Position numbers and translations under genes: made by a program
Part shown: positions 1-64,000 of the stretch, piece by piece
Position numbering within the stretch: position 1 is the first letter of the stretch
Layout of the letters: the number at the start of each line of letters is the position of its first letter
The notes under the pieces: model-generated
The model's input: only the letters and a program-made list of their open reading frames with translations
What the model was told of the DNA's origin: nothing
Database searches by the model: none
Assembly: GCA_947372105.1 (NCBI GenBank)
Contig: CANBSH010000006.1
Location: 1 to 64,000 of the forward strand
Reading direction: 5' to 3'
DNA: 64,000 nucleotides
From: Chitinophagaceae bacterium
GTDB taxonomy: Bacteria; Bacteroidota; Bacteroidia; Chitinophagales; Chitinophagaceae

Positions 1-1
1 G

Positions 2-589
2 ACTGCTGTCCAAAATACCTACCAATATGCATTGCAAATGATTCAGCAAAATGGAGGTAAGGTGAATGGTGAACTTATTTCATGGCCTGAACAAAAAGTA
101 ACTACCGCTCCTTGGGAAGATGCTTATCCTCATTTAGTATTTGATAAAAAACTTTCTGTTTTTGACAAAACAAATTGGACTTCAAAAGGGGATTGGAAAA
201 TGTATAATGAAAAATCTTGGGATGGTAAATCAGAAAGGCCGCAAGCGCTTATGTCTGCAACTAAAGGCGATGAAATTACCTTCAGTTTTGAAGGAACAGG
301 AATTTCCATTGCAGGGAATTGGGTGAAAGATGGCGGGAAAGCTGCTATTTATGTAGATGGAAAATGGCATCGTAATATTGATACTTATTTTGATTATGCA
401 CAACAAGAACACCGCAATATTACATTATGGAATGACTTTAAATTAAAACCGGGGAAACATAATGTGACCATCCAAGTCAAAGGAGAACATCATCCTAATT
501 CTACTTCTTCCAAAGTGTACATTACCGAAGCTGTGGTATATAAAACAGCACCTAAAAAAAGTAGCGTGTATACTTTTCCTAGAAACTAA
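2..589 (+). CDS. C-terminal part of a secreted protein with a carbohydrate-binding-like beta-sandwich (5' truncated)
   Basis: The reading frame is open from base 2 with no stop upstream, so the gene begins outside the window and only its last 195 codons are seen. The first ATG in view (38) is internal. The visible part ends in about 130 residues rich in alternating beta-strand pattern (FSFEGTGISIAGNW, then GGKAAIYVDGKW), which resembles the galactose-binding or jelly-roll domains attached to Bacteroidota glycoside hydrolases and ADP-ribosylglycohydrolase-like proteins. I cannot see a catalytic domain, so the enzyme class is unknown. The ADP-ribosylglycohydrolase assignment is only a recollection of similar C-terminal architecture. 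It converges on ppx with a 20-base gap. Confidence 0.6.
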   Translation, partial: TAVQNTYQYALQMIQQNGGKVNGELISWPEQKVTTAPWEDAYPHLVFDKKLSVFDKTNWTSKGDWKMYNEKSWDGKSERPQALMSATKGDEITFSFEGTGISIAGNWVKDGGKAAIYVDGKWHRNIDTYFDYAQQEHRNITLWNDFKLKPGKHNVTIQVKGEHHPNSTSSKVYITEAVVYKTAPKKSSVYTFPRN

Positions 590-609
590 TTGTATCTTAA
601 AATCTGTCT

Positions 610-1488
610 TTAGTTTTCTACCATGTCATACAGGTGATGAATCAAACCATCCGCCAATCCAATTTTTGGAACATGAATCTCATCAATATTTGCCCATTTG
701 CAAATCGCATTATAAATAGTAAGTGCAGGAACAATCACTTCTGCTCTATCTTCTTTAATCGTATATTTTTTCATCCTTTCTTCAACGCTCAAAGGATCCA
801 TTTCCTTGAAAATATCTTTCAGGGTATCAGATGAAATAGATTTATTCGTTTTGGCCCCCACTATTGCAAATATCTTATTGATATTACCGCCAGAACCAAT
901 GCCAATCATGTTTTCGTATTTTTTAGCAAGTTCTTTTAAGGTGTCTTTCATCTCCTCCCAGGTTTCATCTTTTACTTTATTCGTTAATAAACGAACCGTA
1001 CCAATATTAAAAGATTTCTGTAGGACCACATTTGATTTATGGTATAATGTAATTTCTGTACTGCCGCCACCTACATCAATATAGATATAGCTTTTATCCT
1101 TGTCTAAAAATTCTGCAATATGATTTTCGTATATAATTTCTGCCTCTAATTCACCAGATATAATTTCAATCTCAATAGAAGTTTCCGATTTTATCTCTTT
1201 GATAATTTCTTTCGCATTTTCGGCGTCTCTCATGGCGCTTGTGGCACAAGCCATATAATGTTCTACTTCATACACTTTAAGCAAATTGCTGAACGCTTTG
1301 ATGGTGTTTATAAGCATCTTCTTTTTAGTTCCGCCAATATATCCTTTTTCAAAAACATCAAAACCTAAACGCAAAGGGATTCTCAATAAGTTTAATTTAT
1401 TAAATTCTGTTTCTTTCCCTTTTTTGACCACCTCACAAATTAATAATCTGGCGGCGTTACTTCCAATATCTATTGCTGCAAGTACCAA
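610..1488 (-). CDS. ppx: Exopolyphosphatase, Ppx/GppA family
   Basis: A 292-residue protein with the ASKHA-fold phosphate loops of Ppx/GppA phosphatases: DIGSNAARLL at residues 7-16 and DVGGGSTE at 138-145, plus the acidic SGELEAE stretch near 111-117. The family hydrolyses terminal phosphate from polyphosphate or from pppGpp. At about 300 residues it is the short form made only of the two catalytic domains, without the C-terminal HD-like domain of E. coli Ppx. It lies two bases after the stop of ppk1 on the same strand, so the two are almost certainly cotranscribed, pairing synthesis with breakdown of polyphosphate. Choice between exopolyphosphatase and pppGpp phosphatase is not decided by sequence; the ppk1 linkage favours the first. 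Confidence 0.9.
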   Translation of the reverse strand: MVLAAIDIGSNAARLLICEVVKKGKETEFNKLNLLRIPLRLGFDVFEKGYIGGTKKKMLINTIKAFSNLLKVYEVEHYMACATSAMRDAENAKEIIKEIKSETSIEIEIISGELEAEIIYENHIAEFLDKDKSYIYIDVGGGSTEITLYHKSNVVLQKSFNIGTVRLLTNKVKDETWEEMKDTLKELAKKYENMIGIGSGGNINKIFAIVGAKTNKSISSDTLKDIFKEMDPLSVEERMKKYTIKEDRAEVIVPALTIYNAICKWANIDEIHVPKIGLADGLIHHLYDMVEN

Positions 1489-1490
1489 TT

Positions 1491-3557
1491 TTAATATTTT
1501 TTACCCATTAAATAATGATAAGTTTCTACCTGAGATTTGCAGGCCTTCTTTCTTTCGGAAGGTACATAATTATTGCTTAATTCTGAATCTAAAATTCTAG
1601 CTTTTTTGTTGTCTTGTAACTGGATATTTAAGATATCAATCAACTCTCTTTTTATATTCTTATCTAAAATTGGAGTGGCTACCTCAATTCGGTGGTCTAA
1701 ATTACGTACCATCCAATCCGCGCTTGAAATATATACTTTCTCATTGCCTTTGTTATTAAAAATCATGACCCTTGCATGCTCTAAATATTCATCCACAATA
1801 CTAATTGCATTTATTTTATGACTTAATTTTTCCTTTACATTCTTCAAGGTTAAAATTCCACGTATAATCAAGTTTACTTCTACGCCTTCTTTGACTGCTT
1901 TATATAAGTGGTCCAATAATATTTGATCGCTCAGTGAATTTAGTTTGATGGTGATTTTTGCTTCTTTACCTTGTTTTGCAAATTTTACTTCATTGTCAAT
2001 GAGTTTCACAATAGTACTTCGCATATTGACTGGGGAAATCAATAAATTTCTAGATTTACTAATGGGTTTAATGCCTGCATGCCAATTTTCCAAATAGGCG
2101 AATACTTTATTGGCTTCAGTCAATAAAGTTCTTGATGCGGTCAACAAACAATGGTCCGCATATATTTTTGCTGTTTTTTCATTCAAATTTCCGGTACTTA
2201 TAAATCCATATTGTATCGTCTTATTATTTATCTTTTTCTGAATCACACATAATTTAGCGTGCACTTTGATATTGGGTATTCCCACAATAACATTCACGCC
2301 TTCTTCCTCTAGGACTGTTTTCCACTCCAGGTTTGCTTCTTCGTCAAATCTTGCCTTTAATTCTAAAAATACAGTTACTTTTTTGCCATTTCTTGCTGCG
2401 TTAATTAGTGCATTAATTACTTTAGAGTTGCTTGCTAATCGGTAAGCTGTGATTTTAATGGAATATACCGTATCATCCATCGCGGCTTCCCTCAATAAGT
2501 CAATGACAGGATCAAAGCTATGATAGGGAAAATGCAACATCACATCCTTTTTCAAAATCACTTCTGATACCAATTCTTTTTTCTTAAATAATGGATGCGA
2601 AAAAGGGCCTGGTCGTTGGTTCTTTTCGGTTAAGACTTCTGGAAAATCCATGAAGTGCCTAAAATTATGAATATGCCCCCCTGGTATAATACTACTCTTA
2701 CTGGTAAGCTTTAATTTTTTAATTAGAAATTCTAAAAGTTCCGCATTCATTTCTTTGTCATATACAAATCTTACAGGTTTTCCTTTCCTCCTACTCTTAA
2801 TTCCTTTGGAAATTTTATCAACAAAATTAATTCCTACTTCTTGTTCAATATCTATTTCGGCATCCTTTGTAATTTTAAAGACGTTCGCTTCAAAATGATT
2901 GAACTTGAAATGAGAAAAAATAAAAGGGAGATTGAATTTTATAATATCTTCTAGTAATATAATTGTTTGTTTATTATTCACGCTAGGTAAAATAACAAAA
3001 CGACCAATTGACTTAGACGGGATTTCGATCAAAGAAAACTTTTCATTATATGCGTCTTTTTTATTTCTCATCACAATCGCTAAATACAAGCTCTTATCTC
3101 TCAAATAGGGCAATTCAGGGAGGTTATCAATCATTAATGGAATGATGTAAGGTCGCACTACATTATCAAAGTAATTTTTCACAAATTCCTTTTGTATTAA
3201 AGTCAATTTTTTCTCGTTGACTATAACTACATTTCTTTTTATTAATTCTCTATTGATGTTATTCCATATCCTTGTAAATTCACTTTGCTGCTTTAATACA
3301 ATAGTTTGTATTTCCTCTAAAATCAAATTTGGCGATTCAAGTATATCAATATTTGTATTTTTCTTTTTATCTATTAATTCAACCATTCTTTTTAATGTTG
3401 CTACCCGCACTCTAAAAAATTCATCTAAATTGTTGGAAAAAATTCCTAAAAATCTAATTCTATCTTTTAAAGCTACCGTGGGGTCGTTTGCTTCTTGTAA
3501 TACTCTAGCATTAAAGCTTAACCAACTAATATCTCTTGGAACATATTTATACTTCAT
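1491..3557 (-). CDS. ppk1: Polyphosphate kinase 1
   Basis: PPK1 makes polyphosphate from ATP through a phosphohistidine intermediate and is usually membrane associated. The N terminus carries the signature ISWLSFNARVLQEA, followed by RIRFLGIFSNNLDEFFRVR. The two phospholipase D-like halves follow, with the histidine of KVHAKLCVI (equivalent to the phosphorylated His435 of E. coli) and the second conserved histidine in YLEHARVMIF. Length fits the family at about 690 residues. Start: ATGs exist at 3617, 3578 and 3557; the last gives MKYKYVPRDISWLSFN, which matches the usual short leader before the signature, so I prefer it, but 3617 is possible. It is the first gene of a two-gene unit with ppx. 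Confidence 0.95.
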   Translation of the reverse strand: MKYKYVPRDISWLSFNARVLQEANDPTVALKDRIRFLGIFSNNLDEFFRVRVATLKRMVELIDKKKNTNIDILESPNLILEEIQTIVLKQQSEFTRIWNNINRELIKRNVVIVNEKKLTLIQKEFVKNYFDNVVRPYIIPLMIDNLPELPYLRDKSLYLAIVMRNKKDAYNEKFSLIEIPSKSIGRFVILPSVNNKQTIILLEDIIKFNLPFIFSHFKFNHFEANVFKITKDAEIDIEQEVGINFVDKISKGIKSRRKGKPVRFVYDKEMNAELLEFLIKKLKLTSKSSIIPGGHIHNFRHFMDFPEVLTEKNQRPGPFSHPLFKKKELVSEVILKKDVMLHFPYHSFDPVIDLLREAAMDDTVYSIKITAYRLASNSKVINALINAARNGKKVTVFLELKARFDEEANLEWKTVLEEEGVNVIVGIPNIKVHAKLCVIQKKINNKTIQYGFISTGNLNEKTAKIYADHCLLTASRTLLTEANKVFAYLENWHAGIKPISKSRNLLISPVNMRSTIVKLIDNEVKFAKQGKEAKITIKLNSLSDQILLDHLYKAVKEGVEVNLIIRGILTLKNVKEKLSHKINAISIVDEYLEHARVMIFNNKGNEKVYISSADWMVRNLDHRIEVATPILDKNIKRELIDILNIQLQDNKKARILDSELSNNYVPSERKKACKSQVETYHYLMGKKY

Positions 3558-3693
3558 CTTTTCATAAAATTGATTCATAAAATTATAGGTTCTTACTCCA
3601 AGTAATATTCTCTTCATAATTTGATAACATTAAAGTAATGTTTAGGAAATATTGCATTTACATGCTTTTCCGTTATTTACACAAACTTAGATC

Positions 3694-4539
3694 ATGGAAA
3701 AAAGACCAATGGAAATTTGTATTTTAAGTGATTTACATTTAGGTACATTTGGATGTCAGGCCAAAGAAGTGCTTAATTACTTAAAAAGTATCCAACCTAA
3801 AACGCTTATTTTAAACGGGGATATTATAGATATCTGGCAGTTTAATAAACGTTATTTTCCAGCGAGTCATATGGCAGTCATTAAGCAAATATTTAGCATG
3901 GCCAGTAAGGATACAAAGGTAATCTATATCACTGGTAACCATGATGAAGCTTTACGCAAATATGCCGATTTTGAAATGGGAAATATTCAATTGACTGATA
4001 AAATTGTATTTGAAATAAATGGCGAAAAAAACTGGGTGTTTCATGGAGACGTTTTTGACAGAACCACCAAGGGTAGCGCCAAATTATTAGCTAAGTTAGG
4101 AGGGTACGGGTATGATTTACTTATATTGATTAATAGCCTCTTGAATTGGTGGATGAAGATCATGGGAAAGGAGAAAATGAGTTTTAGTAAAAGTGTAAAA
4201 AATGGAGTTAAAAAGGCAGTTTCATGGATTAATGATTTTGAACAAACTGCAGCCGAACTTGCTATTGAAAATAAATATCAATATGTGATATGTGGCCATA
4301 TTCATCAACCGCAACATCGTGTTTTTACCAATGAAAAAGGTTCCGTGACGTATTTAAATAGTGGAGATTGGATTGAAAACTTAACTTCTTTAGAGTATTA
4401 TGACAAAGGATGGAAATTGTATCAATATGATCCTAAGAAATTCGAAAATGTTTCCACTATCAGCAAAAACAAAATTATTCATTTGCAAGAGGAATTGAGT
4501 GTCATTACGCATGAAGTTGCATTTCAAGTTTCTATGTAA
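3694..4539 (+). CDS. Metallophosphoesterase, UDP-2,3-diacylglucosamine diphosphatase (LpxH-like) family
   Basis: A calcineurin-type phosphoesterase of 281 residues. The metal ligands are visible in order: D13 and H15 in SDLHLG, D43 in NGDIID, N82/H83 in GNHD, a histidine in FHGDVFD and the closing GHIHQPQH. The close spacing and the tyrosine/tryptophan-rich cap between motifs are as in LpxH and its paralogues, which hydrolyse UDP-2,3-diacylglucosamine to lipid X in lipid A synthesis. Many Bacteroidota have several paralogues, so this may act on another nucleotide-lipid. Its stop codon overlaps the start of the next glycosyltransferase (TAATG), so the two proteins are translationally coupled. 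Divergent from ppk1, with 76 bases or more between them for both promoters. Confidence 0.8.
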   Translation: MEKRPMEICILSDLHLGTFGCQAKEVLNYLKSIQPKTLILNGDIIDIWQFNKRYFPASHMAVIKQIFSMASKDTKVIYITGNHDEALRKYADFEMGNIQLTDKIVFEINGEKNWVFHGDVFDRTTKGSAKLLAKLGGYGYDLLILINSLLNWWMKIMGKEKMSFSKSVKNGVKKAVSWINDFEQTAAELAIENKYQYVICGHIHQPQHRVFTNEKGSVTYLNSGDWIENLTSLEYYDKGWKLYQYDPKKFENVSTISKNKIIHLQEELSVITHEVAFQVSM

Positions 4540-5528
4540 TGAAAATATTTTATGCCATACAAGGAACAGGTAATGGCCATGTGAGTCGTGCCGTACAATT
4601 ATATCCTTATCTTAAAAAGTACGGAGAGGTTGACTTTTTTTTAAGCGGGTCCAATGCTCAATTAAACTTAGACATCCCCATTAAATATAAAAGTAAGGGC
4701 GTCAGCTTGTTTTATAAACCTACCGGCGGGTTAGATTATAAAAAAATTGTGCAATCACTTTCCTTAAGCGTCATTAATGAAGCTAAAGAATTGCCCTTGG
4801 ATCAATACGATTTAATCATTAATGATTTTGAATTTATAACTTCACTATCCTGCAGTTTAAAAAAGAAAAAAAGTATACAATTTGGCCATCAAGCTAGTTT
4901 TCAAAGCAAATTAACTCCTCGTGCAAAAGTGTTTAGCCCTATTGGAAATTTAGTGTTAGAGAAAATGGTCAAAAGTACCGACTATTTAGGTTTACATTTT
5001 TCTTCCTATGATAAAAATATTTACAATCCTATTATCAAGGATGAAATCATAGAGGCAAATCCAATTGACGATGAACATATTACGGTGTATTTGCCGCAAT
5101 ACTCCATCCATTATCTGACTCCTTTTTTGCATCAACAAAAAGGAACACATTTTGAAGTATTCACTAAGGAGGTAACGCAAATCACCAATTCCAAAAACAT
5201 TACCTATTACCCCATTCATAATCAAGTTTTTACAAGTAGCTTGATTAGATGTCATGGAATTATTACTGCCGGGGGCTTTGAAACTCCTGCGGAAGCTATG
5301 TATTTGAATAAAAAAATATTAAGTATACCCATCTTAAATCATTATGAGCAAGCATGTAATGCTGAAGCCATGCGAGCAATGGGGGTGATGGTATTAAAAA
5401 ATATGGATGACGAATTTCCCGCTCAATTTACAAAATGGTTACAAGAAAAAAATAAAGTTCAGTTTCAATTAACACATCATACAAAAGATATTGTTCAACA
5501 ACTTATCTCAAAAGCGCCCTATAATTAA
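4539..5528 (+). CDS. Glycosyltransferase, GT28/MurG-like superfamily (MJ1255 type)
   Basis: A 329-residue protein opening with KIFYAIQGTGNGHVSRA, the glycine-rich N-terminal loop typical of the MJ1255/VC2487 group of GT-B glycosyltransferases. The C-terminal half has the expected donor-site segment HGIITAGGFETPAEAMYLNKKILSIP (split here: GGFETPAEAM then a Leu-Pro strand), as in MurG-type enzymes that recognise UDP-sugars. No membrane segment is evident, so it is likely peripheral. It starts one base inside the stop of the preceding phosphoesterase, which suggests the pair acts on one glycolipid or surface polysaccharide route; the acceptor and donor are unknown. Confidence 0.75.
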   Translation: MKIFYAIQGTGNGHVSRAVQLYPYLKKYGEVDFFLSGSNAQLNLDIPIKYKSKGVSLFYKPTGGLDYKKIVQSLSLSVINEAKELPLDQYDLIINDFEFITSLSCSLKKKKSIQFGHQASFQSKLTPRAKVFSPIGNLVLEKMVKSTDYLGLHFSSYDKNIYNPIIKDEIIEANPIDDEHITVYLPQYSIHYLTPFLHQQKGTHFEVFTKEVTQITNSKNITYYPIHNQVFTSSLIRCHGIITAGGFETPAEAMYLNKKILSIPILNHYEQACNAEAMRAMGVMVLKNMDDEFPAQFTKWLQEKNKVQFQLTHHTKDIVQQLISKAPYN

Positions 5529-5563
5529 AGCCCTTACAATTAATTAAATTTAAAATCATTAAA

Positions 5564-5911
5564 ATGTATTTATTAGTCAATCAAAAAAACGAAACGGTAG
5601 CGTATGTGCAAAACATGATGATTTTAGACGCAACACAGGAGCATGTCGTTGGAATCTTAATAGGAGATTGCTTTTTTGGCAAGAAAGAGCACAAGCAAGT
5701 GGGTAAAATATTTAATAAAACTGCTTATTTAGTCAACGGAGAAATAGCAGCCAAATTGGTTTTAAATAAAGACTATAAAAGCGCTTCTATAAAAAAAAGT
5801 TTAATGAATGAAGCCTGGGATATTTTAATGAATATCACTGAACATACATCTACTTGGATTAATGAATCTAAAAAGTGGAGTAAGTTAAGTTTGATAGATC
5901 ATTTAAAATAA
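5564..5911 (+). CDS. Small conserved protein of unknown function, possibly beta-flower-like
   Basis: A 115-residue soluble protein with no signal peptide or membrane segment. The first 75 residues read as short beta strands with a repeated pattern of hydrophobic residues ending in Gly-Asp or Gly-Lys turns (VVGILIGDCFFGKKEHKQVGK), which recalls four-fold beta-flower proteins; that assignment is weak. The C-terminal 35 residues look helical and tryptophan-rich. It lies 35 bases after the glycosyltransferase on the same strand and may be in its operon. I do not recognise a function. Confidence 0.6.
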   Translation: MYLLVNQKNETVAYVQNMMILDATQEHVVGILIGDCFFGKKEHKQVGKIFNKTAYLVNGEIAAKLVLNKDYKSASIKKSLMNEAWDILMNITEHTSTWINESKKWSKLSLIDHLK

Positions 5912-5932
5912 AATATATTTGTATATAAGCAA

Positions 5933-6286
5933 ATGTTTATGCAAATATCGTCCCCCAAAAAAATCCTACTTCTATTTTCCATTTTAATCACCAGTACTCA
6001 TTTCTTTTGCACTTCTAAATCGGTAGATAGCACTTCGAATACTTGTGATCCTGCAATAAGTTTTAGCAAAACGATAAAACCTATATTAGACGCGAATTGC
6101 AACATGCCTGGATGTCATGATGATCAGGTTATTACTGCTTTGAAGGATTTTCAAACTGTACATGATGGTGCTGCTCAAATTAAATTATCCATCATGACAG
6201 GCAAAATGCCTAAAAATAGAACCATCACTACAGCAGAAAAAAATGCCATTTATTGTTGGATTGACAATGGCGCTAAAAATAATTAA
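5933..6286 (+). CDS. Small secreted c-type-cytochrome-like protein
   Basis: A 117-residue protein with an N-terminal hydrophobic stretch (residues 9-25, ending near a cysteine) that looks like a signal peptide; the sequence before the cysteine (HFFC) is a poor lipobox. The mature part has one heme-binding-like site, CNMPGCH, i.e. C-X4-C-H rather than the usual C-X2-C-H, followed by the ALKDF...MP spacing and a C-terminal WIDNGAKNN. This is the pattern of short cytochrome domains common in Bacteroidota secreted proteins. A methionine in TGKMPKN could be the sixth ligand. Redox partner unknown. Its last 4 bases overlap the convergent ammonia-lyase gene. Confidence 0.65.
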   Translation: MFMQISSPKKILLLFSILITSTHFFCTSKSVDSTSNTCDPAISFSKTIKPILDANCNMPGCHDDQVITALKDFQTVHDGAAQIKLSIMTGKMPKNRTITTAEKNAIYCWIDNGAKNN

Positions 6287-7239
6287 ACTGCCGGGAACCA
6301 TTCAGCGAACTTAGTTAAGTCCACATTGCCTCCCGATAAAATAATGCCCACCTTTTTTCCTTTGAATAATTCTTTATTCCGAAGTGCTGCAGCAAAGGGG
6401 ACTACACAACTTGGTTCTACAATAATTTTCATTCTTTCATAAACCAATTTTAGGGCTGCTTTTATTTCTTCCTCAGAAACTAATAATATATCAGTTACAT
6501 GTTGTTTGATAATTCCCAAGGTTTGCTCACTTAATGTGGTCAATAATCCATCCGCAATGGTATTTATAAAGGGTGCTTTTTCTACTTTGCCCGATTTAAA
6601 ACTGAGAATAGCATCGGCTGCTCCTTCAGGTTCTCCTGCATACACTTGTAAGCTGGGCTTTAAATAATGAGCTCCCAAACTAGTTCCTGATAATAATCCA
6701 CCACCACCTACAGGCGTTATCACAACATCTAATAAAGGCACTTCTTCCAGAAATTCTTTTATGCAAGTAGCTTGGCCAGTAATCACTCGATAATCATCAT
6801 AAGGGTGTATAAATTCGGCACCTGTTTCGGCTACTACTTTTTGGAGTGCTGCTTCTCTAGCTGCTTGATTGGATTCACAAATGATTACTTGGGCACCATA
6901 GCCTCTTACTGCATTTACTTTTACTTGTGGAGATGATTGAGGCATGACGATATAGGCCTTTATACCTAATGTTTTTGCAGCAAAAGCTAATGCTTGTGCA
7001 TGATTGCCAGAGGAATGAGTGGCAATGCCATTTTTGAGTTGTTCAGGGCTTAAACTTAATGTGGCATTCATTCCCCCTCTAATTTTAAAAGCTCCAATTT
7101 TTTGAAAATTCTCGCATTTGAAATAAAAATCAATGCCCGACATTTCATTAATGCTTTGACAGGTTAAAACGGGGGTTTTATGAATATAGGGCTGAATACG
7201 TTGTGCCGCATCCAGAATGTTTTGTAGTGTAATTTCCAT
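6283..7239 (-). CDS. Threonine/serine dehydratase or serine racemase-like PLP enzyme
   Basis: A fold-type II PLP enzyme of 318 residues without a C-terminal ACT regulatory domain. The PLP lysine is in KIGAFKIRGG, the phosphate loop in SSGNHAQALA and GGGGLLSG, and the C-terminal SGGN binds the pyridine nitrogen region. This length and these motifs fit the catabolic threonine dehydratase, serine racemase and threo-3-hydroxyaspartate ammonia-lyase group; the sequence alone does not separate them. Start: an ATG at 7272 would add 11 residues (MQTKYYCINLT) not typical of the family, so the ATG at 7239 (MEITLQNILDAAQRI) is preferred. Divergent from xylB. Confidence 0.85.
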   Translation of the reverse strand: MEITLQNILDAAQRIQPYIHKTPVLTCQSINEMSGIDFYFKCENFQKIGAFKIRGGMNATLSLSPEQLKNGIATHSSGNHAQALAFAAKTLGIKAYIVMPQSSPQVKVNAVRGYGAQVIICESNQAAREAALQKVVAETGAEFIHPYDDYRVITGQATCIKEFLEEVPLLDVVITPVGGGGLLSGTSLGAHYLKPSLQVYAGEPEGAADAILSFKSGKVEKAPFINTIADGLLTTLSEQTLGIIKQHVTDILLVSEEEIKAALKLVYERMKIIVEPSCVVPFAAALRNKELFKGKKVGIILSGGNVDLTKFAEWFPAV

Positions 7240-7398
7240 AGTTAAATTTATACAATAATACTTTGTTTGCAAAATTGGGTCTCCAAGGCTAAATTATTGC
7301 ATTTTCCACTTGAATAGAAGCAATTATTTTCATAGTTTTAATAGGTTGTATTGGAACGTATGAATGACTCTAAAAAGTTTTATTGCAAATAATTAGAT

Positions 7399-8874
7399 AT
7401 GTATTTATTAGGATTGGATATAGGGACGTCTTCTATTAAAGCTTCTGTGGTGGAAATTGCTACGTCCCAATGTGTTGCTTCCACTCAATTTCCAGATGCA
7501 GAAACTCCTATCACTTCTTTACAAACAGGATGGGCTGAGCAATCCCCTGCGACTTGGTGGGAGCATGCGCAAGCCGCTATTTTAAAATTAAATGCATCTC
7601 GAAAATACGACCCGCAACAAATTCAAGCGATAGGCATCTCCTATCAAATGCATGGCTTGGTATTGGTAGATAAAAATAAAGAAGTTTTAAGAGACAGTAT
7701 TATTTGGTGTGATAGTAGAGCAGTCGAAATAGGAGAGCAAGCGTTTCAATCTATAGGTGCCGAAAAATGTTTGAGTTATTTATTAAATTCTCCCGGAAAT
7801 TTTACGGCTTCTAAATTAGCATGGGTCAAAAAAAATGAACCTGAAATTTATAATCGCATCAACAAAATAATGTTGCCTGGTGATTTTATTGCTATGAAGT
7901 TAACTGGAGAAATTACGACAAGCATTTCTTCCTTATCGGAAGGCATTTTTTGGGATTTTAAAAACAATGAACTATCACATGATGTGATGCAACATTTTGG
8001 ATTTGATCAAAATCATTTTCCAGTAATTCAGGATGTATTTAGTAACCATGGTCATTTACTTTCAACAGTAGCTAGCACTTTATCTCTAAAAGCCGGCATA
8101 CCCATTACCTATAAAGCAGGCGATCAACCTAACAATGCATTATCCTTAAATGTATTAGAACCGGGTGAAGTGGCTGCCACTGCAGGAACTTCGGGAGTTA
8201 TTTATGGAGTCACAGACAAAATTACCTGTGATCCGCAATCAAGAGTGAATACTTTTGCGCACGTAAATCATACGCCGCAGACAAACCGATTAGGAGTTTT
8301 GTTATGTATAAATGGTACAGGTATCATGAATAGTTGGGTTAAAAATAAAATAGGAGCTGGTCTTACGTATCCTGAAATGAATCAACAAGCAAGTCAAGTT
8401 GCAGCGGGTAGTGATGGTTTGCAAACTTTTCCATTTGGTAATGGTGCAGAAAGAATTTTTAATAATAAAATTATCGGAGCCCAATTTTCTAAAATTGATT
8501 TGAATAAACATAGCCATGCGCATATTTTTAGAGCAGCACAAGAGGGAATCGCATTTACTTTTAGATATGGATTAGATATCATGCGCAGCAATGGAATGCA
8601 ACCTAATATTATAAGAGCAGGACATGCTAATATGTTTTTAAGTGAAGTGTTTACAGAAGCTTTTGTAAATGCCACTGGAGTTCCTGTTGCTTTATATCAA
8701 ACAGAAGGCAGTGTGGGTGCTGCAATAGGTGCAGGTATTGGACATCATGTTTATGCAAATGCGCAAGAAGCCTTCGCTCAAGTGAAACCCATTAAAACGG
8801 TGACACCTACCAAAGAAAAAATGTACAATGAACTTTATTCAAATTGGTTAATCACATTGAATAAGAATTTATAA
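7399..8874 (+). CDS. xylB: Xylulokinase
   Basis: A FGGY-family sugar kinase of 491 residues that phosphorylates D-xylulose to xylulose 5-phosphate. Visible motifs are the N-terminal phosphate loop [14 protein letters not shown], the substrate segment [12 protein letters not shown] (MHG is characteristic of xylulokinases), the catalytic aspartate in [13 protein letters not shown] and the adenosine segment AGTSGVIYG. Near the C terminus [10 protein letters not shown] closes the nucleotide site. It is 26 bases upstream of xylA and is the first gene of a co-directional run reaching 12476. No clear promoter or XylR-type operator stands out in the 126-base upstream region. Confidence 0.95.
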
Positions 8875-8900
8875 TAATTGATCAAACTAAAAATAATGTT

Positions 8901-10229
8901 ATGTCAGTAGTATTAGGAGAACAAGAATTTTTCAAAGGCATTCCTAAAATTAAATTCGAAGGAGTAGGATCTGATAATCCTTTGGCCTATAGATGGTATG
9001 ATGAAAACAAAGTGGTAGCAGGAAAACCAATGAAAGATTGGTTTCGTTTTGCAGTCGCTTATTGGCACAGTTTTGTGGGCAATGGAGCCGATCCTTTTGG
9101 TGAACCTACTTTATTATATCCTTGGAATGAAAAATCGGATGCTATAGCACGTGGCAAAGACAAAGCAGATGCTGCATTTGAATTCATCACTAAATTAGGA
9201 TTGCCTTATTATTGTTTTCATGATGTGGATGTGGTGGATTTCACCAATGATATTCATGAAAATGATAAACGCTTACAAGCGCTCACTGAATATTTAAAAC
9301 AAAAACAGCAAGCGAGCGGTGTGAAATTGTTATGGGGTACTGCCAATGTGTTTAGTAATAAAAGATACATGAATGGTGCTTCTACCAATCCTGATTTTCA
9401 TGTATTAACACATGCAGCCACCCAAGTGAAAGGGGCTATAGATGCTACCATTGCTTTGAAAGGAGAGAATTATGTTTTTTGGGGAGGACGCGAAGGTTAT
9501 ATGAGTTTGTTGAATACCCATATGAAACGTGAAAAAGAACATTTGGCAAAATTTTTACATACAGCAAAAGATTACGCACGTAAAAATGGTTTTAAAGGAA
9601 CTTTTTTTATTGAGCCTAAACCTTGCGAACCTACCAAACATCAATATGACTATGATTCCGAAACCGTAATTGGTTTTTTACGTCAATATGATTTATTGAA
9701 TGATTTTAAATTAAATATAGAAGTGAATCATGCTACCCTTGCTGGACATACATTCCAACATGAATTACAAGTGGCAGCCGATACAGGTATGTTAGGCAGT
9801 ATGGATGCCAACAGAGGGGATTATCAAAATGGATGGGATACCGATCAATTCCCTACTAATATTAATGAATTAGTGGAAGCCATGTTAATCATTGTGGAAG
9901 CAGGTGGATTCCAAGGAGGGGGTATTAATTTTGATGCAAAGCGTCGTCGTAATTCTACCGATCCTGCAGATTTATTTCATGCTCATATTGGTGGCATTGA
10001 CACTTTTGCTCGTGCACTTATCACTGCTGATGCGGTATTACAACAATCCGATTATAAAAAAATAAGAGCCAGCAGATATGCTTCTTTTGATAGTGGCAAA
10101 GGAGCTGAATTTGAACAATCTAAATTAAGTTTAGAGGATTTAAAAGCCTATGCCATTGCCAATGGAGAGCCAAAAGCGATAAGTGGTCAACAAGAACTTA
10201 TCGAAAACATTATAAATCGTTATATTTAG
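8901..10229 (+). CDS. xylA: Xylose isomerase
   Basis: A TIM-barrel xylose isomerase of 442 residues, the class II (long) type with an N-terminal extension. Family residues are plain: the catalytic histidine in [12 protein letters not shown], the metal ligands in [17 protein letters not shown] (glutamate), [12 protein letters not shown] and GSMDANRGD, and WDTDQFP near 310. It converts D-xylose to D-xylulose, which the adjacent XylB phosphorylates, so the pair makes up the full entry of xylose into the pentose phosphate pathway. No xylose transporter or xylosidase is nearby; the next gene is an amino-acid-type permease. Confidence 0.97.
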
Positions 10230-10235
10230 TTTATA

Positions 10236-11573
10236 ATGAATTCTACCTCTTTAGCAACACCGTCAAAACTAGGATTATGGACTAGTACTTCTTTGGTATT
10301 AGGCAATATGATTGGCGCAGGAGTTTTTTTAATGCCTACTACCTTAGCAAGCTTTGGCGGGATTAGTGTGGTGGGTTGGGTTTGTTCAGCGTTGGGTGCT
10401 TTTTTATTAGCCAAGGTTTTTGCGAATTTAAGTAAGATTATGCCTATCGCCGATGGAGGTCCTTATGCTTATTCTCGAAGAGGCTTAGGGGACTTTGCAG
10501 GATTTTTAGTAGCATGGGGGTATTTAGTTTCTGTATGTTGTGCCAATGCAGCCATTGCTGTTTCTTTTATTAGCGCACTAAGTACTTTTATTCCAGCATT
10601 AGCTACAAATCCTCCATTATCTATTGTCACTGGACTTGGAATTATTTGGTTTTTAACTTGGATAAATTCATTAGGCATACTTACTTCAGGTAAAGTTCAA
10701 TTGGCATTAACAATTTTAAAAATCATACCCATTCTTGCGATAGGTATAGTGGGTTTATTTTTTATTCATATTCAAAACTTCATCCCCTTTAATAATAGCG
10801 GCACTTCCACTTTAGCAGCCATTACGGCAACCACTACATTTACTTTTTATGCTTTTTTAGGCATTGAATGTGCTACTATTCCTTCGGGAAGTGTGGTGAA
10901 TCCAGAAAAAAATATACCTAAGGCAACTATTTATGGAACACTCATTGCAACTTTTATTTATATCTCCAGTACCGTGAGTATTATGGGAATGATTCCTTCT
11001 AGTCAACTACAACAATCAGTGACTCCTTTTGCGGACGCCGCTGTATTGTTATGGGGAGAGGCTTCTAAATATTGGGTAAGCGCTGGCGTTGCGATTGCTG
11101 CAATGGGGGCATTAAATGGATTTATATTAATTCAAGGTCAATTACCTTATGCGTTAGCGAAGGATAAATTATTTCCAGCTGTATTTGCTAAAACTAATAA
11201 TAAAGGCGTGCCTGCTATTGGAATGGCCATTTCTAGTGTATTTATTTCACTTATTATGTCGATGAATTATACAAAAGGCTTGGCCGCACAGTTTAAATTT
11301 TTAATTCTGTTATCTACCTTAACTGTTTTAATTCCATATTTATTTTCTACAGCAGCTTATTTAATTATTCGTTTTCAATATTCATTTAAATCCGCTTTTC
11401 AAAAAGCGATGGCAATAGCTTTAGCTTTATCTGCTTTTTTATTTTCTATGTGTATTGTAGTTGGATCAGGCCAAGAAGTGGTGTATTGGGGATTTTTGTT
11501 GTCTATGTCCTCGGTTCCTATTTATGCCTGGGTAGTTCGAAAAAGAAAACTTACTGATGTAACTGCAAATTAA
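10236..11573 (+). CDS. APC-family amino acid permease (arginine/agmatine antiporter-like)
   Basis: A 445-residue, 12-helix transporter of the amino acid-polyamine-organocation family. TM1 has the unwound substrate motif GNMIGAGVFLMPTTLA and TM2-3 carry GGPYAYSRRGLGDFAGF, as in AdiC/PotE/CadB-type exchangers; TM6 contains FLGIECATIPSGSV. It follows xylA by 6 bases and precedes a guanidine-modifying enzyme by 27 bases. The position suggests import or exchange of arginine, citrulline, ornithine or a methylated arginine rather than a sugar. Substrate is inferred from the neighbour only. Confidence 0.85.
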   Translation: MNSTSLATPSKLGLWTSTSLVLGNMIGAGVFLMPTTLASFGGISVVGWVCSALGAFLLAKVFANLSKIMPIADGGPYAYSRRGLGDFAGFLVAWGYLVSVCCANAAIAVSFISALSTFIPALATNPPLSIVTGLGIIWFLTWINSLGILTSGKVQLALTILKIIPILAIGIVGLFFIHIQNFIPFNNSGTSTLAAITATTTFTFYAFLGIECATIPSGSVVNPEKNIPKATIYGTLIATFIYISSTVSIMGMIPSSQLQQSVTPFADAAVLLWGEASKYWVSAGVAIAAMGALNGFILIQGQLPYALAKDKLFPAVFAKTNNKGVPAIGMAISSVFISLIMSMNYTKGLAAQFKFLILLSTLTVLIPYLFSTAAYLIIRFQYSFKSAFQKAMAIALALSAFLFSMCIVVGSGQEVVYWGFLLSMSSVPIYAWVVRKRKLTDVTAN

Positions 11574-11600
11574 TAAATCATTTTATAATTTATTTTTCTC

Positions 11601-12476
11601 ATGAGTTCAACCGCACATTCTGAATACGGCACCATTCAACAACTTTTTATAAAAAATGTACAAGCTGCATTTTTAAATGATGAACACATTGCAGCGCATT
11701 GGGAAGCACTTAATTATTTAGGTCAACCTAATATGCAACAATCATTATATGAATATGCTTCCTTTGAAAACATACTTCAATCCCAGGGCGCACAAATTTT
11801 TTATTTTCCAACAGATGACTCTGTGAATATGGATTCGGTATATTGTAGAGATGCTGCTATTGCGACTAATCAAGGAATGATTATTTGTAATATGGGCAAA
11901 GAAGGCCGTAAAAACGAACCCTTGGCGCAACAAAAAGCTTTTGAAGCGAATGGGATTATAGTATTAGGGGTGATTCAAGCGCCAGGAACTTTAGAAGGTG
12001 GTGATGTGGCTTGGTTAGATGAAAATACATTGGCTGTTGGGCACACTTATCGTACAAATTTAGAAGGCATCAAACAATTAACGGAATTATTAGCACCTCA
12101 AGGGGTTCAAGTGATTACTGCTGACATGCCTCATTATAAAGGGCCTTCGGATGTGTTTCATTTAATGTCGGTATTAAGCCCGGTAGATAAAAATTTAGCA
12201 GTGGTGTATTCTCCTTTAATGCCGATTGCTTTTAGAAATATTTTAATAGAGAAAGGATTTGATTTAGTAGAAGTTTCTGAGGAAGAATTTGATAGCATGG
12301 GTTGTAATGTCTTGGCAATTGCGCCTCGCGTTTGTTTGATGGTAAAAGGAAATCCTAAGACAAAAGCAGCTTTAGAAAAAGCAGGATGTAAAGTCATTGA
12401 ATATGAAGGTGCTGATATTAGCGTGAAAGGTGGCGGAGGTCCTACTTGTTTAACTAGACCCATCACTAGAGGGTAA
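11601..12476 (+). CDS. Amidinotransferase/arginine-deiminase-fold hydrolase (DDAH-like)
   Basis: A 291-residue member of the guanidino-group modifying superfamily. The expected active-site residues are present: D84 in YCRDAA, E132 and D135 in LEGGDV, H187 in DVFHLMS and the nucleophile C283 in GGGPTCLTRPI. These proteins hydrolyse arginine, dimethylarginine or agmatine, or transfer the amidino group, through a covalent thiouronium intermediate. The short length with no inserted helical domain fits dimethylarginine dimethylaminohydrolase better than arginine deiminase. The preceding APC permease probably supplies the substrate. No carbamate kinase or ornithine transcarbamylase is adjacent, so this is not a standard ADI operon. 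Confidence 0.8.
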   Translation: MSSTAHSEYGTIQQLFIKNVQAAFLNDEHIAAHWEALNYLGQPNMQQSLYEYASFENILQSQGAQIFYFPTDDSVNMDSVYCRDAAIATNQGMIICNMGKEGRKNEPLAQQKAFEANGIIVLGVIQAPGTLEGGDVAWLDENTLAVGHTYRTNLEGIKQLTELLAPQGVQVITADMPHYKGPSDVFHLMSVLSPVDKNLAVVYSPLMPIAFRNILIEKGFDLVEVSEEEFDSMGCNVLAIAPRVCLMVKGNPKTKAALEKAGCKVIEYEGADISVKGGGGPTCLTRPITRG

Positions 12477-12500
12477 TTATTAATTTAGATCATTATTTAT

Positions 12501-12670
12501 CCATCTATTTAACTAACAAAATAACTATCTATTTAACTAACTAACTCTCCATCTATTTAACTAACAAAATAACTATCTATTTAACTAACTAACTAACTCT
12601 CCATCTATTTAACTAACTCAGCATCTATTTATCTAACTATCTATCTAGTTATCCATCCATTTATCTAAGA
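12501..12670. repeat. Minisatellite of 48/52-bp units built from CTATTTAACTAA blocks
   Basis: The 198 bases between two convergent genes are almost wholly repetitive. A 48-base unit at 12501-12548 (starting CCATCTATTTAACTAACAAA) is followed by a 52-base copy at 12549-12600 that differs only by one extra AACT, then by a partial and more degenerate copy from 12601 made of ATCTATTT and CTAACT blocks. No start-to-stop frame of note runs through it. It lies at the 3' ends of both neighbours, so it is unlikely to be a promoter element. Confidence 0.9.
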
Positions 12671-12674
12671 GGTT

Positions 12675-13229
12675 TTAAGCATTCCAATTCCATAATACAA
12701 TATCCCAGCCAGTACCCACTTGCTCAATCACGCCAATAGTTTCAAAGCCTATTTTTTGATGTCTCTTAATGGATCTTTTATTGGCCTGTGAAATATCTGT
12801 CACTAAATATTTATAATTTTTTGCGTGTAGGTTTTTATAAAATTCATACATCTTAGCAACCCATCCTTGTCCTCGATGACTTTTACCTACACATACTTGC
12901 CCCACTAAAATATAGTTTTCATTTTTTAGAAATCTGCCGTTGTAGGAAGTAGCGTCTAATGTTTGAAATAAATGATCCAATTCAGGGTGTTCTCCTAACA
13001 CTTCTTTATTAGTAACAATAGTATATCCCACTACTTCTTCTCCTTCTATCACTATGATGGATGGATGTATATCATGCATTTTTTGAAGTAAGGATAACTC
13101 ATATTCCGAAGTCAAAAATCCTTCTTTCATGGCTTCCTCCTCCCCAATAAGTTTTCTTAAATTATTGGTTTGTAATTGCTTTAAACCTATTAATTCTTTT
13201 TCTGTTTCTACCAATTTCAATACTGCCAT
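12675..13229 (-). CDS. GNAT-family N-acetyltransferase
   Basis: A 184-residue protein with the GNAT fold. The acetyl-CoA loop is the segment VCVGKSHRGQGWVAKMY (motif A, R/Q-x-x-G-x-G/A), preceded by the beta strand IVIEGEEVVGYTIV and followed by VTDISQANKRSIKRHQKIGFETIG, in which the usual Asn-x-x-Ser/Ala and GF signature are kept. Substrate is not predictable. The gene ends at the minisatellite tract and starts 11 bases downstream of the ClC antiporter gene on the same strand, so it is probably the last gene of a three-gene unit with the small membrane protein and the ClC protein. Confidence 0.8.
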   Translation of the reverse strand: MAVLKLVETEKELIGLKQLQTNNLRKLIGEEEAMKEGFLTSEYELSLLQKMHDIHPSIIVIEGEEVVGYTIVTNKEVLGEHPELDHLFQTLDATSYNGRFLKNENYILVGQVCVGKSHRGQGWVAKMYEFYKNLHAKNYKYLVTDISQANKRSIKRHQKIGFETIGVIEQVGTGWDIVLWNWNA

Positions 13230-13240
13230 AAAATTTTGTA

Positions 13241-14458
13241 TTAAAACTTAATAATATTTTTTAGAGAATGGTACACTTGATGTTTCCATTTTTGTTGCAT
13301 AGGAGAGGTGTAAATTCCAGTCATACCTGAAGTAAAGTATGCCATCACACTCGCCAATCCAATATATAATCCTGCTGACAGCCCAAATATTTCTATTCCC
13401 AACACAATGGAAGCAATGATGCAATTTGTAGCGCCTGCAAATACTGCAACAAATCCCATCGCAGCTAATAAGGCCATGGGCAAAGGAATGAACCAAATTA
13501 AAATATTACCTAAAGTAGCTCCTATGAAAAAAAGTGGAGTGACTTCTCCTCCTTTGAATCCTGCACCCAAGGTAAATGCAGTAAGTAAAATTTTAATTAA
13601 AAAATCATAATGGCCAGCAGGATGTATAAAGGCATCTACGATTTGAGGTATTCCTAATCCAATAAATTGGGTGCTTCGAGTGGCTACAATAAAAAATGCA
13701 ATAAAAATACCGCCTATAAAAGGACGTAATGGCGCCCACTTTATTTTTTGAAATAGCCCATGAAATTTATTTTTTGAAAACACGAATAAATTAGCAGCCA
13801 AACCAAAAAATACGCCAGCAAGCAACGCCAAAATTATATTTATGAAGGATAATTCAGGGAGAACTACAATGGAATAATGCGTATGTTGAACGGTCCAAGC
13901 TAAACAAGTGTAGTGAGCGATATAGGCTGTTGCTACACTAATAGCGAGTACCCCTGGAATTGATTTTTTTACCACCAATATTTCTAAAGCAAAAATGGCG
14001 CCGGCTAATGGTGTTCCAAATACCGATGCAAAACCTGCGCTCATTCCAATTAACAATAAATACCCTTTTTCTTCCGAATCAAATTTAAATACATTGCTAA
14101 ATTGATCCGCAATACTTCCTCCCATTTGCACAGCAGTGCCTTCGCGTCCTGCAGATCCTCCAAATAAATGAGTGAGTAGTGTACTTAAGTAAATCATCCA
14201 TCCCATTTTGAATGGAATTTTTTGTTGTGATTGCTGAAATTCTGAGATCAATAAATCATTTCCTTTTTCAACATCCTTGCCTCCATAGTAATAGCCCAAA
14301 CCAATGATGAATCCTGCAATTGGTAAAAAATTAACGATCCAAATATGATGTTGTCTAAATTCAGTGACTTTATCTAAACTCAATAAAAATAAAGCCGAGG
14401 CCGATCCGGCTAATAGCCCGACTATAACACATATTGCTATCCATTTTAGCCACTTCAT
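13241..14458 (-). CDS. ClC-family anion channel/antiporter, possibly fluoride-type (CLC-F)
   Basis: A 405-residue membrane protein with about ten hydrophobic helices and no CBS domains. The gating glutamate is E106 in GGSAGREGTAVQMGG. Chloride ClC proteins normally have GREGP here; Thr or Val after Glu-Gly is a hallmark recorded for fluoride/proton antiporters (CLC-F). The usual GSGIP anion loop near the N terminus is also absent, with KGNDLL (65-70) in its place, and KGGEVTPLFFIGATLG is present in the second half. I therefore suspect a fluoride exporter, but no fluoride riboswitch is evident upstream. It directly abuts the upstream small membrane gene (no spacer). Confidence 0.85.
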   Translation of the reverse strand: MKWLKWIAICVIVGLLAGSASALFLLSLDKVTEFRQHHIWIVNFLPIAGFIIGLGYYYGGKDVEKGNDLLISEFQQSQQKIPFKMGWMIYLSTLLTHLFGGSAGREGTAVQMGGSIADQFSNVFKFDSEEKGYLLLIGMSAGFASVFGTPLAGAIFALEILVVKKSIPGVLAISVATAYIAHYTCLAWTVQHTHYSIVVLPELSFINIILALLAGVFFGLAANLFVFSKNKFHGLFQKIKWAPLRPFIGGIFIAFFIVATRSTQFIGLGIPQIVDAFIHPAGHYDFLIKILLTAFTLGAGFKGGEVTPLFFIGATLGNILIWFIPLPMALLAAMGFVAVFAGATNCIIASIVLGIEIFGLSAGLYIGLASVMAYFTSGMTGIYTSPMQQKWKHQVYHSLKNIIKF

Positions 14459-14704
14459 TTAATGGTCTCCTTCTTTTTTCTTTGTTAACATCACTACAGC
14501 AATAATGACCCAAACAATATTCACCAACATGGATGGATATGCTTGATGATAATAGGTATTTACCACAAAAAATATCCCGCCAATAATGTTAGCAGTCACA
14601 TATAATTTACTTTTTGCAGATAATCGACCGGTTATATTGAGTGCATAGGATCCTACAATTAACAATGATGCAATCCAACCTAAAACCTCTACTAGTATAG
14701 TCAT
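14459..14704 (-). CDS. Small three-helix membrane protein (CBU_0592-like)
   Basis: An 81-residue protein made of three hydrophobic helices (about 4-22, 33-50 and 57-74) and a charged tail KKKEGDH. The order and the short conserved turns (GWIASLLIVGSYALN, then ANIIGGIFFVVNTYYHQAYPSM in two pieces) match small integral membrane proteins of the CBU_0592 type, whose function is unknown. Its stop directly precedes the start of the ClC gene on the same strand, so it is translationally linked to that antiporter and might be an accessory subunit. Confidence 0.7.
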   Translation of the reverse strand: MTILVEVLGWIASLLIVGSYALNITGRLSAKSKLYVTANIIGGIFFVVNTYYHQAYPSMLVNIVWVIIAVVMLTKKKEGDH

Positions 14705-14796
14705 GCACTAAAATTAAGTTAAATAAAATAAAGCCTAAACCAAATGCAGGTCAAACTTCCCATGAAATCCAAAATATTCAGTAATTTTATTAAAGT

Positions 14797-15429
14797 ATGG
14801 AAAAATCGTATCATAAATTATTAGACAATAACAAAAAATGGGTGGCAGATCAGTTATCTATTGACCCTACTTATTTTGATAAATTAGCCCAAAGCCAACA
14901 TCCTGAATATTTATGGATTGGATGTTCCGATAGTAGGGTGCCAGCTAATCAAATTACCGGAACCCAACCCGGTGATGTTTTTGTGCATCGTAATATTGCC
15001 AACATGGTCATCCATAGCGATATGAATATGTTGAGTGTTTTATCTTATGCCGTGGAAGTATTAAAAGTGAAGCATATTATTGTTTGCGGACACTATGGTT
15101 GTGGAGGGGTTATGGCAGCTATGGAAAACAAACAGTTTGGATTAATTGATAATTGGTTGAGACATATTAAAGATGTTTATCGTTTACATTATAAAGAATT
15201 AAATAGCATTCAAGATAAAAAGCAAAAAGCAGATAGATTGGTGGAATTAAATGTAATAGAGCAAGTACAGGATTTAGGGAAAACATCTATTGTGCAAAAT
15301 GCTTGGAAAAGAGAGCAACCTTTACATTTACACGGTTGGGTGTATGATGTGAAAGACGGCCTCATTAAGGATTTGGATGTTAATTTTAAAGGTACTGACG
15401 ATTTACACAGCGTATTTCATTTGGATTAA
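14797..15429 (+). CDS. Carbonic anhydrase, beta class
   Basis: A 210-residue beta-carbonic anhydrase that interconverts CO2 and bicarbonate. The zinc ligands C43, H99 and C102 and the catalytic dyad D45/R47 are seen in [10 protein letters not shown] and [11 protein letters not shown]. The length and HRNIANMV motif match the soluble E. coli Can type. It is a single-gene unit, divergent from the ClC/membrane protein genes and followed by a 210-base regulatory region. Likely role is bicarbonate supply for carboxylases. No signal peptide. Confidence 0.95.
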
Positions 15430-15563
15430 TTAGAAATTCTTCAATCTTCGATCTTTTGCTTCTTCTTTTTATGGGGTGGTTTTGTTGAAGCACTTCCCTC
15501 TTATTTTTCATTTTTATTGAACTGATTTTCAATAGTTTATCAAATTTTCGGTTGATTATTAAA

Positions 15564-15607
15564 GTTAATACTAAGTTCATGTTGAGTTAACAATTAGGTA
15601 ACATAGG
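15564..15607 (+). promoter_or_regulatory. Four direct repeats at 11-bp spacing (PhoB/OmpR-type operator candidate)
   Basis: Four related hexamers occur at exact 11-base steps: GTTAAT at 15564, GTTCAT at 15575, GTTAAC at 15586 and GGTAAC at 15597. Direct repeats of a 6-7 base core with one-turn spacing are the usual DNA target of OmpR/PhoB-family response regulators, and a TTAAC core resembles the cyanobacterial Pho box. A weak -7-like element (TAATATTTG, 15612-15620) follows, placed about as an activated promoter would be, 20 bases before the GTG start of the receptor. The binding protein is inferred, not shown. Confidence 0.5.
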
Positions 15608-15639
15608 AGTCTAATATTTGCGGTATAAATAATTACATC

Positions 15640-18402
15640 GTGAAAAGGTTACTACTCTTAATTTGTTTTACTGTTACAGCATTCATAGCACAAGCTCAAA
15701 AAGCTAAATTATCTGGTAAAGTCACTAGTGCTCGAAACGAATCCTTAATTGGGGTTACCATTACTTTGAAATCGGACAGAAATCAAGTAACTAAAACCGA
15801 TGTAGAAGGTAGATTTAGTTTCAACATTGATGTTAATAAAAAATACAGTGTTGTTTTATCCTATGTGGGCTATAAAACAAAAACACTAGAAGACATCAAA
15901 GCAACACAATCTGGTGAAGAAGTAACATTAGATGTGTTATTAGAAGAATCTGGAGTTAAATTAGCAGATGTTACGGTGAGTGCTAATAGATCAAGCAATA
16001 AAGGCGCTACAGACAATGCCTTAATTTCTTTTCAAAAAAATACTAATACAGTGGCTTCGGTTATTTCAGCAGAATCTATTAAACGAAGCCCAGATCGTAA
16101 TACTGCAGAAATTTTAAAAAGAACACCTGGTACTTCTATTCAAGAAGGAAAGTATATTGTTGTTAGAGGTTTAGCAGATAGATATAACCAAGCTATGTTA
16201 AACGGTATTTTATTAACAAGTACCGAACCTGATCGTAAAACATTTTCTTTTGACTTATTCCCAGCGCAAATTATTGATAATATTATTATTAATAAAGCAT
16301 TTGTGCCAGAATTGCCAGGAGAGTGGGCAGGAGGTTTGATTCAAGTAAATACAAAAGATATCCCTACAAAAAACTTTTTGAATATTCAAATAGCAACAAG
16401 CTATAACGCGCAATCTACTGGTAAAGATTTTTTCAAAGATAAAGGAGGTAAAACAGATTGGTATGGTATTGATGATGGAACAAGATCTTTGCCTAATGGG
16501 TATACTACTAAATCCAATTTTGATACTTCAAATGTCGCATTTAAAACTTCTTTAGGTAAAACGATGGCGAATAATTGGGTGCCAGTAAAATCTGTAGCAA
16601 CACCTAACTACTCTTTTCAATTAAATGGAGGTTTTTCAAGCACATTATGGGGTAAGAAAATTGGGGGTATGATTGGTGTAAACTTTGCTGAAAATCAAAG
16701 AATACAAGACAATTTAAATCAACAAAATACTTTAGAAGCGAATAAGTTTTCGATGATTTACAAGTATGATGATAAAAAATACATTACCGATATTAATATG
16801 GGAGCAATTGCTGGTTTCTCTATTTATTTGAATCCTTTAAATAAGATCAGCTATAAAGCAATTGTAAACGTAAAATCTAATAATTCATTTACGCAAAGAT
16901 TTGGTAATGAATATTCAAGAGGTGATTTGATGAAAGGGAATGAATTTACTTTTGCTCAAAACACTTTCTTTACCAATCAATTAAATGGTGAGCATAGTTT
17001 ATCTAACAAATTGAAATTTAATTGGTATGGTGCTTTTAATATTTTAGATAGCTATAGCCCAGACCAAAGAAGATTATTATATACAAAAAGCGCAACTGGA
17101 ACAGATCCATATGTGTTGAATATTTCAAATTCATTATCACAACAATCAGGAAGTCGTATTTTTCAAAGTTTAAGTGATTATATCTACACAGGTGGTGGTG
17201 ATTTAACGTATAAGTTAAAACAAAATACTATTAAAGCAGGTTATATGATTCAAGTGAAGGATCGTATTTATGATGCTGCCTTATTTGCTAATTTTTTACC
17301 TAAGGATAATCCAGCTTTAAGAGCTTTGCCAGCTGATGTGGTATTTGCTCCCGAAAATTTTGGTAACGGTACAGACAATATGTTTGGGTTTGATGCCATC
17401 AAAGGACGTAATTTCAGATACATGGCAAATACCATTTTAAATGCGGGTTATTTGCAATTTGACAATAAAGTGTCCGAAAAAGTAAGAATGGTTTGGGGTT
17501 TACGTGTGGAAGATTTTGATCAATTGGTGGGTAGCGTGAAAGTGTGGGATCCAAGACACACTTACTCTAAAGTAACAGATTACTTACCTGGTCTAAATAC
17601 TACCATTAAATTAAATCAAAATAGCAATTTAAGAGTGACAGCTTCTCAAACTGTGATTCGTCCCGAATTAAGAGAATTATCTTTCTTAAACATATTTGAT
17701 TTTGAATTAAATGCATCTGTTCAAGGTAACCCTAATTTAAAGCGTACTAAAATCACGAACACAGACATTAGATATGAATTATATCCAGGTTCTGGAGAAG
17801 TATTTACTGCTGGGGTATTTTATAAAAATTTCGAAAACGCAATTGAGCAAATTTTTAGTGAAGGATCTGGTGGTGCTAGCACTTTCTCTTATCAGAATGC
17901 AAAAAATGCCATTACATATGGTGTGGAGTTAGAGGCTAGAAAGAAATTAAATAAGTTCTTTACTTTTCAAGCAAACGCTTCCTTGATCAATAGTAAAATA
18001 AAGGATGAAAATTTAAAATTGGAACGTCAATTACAAGGACAATCACCTTATTTAGTAAACGTAGGTTTATTATATGATGTAGTTGAAAAAGGTTTTAATG
18101 CTACTTTATTATTCAACCAAATTGGGGAGAGAATTTATTTAGTGGGTGATATGCAAGCAGGATCTGCTTCACCAGATATTTACGAAGCTCCAAGAGCTTT
18201 AGTGGATTTCCAAATGAGTAAAAAAGTGATGAAAAATAAAGCTGAAATTAAATTCACGGTTTCTGATTTATTAAATAAAGAACAAATATTCTATCAAAAT
18301 TTAAGTACAAACAACGTGAAGTATGAAAAAGGAATTGATGCAGTTCGTTTTTCTAGAAAATTTGGCAGCATATTCGGAATTTCCTTTAACTATTCATTAT
18401 AA
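15640..18402 (+). CDS. TonB-dependent outer-membrane receptor with N-terminal CarboxypepD_reg-like domain
   Basis: A 920-residue outer-membrane transporter. It starts with GTG and has a signal peptide (KRLLLLICFTVTAFIAQAQ), then a carboxypeptidase-regulatory-like beta-sandwich (about 22-105, KLSGKVTSARNESLIGVTI), a plug domain (about 125-240 with YIVVRGLADRYNQAMLNG) and a 22-strand barrel ending in a C-terminal aromatic-rich strand (FGISFNYSL). The DADs of the plug lie close to SFQKNTNTVASVIS. No SusD partner follows; instead a surface lipoprotein gene lies 43 bases downstream and shares a terminator. Ligand unknown. The 11-bp repeat array upstream suggests control by an OmpR-type regulator, perhaps by phosphate. 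Confidence 0.92.
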   Translation: MKRLLLLICFTVTAFIAQAQKAKLSGKVTSARNESLIGVTITLKSDRNQVTKTDVEGRFSFNIDVNKKYSVVLSYVGYKTKTLEDIKATQSGEEVTLDVLLEESGVKLADVTVSANRSSNKGATDNALISFQKNTNTVASVISAESIKRSPDRNTAEILKRTPGTSIQEGKYIVVRGLADRYNQAMLNGILLTSTEPDRKTFSFDLFPAQIIDNIIINKAFVPELPGEWAGGLIQVNTKDIPTKNFLNIQIATSYNAQSTGKDFFKDKGGKTDWYGIDDGTRSLPNGYTTKSNFDTSNVAFKTSLGKTMANNWVPVKSVATPNYSFQLNGGFSSTLWGKKIGGMIGVNFAENQRIQDNLNQQNTLEANKFSMIYKYDDKKYITDINMGAIAGFSIYLNPLNKISYKAIVNVKSNNSFTQRFGNEYSRGDLMKGNEFTFAQNTFFTNQLNGEHSLSNKLKFNWYGAFNILDSYSPDQRRLLYTKSATGTDPYVLNISNSLSQQSGSRIFQSLSDYIYTGGGDLTYKLKQNTIKAGYMIQVKDRIYDAALFANFLPKDNPALRALPADVVFAPENFGNGTDNMFGFDAIKGRNFRYMANTILNAGYLQFDNKVSEKVRMVWGLRVEDFDQLVGSVKVWDPRHTYSKVTDYLPGLNTTIKLNQNSNLRVTASQTVIRPELRELSFLNIFDFELNASVQGNPNLKRTKITNTDIRYELYPGSGEVFTAGVFYKNFENAIEQIFSEGSGGASTFSYQNAKNAITYGVELEARKKLNKFFTFQANASLINSKIKDENLKLERQLQGQSPYLVNVGLLYDVVEKGFNATLLFNQIGERIYLVGDMQAGSASPDIYEAPRALVDFQMSKKVMKNKAEIKFTVSDLLNKEQIFYQNLSTNNVKYEKGIDAVRFSRKFGSIFGISFNYSL

Positions 18403-18445
18403 CACACAAACAATACATTAAAAATTTTTTTAAATACAAAAAACA

Positions 18446-19954
18446 ATGAAACAGCTATTAATTTTATCATTCGCTTTTTTAGCCATTACAGGTTGTAGAA
18501 AGATCGAAACCGATGGAGAAAAAGAAATCGTAATCGTAAACCAGCCAGTAACTCCTTCTGGACCTACTGCAAATACAGTTACATTATCAGGAAGAATCAC
18601 AAAGGATACCACTTTGTATGCTAAGGATTTTAACTATTTACAAGGATTGGTGTATATCACTAAAGGTGTAACATTAACCGTTCAAGAAGGTGCTACTGTA
18701 AAAGGAAAATATTCTGGATCAGATGTATCTGCTTTAATTATTTGTAGAGGGGCTAAGTTAATAGCAAAAGGAACTGTAGATAAGCCTATTGTATTTACTT
18801 CTGCATCTGCAAATCCACAATCAGGAGACTGGGGTGGTATAGTATTATGTGGTATTGCACCTATTAATACCAGCTTTACTGTAAACGGCACTTCTGTAAC
18901 TGGTTTATATCAAGTAGAAGGTGGTGTTGATAACGCAAATGGTGATGGTTTAGCAGGTGCTGGTGATGCAGCATTCCCAACTGTAAACCCAGCTGACAAT
19001 TCTGGTATCTTACAATATTTGAGAATTGAATATGCAGGATATGCATACCAACCTGATAAAGAAATTAATAGTTTAACAATGGCTGCTGTAGGTAGTGGTA
19101 CTACTATTGATCACATTGAAACAGCTTTTGGTAAAGATGATAGCTTTGAGTGGTTTGGTGGTACAGTGAATTGTAAGTATTTAATTGCTTATAAAGGTCA
19201 AGATGATGATTTTGATACAGATAACGGCTATAGCGGTTATGTACAATTTGGAATTGGTATTCGCGATTCATTAATTGCTGATATTTCTAAATCTGAAGCT
19301 TTTGAATCAGATAACAATGCTACCGGTACTACAGCAACTCCAAAAACAACAGCGGTATTCTCTAATATGACTGTTATTGGACCAAGAGCCACTTTATCTA
19401 ATGTAGGTAATAGCTTATTTTTAGCGGGTGCGCAAATTAGAAGAAACTCTGGTATCTCAATTCAAAACTCTGTTTTCATGGGCTGGCCTACTGCATTATT
19501 AATTGATGCTGGTTTAGGTGCTCCAACCGATTTGAATATTGCAGATAGTACAACCATTCGTTTTAAGAATAATACTTTAGCTGGAAATACTGTGAATGTT
19601 GCTTATACTGCAAGCACTTCAGCTCCTACTGGTGCAACTACAGCAACTATGTTAGCATGGGTTTCAAATCCAGGTTATGGCAATGCTATTACTACAAACG
19701 CAATAGATGCAAAGTTGATTCAACCATTCAATTATACAATGTTTGATCCTACTCCATACGCAGGTACTGCAGGTCCTTCTGCAGCTAATTTACCAGTGGG
19801 TGTTATAGGCAACTTCAACTATGCAAGCAATGGTGATTTTACCGATTCTAAGTTGAAAAATGCTTTCATCAAACCTGTTACTTTTAGAGGTGCAGTGGGT
19901 TTAAATGGTGATGATGCAACATGGTGGAAAGGTTGGGCTAGATTTAATTACTAG
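18446..19954 (+). CDS. Surface lipoprotein with predicted right-handed beta-helix
   Basis: A 502-residue lipoprotein: signal peptide MKQLLILSFAFLAITGC with lipobox ITGC and C17 as the lipidated residue. After a short linker the chain consists of glycine/asparagine/threonine-rich strands in a repeating pattern (VYITKGVTLTVQEGATVKGKY, split; FSNMTVIGPRATLSNVGN), typical of a parallel beta-helix, with an acidic segment GQDDDFDTDNGYSG near 255-268 that could bind calcium. Similar proteins are often encoded next to TonB receptors in Bacteroidota. It follows the receptor by 43 bases and is the last gene before a strong terminator, so the two probably form an outer-membrane pair. Ligand unknown. Confidence 0.8.
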   Translation: MKQLLILSFAFLAITGCRKIETDGEKEIVIVNQPVTPSGPTANTVTLSGRITKDTTLYAKDFNYLQGLVYITKGVTLTVQEGATVKGKYSGSDVSALIICRGAKLIAKGTVDKPIVFTSASANPQSGDWGGIVLCGIAPINTSFTVNGTSVTGLYQVEGGVDNANGDGLAGAGDAAFPTVNPADNSGILQYLRIEYAGYAYQPDKEINSLTMAAVGSGTTIDHIETAFGKDDSFEWFGGTVNCKYLIAYKGQDDDFDTDNGYSGYVQFGIGIRDSLIADISKSEAFESDNNATGTTATPKTTAVFSNMTVIGPRATLSNVGNSLFLAGAQIRRNSGISIQNSVFMGWPTALLIDAGLGAPTDLNIADSTTIRFKNNTLAGNTVNVAYTASTSAPTGATTATMLAWVSNPGYGNAITTNAIDAKLIQPFNYTMFDPTPYAGTAGPSAANLPVGVIGNFNYASNGDFTDSKLKNAFIKPVTFRGAVGLNGDDATWWKGWARFNY

Positions 19955-19974
19955 AATATAGTTTGACGATATAC

Positions 19975-20007
19975 AAAGGCTGGCTTCGAAAGAAGCCAGC
20001 CTTTTTT
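19975..20007 (+). terminator. Rho-independent terminator after the TonB receptor/lipoprotein pair
   Basis: A perfect 13-base-pair stem, AAAGGCTGGCTTC (19975-19987) with GAAGCCAGCCTTT (19992-20004), a GAAA tetraloop and a run of T to 20007. It begins 20 bases after the lipoprotein stop and is the clear end of that operon. Confidence 0.95.
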
Positions 20008-20130
20008 GTGCGTTGGTTTTTGTGATGCTCTTATTTCATATAATCCATCTATTTATTCTATTCTATTCAACACACTTAATAATTTGTTCATCTTCTATTA
20101 ACAATTTGGCAATATTTAATTGTGAAATTT

Positions 20131-20607
20131 ATGTTACTTAATTCTTACGCATTGAATACGGCCGTAATAACTCATTTTAATATTCGAAAAGCACAGCTAA
20201 ATGATGTGATGCATTTTCAAGAGGCTATTAGCATGCATTTGAATAAAAATTGGAATGTGATGGATTTTGACGAATTCTTTAAGAAGAAATTAAAAGATAA
20301 GGAATATACTTTTTTAATGATGGAGGACGATGAAAAAAAAGTAGCTGGCGGTGTGATATTACAATATCGTCAAACATTTTTAGATAAATTTCCATTCATA
20401 GAAATACAAGATTTTTTTGTAACACCCAAGTATCGAAAATTAAATGCTGCTGAATATTTATATCAATCCATTGAAAAATTAGCTGTCGAAAAAAAGGTTT
20501 TTAAATTACAAGTGGGATGTTATATGAATTCCACGCTCAATCAAAATTTTTATGCTAAGCGTGGGTTTAAAGTATATAAAAAATTATATGTAAAGGATGT
20601 GTATTAA
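20131..20607 (+). CDS. GNAT-family N-acetyltransferase
   Basis: A protein of about 158 residues with GNAT features: the strand IEIQDFFVTPKYRKLNAAEYLYQSI holds the degenerate acetyl-CoA loop (R/Q-x-x-G-x-A is here YRKLNAA, lacking the glycine), followed by LQVGCYMNSTLNQNFYAKRGFKVYKK with the C-terminal GF motif. Start: a GTG at 20122 is open, but the in-frame ATG at 20131 is preferred. Substrate is unknown. Monocistronic between two terminators. Confidence 0.75.
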   Translation: MLLNSYALNTAVITHFNIRKAQLNDVMHFQEAISMHLNKNWNVMDFDEFFKKKLKDKEYTFLMMEDDEKKVAGGVILQYRQTFLDKFPFIEIQDFFVTPKYRKLNAAEYLYQSIEKLAVEKKVFKLQVGCYMNSTLNQNFYAKRGFKVYKKLYVKDVY

Positions 20608-20669
20608 AAATGAAGGTGAATTAAAAAAACAGCGTCTGGTTAAATTAAATATTTACAAAATTCCATAAA

Positions 20670-20700
20670 AAAAGCCACTCCGAATTTCGGAGTGGCTTTT
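20670..20700. terminator. Bidirectional terminator between GNAT gene and ald
   Basis: A long hairpin with arms AAAAGCCACTCCGA (20670-20683) and TCGGAGTGGCTTTT (20687-20700) and a 3-base loop, flanked by A and T runs on both sides. It lies between convergent genes and can stop transcripts from either side. Confidence 0.9.
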
Positions 20701-20723
20701 GCTTTTATAAAACCAAAAATCCA

Positions 20724-21809
20724 TTATCCATTAAATGCTTCAGATACACCTTTGTGTAATATTTTTCCGGCACGAATATTCAAACCTTTTGCTAAAGCTG
20801 GATTTTCGGCACAAGCTTTTTCCCATCCCTTATTAGCGATAGATAACGCATAAGGCAAAGTAGCTTGTGTTAATGCACGTGTAGAAGTTTGTGGAACTGC
20901 ACCAGGCATATTCGCCACACAATAGTGCAATACATTTTCTTCCACATATACCGGATTCTCATGTGTAGTAGGACGACAAGTTTCAATACAACCTCCTTGA
21001 TCTACTGCCACATCTACCACCACCGATCCTGCTTCCATGGTTTTTAAATCTTCTTTCTTAATTAAGTGAGGTGCTTTTGCTCCGTGTAATAAAACCGCAC
21101 CAATCACTAAATCGGTATGAGGTAATTTTTCACGAATCGCTAATACAGTAGAATATTGTGTTACTACATTCGCAGGCATCACATCCGATAAATATCTTAA
21201 TCGTGTTAAATTCGTATCCATGATGGTTACATTCGCCCCTAAACCTGCAGCCATTTTAGCAGCTTGGGTTCCTACAATACCGCCCCCTATAATTAATACT
21301 TCAGCAGGCTTCACACCTGGAACCCCACCTAATAATTTTCCTTTTCCTCCAAATGGTTTCCCTAAATAATAAGCTCCCACATTAATTGCCATTCTTCCTG
21401 CCACTTCTGACATTGGAACTAATAAAGGCAATGATCCGTCAGGTAATTCTACTGTTTCATAAGCAATACAAACTGCATGAGATTTCATCATCGCGTCCGT
21501 TAATTCCTTGGAAGCTGCAAAATGGAAATAAGTAAATAATATTTGACCCGCTTTTATTAAAGGGTATTCAACAGCTAAGGGTTCTTTTACTTTAACAATC
21601 ATCTCGGCAATATCATACACTTCTTTTGCTGTAGCCAAAATGGAAGCACCTGCATTTTTATAGGCTTCATCGGAGAAACCAGATCCTGCACCTGCATTAG
21701 TTTCTACATAAATAGTATGGCCTTGTCTGTTTAATGCATCCACTCCTTCGGGACTTAATCCTACTCGGTATTCTTGAATCTTTATTTCTTTAGGAACTCC
21801 AATAATCAT
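20724..21809 (-). CDS. ald: Alanine dehydrogenase
   Basis: An NAD-dependent alanine dehydrogenase of 361 residues (alanine to pyruvate and ammonia). Motifs: N-terminal MIIGVPKEIKIQEYRVGLSP, the catalytic lysine region VKVKEP and histidine in YFHFAASKELT, and the NAD site IGGGIVGTQAAKMAAGLGANVTIMD. Length is normal for the family when started at the ATG at 21809; the longer frame to 21845 adds 12 non-family residues. It is divergent from an Lrp/AsnC-type regulator across 155 bases, the classic arrangement for amino-acid responsive control. The reaction can run either way; with the regulator present a catabolic role is likely. Confidence 0.97.
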   Translation of the reverse strand: MIIGVPKEIKIQEYRVGLSPEGVDALNRQGHTIYVETNAGAGSGFSDEAYKNAGASILATAKEVYDIAEMIVKVKEPLAVEYPLIKAGQILFTYFHFAASKELTDAMMKSHAVCIAYETVELPDGSLPLLVPMSEVAGRMAINVGAYYLGKPFGGKGKLLGGVPGVKPAEVLIIGGGIVGTQAAKMAAGLGANVTIMDTNLTRLRYLSDVMPANVVTQYSTVLAIREKLPHTDLVIGAVLLHGAKAPHLIKKEDLKTMEAGSVVVDVAVDQGGCIETCRPTTHENPVYVEENVLHYCVANMPGAVPQTSTRALTQATLPYALSIANKGWEKACAENPALAKGLNIRAGKILHKGVSEAFNG

Positions 21810-21912
21810 AAAATTTGTTTTTATTTCTGTACAAATATCACTCACAAGGAAATATTCTTTTAATTATCTAAATATTCAGTAAAAATTATGGTAAATAACG
21901 CATTATATACAA

Positions 21913-21947
21913 AAAAGAGGTATTTTAGAGTGCAAAATCACCTTTTT
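21913..21947. promoter_or_regulatory. Imperfect dyad in the ald-lrp divergent region (operator candidate)
   Basis: AAAAGAGGTATTTT (21913-21926) and AAAATCACCTTTTT (21934-21947) form an inverted repeat with single-base offsets around a 7-base centre. It lies about 18 bases before the lrp-type start and 105 bases before ald, where a dimeric Lrp-family regulator could act on both promoters. No binding evidence exists in the sequence. Confidence 0.35.
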
Positions 21948-21964
21948 ACAGAAATAATTTCGTT

Positions 21965-22423
21965 ATGGCCATTGACAATATTGATCGCTCCATTTTAAAA
22001 TTGTTGCAAAAAGATGCATTAGCCACTTTAAAAGATATCAGCAAGCAAGTGAATCTTTCCTTAAGTCCTACCCATGATCGCGTAAAAAGATTAGAAGCCG
22101 AAGGGTATATCCAACAATATGTGGCTTTACTTGATCGTAAAAAATTAGAGTTAGGATTAGTCGTGCATTGTCAAGTGACTTTAGACAAACAAACCAAAAG
22201 TCATTTTTCAGAATTTGAACAAACCATTGCTCAATTTCCAGAAATCATTTCCTGCAGTTTAGTATCGGGCAGCTTTGATTATTATTTAAAATTAGTAACC
22301 AAGGATGTAGAAACCTATAATCAATTTTATCAGGAAAAATTAGCAGTGCTTCCCATGGTCGCTCACATTAATAGTTTGTTTGTGATGGATGAAATAAAAA
22401 TCACCACGGCACTTCCTATATAA
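21965..22423 (+). CDS. Lrp/AsnC-family transcriptional regulator
   Basis: A 152-residue feast/famine regulator: an N-terminal helix-turn-helix (IDNIDRSILKLLQKDALATLKDISKQVNLS in part, with LSPTHDRVKRLEAEGYI as recognition helix and wing) and a C-terminal RAM/ACT-like ligand domain with the GSFDYYLKL motif. Position divergent from ald points to alanine or a related amino acid as ligand and ald as target, by analogy with AldR-type regulators. It probably also regulates itself through the shared intergenic dyad. Family assignment is firm; the ligand is inferred. Confidence 0.93.
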   Translation: MAIDNIDRSILKLLQKDALATLKDISKQVNLSLSPTHDRVKRLEAEGYIQQYVALLDRKKLELGLVVHCQVTLDKQTKSHFSEFEQTIAQFPEIISCSLVSGSFDYYLKLVTKDVETYNQFYQEKLAVLPMVAHINSLFVMDEIKITTALPI

Positions 22424-22458
22424 TAAATATGGCATATATGCCTGAATCAAAAAAGTAT

Positions 22459-22857
22459 TTATTTTTTGTTGGGCTGAATCAAGTCCCAAAGGTTCCCATA
22501 TATATCTTTAAATACAGCTACCAGTCCATACTCTTCTGCATGAGGCGCAATGGTGAATTCTACTCCTTTGGAAGTATAAAGTGTATAGTCCCTTTCAAAA
22601 TTATCTGTAAATAAAAATAAAAATACTCTGCCTCCAGTTTGGTTTCCAATATGTTTTTCTTGTTCTGGTGTCGCCGCTTTTGCTAATAACAATTGACATC
22701 CACCCTTGCTGCCATTGGGTTCTACTATCACCCACCTTTTAACGTCAGACAATACAGTATCTTCTATTAAAGTAAATCCTAATACATTTGTATAATATTG
22801 AATGGCTTCATCATAGTCTCTAACGACTATACTTATATGCGCTAATTGTTGTGACAT
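22459..22857 (-). CDS. VOC-family (glyoxalase/dioxygenase superfamily) protein
   Basis: A single-unit 132-residue vicinal-oxygen-chelate protein with paired beta-alpha-beta-beta-beta modules (AHISIVVRDYDEAIQYYTNVLGF; then DNFERDYTLYTSKGVEF). Metal ligand positions are plausible: H8 in AHISI and a C-terminal acidic residue in FKDIYGNLWDL. This subgroup is widespread with unknown substrates; it includes glyoxalase I-like and antibiotic-binding members. Start: the frame opens at TTG 22860, but the ATG at 22857 (MSQQLAHISIVV) is the natural start. Convergent with the Lrp gene, with a 12-base palindrome GGCATATATGCC (22431-22442) between them. Confidence 0.85.
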   Translation of the reverse strand: MSQQLAHISIVVRDYDEAIQYYTNVLGFTLIEDTVLSDVKRWVIVEPNGSKGGCQLLLAKAATPEQEKHIGNQTGGRVFLFLFTDNFERDYTLYTSKGVEFTIAPHAEEYGLVAVFKDIYGNLWDLIQPNKK

Positions 22858-23030
22858 CAATGAGTTAGATTAAGTTTTTAAAATAAATAATGGTATTTGC
22901 TATTTTAGTTTTCTTTTTTTAAAAATAGCATTTATTCTATATCTGATTATATTTTATATATCTTCATGTCTGCAAACGGTAAGCTTACAAAATAAATGTT
23001 TATGACTTCGATATTCCATATCATACATTT

Positions 23031-23125
23031 TTCTTCTTCGAAAACTTCGACTTCGAAAACTTCTTCTTCGACAATTTCGACAATTTCGACAATTTCGGCA
23101 ACTTCGACTTTGATTTCAAATTTGA
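23031..23125. repeat. TTCGAC/ACAATTTCG short tandem repeat tract
   Basis: About 95 bases made of TTCGAA, TTCGAC and TTC blocks. Its core is three to four copies of the 9-base unit GACAATTTC (about 23070-23098). It occupies most of the end of the 268-base gap before the HAD gene, directly next to its ATG. One forward frame through it is open for about 48 codons and reads as Phe-Asp-Asn repeats, ending in TGA overlapping the HAD start, but that frame has no usual start codon, so I do not call it a gene. Confidence 0.85.
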
Positions 23126-23128
23126 TTT

Positions 23129-23752
23129 ATGACTAAAGTTAAAAATATAATTTTTGATTTAGGCAATGTTTTATATGACATTGACTTTACTAAAATGTAC
23201 GAATCCTTCATGGCTTTGGGCATCCCTAATTTTGAAACCTACTTCACACTCAATCATTCGAATCCTTTATTTTTTGAATTGGAGAAAGGACAATGTACCA
23301 AGGAACAATTTTTTGATGGGTTTCGTAATATAGCCCCCGTCGCTTTAAGCAATGAACAAATCACAACCGCTTGGAATTCCTTACTTATAGGGTATAGAAA
23401 GGCTGCGATCAATTGGATTTTAGAAAACGATCGCAAATTCGATATCTACCTATTCTCCAATACCAATCAAATTCATTTTGATCATTTTATACCTGAATTT
23501 GAAAGAGAAGTGGCAGATGTCCCTTTTGAAAGTATTTTTAAGAAGGCCTATTTTTCTCATCAACTTGGAATGCGTAAACCAGATACGGCTTCTTTTATTC
23601 AAATAATTGAAAATGAATCACTTATAGCTGAAGAAACTTTATTTATTGATGATAATGAACCCAATATCAAGGGGGCGGCATTGGTAGGGATGCAAACCTT
23701 ACATTTAAAGGAAGGGATGAAAGTGCATCAATGCATACATGACTTTTTATAA
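23129..23752 (+). CDS. HAD-superfamily phosphatase, YihX-like (subfamily IA)
   Basis: A 207-residue HAD hydrolase. Motif I is FDLGNVLYDID with the nucleophile aspartate first, as in YihX and related sugar-phosphate phosphatases; motif II is LFSNTNQIHF, motif III the lysine in GMRKPDTASF and motif IV the acidic pair FIDDNEPNIKGA. YihX of E. coli hydrolyses alpha-glucose-1-phosphate, but substrate cannot be read from this sequence. A low-complexity repeat tract lies right upstream. Transcribed alone; the next gene is on the opposite strand. Confidence 0.88.
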   Translation: MTKVKNIIFDLGNVLYDIDFTKMYESFMALGIPNFETYFTLNHSNPLFFELEKGQCTKEQFFDGFRNIAPVALSNEQITTAWNSLLIGYRKAAINWILENDRKFDIYLFSNTNQIHFDHFIPEFEREVADVPFESIFKKAYFSHQLGMRKPDTASFIQIIENESLIAEETLFIDDNEPNIKGAALVGMQTLHLKEGMKVHQCIHDFL

Positions 23753-23835
23753 CAAATGGCAGCTCCTATTAAATCCTTCTCCAGCATAAATTCTTTGTAC
23801 TAAATAATTTCTTACTCCTATCTTGCACCTAATTA

Positions 23836-24045
23836 TTACTTAACTTCCTCAAAATCAATGTATTCCTCCTCTTTGGGGGTTTCTTTTTTGGGTGCAGGTG
23901 TAGGTCCTGGAGGGGGAGAAGCTTGCTGTCTTTGCTCCGTATTTTGCCTTACATTTTTAATTCCATCACTTACTGGAACTACTATATTGAAGATCAATTT
24001 GTATAAAAAGTAGATCATTAAACCGTAAAAAATCAACTTACTCAT
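23836..24045 (-). CDS. DUF4834 small membrane-anchored protein
   Basis: A 69-residue protein with one N-terminal transmembrane helix (about 4-23), a Pro/Lys-rich linker (SPPPGPTPAPKKETPKEE) and the C-terminal motif EYIDFEEVK. This arrangement and tail match the DUF4834 family, found in Bacteroidota and of unknown role. It is divergent from rimP, with 118 bases between the starts. Confidence 0.7.
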   Translation of the reverse strand: MSKLIFYGLMIYFLYKLIFNIVVPVSDGIKNVRQNTEQRQQASPPPGPTPAPKKETPKEEEYIDFEEVK

Positions 24046-24075
24046 ATTGCAAAAATAAGGGCTATTCTAATATTT

Positions 24076-24107
24076 TATGGTTATTTCATCCCTATTTATT
24101 ACCTTTG
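24076..24107 (+). promoter_or_regulatory. Promoter of the rimP-nusA-infB operon (-33/-7 type)
   Basis: A perfect Bacteroidota -7 box TACCTTTG at 24100-24107, with TATG (24076-24079, three of four bases of TTTG) 20 bases upstream. Transcription would begin near 24113, only about 14 bases before the hairpin at 24127. Confidence 0.6.
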
Positions 24108-24126
24108 GCCCAGTGTAAAAGCTATC

Positions 24127-24159
24127 GAAGGGAACGAAATCGTTCCCTTCTTCTTTTTT
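24127..24159 (+). terminator. Intrinsic-terminator-like hairpin in the rimP leader
   Basis: Arms GAAGGGAACG (24127-24136) and CGTTCCCTTC (24141-24150) with a 4-base loop, followed by TTCTTTTTT. It ends 5 bases before the rimP ATG and lies after the predicted promoter. It therefore stands inside the operon leader, where it may act as an attenuator, rather than after a gene on this strand. Confidence 0.75.
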
Positions 24160-24163
24160 AAAT

Positions 24164-24634
24164 ATGGAACCAAACGTATTAATAGATAAAGTAAAAGCAG
24201 TTATTGATCCTTTTTTAGAAGAGGAATCAAGTTACTTTATTGTGCAAATTAAAATCAAGCCTACTAACAACATTAAAGTGTTTTTAGATGGAGATAATGG
24301 TTTGCCTATTGAGAAATGTACTTTTTTTAATCGCAAATTATATAAAGCGATTGAAGAAGAAGCTTGGTTCCCGGAAGGTGATTTTTCTTTGGAAGTTTCA
24401 TCCCCTGGGGTGGACGAGCCCTTGTTACTAAAAAGACAATACAATAAAAATGTAGGTCGAAAAGTACAAGTAACCATGTTAGACGAAACCATTAAAGAAG
24501 GAAGTTTAATCACTGTAGCCGAGGCGGATATTTTATTGGAGTGGACCGAAGGAAAAGGGAAAAAAGCAGTGCAACAACAATTGCTTATACCTTTCGAAAA
24601 TATAAAATCAACAATAGTTCAAATACAATTTTAA
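24164..24634 (+). CDS. rimP: Ribosome maturation factor RimP
   Basis: A 156-residue RimP, which assists late assembly of the 30S subunit. The N-terminal alpha/beta domain contains IKIKPTNNIKVFLDGDNGLPIEKC (in pieces) and FSLEVSSPGVDEPLLLKRQYNKNVGRKV, the family signature SSPG(V/L)-D-x-P-L. The C-terminal SH3-like barrel (LLEWTEGKGKKAVQQQLLIPFENI) is present. Gene order rimP-nusA-infB is conserved across bacteria. nusA begins 36 bases downstream. Confidence 0.95.
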   Translation: MEPNVLIDKVKAVIDPFLEEESSYFIVQIKIKPTNNIKVFLDGDNGLPIEKCTFFNRKLYKAIEEEAWFPEGDFSLEVSSPGVDEPLLLKRQYNKNVGRKVQVTMLDETIKEGSLITVAEADILLEWTEGKGKKAVQQQLLIPFENIKSTIVQIQF

Positions 24635-24670
24635 CAAATCATCAAGCAGTGCTTGAAAAAAAAGTATGTT

Positions 24671-25921
24671 ATGGCAAGTATAAATTTGATCGACGCATTT
24701 CAGGAGTTTAAAGACGCTGAAAATATTGATCGTCCTACGATGATGAAAGTGGTGGAAGATGTTTTCAAAACTTTGATCCGAAAAAAGTATGGCAGTGATG
24801 AAAACTTCGATGTCATTGTGAATGCAGAAAAAGGTGACCTTGAGATTATTCGTCGTCGCCAAATTCGTCCAGATGATGATGTAGATAATCCATTGGAAGA
24901 AGTGTCTTACTCTTACGCAACCACTATTGAGCCTGACTTTGAGATAGGCGAGGACTTGTATGAGGAAGTAGACATTCTCGATTTTGGTCGTCGTGCTATT
25001 TTAGCTGCAAAGCAAACTTTAGCATCTCGTATTAATGATTTAAAGAAAAACGTTTTAGTTAAAAAATATTCTGATAGAATTGGCGATATCATTAACGCTG
25101 AAATTTATCAGGTTTGGAAAAAAGAAGTTTTATTATTAGATGAAGAAGGAAATGAATTAATTCTTCCTAAGACAGAACAAATTCCACAAGATTTTTTCAA
25201 AAAAGGAGAAAACATTCGTGCTGTAGTAGCAAGAGTGGATATGAAAAATAATTCACCTGTCATTATTTTATCTAGAACGAATCCTTTATTCCTTGCAAAA
25301 TTATTAGAAATAGAAGTGCCTGAAATTTTTGATGGTTTAATTACCATTAAAAAGATTGTTCGTGAACCAGGAGAACGTGCTAAAGTAGCCGTTGAATCTT
25401 TTGATGATCGTATTGATCCAGTCGGTGCTTGTGTGGGTATGAAAGGAAGCCGTATTCATGGTATTGTTAGAGAATTGAAAAATGAAAATATTGACGTTAT
25501 TAACTACACGACCAATACACAATTATTAATTCAACGTTCATTAACACCTGCTAAGATTAGCTATATGAATATTGATAATGATACTAAGCGTGTGGAGGTG
25601 TACTTAAAAGCGGATCAAGTTTCTTTAGCGATTGGTCGTCGTGGAGTGAATATCAAATTAGCGTCCGAATTAACCGGCTACGAATTAGATGTGTACCGTG
25701 AGGATGAAGAAATCGTTGATGAATTTGATATTGATTTAGATGAATTTAGCGATGAAATTGAAACTTGGATTATTGATGAATTTAAGCGTGTGGGTTGTGA
25801 TACAGCGCGCAGTGTCATCAAGTTAAGTCCAGATGAATTAGAACGCAGAACCGACTTAGAAAAAGAGACTATCGCAGACGTGAGAAGAATCTTACAAGAA
25901 GAGTTTGATAAAGGTGAATAA
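24671..25921 (+). CDS. nusA: Transcription elongation/termination factor NusA
   Basis: A 416-residue NusA binding RNA polymerase and RNA. Order of domains: N-terminal RNAP-binding domain (to about 125), S1 (about 130-200, with GENIRAVVARVDMKNNSPVIILSRT in part), two KH domains (FDDRIDPVGACVGMKGSRIHGI and VSLAIGRRGVNIKLASELTGY), then an acidic stretch (DEFDIDLDEFSDEIE) and one helix-hairpin-helix-like tail instead of the duplicated acidic repeats of E. coli. The frame is open from a TTG at 24653, but the ATG at 24671 (MASINLIDAFQEF) is the usual start. Confidence 0.96.
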   Translation: MASINLIDAFQEFKDAENIDRPTMMKVVEDVFKTLIRKKYGSDENFDVIVNAEKGDLEIIRRRQIRPDDDVDNPLEEVSYSYATTIEPDFEIGEDLYEEVDILDFGRRAILAAKQTLASRINDLKKNVLVKKYSDRIGDIINAEIYQVWKKEVLLLDEEGNELILPKTEQIPQDFFKKGENIRAVVARVDMKNNSPVIILSRTNPLFLAKLLEIEVPEIFDGLITIKKIVREPGERAKVAVESFDDRIDPVGACVGMKGSRIHGIVRELKNENIDVINYTTNTQLLIQRSLTPAKISYMNIDNDTKRVEVYLKADQVSLAIGRRGVNIKLASELTGYELDVYREDEEIVDEFDIDLDEFSDEIETWIIDEFKRVGCDTARSVIKLSPDELERRTDLEKETIADVRRILQEEFDKGE

Positions 25922-26002
25922 CCTTGATTTTTGAATATATATTTGTATTAGGTGACTCGTCCCAATGAATCGTAAAGATAATTAGGGGCAAAAAACAACA
26001 GA

Positions 26003-28843
26003 ATGTCAGAATTGAAACTACCAAGACTGTTAGCAGCTGCTAAGGAATTCAACATCGGTCAGGATACCCTGATTGAATTCCTAGTAAAAAAAGGTTTTCC
26101 TAAGGATGACCTAAAGCCAGCAGCTAAATTAACAGAGGATCAGTATTATTCTCTACAAGCCGAATTCCAAAGTGATAAGGTAGCTAGAGATAAAGCAGAT
26201 CACGTTGAATTGCCTAAGAATGCCGTTACGGATAAGGCTAAAAAAGAAGAAGACACTGCTAAAAAAGCAGCGCCTGCTAAGAAGGCTGTTGAAGAAGTGC
26301 CTCCAGTGGTGGAAGAAGTTCCAGTAGCAAAAGCACCAAAGGCTCCTATTGTTGTAGAAGAAGCTCCAGTGAATATCAAAGCGCCTGAAGTTGAATCACC
26401 TAAAGTGGTTGATAAAATAGATCTTTCTCAAATTGATTCTTCTACTCGTCCTAAAAAAGGAACCAAAAAAGCAGAAGAACCTAAAGCGGAAACTCCAGCA
26501 GCTCCAGCAAAAAAGAAAGTCGTTAAGGCTGAAGAAAAAAAAGTAGCACCTCCAGTAGATCATTCCATCGCACCCGAAAATGTGCATGGTAAAATTGAAA
26601 ATATTCAAGCCACTCGTTTAGAGGGTCCAAAAGTGATGGGTAAAATTGATTTACCTGTCAATAGCGATACACGTCCTAAACCAATGAGTCAGGAAGAAAA
26701 ACGTGTTCGTAAACGTATTCCAGTGCAAGGTGGAGGAGGCAACCGACCTAATCAACCTCAACAAGGAGGACAACAAGGCGGTAATCGCCCAGGGGGCAAT
26801 CAACAAGGTGGCAATCGTCCAGGACAACAAGGTGGTGGGAACCGTCCAGGCGGTAATCGTCCAGGTGGTGGTGCTGGTGGTCGTAATAATAGATATGCGC
26901 CTCAAACAACTGAGCAAAAAGAAATTGATCAAAAAGCAATTCAAGATAAAATCAAAGAAACTCAAGCTAAATTATCTGGCGGGGGTGGAAGAGGTAAATC
27001 ATTGAAATCAAAATATCGTCGTGCTAAACGCGAAGAAGCTGCAGAAAACGAACAAAACGAAAATCCAGAAAATAATAAATTACAAGTGACCGAGTTTGTC
27101 ACAGTAAGTGAGTTATCAAGTTTGATGGACGTAAGTTTTGCAGACATCATTAGCAAGTGTATGAACTTAGGTATCATGGTTTCCATTAACCAACGTTTAG
27201 ATGCAGAAGTCATTGAATTAGTAGCGAGCGAATTTGGCTTTGAAGTTGAATTTATAGGATTAGAAGATGTGGATGAAATGGATGAAGAAGAAGAATTAGA
27301 AGACCAAGCTAATTTAGTAGAACGTCCTCCTATTGTTACTATTATGGGTCACGTAGATCATGGAAAAACTTCTTTGCTAGATTATATTCGTAATGCCAAT
27401 GTAGTAGCTGGGGAAGCCGGTGGTATCACGCAACATATAGGTGCTTATGAAGTGACTTTGCCTAATGGTAAAGCCATTACTTTCTTAGATACTCCAGGTC
27501 ACGAAGCCTTTACTGCGATGCGTGCGCGTGGTGCTAAAGTAACTGACATTTCTATTATTGTAGTAGCTGCGGATGATGCTGTGATGCCTCAAACAAGAGA
27601 AGCGATTAGTCACTCTCAAGCGGCAAGTGTTCCCATGATTTTTGCAGTGAATAAAATTGATAAAGACGGAGCGAATCCTCAAAAAATATATGAGCAACTT
27701 TCTCAAATGAATATTTTAGTAGAAGCTTGGGGTGGTAAATTCCAAAACCAAGAATTATCTGCTAAACAAGGTTTGAATGTAGATGCTTTATTAGAAAAAG
27801 TATTATTAGAATCTGAAATTTTAGATTTAAAAGCGAATCCAAATCGCGAAGCAACAGGAACTATTATTGAAGCCTCTTTGGATAAAGGTCGTGGCTATGT
27901 AGCAACCATCTTAGTTCAAAATGGAACTTTGCGTCAAGGTGATTTAATTTTATCTGGACAGTTTTATGGTAGAGTGAAAGCGATGTTTAATGAGCGTAAT
28001 CAACGTATTGAAATTGCACCTCCTTCTACACCAGTAGTGATATTAGGTTTAAATGGCGCCCCTCAAGCAGGTGAAAAATTCAAAGTATTTGATGATGAAT
28101 CAGAAGCAAAAGAATTAGCCACTAAACGTGCTCAATTATTAAGAGAGCAAGGTTTGAGAACTAGAAAACACATTACATTAGATGAAATTGGTCGTCGTTT
28201 AGCATTAGGTAACTTTAAGGAATTGAACATTATCATCAAAGGGGATGTGGATGGTTCTGTAGAAGCCTTAAGTGATTCATTGCAAAAATTATCTACCGAA
28301 GAAATTGCTGTTAGAGTGGTATTAAAAGGAGTTGGACAAATTTCTGAGTCAGATGTATTGTTGTCTGCTGCTTCTGATGCTATTATCATTGGATTTAACG
28401 TTCGACCTTCTATGCAAGCTAACAAGTTAGCCGAAAATGAAGGGGTAGAAATTAAATTATACTCTATTATCTACAACGCTATTGATGAAATTAAGAGTGC
28501 GATGGAAGGTATGTTAGAACCTAAGATTCAAGAAAAAATTACTGCGAACGTGGAAGTACGTGAAGTGTACAAATTTGATAAAGCCACCGTTGCTGGATGT
28601 TTTGTATTAGATGGTAAATTAAGTCGTAACAGTAAAATACGTATCATCCGAGATGGTATTGTAGAATATCCAAAAGGCGAAGGTCAAGCTGCCGAATTAG
28701 GAAGTTTGAAACGCTTTAAAGATGATGTGAAAGACGTGGTTTCTAATATGGAATGCGGATTGACCATCAAAAACTTCATCGACTTAAAAGTGGGTGATAT
28801 TGTAGAAGCATTTGAAGAAGAGGAAGTAAAGCGTACTTTATAA
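26003..28843 (+). CDS. infB: Translation initiation factor IF-2
   Basis: A 946-residue IF2 that places initiator tRNA on the ribosome. The N-terminal region (about 1-330) holds an IF2 N-domain ([20 protein letters not shown]), a Lys/Ala/Pro/Glu-rich linker and then a Gly/Asn/Gln/Arg/Pro tract (about 245-300) made of NRPGGN and QQGG repeats. The GTPase domain has [20 protein letters not shown] and [12 protein letters not shown]; domains II-IV complete the protein. A possible -7 box TATATTTG (25938-25945) precedes it, with no good -33 element. The repeat region is typical of Bacteroidota IF2. Confidence 0.97.
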
Positions 28844-28900
28844 AATAATTAAGATTTGATAGTTGGGTAAACCGCACATCTATCAGACCTTTGAACATTA

Positions 28901-30304
28901 ATGAAAATATTGATGAAACTAGTTAAACTTGTTGTTTGTATTCTTTTTGTAAGCTTATCAATCAATTCGATAGCGCAAACAAAAAAGGTGTTAGCCGATA
29001 AAATTGTAGGCACTGTTGGCGATAAGTTTATTTTAAAATCGGATGTGGAGAATGCTTTGTTGGATTTAAAAAGACAAGCGCAAGGTCAGGAAAACGTGAC
29101 TTTGCCTAATAATTGTCAAGTGATGGAGCAACAAATGATCCGTAAAGCCTTGGTATTACAAGCAGAAAAAGATTCTATCGTAGTGACTGAAGAAGAAGTT
29201 GAAAATGCCATTGATACTCGTATTCGTAGTTTCTTACAACAATTTGGATCTAAAGAAGTTTTAGAAGAAGTAGCTGGTAGAAGTATACAACAATTGAAAG
29301 AAGATTTCCGTGTCATGATTAAAGAGCAAAAGTTAGCTGCGGAAATGCAAAATAAAATTGTAGACAAAGTAAAAATTACTCCTTTTGAAGTACGTGCATT
29401 TTACAATAAAATTCCCAAGGATAGTTTGCCTTTATACGAAAGTGAAGTAAACATTGCCGAAATTGTAATTCATCCCAAAGCGAATAGAGATATTGAAGAA
29501 TATGTGATTAAGCAATTAATGGACTATCGTCATCAAATTGAATCTGGTGCTAATAAATTTGAACAATTAGTAAAATTGTATTCTGAAGATCCAAGTGCTA
29601 AAGAAAATTTAGGACAGTTTAATATTAACAGAAACGAAAAAAATTGGGACCCTGCATTTATGGCTGGTTCTTTCCGATTAAAAGAAGGGCAAATTTCTGC
29701 CCCTATTAAATCCAAATTTGGGTATCATATTATTCAATTAGTTTCTCGTTCGGGAGATGACGCAGTGGTCAAACATATATTACGTATACCTCCCATTACC
29801 AATGACGAAATTAATGATGCTAAACATTTATTGGACAGCATCCGTAAGGAAGTGCTTGCGAACAAAATGGCATTTGGGGAAGCGGTTAATAAATTTAGTG
29901 ATGATGATGCAAGTAAATTTAGCGGTGGTTCCATCACCGGCGCAGATGGATCTAGTTATGTAAACATAGACCAATTGGATAAGGACATGGTGGTGTTAAT
30001 GAAAAATTTAAAACCAGGTGAAATTTCAAGTCCACAAGTATACAATGATGATCGTGGTCGCAGAACCGTTCGTATTATCTACTTTAAAGAAAGAACAGAG
30101 CCACATAAAGAAAATTTAAAGGAAGACTATAACAGAGTTTCTCAAAGAGCCTTAGAAGAAAAAAAGACAAAACAATTAGAAAGCTGGTTTAAGGAGCATA
30201 TCCCCAATTATTATATTTTTGTAGATCCTGAATTTCATGGATGCGCGGAATTGACCGATTGGAAAAAAGCAGCTGATGCAATAGTTTCCGAAAAAGTGAA
30301 TTAA
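28901..30304 (+). CDS. SurA/PpiC-type periplasmic peptidyl-prolyl isomerase
   Basis: A 467-residue exported chaperone: signal peptide (hydrophobic to about residue 25, ending NSIAQ), a SurA N-terminal helical domain with VLADKIVGTVGDKFILKSDVENALLDL, and two parvulin domains (about 180-285, EVNIAEIVIHPK...FGYHIIQLVSRSG; and 290-395, VVKHILRIPP...). The HIIQLV and FG-H motif of PpiC folds are kept in the first. It should help fold outer-membrane proteins. A candidate promoter GTTG-N20-GACCTTTG (28862-28893) lies just before the ATG, so it may be transcribed independently of infB. Confidence 0.9.
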   Translation: MKILMKLVKLVVCILFVSLSINSIAQTKKVLADKIVGTVGDKFILKSDVENALLDLKRQAQGQENVTLPNNCQVMEQQMIRKALVLQAEKDSIVVTEEEVENAIDTRIRSFLQQFGSKEVLEEVAGRSIQQLKEDFRVMIKEQKLAAEMQNKIVDKVKITPFEVRAFYNKIPKDSLPLYESEVNIAEIVIHPKANRDIEEYVIKQLMDYRHQIESGANKFEQLVKLYSEDPSAKENLGQFNINRNEKNWDPAFMAGSFRLKEGQISAPIKSKFGYHIIQLVSRSGDDAVVKHILRIPPITNDEINDAKHLLDSIRKEVLANKMAFGEAVNKFSDDDASKFSGGSITGADGSSYVNIDQLDKDMVVLMKNLKPGEISSPQVYNDDRGRRTVRIIYFKERTEPHKENLKEDYNRVSQRALEEKKTKQLESWFKEHIPNYYIFVDPEFHGCAELTDWKKAADAIVSEKVN

Positions 30305-30313
30305 TACTCCATC

Positions 30314-32161
30314 ATGAGCGATGACATCAAACACGAATGTGGCTTAGCTTTCATTCGATTAAGAAAACCACTTTCTTATTATCTTCAAAAAAGAGGATCA
30401 GTTACCTACGGCCTTAACAAATTATACTTGTTAATGGAAAAACAACATAATCGTGGTCAGGATGGTGCAGGCTTAGCTACTTTAAAATTAAATATAGAAC
30501 CCGGAAATCCTTTTTTATATCGTCTTCGCAGTAATGCGCAACAACCTATTGCAGATTTATTTTACAAAGTGGGTTTAGAAATCCAAGAATTGGAAAAATT
30601 CCAACCAGATATTTCTAAACATCCTGGATTAATGAAAGGGCATTTACCTTTTATGGGTGAAATTTTATTAGGGCACTTACGTTATGGCACACAAGGAAAA
30701 AATAATGTAGAGTTTTGCCATCCTTTTATTAAGCGCAATTTGGTCCCCGGAAAAAATTTAGCTTTAGCAGGTAATTTTAATTTAGTTAATACCGACGAAC
30801 TATATCAACACATTAATATGCAACCTGGTGCTTTTGAAAAAGAAAGTGATTTGGCTGCGATGATGGAAGTGGTGCATTATTTTTTAGAGGAAGAAGAAAA
30901 ATTAAATCCTAATAATCCCAATATTGTAAACGTACTTAAAAAGGCGGTGCCTTTATTTGACGGCGGTTTTACCGTGGGTGGTTTAGTAGGGAACGGATAT
31001 AGCTTTATTATGCGAGATGCCAATGGTATTCGCCCTGCATATTATTATATAGATGATGAAGTCATTGTAGCAGCGAGTGAACGCGCCGCTATTCGCACCA
31101 CATTTAATGTAGCCGAGAATGAAGTATTGGAATTGATGCCAGGCTGTGCTTTAGTGGTGGATGATGCAGGTAAATATAGTGTGGAACAAATTGTGGCACC
31201 TAAAGAAAGAAGAGCGTGTTCTTTCGAACGTATTTATTTTTCACGCGGGAGTGATGAAAAAATTTATCGTGAACGTATTGCATTAGGAAACCATTTAAGC
31301 GTGCGCGTGTTGGATCGCATTGAAAAAGATTTAAAAAATACCATTTTCTCTTATATTCCAAATACTGCCGAAGTAGCGTTTTATGGTTTGGTGAAAGGAA
31401 TGGAAGAATATTTGAATAAAATTAAAGTAGAGCGTATTTTAAGTTGGGGAAAGGATATTGATCCTGAGAAGTTGGAGCAAATGGTGAATCGAAAAATTAG
31501 ACAAGAAAAAATCGCCATTAAGGATGTTAAATTAAGAACATTTATTACCGAAGATGCGAATCGTAATGAAATGGTTCAACACGTATATGATATCACGTAT
31601 GGTACCGTGCGTAAGGATGAAGATACTTTAGTAGTTATTGATGATAGTATTGTACGCGGCACGACTTTAAAGGAGAGCATCATTAGAATGTTATCCAGGT
31701 TGTCTCCTAAAAAAATTATCGTAGTGTCTTCTGCGCCACAAATTAGGTATCCAGATTGTTATGGAATTGATATGAGTAAGATGGGTGATTTTATTGCTTT
31801 TCGTGCTGTGATTGCTTTATTAAAAGATAAAGGCATGGAAAACGTGATCGAGGAAACTTATCAAAGAATTAAACAATTAGATACATCGGGCGAATTACAT
31901 ACCGAAAATGTGGTACGTCAATTATACAAACCTTTTACTCCCGAAGAAATTTCTGATAAAATTGCCGAATTAATTACTCCCGAAAATTCTAATATTCCAG
32001 TGGAAGTGATTTATCAAACCATTGAAGATTTACATGAATGTTGTCCTACCAATACTGGAGATTGGTATTTCACAGGCAATTATCCTACTCCTGGTGGCAA
32101 CAAAGTTTGTAACAAAGCTTTTGTGAATTTTATTGAAGGGAAAAATGTAAGAGGGTATTAA
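30314..32161 (+). CDS. purF: Amidophosphoribosyltransferase, long Bacteroidota type
   Basis: A 615-residue PurF-family enzyme (glutamine + PRPP to phosphoribosylamine). The N-terminal glutaminase starts at C9 of HECGLAFIRL, so eight residues are probably removed. RGQDGAG and GHLRYGTQG complete the glutaminase; the PRPP site is VVIDDSIVRGTT. Compared with the usual form of about 470-500 residues it carries an extra N-terminal insertion and C-terminal region, as in the second PurF type of Bacteroidota. It begins 10 bases after the isomerase gene and converges on the KAS III gene with a 6-base gap. Confidence 0.9.
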   Translation: MSDDIKHECGLAFIRLRKPLSYYLQKRGSVTYGLNKLYLLMEKQHNRGQDGAGLATLKLNIEPGNPFLYRLRSNAQQPIADLFYKVGLEIQELEKFQPDISKHPGLMKGHLPFMGEILLGHLRYGTQGKNNVEFCHPFIKRNLVPGKNLALAGNFNLVNTDELYQHINMQPGAFEKESDLAAMMEVVHYFLEEEEKLNPNNPNIVNVLKKAVPLFDGGFTVGGLVGNGYSFIMRDANGIRPAYYYIDDEVIVAASERAAIRTTFNVAENEVLELMPGCALVVDDAGKYSVEQIVAPKERRACSFERIYFSRGSDEKIYRERIALGNHLSVRVLDRIEKDLKNTIFSYIPNTAEVAFYGLVKGMEEYLNKIKVERILSWGKDIDPEKLEQMVNRKIRQEKIAIKDVKLRTFITEDANRNEMVQHVYDITYGTVRKDEDTLVVIDDSIVRGTTLKESIIRMLSRLSPKKIIVVSSAPQIRYPDCYGIDMSKMGDFIAFRAVIALLKDKGMENVIEETYQRIKQLDTSGELHTENVVRQLYKPFTPEEISDKIAELITPENSNIPVEVIYQTIEDLHECCPTNTGDWYFTGNYPTPGGNKVCNKAFVNFIEGKNVRGY

Positions 32162-32167
32162 TCCAAC

Positions 32168-33235
32168 TTATACTCGATAGCAAATTGCATTAATATTCAT
32201 GCCTGCTCCTACGGAAGCAAAAATGACAATATCACCTGCATGTAATTCATGCTCCTTGTATTTCCCTTTTTTTACCATATCATATAAGGTAGGGATGGTA
32301 GCTACCGAACTATTTCCTAATTCATGAATGCTCATGGGCATGATATGTTCGGGAGCAGTACGAATATTGTATAATTTATAAAGGGCTTTAATAAATCCTT
32401 CATCCATTTTTTCATTGGCTTGATGTAAGAAGAATTTTTTTACATCATGAATATCAACACCCGCTTTTTCAATACACTCTTTCATAGCAATAGGCACATT
32501 TTTAATAGCGTATTCGTATACTTTACGGCCTTTCATTTTAATGTATCGAGTATCTTCCACTCCTTCGGGGTGATATGATTTTCCTAGGTATAAAAAGTAA
32601 GTTTCATCTACGCAATGGCTTTGTACACTAGCGGCCAAGATGCCACTATTCGATCCTGCAGGTGCTTCTTCCACAATACAGGCTCCTGCTCCATCACTAA
32701 ATATCATACTATCTCTGTCATGCGTGTCTATGACACGGCTTAAAGTTTCGGCACCAATGACTAAACATCTTTTCGCCATCCCCGATTTAATAAACGAATC
32801 GGCTTGAATGACTCCTTGTATCCAACCTGGGCATCCAAACAAAACATCATACGCTACACAATTAGGGTTTTTAATACCCAACTGATGTTTCACACGGGAG
32901 GCTAATGCTGGAATCGTATCGGTTTGAATCGTTCCTTGAATAACGTTTCCAAAATTGTGTGCGAATATGATTTGATCAATGGTTTCAGGATCAATGCCTG
33001 CATCTTGAATCGCCAATTCCGCAGCCTTGGTGGCTAATTCGGAGGTATTCATATTTTCAGGGGCATACCTTCTTTCGTAAATACCTGTGATATCTTTAAA
33101 TTTTTCTACTATTTCGGCATTGGGTGTCGCAATCAATTGTCCATCTTCGCCATAAAAAGTATGGTTAATGAATGATTCATTGGTGATTACAATATTTGGA
33201 ATGTAACTTCCTGTTCCGCTAATAATAGTTGCCAT
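32168..33235 (-). CDS. 3-oxoacyl-ACP synthase III (FabH)-like protein
   Basis: A 355-residue thiolase-fold condensing enzyme with the KAS III triad: C135 in FGCPGW, the histidine in FLHQANEKM and asparagine in LGNSSVATIPT. The length is slightly above FabH (about 320). The N-terminal segment SGTGSYIPNIVITNESFINHTFYG is longer than in housekeeping FabH, so this belongs to the broader FabH-like family whose members start specialised acyl chains. It follows manC on the same strand with 61 bases between them; that gap has a small inverted repeat TTATCTAAGATAA (33268-33280). Confidence 0.85.
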   Translation of the reverse strand: MATIISGTGSYIPNIVITNESFINHTFYGEDGQLIATPNAEIVEKFKDITGIYERRYAPENMNTSELATKAAELAIQDAGIDPETIDQIIFAHNFGNVIQGTIQTDTIPALASRVKHQLGIKNPNCVAYDVLFGCPGWIQGVIQADSFIKSGMAKRCLVIGAETLSRVIDTHDRDSMIFSDGAGACIVEEAPAGSNSGILAASVQSHCVDETYFLYLGKSYHPEGVEDTRYIKMKGRKVYEYAIKNVPIAMKECIEKAGVDIHDVKKFFLHQANEKMDEGFIKALYKLYNIRTAPEHIMPMSIHELGNSSVATIPTLYDMVKKGKYKEHELHAGDIVIFASVGAGMNINAICYRV

Positions 33236-33296
33236 GGGTATAATTTAGCTGAGTAATTGAATGGATGTTATCTAAGATAAGATATTTACCTAAACC

Positions 33297-34382
33297 TTAG
33301 ATGTATTTATCTCCTTTATGTCTTTTCACCTCTGCTACATATTCTTTAATGGATTGTTCTTTTTCCTTACTGCAAATAAGTAACACATCTTTGGTATCTA
33401 CAACAATAAAATCATCTAAGCCTTGCAAAACCACTAATTTATCTTTTGGTGCGTTCACCATACATTTTGTTGCATCAATCACAATCACATTATCGGATGC
33501 TACTGCATTACCAAAATAGTCTTTCTCCATATTATCATAAGCACTATTCCAGGTTCCTAAATCACTCCATCCAAAACTAGAAGGAATCACAAAAACGTTA
33601 GATGCTTTTTCCATAATAGCAATGTCAATAGAAACATTGGTGCACTGAGGATAAATTTTTTGAATGGCTTTCGCTTCTTGATCTGTATTGAAAGCAGTTT
33701 TTTCTTGATCAAACAGCTCATACATTTCTGGCTGATACTTTTCAAAGGCATCTAATATAGTGGACACTTTCCAGGCAAAAATACCTGCATTCCATAAAAA
33801 GTCTCCGCTGGATAAAAAGGATTCCGCAATTTCTAAAGTAGGCTTTTCGGTAAATGTTTTTACTTTATAAATTCCATTGGCTACTTCTAAGCCTTCATAT
33901 TGAATATAACCATATCCAGTATTGGGATGGGTGGGCTTAATACCTAGCGTAGCTAATGCTTTGATATTACTTACAAAGTCTAGTGCTTGTAATGTTATTT
34001 TTTGAAAATTATCTTCTTCTAAAATTAAATGATCACTAGGGGCTACTACAAAAGTGGCTTCAGGATCTAATTGTGCTAACTTAAATGAAATATAAGCGAT
34101 ACAAGGTGCCGTATTTTTTTTGCTGGGCTCTGCTAAAATATTTTGAACAGGAATTTGAGGCAATTGTTTTTTGACAATATCTACATACTCTTCCGAAGTA
34201 ACTATGAATATATTTTCGGTGGGAATAAATTTAGCATACCTATCAAAAGTCCATTGAATTAATGTTTTTCCAGTATTTAAAACGTCTAAAAATTGTTTTG
34301 GATAAGAGGTGCGACTCATGGGCCAAAATCTACTTCCAATCCCCCCAGCCATAATAGCTACGTAATGATGTTTATGTTGCAT
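33297..34382 (-). CDS. manC: Mannose-1-phosphate guanylyltransferase
   Basis: A 361-residue nucleotidyltransferase making GDP-mannose. The activated-sugar signature MAGGIGSRFWPMSRTSYPKQF is at the N terminus, followed by ILAEPSKKNTAPCIA and VVAPSDHLI; FTEKPTLE and the WNAGIFAWK metal-site motif are in the middle. It lacks the C-terminal phosphomannose isomerase domain of the bifunctional type II form. It is the middle gene of the kdsD-manC-fabH-like unit and points to a supply of GDP-mannose or its derivatives for envelope polysaccharides. Confidence 0.93.
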   Translation of the reverse strand: MQHKHHYVAIMAGGIGSRFWPMSRTSYPKQFLDVLNTGKTLIQWTFDRYAKFIPTENIFIVTSEEYVDIVKKQLPQIPVQNILAEPSKKNTAPCIAYISFKLAQLDPEATFVVAPSDHLILEEDNFQKITLQALDFVSNIKALATLGIKPTHPNTGYGYIQYEGLEVANGIYKVKTFTEKPTLEIAESFLSSGDFLWNAGIFAWKVSTILDAFEKYQPEMYELFDQEKTAFNTDQEAKAIQKIYPQCTNVSIDIAIMEKASNVFVIPSSFGWSDLGTWNSAYDNMEKDYFGNAVASDNVIVIDATKCMVNAPKDKLVVLQGLDDFIVVDTKDVLLICSKEKEQSIKEYVAEVKRHKGDKYI

Positions 34383-34405
34383 AACAACTTTACTTGTTTT
34401 TTAAT

Positions 34406-35332
34406 TTATAAAATCCCCTCTTTCATTAAGTCATGAATATGTATCATGCCAATGTATTTTTGACCTTCAGCTACAATGAGCTGGCTAATGTCTTTTTGTT
34501 CCATTAAGGACAAAGCTTCTACCGCTAATGCATTAGGTGCAATAGTAATAGGTCCTGTGTGGTAAATATTTGCTGCTGTTAAATCTTGAATATTTGAATG
34601 TTGTTCTAACATTCTACGAATATCTCCATCGGTAATAATGCCTAATACATTTTCTTGTTCATTGGTTACTACAGTGGCGCCTAATCTTCCTTTAGAAATA
34701 TCTATTATCACTTCTTTAATGGAAGTGCTTTTTTGAACACAAGGTTTTGCATTTACTTGTGCAATACTACCTGCTGTTAAAGTAAGTCGTTTTCCTAAAT
34801 TACCCCCAGGATGAAATTTTGCAAAATGGGTAGCATCAAATTGATTTAGTTCCATTAAACAAATGGCTAATAAATCTCCCATCACCATTTGAGCAGTGGT
34901 AGAAGAGGTAGGTGCTAAATTATTAATGCAGGCTTCTTGAGTTATAGTTGTATTAATGATATGGTTAGAATGTTGTGCTAAATAACTACTTGTATTTCCC
35001 ACCATTCCGATGATTGGATTGCCAAACTGTTTGATCAGCTGTACTAAATTTTTGATTTCAGGGCTTTCTCCACTTTTGCTAATAATCATCACCATGTCTT
35101 CAGGATGAATGATACCAGAATCACCATGAATGGCATCCGCCGCGTGTAAGTATATGGCAGCACTCCCTGTTGAATTAAATGTAGCCACTATTTTTTGTGC
35201 AATGATGGCACTTTTTCCAATGCCACTAATTACTAAACGACCCTTATTTCCATGAATTGCTTCCACCAATTGGACAAAAGAACTGTCTACATAAGATTCC
35301 AATCCATTAATTGCAGCAGCTTCCATTGCCAA
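34406..35332 (-). CDS. kdsD: Arabinose-5-phosphate isomerase KdsD/KpsF, N terminus interrupted
   Basis: A SIS domain (SGIGKSAIIAQKIVATFNSTG, then SGESPEI) followed by two CBS domains, with ribulose-5-phosphate to arabinose-5-phosphate isomerisation for Kdo synthesis. The frame as read begins at TTG 35332 or ATG 35326, about 15 residues shorter than normal. The sequence upstream continues in frame as MAKKIDI-stop-SVAKKAL from an ATG at 35374, with TGA at 35351-35353, and the extended peptide matches the usual family start. So either the gene is truncated at the N terminus and starts downstream, or the TGA is an error or a recent mutation. A promoter (TAACTTTG, minus strand, 35408-35415) is placed for the ATG at 35374. 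Confidence 0.88.
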   Translation of the reverse strand: MAMEAAAINGLESYVDSSFVQLVEAIHGNKGRLVISGIGKSAIIAQKIVATFNSTGSAAIYLHAADAIHGDSGIIHPEDMVMIISKSGESPEIKNLVQLIKQFGNPIIGMVGNTSSYLAQHSNHIINTTITQEACINNLAPTSSTTAQMVMGDLLAICLMELNQFDATHFAKFHPGGNLGKRLTLTAGSIAQVNAKPCVQKSTSIKEVIIDISKGRLGATVVTNEQENVLGIITDGDIRRMLEQHSNIQDLTAANIYHTGPITIAPNALAVEALSLMEQKDISQLIVAEGQKYIGMIHIHDLMKEGIL

Positions 35333-35407
35333 TGCTTTTTTTGCGACTGATCAAATATCTATTTTTTTTGCCATTTAACCAATTTAAGGACACCCCTTGG
35401 GGAGGTG

Positions 35408-35440
35408 CAAAGTTAACGTTTCATCTACTTTACACCTCAA
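35408..35440 (-). promoter_or_regulatory. Promoter of the kdsD operon, within a 12-bp inverted repeat
   Basis: On the minus strand a perfect -7 box TAACTTTG (35415 to 35408) follows ATTG (35441 to 35438) by 22 bases. It is overlapped by the inverted repeat GAGGTGCAAAGT (35402-35413) and ACTTTACACCTC (35427-35438), 11 of 12 bases matching, and by the 10-base palindrome CCCCTTGGGG (35393-35402) at the expected start site. Confidence 0.5.
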
Positions 35441-35567
35441 TTTTTAATAAAATGCCAAAAATTAGCAGTTTCAAAAAAAAGGGGTCAAAATTGAACAAAT
35501 CATGCCGTATTTTCGTTAACTTAATAGGACTCGTAATACAGAAATGATTGATTTTAAGTAATTTATA

Positions 35568-37826
35568 ATGGCAGCGACTAAAAAACCTACTTCTAAAGCC
35601 CCTAAAACCCCCTCCAAGGAACCCACTATGGATAAGGCAGCCTTGGTAAAGGCCTTGGAACAACATTTTGGTTTTTCTGAGTTTAAAGGCACCCAGGAGA
35701 AAGCTATTATGTCCCTGATGAGCGGTCGTGACACTTTTGTGATCATGCCTACCGGCGGGGGTAAAAGCTTATGCTATCAATTGCCGGCTTTAGTATTACC
35801 TGGATGTGCCATTGTGGTGTCTCCTTTAATTGCCTTGATGAAAAATCAGGTGGACTTAGTGAGAGGGTATAGTGAAAAGGATGATGTAGCGCATTTTTTA
35901 AATTCTTCTTTAAACAAGGGTCAAATTAAAGAAGTAAAAGCAGATTTATTAAGCGGGAAAACCAAGCTTTTATATGTAGCTCCCGAAACTTTAACCAAGC
36001 AAGAAAATTTAGATTTTTTTAGCGATTTAGAAGTTTCATTTTTTGCAGTAGATGAAGCGCATTGTATTTCAGAATGGGGTCATGATTTTAGACCTGAATA
36101 CAGAAGGCTAAAAGAAATGATGGAAGAAATAAATGACAAAGCACCTATCATCGCATTAACCGCTACTGCAACGCCCAAAGTGCAAAGCGATATTGTTAAA
36201 AATTTAGCATTACGTGATCCTGAAGTTTTAATTTCTTCTTTTAATCGTGCTAATTTATATTATGAAGTTCAGCCAAAGACTAAAAAAGAAGTTACAGTAA
36301 AACATATTGTAAAATACATATCACAACATAAAGGGAAAAGTGGAATTATATATACTTTAAATCGTAAAACCACCGAAGAGTTAGCCGAATTATTGATGGC
36401 TAATAATATTAAAGCGGTGGCTTATCATGCAGGCTTGGATCAAAAGCTGCGCGCAGATAGACAGGATCAATTTTTAAATGAAGACGTCCAAGTCATAGTA
36501 GCAACCATTGCATTTGGAATGGGGATTGACAAACCAGATATTCGTTATGTCATTCATTATAATATTCCCAAGTCTATTGAAAATTATTATCAAGAAACAG
36601 GACGTGCAGGTCGTGATGGATTAGAAGGTAATTGCATTTTATATTATTCACATAAGGATGTCTCTAAGTTGGAACATTTTTTAAGAGACAAACCTTTAAG
36701 TGAACGTGAAGTAGGAGCGCAACTGATTGATGAAACAGTAGCTTTCGCCGAAAGCGGAGTGTGTCGTCGTCGAAGTTTATTACATTATTTTGGAGAAGAT
36801 TGGGCAGAAAAAGATTGTGGTAATTGCGATAACTGTTTACACCCTAAGGAAAGTATAGAAGCTAAAACTCCCTTAGTACATTTACTTCAAGTCATTCAAG
36901 CTTTAGACGAACGTTTTGTAGCAGATTATGTCGTGCAAATTATTTCGGGAGAGTATACGCCTCAAATTGGGTTGTATCGTCATGAAAAACTAAGTGTATT
37001 TGGAATTGGTAAAGAGCAGGATCCTTTATTTTGGAATAGTTTGATACGTCAAGCGATGTTGGAACAAATGATTCAAAAAGATATTGAAGAATACGGCTTG
37101 TTAAAAGTAACAGCTAAAGGCCAAAAGTTTTTGAAAAAACCTGTTAGCTTTAAAGTCACCTTGAATAATGTATTTGATGATACCAATGTAGACGATGATG
37201 ATAATGATACGGAAGCCAATGTCACTGCTGCAGCGGATGAAACACTTTTTGAAATGTTGAAAGAACTACGTCAAAAAGAAGCTAAAAAAATCGGTCTTCC
37301 ACCTTTTGTTATCTTTTTAGAAAACTCTTTACAGGATATGGCTACTTTGTATCCTACTAAATTAGAAGAGTTGGATCGTTGTCAAGGAGTCAGTAAAGGG
37401 AAAGCTATAAAATATGGCAAACCCTTTGTGGAACTCATTGATAAGTATGTCACTGAAAATAATATTGAAAAGCCAGATGATTTTATCATGAAATCGGTGG
37501 CCAATAAATCCAGCAATAAAATTTACATCATTCAAAATGTAGATAAAAAAATTCCGTTAGAAACCATTGCAAAAAATAAAGACTTACGTTTAGATGCATT
37601 GTTGGAAGAGATGGAAACTATTGCTGCAAGCGGCACTAAATTAAACTTAGATTATGCCATTGATGAATGGTTAGATGAATATGATCAAGCTGATATATTA
37701 GAATACTTTAGAACTTGCGAAACTTCTTCTTTACAAATTGCTCAACAAGAATTAAGCGAAAATGACTATAGCTGGGAACAGCTCAAAATCATGCGCATTA
37801 AATTTTTGAGTGTAGTGGGTAACTAA
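35568..37826 (+). CDS. recQ: ATP-dependent DNA helicase RecQ
   Basis: A 752-residue RecQ (3'-5' helicase for recombination and repair). An N-terminal Lys/Pro/Thr-rich tail precedes the core: Walker A PTGGGKSLCYQLPAL, DEAH box VDEAHCISEWGHDFRPEYRRL (in pieces), motif VI ETGRAGRDG. The zinc-binding cysteines in CRRRSLLHYFG and CGNCDNC, a winged-helix RQC domain and an HRDC domain (LPPFVIFLENSLQDM) follow, with an acidic linker DDTNVDDDDNDTE between. The last about 100 residues, YAIDEWLDEYDQADILEYF, are an additional helical domain seen in longer RecQ proteins. Divergent from kdsD. Confidence 0.95.
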   Translation: MAATKKPTSKAPKTPSKEPTMDKAALVKALEQHFGFSEFKGTQEKAIMSLMSGRDTFVIMPTGGGKSLCYQLPALVLPGCAIVVSPLIALMKNQVDLVRGYSEKDDVAHFLNSSLNKGQIKEVKADLLSGKTKLLYVAPETLTKQENLDFFSDLEVSFFAVDEAHCISEWGHDFRPEYRRLKEMMEEINDKAPIIALTATATPKVQSDIVKNLALRDPEVLISSFNRANLYYEVQPKTKKEVTVKHIVKYISQHKGKSGIIYTLNRKTTEELAELLMANNIKAVAYHAGLDQKLRADRQDQFLNEDVQVIVATIAFGMGIDKPDIRYVIHYNIPKSIENYYQETGRAGRDGLEGNCILYYSHKDVSKLEHFLRDKPLSEREVGAQLIDETVAFAESGVCRRRSLLHYFGEDWAEKDCGNCDNCLHPKESIEAKTPLVHLLQVIQALDERFVADYVVQIISGEYTPQIGLYRHEKLSVFGIGKEQDPLFWNSLIRQAMLEQMIQKDIEEYGLLKVTAKGQKFLKKPVSFKVTLNNVFDDTNVDDDDNDTEANVTAAADETLFEMLKELRQKEAKKIGLPPFVIFLENSLQDMATLYPTKLEELDRCQGVSKGKAIKYGKPFVELIDKYVTENNIEKPDDFIMKSVANKSSNKIYIIQNVDKKIPLETIAKNKDLRLDALLEEMETIAASGTKLNLDYAIDEWLDEYDQADILEYFRTCETSSLQIAQQELSENDYSWEQLKIMRIKFLSVVGN

Positions 37827-37839
37827 TTTTTAAAACTCC

Positions 37840-38898
37840 TTAGTTGTTCGTGCTGTAATTCTCCCCTTTACTTAAATAAGTTTTGACTCTGTCCGCTACA
37901 TTTTGTCGCACACTTAAGTAATATAAATTGTAATCGGCAATATGGTAATTAGGAGTAGTGTATAAAAAATTTCCAAAAAATTGAGGCTTAGGTGTCCATA
38001 AAATTCCATCATGATTAATAGCGCCGGCAACTTTAGGAGTAATCACTTTAAAATTATATAAAACCGATCCTTTGTTATTTTTACGATCTACTTGTGTAAT
38101 TTGATCACTCCAACTCAATGGGTTAGTTACTATTGATTTATAATTTTCTTTTTCTACAAATTCTGGAATATAACCTTCCTTATACGTTCTCCATGCACAA
38201 ATACAACCTACTGCATCTGGGGTACTACAAGGTTTAAGTTGAGTATAATCGGCAGGATTGATGGCCATTCCCACCACATAAGCAGCTACTAATTTTTTAG
38301 CTAAAGGCTTGTCATCAAAATATTCTTTTAATAATCTTTTAGCATGCGTAGATCCTTGACTATGAGAGGCAATAATAATGGGTCTTCCATTGTTATAATG
38401 GGCTAAATAATAATCAAAAGAAGCTTTTACGTCTTGATAAGCGAGTTCAAATGCGGCCATTGCTTTTACAGTATCAGCATGTCCAATTGGTGAATAACTT
38501 TTAATATGGGCTTGTCGGTATCTTGGTGCATAAACCTTACCCACTTCATTAAAAACACTAGCTTGGTTTAAGATGGTTCCAAAATCGGTGCTAATATTTG
38601 TTTTTATATCCTTTAATGAAGCGTTCCATCCATAGGGCTTAGTGGTATCCAAGTAGGTGGTAGGGTGTATAAAAAAAACATCTACTTTATTAAGTGGGTG
38701 GTAATTTTTTGCCAACTCGGCGGGTAAACTATCTGAGGGGTCTTTTTTTTGAGGATGGGCAGCCCAATAATCCAAATTGCTATAATCAGGGAGGTCATTC
38801 AATGCCATCTGCTCATATTGTGACTTAAAAGTGGTGTAATTATTTTGAGCACAACCACTTACTAAAAAGACTATTAACAAAACGGCAAAAGAACGCAT
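37840..38898 (-). CDS. DUF3089 alpha/beta-hydrolase lipoprotein
   Basis: A 352-residue lipoprotein: MRSFAVLLIVFLVSGC, lipobox VSGC with C16 lipidated. The body is a DUF3089 alpha/beta-hydrolase with the nucleophile elbow SHSQG and VDVFFIHPTTYL early in the domain, and a conserved histidine in INHDGILW near the C terminus that could complete a Ser-Asp-His triad. Substrate not known; some relatives are annotated as lipases or esterases. The frame starts at ATG 38919, but the ATG at 38898 gives a proper signal peptide. It converges with recQ. Confidence 0.8.
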   Translation of the reverse strand: MRSFAVLLIVFLVSGCAQNNYTTFKSQYEQMALNDLPDYSNLDYWAAHPQKKDPSDSLPAELAKNYHPLNKVDVFFIHPTTYLDTTKPYGWNASLKDIKTNISTDFGTILNQASVFNEVGKVYAPRYRQAHIKSYSPIGHADTVKAMAAFELAYQDVKASFDYYLAHYNNGRPIIIASHSQGSTHAKRLLKEYFDDKPLAKKLVAAYVVGMAINPADYTQLKPCSTPDAVGCICAWRTYKEGYIPEFVEKENYKSIVTNPLSWSDQITQVDRKNNKGSVLYNFKVITPKVAGAINHDGILWTPKPQFFGNFLYTTPNYHIADYNLYYLSVRQNVADRVKTYLSKGENYSTNN

Positions 38899-39068
38899 AG
38901 GAAATATAATTTTGAACATAATAAGAGGACAAAGTTAATACATATTATACATTTGACTCTTTAAATGGATAGGTGGTTTAATGCTTTTCTCTTACAAGTT
39001 TTACGCAAGCCCACAATTATCACATCTTCTTATTAAAAATTAATTTATTTTTAAGCTAAACCCAGCCT

Positions 39069-40334
39069 TTGCGACTTTTGCGACATATCCCGTTTTTGCG
39101 TGCTGTATTTAACTATAGCATTACTGCCTTTGGAGGTCCTCAGGTGGCAGTGGGGTTAATGCAACACCGATTTGTAGATCAAAGAAAGGATGTGACTGCC
39201 GAGGAACTGATGGAGTATAATGCTTTTTGTCAATTGCTTCCTGGGGCTTCTTCTACCCAAACCATTATTTTGATTGCTTATAAAAGAGGCGGTGTTATTT
39301 TGGCATTTTTTACTTTACTTATTTGGATACTTCCTGCTACTATTATAATGGGTTCATTGGCTATTTTAGTAAGTCATTTTGAATTTAAAGGCACTTTAAA
39401 AAGTCTTCAATTTCTACAACCTATGGCAGTTGGTTTTTTAGTAAGTGCGGCATTATTACTGTATAAAAAGGCAATTAATAGCACTATCACTGTATCTATT
39501 TTTATTTTTACAGCCTTCCTCACATTTATTGGATTCAAAACGCCATGGACCATCCCCATCACTATTGTTTTAGCGGGCATTGTCACTAATTTTAGTAGCA
39601 AGCGAATTCCCGATGACGGAGCTCCTCCTAAAAAAGTAAATTGGAATAGCCTTTTTATTTTTTTAGTATTATTTATGACAGCGGGATTTTTATCGGAACA
39701 ATCTACTCGCCAAAATTGGACGTATCGTAAAGCGTTTAATTTATTTGAAAGTAATTATCGATTTGGAAGTTTGGTTTTTGGCGGGGGCGATGTTTTAATG
39801 CCCATTATGTATGAGCAATATGTGTCGCGTCCTCAATCAGCGATCGTAAAGAAAAACAAAAGGGATGTGTTAAAGATGACTAGCGAGGAATTTTTAACGG
39901 GTTCGGGTTTAGTACGTGCCATACCTGGTCCTATTTTTTCCATAGCAAGTTATACGGGTGCAATGTCTTTTAAAGACAAAGGTCTAGCTTGGCAAGTGGC
40001 GGGTGCCATCATTGGAAGTGTAGGTGTTTTTCTTCCCAGCTTTTTAATTGTACTTTTCTTTTTTCCTATCTGGCAAAAACTAAAAACATTTGCTGTTTTT
40101 TACCGTTCCTTGGAAGGGATTTATGCAGCCATAGTGGGTATTATGACTGGTGCTTCCATTTATTTAATGAAGGACTTATATTATGAAATTGAATTGGGGC
40201 AACCACTTTATTATGTAAGTTATTTACTTGTTTTTTTAGCGAGTACTTTCTTGTTGTATAAACATAAATTATCCCCTCAGTGGATTGCCATTTCATGTAT
40301 CGTATTAGGTGTTTGCTGGACTTTTTTTCAATAA
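39069..40334 (+). CDS. chrA: Chromate transporter, ChrA family (TTG start)
   Basis: A 421-residue membrane protein with two CHR domains. The first has FNYSITAFGGPQVAVGLM and NAFCQLLPGASSTQT, the second RFGSLVFGGGDVLMPI and RAIPGPIFSIASYTGAM. Each half has about five to six helices. ChrA exports chromate by proton exchange in characterised cases. No ATG fits: the frame has a stop at 39057-39059 and the only start upstream of the conserved LRHIPFLRAVF is TTG at 39069 or 39078, so a TTG start is called. Whether it moves chromate or another oxyanion is not known. Single gene. Confidence 0.85.
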   Translation: MRLLRHIPFLRAVFNYSITAFGGPQVAVGLMQHRFVDQRKDVTAEELMEYNAFCQLLPGASSTQTIILIAYKRGGVILAFFTLLIWILPATIIMGSLAILVSHFEFKGTLKSLQFLQPMAVGFLVSAALLLYKKAINSTITVSIFIFTAFLTFIGFKTPWTIPITIVLAGIVTNFSSKRIPDDGAPPKKVNWNSLFIFLVLFMTAGFLSEQSTRQNWTYRKAFNLFESNYRFGSLVFGGGDVLMPIMYEQYVSRPQSAIVKKNKRDVLKMTSEEFLTGSGLVRAIPGPIFSIASYTGAMSFKDKGLAWQVAGAIIGSVGVFLPSFLIVLFFFPIWQKLKTFAVFYRSLEGIYAAIVGIMTGASIYLMKDLYYEIELGQPLYYVSYLLVFLASTFLLYKHKLSPQWIAISCIVLGVCWTFFQ

Positions 40335-40407
40335 AAAGGTAAAAAGCTGTTAATTGTAATTTTGGAAAGCCTATTTTAATTTTTCCTTGCTTAATATTGC
40401 ACACAAC

Positions 40408-41172
40408 ATGTTAAAAAGGATTTGCATTTTTTTACTGGCCACTCTTTTTTATATACAATCAGAGGCACAAGCAGTTACTATTCAAGGAACAGTATATGAT
40501 ATTTCAGGGAGACGTCCTATTGAATCAGTGATGGTGTATAGTTCTGCGAATCATGCAGTCACCGATTCTATGGGCAGGTATATCATCACGGTCAAACCAA
40601 AGGATTCCATTTGGTTTTCATTGTTTGGTAAGAACACTCAGAAATATCCGATTGATACTGTCGAGGATTTACGCAACTTTAATATCATGATTCATGTCAC
40701 TGGATTTGATTTGCCTGAAGTGCGCGTGCGCAATTCTTATTACAAGCTAGATTCTATCCAAAACAGAAACGATTATGCCAAGTACTTTAATTACCAGCCG
40801 CCTGGATTGAAGTTGAGCAGTAGTCAAAACTTGTTTGGGCCTAATGGACTTACTATTGGATTTGATTTAGACGAAATCATAAATTCATTCCGTTTTAAAC
40901 GAAATCGCAATTTGCAATTTTTACAAAATAGATTGATTTCTCAAGAACAAGAAAAGTATGTCAATTATAGATTTACTAAAGTTTTTGTCAAAAAGCTGAC
41001 TCATATTGAGGGGGATGAATTGACTAAATTTATGGACTATTGTAGGCCTGATTATGCCGTTCTTGCCTTGCTAAATGACCTAGAATTAGGCTTATATATT
41101 GAAAAAAAATATGCAGTCTATAAAAAAGCACTAGGCATTGGGTTGACTATCCCTAAATCACCCAATGAGTAG
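40408..41172 (+). CDS. Secreted protein with carboxypeptidase-regulatory-like domain
   Basis: A 254-residue protein starting at ATG 40408 with a signal peptide (MLKRICIFLLATLFYIQSEAQA). Residues about 24-110 form a CarboxypepD_reg-like beta-sandwich (TIQGTVYDISGRRPIESVMVYSSANHAV in part). The rest, about 110-254, is charged and helical with LKLSSSQNLFGPNGLTIGFDLDEIIN and has no known motif. Short proteins with this layout are common in Bacteroidota and are probably periplasmic. It precedes the efflux pair by 91 bases. Function unknown. Confidence 0.7.
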   Translation: MLKRICIFLLATLFYIQSEAQAVTIQGTVYDISGRRPIESVMVYSSANHAVTDSMGRYIITVKPKDSIWFSLFGKNTQKYPIDTVEDLRNFNIMIHVTGFDLPEVRVRNSYYKLDSIQNRNDYAKYFNYQPPGLKLSSSQNLFGPNGLTIGFDLDEIINSFRFKRNRNLQFLQNRLISQEQEKYVNYRFTKVFVKKLTHIEGDELTKFMDYCRPDYAVLALLNDLELGLYIEKKYAVYKKALGIGLTIPKSPNE

Positions 41173-41245
41173 ATCACTGCCACTCATCTATTTTTGTGCT
41201 CTAAAAAGCATTTTTTAGCTATCTTTAAAGCTAAATTCTTTTGCT

Positions 41246-42295
41246 TTGAGAAAAATTAATTGGATGGCTTTAGCAGCAACTATTTTAATTGCTGCCTGTT
41301 CCGAAAAACCAAAATCTGTTGACAAGTTCAACCCGAACGCAGCCGTATCTGTAGATATTGCTATTGCTGAAACACAAATCGTCGACAAGACGATTGAAGT
41401 AAACGGTTCGGTTCAAGCCAATGATTACATTGATGTGCGTCCTGAGACCAATGGACGAGTTGTATTTTTACAAATTCCAGAAGGAAAGCTAGTCACTGCA
41501 GGTACTGTTTTGGCAAAATTAAATGATGCTGATTTGCAAGCGCAGTTGGAAAAAATAAAAGTACAATTGGAATTAGCCAACATCAACGAACAACGCAACA
41601 AACAATTATTGAATGTAAAAGGGATTAATCAAAGCGATTATGATATTTCTTTACAACAAGTGAAAAGCTTTAAAGCCGACATGGCTTATACGCAGTCATT
41701 AATTGACAAAACTATTGTTAAAGCTCCCTTTACTGGTCAATTAGGTTTAAGACAAGTAAGCTTGGGTGCTTTCATTAATAACACAACTACCATTGCAACT
41801 TTACAAAAAGTAGATCAATTGAAAGTAGATTTTACTTTACCTGAAGTGTATCAATCTTTTATTAAAGTGGGCAAAAAAGTAAAAATTGAAAGTATTGGAA
41901 ATGATGCTGCAAAATTATCAGCAACAGTTTCTGCTATTGAACCTCAAATTATTGCGACAAGTCGTAATATAAAAGTGAGAGCTACTTTACAAGGAAAATT
42001 GTTACCTGGTTCTTATGTGAAAGTATTACTGGGTGAGAATGTACAAAAACCAAGTATCATGGTGCCTACCAATGTAATTATTCCAGATTCAAAAGTAAAG
42101 CAAGTGGTTTTAGTGAAGGGTGGAGTTTCAAAATTTGTAGATGTAGAAACTGGGTATAGAACTCCCACTGCTGTTGAAATTACAAAAGGAATCAATCCAG
42201 GCGATAGTGTGATTGTAGCTGGGATGCTTTTTGTTAGACAAGGAAATAAAATAAAAGTGGGAAAAACACTTAAGATTGCTGATATCACAAAATAA
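41246..42295 (+). CDS. RND efflux membrane-fusion lipoprotein (TTG start)
   Basis: A 349-residue membrane-fusion protein. Starting at TTG 41246 it has MRKINWMALAATILIAAC with positive residues before the hydrophobic core and the lipobox IAAC, C18. The ATG at 41264 would remove both charges, so TTG is preferred. The body has the lipoyl-like hairpin (GSVQANDYIDVRPETNGRVVFLQIPEGKLV in part), a coiled-coil hairpin near LEKIKVQLELANINEQRNKQLL, and the beta-barrel KAPFTGQLGLRQVSLGAFI. It works with the RND pump encoded 42 bases downstream. No TolC gene is close by. Confidence 0.93.
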   Translation: MRKINWMALAATILIAACSEKPKSVDKFNPNAAVSVDIAIAETQIVDKTIEVNGSVQANDYIDVRPETNGRVVFLQIPEGKLVTAGTVLAKLNDADLQAQLEKIKVQLELANINEQRNKQLLNVKGINQSDYDISLQQVKSFKADMAYTQSLIDKTIVKAPFTGQLGLRQVSLGAFINNTTTIATLQKVDQLKVDFTLPEVYQSFIKVGKKVKIESIGNDAAKLSATVSAIEPQIIATSRNIKVRATLQGKLLPGSYVKVLLGENVQKPSIMVPTNVIIPDSKVKQVVLVKGGVSKFVDVETGYRTPTAVEITKGINPGDSVIVAGMLFVRQGNKIKVGKTLKIADITK

Positions 42296-42337
42296 GTGAT
42301 ACCCCATTCAAAATTTACTTTTAAACATCATTACTAG

Positions 42338-45300
42338 ATGAATATATCTGAACTTTCCTTAAAACGACCAGTGCTTGCCACTGTGATGAATTTAGCACTT
42401 ATTCTTTTTGGGATAGTGGGGTTTACTTATTTGGCATTGCGTGAATATCCTGCCATTGATCCTCCCATTATCAGTGTGCAAACCAATTATACAGGAGCGA
42501 ATTCTGAAGTCATACAAAGTCAGATTACAGAACCTCTTGAAAAATCTATCAATGGTATTCCGGGAATTAGAACTATTACTTCCTCTAGTTCGGTAGGGTC
42601 TTCTAATATTACGGTCGAATTTAATTTAGGAGTGAATTTAGAAACTGCAGCTAACGATGTTCGTGATAAAGTGAGTCAGGCAGCACGAAGTTTACCAGAA
42701 GATATTAGTAGTCCCCCCATTGTTTCTAAAGCAGATGCAAGTGGTGATTTTATTATGATGATGACGGTGCGAAGTAAAACAAAGGGATTGCTAGAACTTA
42801 CCGAATATGCTGAAAATGTTTTACAACAAAGATTTCAAACCATTGACGAAGTAAGTAGTGTAGGGGTGCGCGGAAAACGTCAATCGATGCGTATTTATCC
42901 CAATACAGATTTATTAAATGCATTTGGAATTGCATTCAATGACATACAATCTGCATTGAATAAAGAAAATGTGGAATTACCTGCAGGTCGTATTTACGGT
43001 AATAAGTCAGAATATATTATTAGAACTTTAGGTAGATTATCTACTGAAGCTGATTTTAGAAATGTTATTTTAAAAGAAGATGCGAATGGTATAGTGCGCT
43101 TAGGCGATGTCGCTAAAGTAGAATTAGGACCAGAACAAGAAGATCAAGGTATGTATTATAACGGTGTACCTGTTGTGATGCTAACTATTTCGCCACAACC
43201 AGGAGCCAATCAAATTAAAATTGCAGATGAATTTTATAAAAGGTTAGAAGAGGTTAAAAAACAAAACAAATCAGATATTGAATTTGCGATTCCTATTGAT
43301 AACACTAAAAATGTTCGTAGAGCATTACAAGAGGTAAAGGAAACCATCTTCATTTCTTTTGCATTAGTAGTATTAGTTATATTCTTCTTTTTTAGAAACT
43401 GGCTAATTGCGATTCGTCCATTAATTGATATTCCCATTTCATTGATAGCTACTTTCTTTATCATGTACTTAGCGGGGTTCTCTATCAATGTACTTACTTT
43501 ATTAGCGATTGTATTAGCCACTGGATTAGTGGTAGATGATGGCATTGTGGTCACGGAAAATATTTTCAGAAAATTAGAAGGTGGCTTGCCTTTAAGAAAA
43601 GCGGCATTAGAAGGAAGTAAAGAAATTTTCTTTGCTGTTATTTCTACTTCTATCACTTTGGCCGTGGTATTTATGCCAGTGATTTTCTTAGAAGGTTTTG
43701 TGGGATCATTATTTAAAGAATTTGGTGTGGTGATTGCATCTGCCGTGCTGGTATCTGCTTTTGTATCATTAACGATTACACCCGTATTAAATGTGTATTT
43801 AAATCGTAAAGATGGTAAGCAAGGTAAGTTTTATGAACAAACCGAACCCTTCTTTAAAGGCCTTGAAAATGGGTATAAAAACTTATTGACAAAGTTTTTT
43901 AAGATAAGATGGTTTGCCTGGGTGATTGTTATTGCTTGTGTGGGCATCATATTTTTTATTGGAAAAAATATTCAAAGTGAATTGGCTCCTATGGAAGATA
44001 AAGGCACAGTGCGTGTCACATTAACAGGAGCCGAAGGAAATAGTTACGAGGATATGCGCGCTGAATTATTTAAAGCGATTCGAATTTTGCAGGACTCTAT
44101 TCCTGAACAATCATTCACTTGGGGAAGTGTGCCGGGATATGGAGGATCTGGAGGAAGCAGTAGTGCATCGGGTCGTGTAGGTTTTGTTCCTTTAGATGAA
44201 AGAAAAAGAACACAAACACAAATTGTAGCTGATATTAATAAAAAATTCAAACGTTTTAAAAACGTAAGGGTATTCTCTATTGAAGAGCAAACCATTTCGG
44301 TGGGGTTAATGTCTCGTGGTTCTTTGCCAGTGCAGTTTATTATTCAAAATTTAGATTTCCAAAAAATTCGTACTGTCATTCCTAAGTTTTTAGAAGCCGC
44401 CAGAAAAGATAAAACATTTGCCAACGTAGATGTGAATTTGAAATTCAATAAACCCGAGTTTGATTTAACGATTGATCGTATGCGAGTAAGAGATTTGGGA
44501 TTAACTACTGCAGACGTATCACAAGCTTTGCAAGCAGCCTTTAGTGGCGCTCGTTCGGCTTATTTTATAATGAATGATCGTCAGTATGAAGTCATCACAC
44601 AGGTAGCAAAACCTGATCGCAATACACCTACCGATATTAGTAAAATTTATATCAGAAATAATCGTGGCGAAAGTATTCCTATTTCAAGTGTTTTAAATAT
44701 TGAAGAGAATAGTAACGCACCTAATTTATTTCACTATAATCGTTTTAATTCCGCAACCATATCGGCTTCTTTAGCTGAAGGGAAAACGATTGGAGATGGG
44801 GTGAAAGCGATGGAAGATATTGCCAAAGATAAATTGGATGAAACTTTCCAAACTGCATTGAGTGGTCCATCACGTGATTACAAAGAGAGCGCTTCTAATA
44901 CTTCACAAGCTTTAATTTTAGCGCTGTTATTAATCTATTTAGTATTGGCTGCTCAGTTTGAAAGTTTTAAGGATCCATTTATCATTATGATCACTGTACC
45001 TTTAGCAATAGCAGGTGCTTTATTATGTTTATGGATATTTGGGCAAACCTTAAATATCTTCTCCGAAATTGGAATCATCATGCTAATTGGATTGGTGACC
45101 AAGAATGGTATTTTAATTGTTGAATTTGCTAATAAAAAAAGAGAAGCAGGGATGGACAAATTAGCAGCAGTAATAGAAGCCGCTTCACAACGTTTCCGTC
45201 CTATTTTAATGACCAGCTTAGCAACTGCCTTAGGTGCTTTACCTATTGCAATTAGTTTAGGAGCAGCGGCCACTAGCCGTAAGCCTTTAGGTATTGTAGT

Positions 45301-45397
45301 AGTAGGAGGTTTATTATTTTCTCTGGTTCTAACTTTGTTTGTGATTCCTGCAGTGTATTCTTATATATCAAGTCATAAAATCAAAACTGAAGAATAA
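42338..45397 (+). CDS. RND multidrug efflux pump (HAE-1 family, AcrB/MexB-like)
   Basis: A 1019-residue inner-membrane transporter with 12 transmembrane helices and two periplasmic porter regions. Key marks: N-terminal SLKRPVLATVMNLALILFGIVGF, the TM4 aspartates in LATGLVVDDGIVVTEN (the proton relay DD), lysine and threonine of the relay in TM10 (LVTKNGILIVEFAN) and the FTWGSVPGYGGSGGSS periplasmic segment. Together with the fusion lipoprotein it makes an efflux pump that requires a TolC-type channel encoded elsewhere. No local regulator is adjacent. Terminator follows at 45427. Confidence 0.95.
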   Translation: MNISELSLKRPVLATVMNLALILFGIVGFTYLALREYPAIDPPIISVQTNYTGANSEVIQSQITEPLEKSINGIPGIRTITSSSSVGSSNITVEFNLGVNLETAANDVRDKVSQAARSLPEDISSPPIVSKADASGDFIMMMTVRSKTKGLLELTEYAENVLQQRFQTIDEVSSVGVRGKRQSMRIYPNTDLLNAFGIAFNDIQSALNKENVELPAGRIYGNKSEYIIRTLGRLSTEADFRNVILKEDANGIVRLGDVAKVELGPEQEDQGMYYNGVPVVMLTISPQPGANQIKIADEFYKRLEEVKKQNKSDIEFAIPIDNTKNVRRALQEVKETIFISFALVVLVIFFFFRNWLIAIRPLIDIPISLIATFFIMYLAGFSINVLTLLAIVLATGLVVDDGIVVTENIFRKLEGGLPLRKAALEGSKEIFFAVISTSITLAVVFMPVIFLEGFVGSLFKEFGVVIASAVLVSAFVSLTITPVLNVYLNRKDGKQGKFYEQTEPFFKGLENGYKNLLTKFFKIRWFAWVIVIACVGIIFFIGKNIQSELAPMEDKGTVRVTLTGAEGNSYEDMRAELFKAIRILQDSIPEQSFTWGSVPGYGGSGGSSSASGRVGFVPLDERKRTQTQIVADINKKFKRFKNVRVFSIEEQTISVGLMSRGSLPVQFIIQNLDFQKIRTVIPKFLEAARKDKTFANVDVNLKFNKPEFDLTIDRMRVRDLGLTTADVSQALQAAFSGARSAYFIMNDRQYEVITQVAKPDRNTPTDISKIYIRNNRGESIPISSVLNIEENSNAPNLFHYNRFNSATISASLAEGKTIGDGVKAMEDIAKDKLDETFQTALSGPSRDYKESASNTSQALILALLLIYLVLAAQFESFKDPFIIMITVPLAIAGALLCLWIFGQTLNIFSEIGIIMLIGLVTKNGILIVEFANKKREAGMDKLAAVIEAASQRFRPILMTSLATALGALPIAISLGAAATSRKPLGIVVVGGLLFSLVLTLFVIPAVYSYISSHKIKTEE

Positions 45398-45426
45398 TTT
45401 TAGCGCTTGATTTTGTTATATCATTT

Positions 45427-45455
45427 AAAATGCCTCTTACATAGAGGCATTTTTT
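45427..45455 (+). terminator. Rho-independent terminator after the RND pump gene
   Basis: AAAATGCCTC (45427-45436) pairs with GAGGCATTTT (45444-45453) around a 7-base loop, followed by TT. It lies 30 bases after the pump stop codon and ends the efflux unit; nagX-like transcription starts separately. Confidence 0.88.
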
Positions 45456-45481
45456 GTATCTTGAAACTCTAAAACAATGTT

Positions 45482-46576
45482 ATGGACAATCAAAGATTCA
45501 CATCTCTAGATATTTTTAGAGGAATGACTATTTGTTTAATGATTATTGTAAATACTCCAGGAGACGGAGATTTCACTTTTGCACCTTTATTGCATGCACA
45601 TTGGAATGGGTTTACGCCCACGGATTTAGTATTCCCTTCTTTTTTATTTGCGGTGGGTAATGCAATAAGTTTTGTGCAACCCAAGTGGGATAAATTAAGC
45701 AATGCGATTGTATTGTTGAAAATTTTCAAACGTACTGCAATCATATTTTTATTAGGATTCTTGATGTATTGGTTTCCTTTTACAGGCCCCTTATCCGATA
45801 CGCGCATTTTAGGCGTCTTACAACGTATTGCTTTATGTTATGGAATTGGATCTATCATTATTTTTTACATGCACGAAAGGGTGGTGGTGGTTTTATCAGC
45901 AGTATTATTATTATTGTATTGGTATATCTGTATTAATTTTGGAGCTCCAGGGGATCCATTAAGTATTCATGGGAATGCAGGGTATCGTTTTGATACTTGG
46001 CTAATGGGTGAAGCACATCAATACCACGGGGAAGGTTTTGCGTTTGATCCAGAAGGATGGTTAAGCACTTTGCCAGCCATAGTAAATGTATTAATTGGAT
46101 ATAGAGTTGGGCGATTCATTCAAGAAAAAGGTAAAACCTACGAAGGGCTCACTCATTTATTTATGTGGGGGGCAGGATTTATTTTTTTAGCTTTTATGTG
46201 GAATTATCAATTTCCAATCAATAAAAAATTATGGACCAGTTCGTTTGTGATGTTGACCATTGGGTTGGATATGGTCATCATTGGAACGATCATTTATAGG
46301 GTAGAATTACAAAGACAACTTCAGTTTTCTAGTTTCTTTACTGTTTTTGGCAAAAACCCATTGGTGATCTATTTGTTTTCTGAATTATTAGCCACTTGTT
46401 TATATACGATCAAGGGTCCAGGAGGATCAGAATCCCTTTATAGTTGGATATATCAAAACACCTTTGCCCATTTTGCACCCTATTGGGGATCCCTAGGGTT
46501 CGCTTTTTCCTTTATGTTGGTTTGCTGGCTATTGGGTTATATATTAGATAAATATAAAATATATATTAGGGTGTAA
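45482..46576 (+). CDS. Multi-pass acyltransferase, NagX/HGSNAT-like (DUF5009)
   Basis: A 364-residue protein with about ten transmembrane helices. It opens with RFTSLDIFRGMTICLMIIVN, the N-terminal signature of the heparan-alpha-glucosaminide N-acetyltransferase/NagX family, and has NTPGDGDFTFAPLLHAHWNGFTPTDLVFPSFLFAVG (in pieces) that holds the catalytic-like histidine. Family members acetylate glucosamine residues or related sugars at the membrane; bacterial roles are poorly defined, perhaps in cell-envelope glycan recycling. It is monocistronic between two terminator or promoter regions. Substrate not predictable. Confidence 0.82.
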   Translation: MDNQRFTSLDIFRGMTICLMIIVNTPGDGDFTFAPLLHAHWNGFTPTDLVFPSFLFAVGNAISFVQPKWDKLSNAIVLLKIFKRTAIIFLLGFLMYWFPFTGPLSDTRILGVLQRIALCYGIGSIIIFYMHERVVVVLSAVLLLLYWYICINFGAPGDPLSIHGNAGYRFDTWLMGEAHQYHGEGFAFDPEGWLSTLPAIVNVLIGYRVGRFIQEKGKTYEGLTHLFMWGAGFIFLAFMWNYQFPINKKLWTSSFVMLTIGLDMVIIGTIIYRVELQRQLQFSSFFTVFGKNPLVIYLFSELLATCLYTIKGPGGSESLYSWIYQNTFAHFAPYWGSLGFAFSFMLVCWLLGYILDKYKIYIRV

Positions 46577-46626
46577 ATCTTATTACTCTTTTTCCCCTTT
46601 TGTTTTTTTAGGAGCTTTAAACCTTG

Positions 46627-46634
46627 TACCTTTG
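46627..46634 (+). promoter_or_regulatory. -7 box of the typA promoter
   Basis: TACCTTTG matches TAnnTTTG fully, 17 bases before the typA ATG. The best -33 candidate, TTTG at 46599-46602, is at a spacing of 24 bases, slightly long. The leader would be about 10 bases. Confidence 0.5.
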
Positions 46635-46651
46635 CACCCTCAAAACAGTAC

Positions 46652-48454
46652 ATGGAAATAAGAAACATCGCTATTATCGCCCACGTTGACCACGGTAAAA
46701 CTACCTTGGTGGACAAAATTTTACACGCTACAAAAGTATTTCGTGATAACCAGGAAACTGGTGATTTAATCATGGATAGCAATGAGTTAGAGCGTGAAAG
46801 GGGGATCACCATTCTGAGTAAGAACGCTTCTGTCACTTATAAAGGCGTAAAAATTAATGTTATTGATACTCCAGGTCACAGTGACTTTGGTGGTGAAGTA
46901 GAGCGTGTATTAAAAATGGCAGATGGGGTTTGTTTGTTAGTGGATGCTTTTGAAGGGCCAATGCCACAAACTCGTTTCGTTTTACAAAAAGCGTTACAGT
47001 TAAACTTAAAGCCAATTGTTATTATTAATAAAGTGGATAAGGAAAACTGCCGTCCTGACGAAGTACATGATGCAGTATTTGAATTATTTTTCAACTTAGA
47101 TGCTACAGAAGAACAATTAAACTTCCCTACTTTTTATGGTAGTGGTAAAAATGGATGGTTTAATGAAAGCTTAACACAATGTGAAGATATCACTCCATTA
47201 ATGGATGGTATTTTAAAATATGTACCAGGTCCAGATGTTAAAGAAGGACATACTCAAATGCAAATTACTTCATTGGATTATTCTTCTTTCTTAGGTCGTA
47301 TTGCCATTGGTAAAGTAGAAAGAGGAACCATTAAAGAAGGTCAAAACATTGTGTTGGTTCAAGCTGATGGCAGCATTAAAAAGAATAAAGTAAAAGAATT
47401 ATACGTGTTTGAAGGAATGGGTAAGCGTAAGGTAACCGAAGTTATTTCTGGTGACTTATGTGCGGTAGTAGGATTAGAAGATTTCAATATTGGAGACACT
47501 ATTGCGGATCCAGAAAATCCAGAAGCGTTACCAATTATTAGCGTAGATGAACCTACCATGAGTATGACTTTTAGTATTAACAACTCACCTTTCTTTGGTA
47601 AAGAAGGTAAGTTTGTTACTTCTCGACACATTCGTGATCGTTTAATGAAAGAAACCGAAAAAAACCTAGCATTACGTGTGGAAGAAACGGATAGTGCTGA
47701 TAGTTTCTTAGTTTTTGGTCGTGGAATTTTACACTTAGGCGTGTTAGTTGAAACAATGCGTCGTGAAGGATATGAATTAACAGTAGGTAATCCTCAAGTA
47801 TTAATAAAAGACATTGATGGTCGTAAAAATGAACCATTTGAAATATTAGTAGTAGATGTTCCTTCTGAATTTAGTGGTAAGGTGATTGACCTTGTTACAC
47901 AAAAGAAAGGTGAAATGTTGATTATGGAATCCAAAGGAACCATGCAGCATTTGGAATTTGATATTCCTTCTCGTGGATTGATTGGTTTACGTTCTCAAAT
48001 GTTAACACAAACTGCAGGGGAAGCTGTTATGGCGCATCGCTTTAATGAATACAAGCCTTGGAAAGGAAATATTCCTGGAAGAAGCAATGGAGTATTGGTT
48101 GCAAAATTTGCAGGCACCACTACTGCTTATTCTATTGATAAATTACAAGATAGAGGTCGTTTCTTTATTGAACCAGGTGATGAAGTATACGCAGGTCAAA
48201 TTTTAGCGGAACACATTAAGCCAGGTGATTTAAATATTAACGCGGTGGAGATGAAAAAATTAACCAATCACCGTGCAAGTGGAAGTGATGATAGCGTTCG
48301 AATTACACCTAAGGTTCAATTTACTTTAGAAGAGTGTATGGAGTATATCCAATTTGATGAGTGTATTGAAGTGACTCCTAAGTCGGTTCGTATGCGTAAA
48401 TCAATGTTAGATGAAAATGAAAGAAGCAAAGCTTCCAAATCTAATAATGGATAA
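46652..48454 (+). CDS. typA: Translational GTPase TypA/BipA
   Basis: A 600-residue GTPase of the EF-G/TypA family. G motifs: IIAHVDHGKTTLVD, DTPGHSDFGGEV and NKVDKE. The C-terminal half has the TypA-specific GRGILHLGVLVETMRREGYEL and the C-terminal domain that reaches the ribosome A site (LTNHRASGSDDSVRITPKV). TypA supports 50S assembly and stress adaptation. It begins 17 bases after a consensus -7 box and is followed by its own terminator, so it is a single-gene unit. Confidence 0.96.
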   Translation: MEIRNIAIIAHVDHGKTTLVDKILHATKVFRDNQETGDLIMDSNELERERGITILSKNASVTYKGVKINVIDTPGHSDFGGEVERVLKMADGVCLLVDAFEGPMPQTRFVLQKALQLNLKPIVIINKVDKENCRPDEVHDAVFELFFNLDATEEQLNFPTFYGSGKNGWFNESLTQCEDITPLMDGILKYVPGPDVKEGHTQMQITSLDYSSFLGRIAIGKVERGTIKEGQNIVLVQADGSIKKNKVKELYVFEGMGKRKVTEVISGDLCAVVGLEDFNIGDTIADPENPEALPIISVDEPTMSMTFSINNSPFFGKEGKFVTSRHIRDRLMKETEKNLALRVEETDSADSFLVFGRGILHLGVLVETMRREGYELTVGNPQVLIKDIDGRKNEPFEILVVDVPSEFSGKVIDLVTQKKGEMLIMESKGTMQHLEFDIPSRGLIGLRSQMLTQTAGEAVMAHRFNEYKPWKGNIPGRSNGVLVAKFAGTTTAYSIDKLQDRGRFFIEPGDEVYAGQILAEHIKPGDLNINAVEMKKLTNHRASGSDDSVRITPKVQFTLEECMEYIQFDECIEVTPKSVRMRKSMLDENERSKASKSNNG

Positions 48455-48478
48455 TTTCAGGTACAAATAATTAGTACA

Positions 48479-48496
48479 TATCATTTTAAAATGATA
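48479..48496. other. 18-bp perfect palindrome downstream of typA
   Basis: TATCATTTTAAAATGATA is a perfect palindrome between the typA stop and its terminator. It may be a weak RNA hairpin with a small loop or a protein site, or chance in AT-rich DNA. No second copy was noticed in the window. Confidence 0.5.
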
Positions 48497-48504
48497 GTCT
48501 CGAT

Positions 48505-48542
48505 AAAAAAAATCCCTCCAAATTCTGGAGGGATTTTTTTTT
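48505..48542 (+). terminator. Rho-independent terminator after typA (also serves obgE)
   Basis: AAAAAAAATCCCTCCA (48505-48520) pairs with TGGAGGGATTTTTTTT across a 5-base loop. Flanking A and T runs allow termination of both typA and the convergent obgE transcript. Confidence 0.92.
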
Positions 48543-48599
48543 GAATGTATCCAAATATTTTAAAAAACGAATGAATTTGTGTGGTGCTTTATTCTCGCT

Positions 48600-49607
48600 T
48601 TATACTGCAATAGGTTTATTTAAAGCAGCCCATAATAAATCCTTTAATTCAACCAAGTTTTTTTGGGTCGCAGAAGAAATAAAGATATGTGGGATGTTAG
48701 TGGGTAATTCTCTTTTAATAGCTTCAGTTAATTCATCATCTAATAAATCAGATTTACTAATGGCGATTATAAATTCTTTTTGTAAAAGTTCCGGATTGAA
48801 TTCAGCTAATTCATTTTTCAAAATTTCGAATTCCTTTTTGTGATCATTACTATCAGCAGGAATTAAGAAAAGTAATACAGCATTACGTTCGATATGTCTT
48901 AAGAATCGATGTCCTAATCCTTTGCCTTCTGCAGCACCTTCAATAATTCCAGGTAAATCTGCAATACAAAAAGATCGGTTGTCACGATAGGCGACCATTC
49001 CAAGTTGTGGTGTCAATGTAGTAAATGCATAATTGGCAATCTTAGGCTTGGCAGCAGTAATCACCGAAAGTAATGTGGATTTACCTGCATTTGGAAATCC
49101 TACAAGTCCCACATCTGCTAATACTTTTAATTCAATTTGCTTCCAGCCTTCAATACCGTCTTCTCCAGGTTGTGCATGTTCGGGTACTTGATTGGTAGGA
49201 GTTGCAAAGTTGCTATTCCCTAATCCACCACGCCCACCTTTTAAGAAAATGATTTCTTGCCCATCGGTTAATATTTCTGCCTCCACTTTGCCAGTTTCTT
49301 CGTCTTTGGCAATGGTTCCTAAGGGTACTTCAATAATAATATCTTTCCCGTCTTTACCGGTACAATTGTTTTTGCTTCCTCCTTCACCATCTTCAGCATG
49401 TACATTCTTATAATAGCGTAAATGTAGTAAGGTCCAAAGTTGTGCATTCCCTTTTAAAATAATATGCCCACCACGTCCTCCATCACCTCCATCAGGTCCT
49501 CCTTTGGCAGTGAGTTTATTGCGCATTAAATGTCGTGCACCCGCACCTCCGTGGCCACTTCGGCAAAAAATTCGGATGTAATCAATAAAATTATTTCTTT
49601 CAGACAA
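48600..49607 (-). CDS. obgE: Obg GTPase (TTG start)
   Basis: A 335-residue Obg protein: N-terminal glycine-rich Obg fold ([28 protein letters not shown] in pieces), then the GTPase domain with [26 protein letters not shown] and NKSDLL-like SKSDLL. It lacks the C-terminal acidic tail of some species. It supports 50S assembly and the stringent response. The initiation codon is TTG at 49607, giving (M)[20 protein letters not shown], the usual family start; no ATG is close. The predicted -7 box TAACTTTG (49631-49624, minus) would leave a leader of about 10 bases, supporting it. Confidence 0.94.
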
Positions 49608-49623
49608 AGGGAAAATATTTGAG

Positions 49624-49631
49624 CAAAGTTA
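49624..49631 (-). promoter_or_regulatory. -7 box of the obgE promoter
   Basis: On the minus strand TAACTTTG matches TAnnTTTG exactly and is followed by a short leader to the TTG start at 49607. No clear TTTG is at the -33 position; the 23-bp repeat tract lies there instead. Confidence 0.45.
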
Positions 49632-49643
49632 CTACAATACTTG

Positions 49644-49730
49644 ATGAAATGAATGATTAATACATAATGAAATGAATGATTAATACATAATGAAATGAAT
49701 GATTTATACTTCATGAAATGAACGATCCAT
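49644..49730. repeat. 23-bp tandem repeat upstream of obgE
   Basis: The unit ATGAAATGAATGATTAATACATA starts at 49644 and is repeated exactly at 49667; a third copy at 49690 differs at four bases and a partial fourth at 49713 covers 18 bases. No other copy is seen in the window. It lies just upstream of the obgE -7 box. Confidence 0.9.
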
Positions 49731-49784
49731 TTTTGAGTAAAAGGATTATTCATATTTTAATGCAGTTTAGATTCTTTAAAAAAC

Positions 49785-49813
49785 AGAAAGCCCCACTCAT
49801 GGCAGGGCTTTCT
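49785..49813 (-). terminator. Terminator of the tetR gene
   Basis: AGAAAGCCC (49785-49793) and GGGCTTTCT (49805-49813) form a stem; on the minus strand the following bases include a T-run (GTTTTTTAAAG). It lies about 70 bases after the tetR stop. Confidence 0.8.
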
Positions 49814-49881
49814 TAAAATACATTATAATGTGGGTCAATATTTATTTATAGGAATGTCAATATTTATAGGAGTATCAATAT

Positions 49882-50478
49882 TTATTTAGACAATTTCAAA
49901 CCATCTATCAAAATAGTGACCATATTTTGTTCTAATTCTTCAGCAGTAATTTTTTTAGTAGAACGATGCCAACTTTCAATACCACTCACTGCGTGTAAGA
50001 AAATTAATACTACAGTAGGAGCATCAATTGTTTTAATTTCTTGGTTTCTAATTCCTTCTTCAATAATCGCTGCAATCCTTTTGCGGTATACTCTTCGTTG
50101 ATTTTGGTAGTTGGATAAATAAGGGTCAGATAAATGTTTCCATTCTCTATCACTCACATATACTTCTTCGTAATTATGAATCATTTCGGTAATATGGAAT
50201 CGTAAAAGTTTTTCCATTTTAGCTAATGAACTAATATTCTCAGATTCTATTTCATCCATTTTAATCACAAACTTATTAGCCACACTAAATACCAGCTCGT
50301 GCAATAATTCACTTTTTGATTTAATATGATTATACAAACTTGCAGCTTCTACTCCCACGGCTTCGGCTAAGTCACGCATGCTTGCTGCTTTATATCCTTT
50401 TTCACGAAATAAGGTAGCAGCTTTACTAACAATCACATCCTTACGAGAAATGTTCTTTTCGGTTTTAATTCTGGCCAT
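49882..50478 (-). CDS. TetR/AcrR-family transcriptional regulator
   Basis: A 198-residue TetR-type repressor with the helix-turn-helix in residues about 10-55 (ISRKDVIVSKAATLFREKGYKAASMRDLAEAVGVEAASLYNHIKSKSELL in pieces) and an all-helical ligand domain with KHLSDPYLSNYQNQRRVYRKRI. Such proteins often sense acyl-CoA or aromatic compounds. It is divergent from the PfkB kinase; the shared region has three TGTTAGT/ACTAACA-like half-sites (50500, 50534, 50565) that may be its operator. Ligand and regulon are unknown. Confidence 0.88.
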   Translation of the reverse strand: MARIKTEKNISRKDVIVSKAATLFREKGYKAASMRDLAEAVGVEAASLYNHIKSKSELLHELVFSVANKFVIKMDEIESENISSLAKMEKLLRFHITEMIHNYEEVYVSDREWKHLSDPYLSNYQNQRRVYRKRIAAIIEEGIRNQEIKTIDAPTVVLIFLHAVSGIESWHRSTKKITAEELEQNMVTILIDGLKLSK

Positions 50479-50589
50479 TTTATTAAAATTTGAATGATTT
50501 GTTAGTGTAAAATTAGATCATTATAACTTAAAAACTAATATTTTTTTAAAATAATAGTCATTTTTGTTAGTTTTTTGATTGTCAATGAC

Positions 50590-50621
50590 TTGCAATAATA
50601 ACTGTAAAAATCGTAGTTTCG
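50590..50621 (+). promoter_or_regulatory. Promoter of the pfkB-family gene
   Basis: TTG (50590-50592) and TAGTTTCG (50614-50621, seven of eight matches to TAnnTTTG) are 21 bases apart. The start site near 50627 is downstream of the TTG at 50579 and supports the ATG at 50645 as gene start. Confidence 0.45.
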
Positions 50622-50644
50622 CAGCTGTAAATAAATCTAAACAC

Positions 50645-51565
50645 ATGTCATTAGTAGTTGTTGGATCTATGGCTTTTGATGCCATCGAGACTCCCTTTGG
50701 GAAAAGTGATAAAATTATTGGCGGCGCCGCAACTTACATTGCATGGTGTGCTTCCAATTTCACCACTGTAAAACAAATTTCTGTAGTGGGGGGAGACTTT
50801 CCTCAATCTGAATTAGATGCTTTAACAAACAGAGGCGTCATACTAGAAGGAGTGCAAATTAAAAAAGACGAAAAAACATTCTTTTGGAGTGGTAAGTATC
50901 ATTTAGATATGAATACGCGTGATACTATAGACACGCAATTAAATGTATTAGAAAATTTTGAACCCGTAGTTCCTGATAGCTATCAAGATTGTGAAATTTT
51001 GATGTTAGGCAATTTGGTGCCTGCTGTTCAAAGTAGTGTGATTAAGCAAATGAAGAAGCGTCCTAAATTAATCGTTATGGATACGATGAATTTTTGGATG
51101 GAAATTATGATGCCGGATTTATTACACACAATTAGTTTAGTGGATATATTATTAGTGAATGATAGTGAAGCACGTCAATTAAGTGGTGAGTACAGTTTAG
51201 TGAAGGCTGCTAAAAAAATTATGGCGATGGGTCCTAAATATTTAATTATTAAAAAAGGAGAACATGGTGCTTTGTTGTTCCATGAAAACGAAGTGTTCTT
51301 TGCGCCAGCATTACCATTAGAGGAAGTGTTTGATCCAACCGGTGCTGGAGATACTTTTGCAGGAGGGTTTGTAGCGCACTTAGCCAAAACAAAGGATTTT
51401 TCATTCAATAATATGAAGTCTGCAATCATTGTGGGCAGTGCCTTAGCTAGCTTTTGCGTAGAAAAATTTGGCACTCAAAGATTAACTGAAATAAATGCAG
51501 CTGATATTAAAGAGCGCATACAATCGTTTGTTCAGTTAGTTAATTTTGATATTGAATTAGTGTAA
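50645..51565 (+). CDS. PfkB-family carbohydrate kinase
   Basis: A 306-residue ribokinase-like kinase when started at ATG 50645 (MSLVVVGSMAFDAIETPFG). The catalytic aspartate and oxyanion hole are in DPTGAGDTFAGGFVAHL, and the N-terminal GGAATYIAWCASNF segment is the sugar-binding side. The frame is open from TTG 50579, but the promoter lies inside that extension. Substrate is not predictable; the family includes ribokinase and adenosine kinase, and this type has a conserved DTMNFWM motif of unknown role. Single gene, divergent from tetR. Confidence 0.9.
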   Translation: MSLVVVGSMAFDAIETPFGKSDKIIGGAATYIAWCASNFTTVKQISVVGGDFPQSELDALTNRGVILEGVQIKKDEKTFFWSGKYHLDMNTRDTIDTQLNVLENFEPVVPDSYQDCEILMLGNLVPAVQSSVIKQMKKRPKLIVMDTMNFWMEIMMPDLLHTISLVDILLVNDSEARQLSGEYSLVKAAKKIMAMGPKYLIIKKGEHGALLFHENEVFFAPALPLEEVFDPTGAGDTFAGGFVAHLAKTKDFSFNNMKSAIIVGSALASFCVEKFGTQRLTEINAADIKERIQSFVQLVNFDIELV

Positions 51566-51566
51566 A

Positions 51567-51598
51567 TTTGGTGGAATGTCTCATTCCAATTATTTTTG
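51567..51598 (+). promoter_or_regulatory. asd promoter with an inverted repeat between -33 and -7
   Basis: TTTG (51567-51570) and TATTTTTG (51591-51598) are 20 bases apart, a full match to the Bacteroidota promoter. Between them lies the perfect inverted repeat TGGAATG-TCT-CATTCCA (51572-51588), either an operator or a weak terminator for the kinase gene. Confidence 0.65.
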
Positions 51599-51633
51599 CC
51601 AAGGCGAATTGTTAAAACGAAAAACAAGAAAAG

Positions 51634-51678
51634 ATGAATTTATATAAACATACCAAACAAATCAAGAAACCTATCTAA
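51634..51678 (+). CDS. Candidate leader peptide of the asd attenuator
   Basis: A 14-codon frame ATG to TAA encoding MNLYKHTKQIKKPI. It lies about 30 bases after the predicted transcript start and before a terminator. It contains four lysines, one threonine and two isoleucines, all made from aspartate semialdehyde, the product of the next gene. The antiterminator GGAAGG (51680-51685) begins two bases after its stop, so a ribosome at the stop would cover it. Not proven to be translated. Confidence 0.55.
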   Translation: MNLYKHTKQIKKPI

Positions 51679-51679
51679 A

Positions 51680-51749
51680 GGAAGGTGTGTTTGCATGTAT
51701 GTTTCAAAATATATTCAAAGCCTTCCGAAATTAACGGAGGGCTTTTTTT
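51680..51749 (+). terminator. Terminator/antiterminator (attenuator) before asd
   Basis: Terminator: AAAGCCTTCCG (51717-51727) pairs with CGGAGGGCTTT (51735-51745), loop of 7, then T's to 51749. The alternative partner GGAAGG at 51680-51685 is exactly complementary to CCTTCC (51721-51726) in the 5' arm of the terminator. It lies 84 bases before asd. Confidence 0.7.
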
Positions 51750-51832
51750 ATAGCTAGAATCAATAAAAAAATAAAGCAAAAAGTAATAGAGCAAAAAGAA
51801 ATAAAGCTTAGTAAAATATAAAAAAGAAAAAT

Positions 51833-52831
51833 ATGAAAGTTGCAGTAGTAGGTGCTACCGGTTTAGTGGGTACAAAAATGTTACAAGTATTAGCGGAAAG
51901 AAATTTTCCTATAACGGAATTAGTGCCTGTGGCATCGGCAAGATCTGCAGGGAAAGAGGTTTCTTTTAAAGGAAAAAATTACAAAGTGGTTACTATGGAA
52001 CAAGGTATTGCAGCAAAACCTGCAGTGGCATTATTTTCAGCAGGGGGTAGCACTTCCTTGGAGTGGGCGCCTCAATTTGCAGCGGCAGGTATTCGTGTTA
52101 TTGATAATTCATCTGCATGGCGTATGGATCCTACTAAAAAACTAGTGGTACCAGAAGTGAATGCAAGTGTGTTAACTGCAGAGGATTTAATTATTGCTAA
52201 TCCTAACTGTTCTACCATTCAAATGGTCGTGGCATTACAACCATTACATGCGAAATATAAGATCAAAAGAGTAGTGGTGAGTACTTACCAAAGTGTAACG
52301 GGTACTGGGAAAAAAGCAGTGGATCAATTGTTCAATGAAAGAGGAGGAACCGAAATAGAAGCCAACGATATGGCCTATAAATATCAAATTGATTTAAATG
52401 TAATCCCGCAAATTGATGTGTTTTTAGAAAATGGCTATACTAAAGAGGAAATGAAGATGGTGAAAGAAACTTGCAAAATTATGCAGGATGATTCCATTAA
52501 AGTAACGGCGACAACGGTTCGTATTCCTGTTGTGGGAGGTCATAGTGAATCAGTGAATATTGAATTTGAAAACGAATTTGATTTAGCAGAAGTAACTACA
52601 ATATTAACGAATGCGCCAGGTATCATTGTTCAACAAGACGATGCCACACAATTATATCCCATGCCTTTATGGGCGCATGAAAAAGATGAAGTTTTTGTAG
52701 GACGTTTACGTCGTGATGAAACACAATCTAAAACTTTAAACATGTGGATTGTGAGTGATAACTTACGTAAAGGGGCTGCGACCAATGCCATTCAGATTGC
52801 TGAATATTTAATGGAGAAGGGGATTATTTAA
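51833..52831 (+). CDS. asd: Aspartate-semialdehyde dehydrogenase
   Basis: A 332-residue NADPH enzyme converting aspartyl phosphate to aspartate semialdehyde, the branch point to lysine (and diaminopimelate), threonine, methionine and isoleucine. NADP loop VGATGLVGTKMLQVL at the N terminus; the catalytic cysteine is C126 in ANPNCSTIQM; the catalytic histidine is in VVGGHSESVNI. Length is typical. The leader has a promoter, a Lys-rich peptide and a terminator that suggest attenuation (see findings). It is monocistronic; ligA converges from the other side. Confidence 0.97.
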   Translation: MKVAVVGATGLVGTKMLQVLAERNFPITELVPVASARSAGKEVSFKGKNYKVVTMEQGIAAKPAVALFSAGGSTSLEWAPQFAAAGIRVIDNSSAWRMDPTKKLVVPEVNASVLTAEDLIIANPNCSTIQMVVALQPLHAKYKIKRVVVSTYQSVTGTGKKAVDQLFNERGGTEIEANDMAYKYQIDLNVIPQIDVFLENGYTKEEMKMVKETCKIMQDDSIKVTATTVRIPVVGGHSESVNIEFENEFDLAEVTTILTNAPGIIVQQDDATQLYPMPLWAHEKDEVFVGRLRRDETQSKTLNMWIVSDNLRKGAATNAIQIAEYLMEKGII

Positions 52832-52865
52832 AAGAGAAGTATTCAATGGGTAAATAAATGATTCC

Positions 52866-54962
<2,097 letters not shown>

Positions 54963-55031
54963 CTAAAATACAAATTGTTTTAATCTTTTATTTCGTATTT
55001 TGGGACTATAAAACTTTTGAATCATTAAAGG

Positions 55032-55739
55032 ATGGAAAATAACATAAAAGATGCAGTAAAACTGGTCCAATCATACCCTACGGTGCCTCTCACTGTCGAT
55101 TGTGTCATTTTTGGCTTTGACGATAATTCGTTGAAAGTGCTTACTATCAAAAGTGATTTACCTCAATTCCATGATAAATTGTCCCTTTTAGGGGATACTA
55201 TTTTGTCCAATGAAAACCTAGATGATGCGGCTAATCGAGTTTTATTGGAAAGAACTGGTATGCAAAATGTGTATTTGGAGCAAGTGCATTCATTTAGTCA
55301 ACCCAATCGTCATCCAGGTGGCCGTGTAGTAACGACCGTTTATGCCTCACTTTTGAATATCCAACACCACGAATTAAAAATTTTAGAAAACGAATTAAGT
55401 TGGCATGTAGTCAAAGAAATTAAAGAAATGGCTTTTGATCATCAGCTCATTTTAGAGACCTGCCATACTTGGTTACAGAAAAGAATTCAAGAGCACCCCT
55501 TGGCATTTAACTTATTACCCGAAAAATTTTCATTAAGACAACTGCAAAGCGTATATGAAGCCATCTTAAATATTTCTTTAGATAGACGTAATTTTCGTAA
55601 AAAGTTTGCCAGTATGGGATTCTTAATTGATATCAACGAAATGGAAACCAATGTGACGCATCGTCCTGGTAAATTATATTCCTTCGATTTTGCAGCGTAT
55701 CAAGCTAGAGAGAAGAACTGGATAGGTATTGATTTTTAA
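55032..55739 (+). CDS. NrtR/AraR-like regulator: degenerate Nudix domain plus winged helix
   Basis: A 235-residue protein with an N-terminal Nudix fold (VDCVIFGFDDNSLKVLTIK, then GDTILSNENLDDAANRVLLERTGM) and a C-terminal winged helix (EKFSLRQLQSVYEAILNISLDRRNFRKKFASMGFL in pieces). The Nudix box should read R-E-x-x-E-E-x-G; here R69-V-L-L-E73-R-T-G lacks two of the catalytic acids. This is typical of NrtR-type regulators, in which the Nudix domain senses a ligand. In Bacteroidota such proteins include AraR-like regulators of sugar catabolism. The target is unknown, the window's xylAB genes being 45 kb away. Confidence 0.8.
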   Translation: MENNIKDAVKLVQSYPTVPLTVDCVIFGFDDNSLKVLTIKSDLPQFHDKLSLLGDTILSNENLDDAANRVLLERTGMQNVYLEQVHSFSQPNRHPGGRVVTTVYASLLNIQHHELKILENELSWHVVKEIKEMAFDHQLILETCHTWLQKRIQEHPLAFNLLPEKFSLRQLQSVYEAILNISLDRRNFRKKFASMGFLIDINEMETNVTHRPGKLYSFDFAAYQAREKNWIGIDF

Positions 55740-55800
55740 AAAACAAGTGGCCTTGCCTATAATTTTAATACCTTTACACACTATATAAATAAGGTTTATT

Positions 55801-56676
55801 ATGATTTATTCAATGACGGGTTATGGCAGAGCGGAAGCGACCTTAAAAGACAAAACTTTCTTAATTGAAGTGAAGTCTTTAAATGGAAAGCAGTTTGATA
55901 TGAGGCTCAATATGCCTTCTTTATTAAAACCGTATGAAGTAGAAATTCGTAATAAGCTAAATGAAGAATTATTTAGAGGAAGTGTGGAATGTAATATTTC
56001 CATCAAATCTAATGGAGCTTCTAAGCCCGTAAGTGTCAATAAAGAATTAGCTAAATCCTATTACCAACCTATTATTGAATTGGCGAACGAATTAGGTATT
56101 GAAAAGGATAATATCTTAAGTACCTTATTGAAAATGCCTGATGTGGTTTCCTCTAGTAATGAAGTTTTAACAGAGGATGAATGGAAATCCGTTTTAGCTT
56201 TATTACAACAAGCCATTCAGCATTTAATTACCCATCGCAAAGAAGAAGGAAAGTCCATTGAAAAAGATTTATTAGAAAAAATTGTAGCCATAGAAGCACA
56301 ACAAGCTATCGTTGAAAAATTTGAACCCAACCGTAGAGATAAAATTAAAGAGGGCTTGGTGAAACTATTAGAACAACATGTGGGCGCAGATAAATATGAC
56401 AACAATCGATTGGAGCAAGAATTGATTTATTATATTGAAAAAATAGATATTTCAGAAGAACGAGTGAGGTTGAAAAATCATTGCACTTACTTTAAGACGA
56501 TCATGAATGAATTGGATCCGTGCAAAGGAAAAAAATTATCTTTTGTGTTGCAGGAAATTGGCCGTGAAATAAATACGACTGGTTCCAAAGCCAACGACGT
56601 TGATATTCAAAAAGCAGTCATTTTGATGAAAGATGAATTAGAAAAAGCGAAAGAACAAATACTAAATGTTTTGTAA
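55801..56676 (+). CDS. yicC: YicC-family endoribonuclease
   Basis: A 291-residue protein opening with MIYSMTGYGRAEA, the family hallmark, and ending in an acidic helical domain with the conserved EIGREINTTGSKANDVDIQK motif. YicC-type proteins are endoribonucleases that in E. coli modulate the turnover of small RNAs. All conserved segments are present. Its stop is one base from the preferred start of gldH, so the two are cotranscribed, with a 61-base gap from the upstream regulator gene. Confidence 0.93.
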   Translation: MIYSMTGYGRAEATLKDKTFLIEVKSLNGKQFDMRLNMPSLLKPYEVEIRNKLNEELFRGSVECNISIKSNGASKPVSVNKELAKSYYQPIIELANELGIEKDNILSTLLKMPDVVSSSNEVLTEDEWKSVLALLQQAIQHLITHRKEEGKSIEKDLLEKIVAIEAQQAIVEKFEPNRRDKIKEGLVKLLEQHVGADKYDNNRLEQELIYYIEKIDISEERVRLKNHCTYFKTIMNELDPCKGKKLSFVLQEIGREINTTGSKANDVDIQKAVILMKDELEKAKEQILNVL

Positions 56677-56677
56677 G

Positions 56678-57160
56678 ATGACCTGGAAAAAAATGTTTTT
56701 ATATTTTTTAATCTCTCCTCTAATAGTCTTATTGATGATGGGGTGTGAGCCCATTAAATTGTATGAACAAAATACCATGTTCCCCACACATGAGTGGTCT
56801 TCCAAACAAATTAATAAGTACGACTTTAATATCACAGACACCAGTGCCACTTATAAAATATTTTTTGTGATAAGACATCATAACTCCTATCGTTATAAAA
56901 ATATTTGGCTTGATTTTACAACCCAGTCCCCTCAAGATAGCGCCGTTAAGCAAACACTTAATTTACAATTAGCAGATGATCAGAAAGGCTGGCTAGGCGT
57001 GGGTATGGATGATATTTTTGATCAACGTATTCCAATCAATGCAGTTCCCACTAAATTGAAATGGGGAGTCTATCATTTTAGCCTTCAACATACGATGCGT
57101 GAGGATCCATTAATGGGGGTACTAGCTACCGGCATTCGGGTTGAAAAAGTACAACCATGA
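56678..57160 (+). CDS. gldH: Gliding motility lipoprotein GldH
   Basis: A 160-residue lipoprotein: MTWKKMFLYFLISPLIVLLMMGC, lipobox MMGC, C23 lipidated. The mature domain (YEQNTMFPTHEWSSKQINKYDFNITDTSATYKIFFVIRHHNSYRYKN in pieces) is the GldH signature. GldH is required for gliding in Flavobacterium and is found widely in Bacteroidota, also in non-gliders. A longer frame starts at 56666 inside yicC; the ATG at 56678, one base after the yicC stop, is preferred. Its stop overlaps the next histidine kinase gene (ATGA). Confidence 0.88.
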   Translation: MTWKKMFLYFLISPLIVLLMMGCEPIKLYEQNTMFPTHEWSSKQINKYDFNITDTSATYKIFFVIRHHNSYRYKNIWLDFTTQSPQDSAVKQTLNLQLADDQKGWLGVGMDDIFDQRIPINAVPTKLKWGVYHFSLQHTMREDPLMGVLATGIRVEKVQP

Positions 57161-58140
57161 AAATAAATCAGTTTAGTTTCAATAAACTCAAATTTGTCAA
57201 TTCCATTTATTGGATTTTTTTGACCTATATGGTTGCAGCTTTTATTTGGTGGTATGTTTCTTTGGAAAAGCAAAATTCCGAAATTGCTAATATCAAATTT
57301 CAATCCATTTCACTCAACGATCCTGCATTATATGCCAAAGTAAAAAGTATCGAGGCTTTTGAATTACGTAAAAGCAAACAATACATTGGAGAAGGACTCA
57401 CTTTTTTATTTTTATTTTTATGGGGAGCCATTTATGTATATCGATCTTTATTAAAGCAACTAAAGTATTCAAATCAGCAGCAAAATTTTATGATGGCTGT
57501 GACGCATGAGTTAAAAACACCTATAGCCGTCACCCAATTAAACATTGAAACTTTGTTAAAACGTGATTTAGATCATGCGCAACAAAAAAAATTAATTGAA
57601 AATACTTTAAAAGAAACCAAAAGGTTAGATACGCTTTGTAATAATATTTTATTGGCTTCTCAACTAGATATGGGAAAGTATGAGTCAGAAAAACAAGTTA
57701 TTGATATCGCTAACATAGCCCAACAGGCGATTGTTTCCTTTAAGGAAAGATATCCTGACAGAATTATAAATTCTGATTGTAACGATACCGTTTTTATTCA
57801 AGGAGAGCCCTTATTAATTCATTTGTTGCTCAATAATTTATTAGACAATGCCCATAAGTATTCTAATATTTTACAACCCATTTCATTAAGAGTTTATTCC
57901 AATGCGCTTTCACATATTTTAGAAGTGGCAGATCAAGGAGAAGGTATTCCAGAAAATGAAAGAGAAAAAGTATTTGAAAAATTTTACCGCAGGGGGGAGG
58001 AAAGTACTCGCACTACTAAAGGCACTGGCCTAGGCCTTTTCTTATGTAAGAAAATTGCAGATTTTCATGATGCCACTATTATAATTAGCGACCAAGTACC
58101 AGCAGGTTCTGTTTTCACCATCACATTTCCTATACGATGA
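57157..58140 (+). CDS. Sensor histidine kinase
   Basis: A 327-residue inner-membrane kinase with two transmembrane helices (about 14-33 and 79-96) and a short periplasmic loop of about 45 residues. Motifs: phospho-acceptor H117 in MMAVTHELKTPIAV, N box LLNNLLDNAHKYS, G1 DQGEGIPE, F box FEKFYRRG and G2 GTGLGLFLCKK. No PAS or HAMP domain is seen. It overlaps gldH by 4 bases and the downstream response regulator by 4 bases (ATGA), so all three are translationally coupled; it forms a two-component pair with that regulator. Confidence 0.93.
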   Translation: MKINQFSFNKLKFVNSIYWIFLTYMVAAFIWWYVSLEKQNSEIANIKFQSISLNDPALYAKVKSIEAFELRKSKQYIGEGLTFLFLFLWGAIYVYRSLLKQLKYSNQQQNFMMAVTHELKTPIAVTQLNIETLLKRDLDHAQQKKLIENTLKETKRLDTLCNNILLASQLDMGKYESEKQVIDIANIAQQAIVSFKERYPDRIINSDCNDTVFIQGEPLLIHLLLNNLLDNAHKYSNILQPISLRVYSNALSHILEVADQGEGIPENEREKVFEKFYRRGEESTRTTKGTGLGLFLCKKIADFHDATIIISDQVPAGSVFTITFPIR

Positions 58141-58841
58141 GTGCTCCTAAACCCAACATATTATTAGTGGAAGACGAACTTCATTTACATGAAGCGCTAA
58201 AGCTTAATTTAGAAATGGAAGGGTATGAAGTGACTTCTGCATTTGAAGGGCCTAAAGCTTTGAATCAAATACAACATTCCCATTTTGATTTAATCATATT
58301 AGATGTAATGTTGCCTGGCTTGGATGGGTTCTCTATTATTGAAACCGTTCGATTAAATAACAATGAAACACCCATTTTAGTACTCAGTGCTAAAAATACA
58401 AGTTTGAATAGAGTGCAAGGTCTCAAATTAGGAGCCGATGATTATTTAACAAAGCCATTTAATTTAGAAGAACTATTACTCAGAGTGGGAAAACTGATTC
58501 AAAAATCTACCACCACCAATATTCCTATAGCCTCATTAGATAAACATACATTTGGAGGCAATACTGTTTTCTTTAAATTATTGCAAGCAAACACACATCA
58601 AGGAGAGACTATTCAATTGACTAAAAAAGAAGCAATGCTTTTGAAATTGTTGATTGAAAATAAAAATACAATTATAACGAGAGAAAGAATTTTGCAAACA
58701 GTCTGGGGGTATAATGTATTTCCGAATACCCGCACCATTGATAATTTTATATTGAACTTTAGAAAATATTTTGAGCAGGACCCCAAAAATCCGATCCATT
58801 TCATTTCCATTAGGGGGGTAGGCTATAAATTTCAGGATTAG
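58137..58841 (+). CDS. OmpR/PhoB-family response regulator
   Basis: A 234-residue regulator with an N-terminal receiver (acidic pocket VEDE, phospho-acceptor D56 in ILDVMLPGLDG, S84 and K106 in LTKPF) and a C-terminal winged helix (ENKNTIITRERILQTVWGYNVFPNTRTIDNFILNFRKYF in pieces, RGVGYKF). Overlaps the sensor kinase by 4 bases. Its binding sites are unknown, although the 11-bp direct repeats upstream of the TonB receptor are the kind of site this family binds. No other regulators of this type are in the window. Confidence 0.95.
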   Translation: MSAPKPNILLVEDELHLHEALKLNLEMEGYEVTSAFEGPKALNQIQHSHFDLIILDVMLPGLDGFSIIETVRLNNNETPILVLSAKNTSLNRVQGLKLGADDYLTKPFNLEELLLRVGKLIQKSTTTNIPIASLDKHTFGGNTVFFKLLQANTHQGETIQLTKKEAMLLKLLIENKNTIITRERILQTVWGYNVFPNTRTIDNFILNFRKYFEQDPKNPIHFISIRGVGYKFQD

Positions 58842-58901
58842 GCCCTTTTGAGGCAATCTTTTTACAATTTATTCGTTAATTCAGGTAGATAAACCTGTCA
58901 A

Positions 58902-60035
58902 ATGTCATTAAGTTCGATACAAGATTTTCTATCACCTATTAATTTAGCTCAAATATCCTTGGATGAAGGATATCGTGATACCCAATTGGGTAAACATATT
59001 AAGGTGAATGAAGGGAATTTGCCTGATATTTCGGAGGCTGATATTGTGATTATTGGGGCCGGGGAATGTCGCGGAGCAGGATTTGCACTCAACGGACATG
59101 TTGCAGCCAATGCAGTTCGTACCGCTTTATATAATTTATATTATTGGCATGCACAAGTGACTATTGCCGATTTAGGCAATGTTAAGATTGGTCAGTCTAT
59201 CCAAGATAGCTATGCCGCTTTAAGAACCGTTATTTCAGAACTGCTTTTACAGAATAAAAAAATTGTCATTATAGGGGGCTCACATGATTTAACCTTGGCG
59301 CAATATCATGCGTATACATCTATCCCCACTTTAGTGAATGCAGCGGTTGTAGATGCTAAAATTGATTTGGATTTAGAAGCTAGATTGCCATCGGATCATT
59401 TTTTAGAGGAATTATTTACTGGACTTCCAAATCATTTAAATCATTATTGTCATATTGGTTTCCAAAGTTATTTTATGCATCCGCATATGTTAGAAACCAT
59501 TGACAAACTTCGTTTTGATTGTTATCGATTAGGAAAAGTGAGAGAAGGCATAGAGGAAATGGAACCCGCAATTAGAGACAGTCATATTTTAAGTTTTGAT
59601 ATTAGTGCGATTCAAAATGCACAAGCTCCAGCCAATTTAATTACACCTAATGGTTTTAATGGGGAAGAGGCTTGCGTGTTAATGCAGTATGCTGGAATGA
59701 GTTGGAAAACAAGTACCATTGGGCTCTTTGGATACCAAGCCGAATTAGATGTACATGGAATGACAGCGGTTCAAATGGCTCAAATGATTTGGTATATTAT
59801 AGATGGGGTTCAAAAAGGAAAAAAAGAAGCACCCTTGGCTGATACAGACCGCTTTAAGGAATTTCATATTGCATTCTCTGATATAGAAACTAATTTTTTA
59901 CAAAGTAAAAGTACTGGGAGATGGTGGATGCAACTACACAATAACGAATGGAGCCCTTGTAGTTATAAAGATTATTTAGTAGCTTCCAATAACGAAATTC
60001 CAGAAAGATGGTTAAGGGCTTTAGAAAGAGAATAG
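58902..60035 (+). CDS. Arginase/formimidoylglutamase-fold protein with altered metal site
   Basis: A 377-residue ureohydrolase-fold protein. The first metal loop GGSHD (125-129) is intact, but DAHxD is DAKID (151-155, His replaced by Lys153) and DxDxxDP is DISAIQN (233-239, second Asp replaced by Ser235). Four of the six usual ligands are kept (H128, D151, D155, D233). It may have lost the dimanganese centre or bind one metal, so annotation as formimidoylglutamase is doubtful. The C-terminal half, with TGRWWMQLHNNEWSPC, is an extension not found in arginases. Its stop overlaps the next peptidase gene. Confidence 0.75.
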   Translation: MSLSSIQDFLSPINLAQISLDEGYRDTQLGKHIKVNEGNLPDISEADIVIIGAGECRGAGFALNGHVAANAVRTALYNLYYWHAQVTIADLGNVKIGQSIQDSYAALRTVISELLLQNKKIVIIGGSHDLTLAQYHAYTSIPTLVNAAVVDAKIDLDLEARLPSDHFLEELFTGLPNHLNHYCHIGFQSYFMHPHMLETIDKLRFDCYRLGKVREGIEEMEPAIRDSHILSFDISAIQNAQAPANLITPNGFNGEEACVLMQYAGMSWKTSTIGLFGYQAELDVHGMTAVQMAQMIWYIIDGVQKGKKEAPLADTDRFKEFHIAFSDIETNFLQSKSTGRWWMQLHNNEWSPCSYKDYLVASNNEIPERWLRALERE

Positions 60036-61348
60036 GTTCACCTTCGCAACCTATTTCAAAATACATATACATAGTAGTAGCATTGTTTTTTTTAAGTGCA
60101 TGTAGTATACAAAAAGCACAAAAAACATTATTGCAAAGTGCTTCTTTAAAAGGCGCCCATGTGGGTATTGCAGTGTATAATGACAGCAAACAAAAGTGGG
60201 TAGATCAATATCAAAGTGATCATTATTTTACCCCGGCGAGTAATACTAAAATTTTAGCCACCTATGTGGGGCTGCGTTATTTAGGAGATTCCATACCCGG
60301 CTGGGGTGTTGCTGAAAATCAAGACACGCTCTTTTTATTGCCTAAAGGAGATCCTAGTTTTTTACATCCCGATTTTTTGTATCAACCTATATTGGATTTG
60401 ATTCGCCAAACAAAGAAAAAAGTGGTGGTTCAATATCAAAATAATGCAGACCATTTTGATGTATTTGGTGATGGTTGGGCTTGGAATGATTATGCCGAAG
60501 ATTATCAGCCCCAACGAACTCGTATGCCAATTTATGGAAATGTGGTCCATTTTTATAATACCAACGGAACTTTACAAACTCGACCTTCTTATTTTTTCAA
60601 AGGAATCGTTGGGATGGAAGCAGGGTATCAAAAACAATGGACCCGAAAACAAATAGGAAACTTTTTTTACACGACCGACCAAAAAAATACAGCGAAGTAT
60701 TTCCAAGTTCCATTTGATGCAAATTATTATAACGCCAATGTACCTGTGTCGTTACTGAATGACACCTTATCCACTTCTATTGATATTCAAAACATTTCTT
60801 ATCCTATATTAGCAACTGCACACACCATCAAAACAGTGCCAACAGATTCCTTATTAAAAATTATGATGCGCAGAAGCGATAATTTTTTTGCGGAGCAGGT
60901 ATTGTTAATGTCAAGTGAGCAAGCCTTAGGTAAAATGGATGATGGCCGTTTTATTGATTCGGTATTAAAATCTGATTTTGCTGACTTACCCCAAAAAATG
61001 CGATGGGCGGATGGAAGTGGATTAAGCAGATACAATTTAAATACGCCTCAAAATTATGTGGCCATTTTAAAAAAGATGCAAGATCAGTTTGGAGAGGCGA
61101 GGGTCACTAATATTTTTGAAAAAGGAGGGGAGGGAACTTTAGGCAGTTATTATAAAAATTTTCCTGGTGAATTACATGCTAAAACCGGCAGTTTAGGCGG
61201 ACAAATTGCATTAAGCGGTTTTATATTTACGCAAAAGAAACAAAAATTATACTTTTCAGTTCTCGTTTCTAATCACATGAGTCCTTCTAGTGCAGGGGTT
61301 CGCAAAGCAGTAGAAGCGTATTTAATAGAAGTGGCTAAAAGAAATTAA
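60008..61348 (+). CDS. dacB: D-alanyl-D-alanine carboxypeptidase/endopeptidase (PBP4, family S13) lipoprotein
   Basis: A 446-residue penicillin-binding peptidase of the PBP4/DacB type. It has an N-terminal leader with lipobox LSAC, C32. The active-site serine and lysine are S78 and K81 in TPASNTKIL, the second motif is SDN in RRSDNFFAEQ, and the third KTG in HAKTGSLGG. It trims peptidoglycan cross-links and side chains. The ATG at 60008 overlaps the previous gene by 28 bases, and gives a positively charged N-region before the hydrophobic core. Monofunctional, with one S13 domain. Confidence 0.9.
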   Translation: MVKGFRKRIGSPSQPISKYIYIVVALFFLSACSIQKAQKTLLQSASLKGAHVGIAVYNDSKQKWVDQYQSDHYFTPASNTKILATYVGLRYLGDSIPGWGVAENQDTLFLLPKGDPSFLHPDFLYQPILDLIRQTKKKVVVQYQNNADHFDVFGDGWAWNDYAEDYQPQRTRMPIYGNVVHFYNTNGTLQTRPSYFFKGIVGMEAGYQKQWTRKQIGNFFYTTDQKNTAKYFQVPFDANYYNANVPVSLLNDTLSTSIDIQNISYPILATAHTIKTVPTDSLLKIMMRRSDNFFAEQVLLMSSEQALGKMDDGRFIDSVLKSDFADLPQKMRWADGSGLSRYNLNTPQNYVAILKKMQDQFGEARVTNIFEKGGEGTLGSYYKNFPGELHAKTGSLGGQIALSGFIFTQKKQKLYFSVLVSNHMSPSSAGVRKAVEAYLIEVAKRN

Positions 61349-61413
61349 TTTTCTCTATAAAATACCTTGGTAGTATAGTACGAGTAAAAAATAATCTAAA
61401 GTATTAATTTGAA

Positions 61414-63246
61414 TTATTTACTAAATAATCCATCTAAGTAGGACTCTTTTAATTCAATGTAGGTAGGAGCTCCAGAAGCAGTGATATTAGGAATATCGCA
61501 TTGGCTTAATTGTTCAATAATAGCGTGCATTTCCTTTTGACTTAAAGATTGTCCTGCTTTTATAGCCATTTGACGTGCTAAGCAACGATTCAATTTTTCT
61601 CTTTTGCTGTATTTCACTTCATTGCTAAAATGTTTGAACTGTTCTAATAACAATTCAATTGCATTTTTTTCATTCCCTGAAATTACATCGGCAGGTATAC
61701 CTTGTATGATAAAACTATTGGCGCCAAATGCTTCAATTTCGTAACCAATCAATGCAAGGTCTTCGATCATTTCGGAAAGTAGGATAGCATCGCTTGGATT
61801 TAATTCCAATACCACAGGGAATAAACTTTTTTGAGTGGCGTGTGGATGACTCGTAGCTTTTTGATATTTTTCATACAACACTCTCTCATGCGCTAATTGC
61901 TGATGGATAATCACACATCCACTTTGAGTAGGTGCAATAATATAAGTATGATGCAATTGTAATAGAGTAGCGTCTTCAATCACAGCCAAACCATCGTCTG
62001 CTTTATATAATCCCATAGAGGAAGGCTTCACAATAAAATTTTCTTCGGCCTTAGGTAAGTCTGTGAAAAAGTTTTTCCAATCGGGGTTGCCTGTATTTTC
62101 TGAGGAAGGAATAAAATGAGCTTGATTTTTTTGCGTAAAACCAGTATACAAGGATTTTTTTGAAGTGTCTTGTGCTTGTTGATCTGTAAATGGTTTTTGA
62201 ATGGCATCTAATTGTTGAATGTTTGCATCCAATGAAAAGTCAAGCGATGGAGCGATACTAAATTGTGCTAATGCATGTTTGACAGCTGCTTGTACAAATG
62301 CGTAAATAATTTTATCGTCCTCGAATTTTATTTCTTGTTTAGTAGGATGCACATTAATATCTACTTGTGCAGGATCTACATCAATATATAAAAGGTAACT
62401 AGGATAACTATCTTTTGAAATAAGTCCGTCAAATGCATTGGCAACAGCATGATGCAGATAAGCACTTTTTATAAACCTGCGATTTACAAAAAAGTATTGA
62501 TCACTGCGTGTTTTGCGCGCAGTTTCAGGTTTGCCTACAAAACCAGACACCGTTAAGTAATCTGTTTTTTCACCTACCGCTACTAATTTAGTTTGATAAC
62601 TATTTCCTAAAACTTGAATGGCTCTTTGTTTAAAACTGCCCCCTTCCCAATGATATACATCTTGACCATTACTGGTTAAACTAAAAAACACTTCAGGAAA
62701 AGCCAAAGCCACTCTGGTAAATTCTTCAATGATATGTTTGAGTTCGGCCGAATTACTTTTTAAAAAATTACGACGTGCAGGCACATTGAAAAATAAATTT
62801 TTCATCGCAATATTAGTTCCTTGTGGATGTGCCACCGAACTGGTGGAGGTCACTTTACTGTTTTCAATTTCCACCATCGTGCCTAATTCATCTTCGGCTC
62901 GTTTGGTTTTTAAAGTTACTTGAGCCACTGCTGCGATAGAAGCTAATGCTTCTCCTCTAAATCCCATGGATCTGATTTGAAACAAATCTTCAATACTTCT
63001 AATTTTACTAGTAGCGTGTCGGCCAAATGCATTTTGAGCATCGGCGGGGCTCATACCCTTACCGTTGTCTATGACTTGAATGAGCGATTTTCCAGCATCA
63101 TTAACGATCAATTTGATTTCGGTGGCGCCTGCATCTACCGCATTTTCCATTAATTCCTTTACGGCACTCGCCGGCCTTTGAATCACCTCGCCTGCGGCAA
63201 TTTGATTGGCTATGTGGTCAGGAAGAATATGAATGGTATCAGACAC
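61414..63246 (-). CDS. mutL: DNA mismatch repair protein MutL
   Basis: A 610-residue MutL. The N-terminal GHKL ATPase is complete: ELMENAVDAGA, DNGKGM, GFRGEALASIAAV. The C-terminal dimerisation domain is present, but the endonuclease motifs are degenerate: the DQHA-x2-E-x4-E region reads HQQLAHERVLYE (448-459), and CPHGRP is TASGAP (589-594). This MutL therefore probably lacks endonuclease activity, like E. coli MutL; whether the organism has MutH is not visible. Divergent from the M3 peptidase gene. Confidence 0.95.
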   Translation of the reverse strand: MSDTIHILPDHIANQIAAGEVIQRPASAVKELMENAVDAGATEIKLIVNDAGKSLIQVIDNGKGMSPADAQNAFGRHATSKIRSIEDLFQIRSMGFRGEALASIAAVAQVTLKTKRAEDELGTMVEIENSKVTSTSSVAHPQGTNIAMKNLFFNVPARRNFLKSNSAELKHIIEEFTRVALAFPEVFFSLTSNGQDVYHWEGGSFKQRAIQVLGNSYQTKLVAVGEKTDYLTVSGFVGKPETARKTRSDQYFFVNRRFIKSAYLHHAVANAFDGLISKDSYPSYLLYIDVDPAQVDINVHPTKQEIKFEDDKIIYAFVQAAVKHALAQFSIAPSLDFSLDANIQQLDAIQKPFTDQQAQDTSKKSLYTGFTQKNQAHFIPSSENTGNPDWKNFFTDLPKAEENFIVKPSSMGLYKADDGLAVIEDATLLQLHHTYIIAPTQSGCVIIHQQLAHERVLYEKYQKATSHPHATQKSLFPVVLELNPSDAILLSEMIEDLALIGYEIEAFGANSFIIQGIPADVISGNEKNAIELLLEQFKHFSNEVKYSKREKLNRCLARQMAIKAGQSLSQKEMHAIIEQLSQCDIPNITASGAPTYIELKESYLDGLFSK

Positions 63247-63304
63247 TTTTTTAACGTATTAAAGTGTGTAAAAGTAGTAAATTTGCCACTTAAAATTTCA
63301 TCTT

Positions 63305-64000
63305 ATGCTCAGAACAGCGGACATTCAAAAGTTGCCCCATCATTTTTTACCAAAGGACTTTGTATTAACCGATTGGGATAGCCTAGAACCCTACTTTAAA
63401 GCCCTTTTGGAAAGGGAAATCACTCAAAAACAGGATTTAGAGCAATGGATGCAGGATTTAAGTGAGTTAGAAGCCTTTATTAGTGAAGATGCTTGTTGGA
63501 GACAAATAAAAATGACTTGCGATACCACGGATGCTTCTTTGGAAGCGGCGTTCACTTTTTTCTGCATGGAGATTCAGCCTAAAATACAGCCCTATGCAGA
63601 TTCGCTTAATAAAAAATTGATTCAATGTAGTTTCACTGCCGAATTAGATGAAAAAGAATATTACACTTATTTAAGATCGGTTAAAAAAAGTATTGAACTT
63701 TTTAGAGCTGAAAATATTCCTCTTCAAGCGGAACTAAGTGTGTTACAACAGCAGTATGGTACTATCGCTGGGAAAATGACGATTACGGTGGATGATAAAG
63801 AATATACTTTACAACAAGCTGCACAATTTTTGGAAAGTGAAGACCGATCTAAAAGAGAATCGGTGTATATGAAAATTCAAGAGCGTCGTTTACAAGATCA
63901 ACAAGCGATGCATGATTTATTTACATCCTTAATTGAGAAGAGACATCAAGTAGCTTTGAATGCGGGTTTTCAAAATTATCGTGATTATAAATTTGTGGAG
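63305..64000 (+). CDS. M3-family oligoendopeptidase (3' truncated)
   Basis: The first 232 codons of a protein that runs out of the window; no stop is met. It starts at ATG 63305, after a -7 box TAAATTTG (63278-63285). The visible part is helical with charged motifs (SLEAAFTFFCMEIQPKIQPYADSL, split; ERRLQDQQAMHDLFTSLIEKRHQVALNAGFQNYRDYKF, split), matching the N-terminal region of oligoendopeptidase F-like M3 metallopeptidases. The catalytic HExxH would be beyond the end. Cytosolic degradation of peptides is the likely role. Class inferred from the final segment only. Confidence 0.82.
   Translation, partial: MLRTADIQKLPHHFLPKDFVLTDWDSLEPYFKALLEREITQKQDLEQWMQDLSELEAFISEDACWRQIKMTCDTTDASLEAAFTFFCMEIQPKIQPYADSLNKKLIQCSFTAELDEKEYYTYLRSVKKSIELFRAENIPLQAELSVLQQQYGTIAGKMTITVDDKEYTLQQAAQFLESEDRSKRESVYMKIQERRLQDQQAMHDLFTSLIEKRHQVALNAGFQNYRDYKFVE

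Follow-up and report, generated by a model that had tools for sequence, protein, structure and literature searches.

The window, the 64,000-nucleotide stretch of DNA from a Chitinophagaceae bacterium analysed here, contains an asd gene preceded by a pfkB-family kinase gene. The interval between the two genes holds a promoter, a 14-codon reading frame, a GGAAGG motif and an 11-bp terminator that includes CCTTCC (Table 1). All of these elements, which the initial annotation had described, are present by direct reading. The RNA spanning positions 51606-51750 folds with a predicted energy of -31.9 kcal/mol, compared to -19.1 (sd 3.1) in 200 shuffles, none of which folds as well (z -4.1). After its first Met, the encoded peptide has Lys, Thr, Ile, Asn or Met at 8 of 13 residues, a share matched by only 0.3% of 1488 background short frames from the fetched asd loci. 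The inverted repeat between the two promoter boxes could mark the end of the upstream kinase transcript or serve as an operator.

Table 1. Features of the asd leader region, with positions in the window.
Feature	Position	Strand	Remarks
pfkB-family kinase gene	ends at 51565		upstream neighbour
-33 element TTTG	51567-51570	+	adjoins the stop codon of the upstream pfkB-family gene
TGGAATGTCTCATTCCA inverted repeat	51572-51588		between the -33 and -7 boxes; terminator-like by scan
-7 element TATTTTTG	51591-51598	+	spaced N20 from TTTG
Predicted transcription start	~51603	+	by the rule of 4-5 nt past the -7 box
Leader peptide frame MNLYKHTKQIKKPI and stop	51634-51678	+	ATG at 51634, 14 codons, TAA at 51676-51678
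Regulatory codon block KHTKQIKK	51646-51669	+	first 14 nt double as region 1
Region 1	first 14 nt of 51646-51669	+	able to pair with region 2
GGAAGG	51680-51685	+	separated from the stop by one base
Region 2	51680-51700	+	GGAAGGU and downstream arms; predicted antiterminator 5' side
Region 3	51709-51726	+	includes CAAA and GCCUUCC; predicted antiterminator 3' side; its end doubles as the terminator 5' arm
CCTTCC	51721-51726		within the terminator stem
Intrinsic terminator	51717-51749	+	11-bp stem at 51717-51745, 7-nt loop, T run
asd (aspartate-semialdehyde dehydrogenase)	51833-52831	+	putative controlled gene; Pfam; equivalog asd_B

The survey began model-free, with a reading of the upstream regions of 80 asd loci in named genomes (L002-L032 by eye, the remainder by script). 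The same layout occurs in 15 of these loci (L002, L003, L004, L005, L007-L012, L014, L018, L020, L026 and L029), whose titles name Chitinophagaceae, Chitinophagales, Flavihumibacter, Limnovirga or Parafilimonas, or merely a class or phylum. Among the same 80 loci, the layout is absent from four titled Chitinophagaceae or Chitinophaga (L006, L032, L066 and L080) and from those of Sphingobacterium, Pedobacter, Mucilaginibacter and Cytophagales. Within the window's genus, a model-free search found the leader at 25 of 30 asd loci (the window and L082-L110). At the five loci without it (L082, L083, L093, L100 and L103), asd immediately follows the pfkB-family kinase gene and the leader has been lost.

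We built a covariance model, R1, from 21 leaders, leaving out the 3' arm of the terminator. At an E value of 0.01, R1 matches 184 of 294 genomes of the family, representing 72 of 101 genera; 110 genomes (84 of the 249 good assemblies) gave no match at this threshold. The asd site is the only match in the window's genome, where the next best hit has an E value of 0.36. Across 298 genomes of the order, R1 returned five additional matches outside the family. These matches are weak (E 0.004-0.009) and are followed by neither asd nor dapA in the next 1200 nt, so we make no claim for the leader beyond the family.

Of the 150 fetched model hits, 14 lacked asd or dapA downstream and were dropped before counting. 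One of these is cut by a contig end (L268), one is a hisG leader (L269), one precedes a thioesterase-superfamily gene (L270), and the other 11 include the five matches outside the family. The analysed set contains 168 leaders (154 before asd and 14 before dapA; 165 unique by core) from 118 genomes, named ones aside, which is short of the 184 genomes that match; loci L225-L258 do not enter the counts. Thirty-nine leaders were found through asd alone and form a model-free subset. The other 129 were found via R1, so the similarity of their codon blocks is partly a result of selection. Removing three near-duplicates (L130, L161 and L191) leaves 165 leaders (151 asd and 14 dapA) and does not change the reading. 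The comparison with relatives proposed in the initial annotation came out in its favour: an ATG-to-stop frame is present in 166 of 168 leaders (163 of 165 without near-duplicates) and a terminator in all 168.

Promoter elements accompany most of these frames. The -33/-7 consensus is given as TTTG/TANNTTTG in PMC6847099, which also places the Flavobacterium johnsoniae transcription start 4 or 5 nt past the -7 box. In 144 of 166 leaders, a -7 box (TAHHTT[TC]G) lies a short distance ahead of the peptide block, compared to 6 expected from shuffles; the search range excludes the window's own box. TTTG stands at the proper spacing in 127 of the 144. The box is likewise found in 31 of 38 model-free leaders and in 141 of 163 leaders once near-duplicates are removed. 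With the start set 4 nt past the box, the predicted 5' UTR is 2-5 nt long in 124 of 144 leaders (122 of 141 without near-duplicates); the window is exceptional, with a predicted 5' UTR of ~31 nt. Few transcripts of the phylum have UTRs this short, to judge by the available figures of 5.5% leaderless transcripts in F. psychrophilum and ~3.7% with a 5' UTR below 10 nt in B. thetaiotaomicron.

Several observations indicate that the frame is real, conserved and very probably translated. Over the block KHTKRTKK, 131 asd leaders deviate from the majority 61, 132 and 298 times at the first, second and third codon positions, respectively. Of the 493 AAN codons at the four Lys positions, 491 have a purine as their third base (A 304, G 187, T 2, C 0). 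The model-free subset (34 leaders) shows 10, 41 and 61 deviations and third bases of A 109, G 22 and T 1. The frame is thus conserved at the coding level and its codons specify pathway end products, as is characteristic of an attenuator leader. Block position 2 is a conserved His codon that matches no Asd end product.

The initial annotation had cautioned that lysine richness might partly reflect AT bias. For Lys this caution falls away, as the Lys count per leader is independent of locus GC (Spearman 0.01, n=152). Thr rises slightly with locus GC (Spearman 0.16), and the combined Lys/Thr/Ile/Asn/Met share drops (Spearman -0.35). The mean combined share is 0.60 in leaders versus 0.26 in the background frames, and six or more Lys plus Thr codons occur in 128 of 152 asd leaders versus 1.9% of background frames.

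The region downstream of the block is predicted to adopt two mutually exclusive folds. Where the initial annotation allowed the antiterminator only 6 bp, the predicted fold in the window combines a 7-bp GGAAGGU:GCCUUCC helix, a 4-bp UUUG:CAAA helix and a 6-bp inner stem. Its computed energy is -21.2 kcal/mol, compared to -19.4 for the terminator hairpin alone (25 C). The position of the stop codon falls into two classes: counted between first bases, the stop either precedes GGAAGG by 1-6 nt or follows it by 6-16 nt. A terminating ribosome assumed to occupy -15 to +12 relative to the stop codon would cover GGAAGG in 165 of 166 leaders (38 of 38 model-free; 162 of 163 without near-duplicates).

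We modelled stalling by folding the RNA at 25 C with a ribosome footprint reaching 12 nt past the first A-site codon base, and counted as antiterminator any state in which the terminator 5' arm pairs upstream. Across 155 leaders, the mean antiterminator probability is 0.92 at block positions 1-7 and 0.91 at position 8, then falls to 0.78, 0.50 and 0.27 past the block and to 0.17 at the stop. For the model-free subset (35 leaders) it is 0.86 at both position 4 and position 8, falling to 0.16 at the stop. The window follows the same course, with 0.87-0.88 from codon 2 to Lys12, 0.55 at Pro13, 0.23 at Ile14 and 0.11 at the stop; in both the window and the family, the regulatory block therefore ends about where masking is predicted to begin. 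The same calculation for E. coli thrL gives 1.00 through codon 15, 0.75 at 16, 0.21 at 17 and 0.00 at the stop. The folds thus agree with the proposal in the initial annotation that GGAAGG would be free when a ribosome stalls at Lys, Thr or Ile codons and masked when it reaches the stop.

Once the complete terminator is transcribed, the computed equilibrium favours the terminator (mean 0.71-0.99; window 1.00), so the switch would have to be kinetic. In the folding model this shows that the order of formation matters. The preference is no objection to an attenuator reading, since the known E. coli thrL attenuator behaves likewise. A region 1:2 helix, which in an attenuator would favour termination when the frame goes untranslated, is predicted in the free leader RNA. 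Covariation is seen among the 53 leaders whose region 1 is unusual: pairing with the leader's own partner averages 5.94 bp versus 5.15 with random partners (200 draws, maximum 5.57). Untranslated leader RNA still favours the antiterminator in this calculation (mean 0.75; window 0.60).

Comparative evidence for the 2:3 pairing is modest. RNAalifold on the MAFFT alignment A1 returned a 6-pair terminator core and no antiterminator, because the terminator is out of register by one base in A1 and RNAalifold yields a single structure. Regions were then anchored by script through similarity to GGAAGG and CCTTCC, a procedure that misplaces two GGGGC/GCCCC leaders (L003 and L099) that are in fact complementary and are counted with broken pairs. 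Pairing is kept in 969 of 1008 cells, compared to a mean of 959.3 and a maximum of 963 in 2000 partner shuffles that ignore the relatedness of leaders. Double changes that keep the pair number 11 (shuffle mean 1.1, maximum 5). Without near-duplicates, 951 of 990 cells are paired (shuffle maximum 948) and 10 double changes remain (maximum 5), of which 9 are identical, at the first pair, and 5 come from genus g47. The 39 model-free leaders show no excess (222 of 234 cells; shuffle mean 221.1, maximum 223), because nearly all of them share identical GGAAGG and CCTTCC. The GGAAGG/CCTTCC pairing expected by the initial annotation is conserved in relatives, and covariation is not apparent in the model-free leaders.

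Taken together, the conserved frame and terminator, the purine-ending Lys codons, the stop-codon geometry and the competing folds support the reading that the window leader is a classical ribosome-mediated transcription attenuator, to which we assign a probability of about 90%. RNA polymerase would start at the predicted site and transcribe the peptide frame. A shortage of charged tRNA for Lys or Thr, or for Ile in the window, would stall a ribosome in codons 5-12, where it would cover region 1 and leave GGAAGG and the following arms free. The 2:3 antiterminator could then form before the terminator 3' arm is made, and polymerase would continue into asd. If charged tRNAs were plentiful, the ribosome would reach the stop and cover GGAAGG, region 3 would be left free, and the terminator would form and end transcription ~80 nt before asd. 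The parts of this scheme that we infer are the stalling, the coupling between ribosome and polymerase, and the response to the supply of amino acids. Points against the reading are the conserved His codon at block position 2, the 110 family genomes that gave no match, the five same-genus loci that lack the leader, and the antiterminator preference of untranslated RNA.

Aspartate semialdehyde, the product of Asd, is the point from which the routes to Lys, Thr, Met and Ile diverge, and dapA encodes the committed step to lysine. Since the Asd intermediate is common to all four amino acids, the asd leader would sample several end products. Position 6 of the block in the 131 asd leaders is Thr in 78, Ile in 32, Asn in 14, Lys in 2 and Met in 1 (127 of 131), with the rest being Ser (2), Val (1) and Glu (1). 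We also identified the leader before dapA in 15 fetched cases (L145, L148, L150, L152, L193, L211, L259-L262, L265-L267, L280 and L283; 14 distinct), one of which was verified as equivalog dapA. Ten of the 14 dapA leaders align; at position 6 they have Val (8) or Ser (2), and the Lys codons are kept. Four dapA leaders of genus g47 are without any Thr, and the asd leader of the compared genome (G083) has two.

Both leaders could be read in 11 genomes. Thr codons are fewer before dapA in 8 of these genomes and equal in 3; the Fisher test ignores relatedness, and the dapA leaders come from few genera. Lys codons are similar in the two leaders except in one genome (6 and 3, G161). This recoding between asd and dapA leaders is, at the sequence level, a prediction of codon-specific sensing, and the presence of both leaders in the same genomes provides a natural codon-swap experiment on the amino acid sensed. 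Thr at position 3 falls short of proving Thr sensing: aligned dapA leaders keep Thr there too, and the position-3 ACA also serves 1:2 pairing, which weakens any inference from that position. Position 6 is the better witness.

Three other readings of the leader were weighed. A TnaC-like nascent peptide might halt the ribosome by acting in the exit tunnel together with free lysine or another metabolite, rather than through tRNA shortage. Many leaders of the window's genus are near-fixed (14 residues, K[HN][TI]K..KKP[LRIS], then stop), which is more than codon sensing needs. Across the family, however, peptide length as called ranges from 13 to 28 residues (mostly 14 and 18-21) and endings vary (e.g. 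PL, HS, QFS, EGV, EGA and GEG), so that no conserved residues are found at a fixed distance from the C-terminus. The stop also shifts by ~15 nt relative to GGAAGG, which fixed-residue arrest could not tolerate, and the residues of dapA leaders change in step with the pathway. We therefore consider arrest by the peptide itself very unlikely.

The terminator might instead end a separate short transcript, a small RNA or small protein gene, with asd having its own promoter. The leader alone would give an RNA of ~145 nt, and leader-derived RNAs can act in trans, as described for S. meliloti rnTrpL (PMC7298713). Only 1 of 154 asd leaders has a -7 box between the terminator and asd. The promoter pattern misses 22 of 166 leader promoters, so a missing match is not a missing promoter, but an absence in 153 of 154 suggests that asd depends on read-through of the terminator. 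The unit moreover precedes asd in 104 of the 110 first-fetched hits and dapA in the remaining 6. Separate transcription of the leader is thus highly improbable, and the leader RNA may have an additional trans role beside attenuation. A ligand- or tRNA-binding leader RNA (a lysine riboswitch, T-box or new aptamer) with an incidental short frame has a negligible chance of being correct: a stable region 1:2 helix in free RNA would suit it, but Rfam gave no match at gathering score across the whole window, the 7 sub-threshold matches at 51560-51840 (E up to 1) include neither the T-box nor the lysine riboswitch, and the third-base changes in Lys codons, like the placement of the stop, argue for a translated frame.

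The ribosome-mediated attenuator reading extends to a second gene in the same genome. On contig C8, hisG (L302) is preceded by a leader, MNVKNHTHHHHFLSIR, and a terminator, with the leader ATG 4 nt past a TAAATTTG box. We identified His-rich frames before hisG in 27 of 30 fetched family loci, drawn from 33 genomes matching among 40. In 11 of the 27, the script called a -7 box at most 12 nt from the ATG. The hisG leader probably belongs to the same attenuator class and would serve as a positive control within the same genome.

It is possible, though short of probable, that these leaders represent a modular chassis in Chitinophagaceae-type bacteria: a near-leaderless frame behind a TTTG/TAnnTTTG promoter, codons that supply CATAC for pairing with GTATG, a region-2 motif at the stop and a terminator. 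Recoding would re-target this chassis: hisG would be preceded by runs of His codons, dapA by Lys codons, and asd by a mixed Lys/Thr/Ile/Asn block that would work as an OR gate over several end products of a single branch-point enzyme.

In the window's genome, no leader was found before dapA, which starts ~23 nt behind another gene, or before the thrA fusion. This fused aspartokinase-homoserine dehydrogenase (contig C49, L303) lies directly behind a threonine dehydratase gene, and the thr genes therefore seem tied to an ilv operon.

The leader belongs to a class that is already known. The E. coli thr leader is a known attenuator. Like the Chitinophagaceae leader, thrL precedes an aspartate-family operon, carries codons for more than one amino acid (Thr and Ile; Lynn 1987, listed in PMC7041290), has an intrinsic terminator with a competing antiterminator and shows the same computed folding switch. 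The two differ in that Lys codons dominate in the Chitinophagaceae leader and in the genes served (asd and dapA versus thrABC). thrL is also described as having an efficient ribosome-binding site (PMC7041290), whereas the Chitinophagaceae frames mostly lie 2-5 nt from the predicted start; Bacteroidota mRNAs are described as being without Shine-Dalgarno sequences (PMC6847099).

Sinorhizobium meliloti trpL is similar in encoding a 14-residue leader on a leaderless transcript that starts at the ATG (PMC7298713; PMC10117765), and differs in its Trp codons and its alphaproteobacterial host. The short S. meliloti frame SEP5 is translated, contains six Thr codons and three for Lys, precedes a gene the authors call aspartate dehydrogenase and is suggested to encode a leader peptide (PMC10117765). 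According to the same source, SEP5 is conserved in Sinorhizobium only.

A 2010 survey stated that leader-peptide systems were previously known only in Proteobacteria and Actinobacteria, atypical ermC aside, and added a Firmicutes case of its own (PMC2965389). A 2021 study of Flavobacterium psychrophilum, of the same phylum and another family, reported 'strong clues' that operons for amino-acid biosynthesis are attenuated by leader peptides, in passages that give no gene names (PMC9723704). The top-ranked literature that we searched, whose scope did not include the 2010 Lopatovskaya review (cited in PMC4833913), yielded no asd or dapA leader peptide in Bacteroidota. As far as these searches show, the novelty lies in the lineage, in the genes, in a Lys-rich form ahead of dapA and in the recoding between paired leaders. 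The leader adds a family-wide, testable candidate aspartate-pathway attenuator for Bacteroidota. Attenuation implies that translation runs close behind transcription, and the leader could thus be used to test coupling in this phylum.

Leader-like sequences were also observed elsewhere. The dropped hit before the thioesterase-superfamily gene (L270, G138:C152:890-990, minus strand) consists of a leader-like MSTIYTHTNCWKKHRYSEGYGIY and a strong terminator. In flavobacterial loci, we considered the terminators before asd as attenuators and rejected them, as most lie behind a gene end judged by eye to be mscL. Two Polaribacter loci (L040 and L043) contain Lys/Ile-rich frames, MMKISIIKSQKKKEKELSMAT and MKISITKSQNLKKHKLSMVA, ~290 and ~260 nt before asd, each followed by a long terminator ahead of the gene. 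These are possibly an independent asd attenuator in Flavobacteriaceae.
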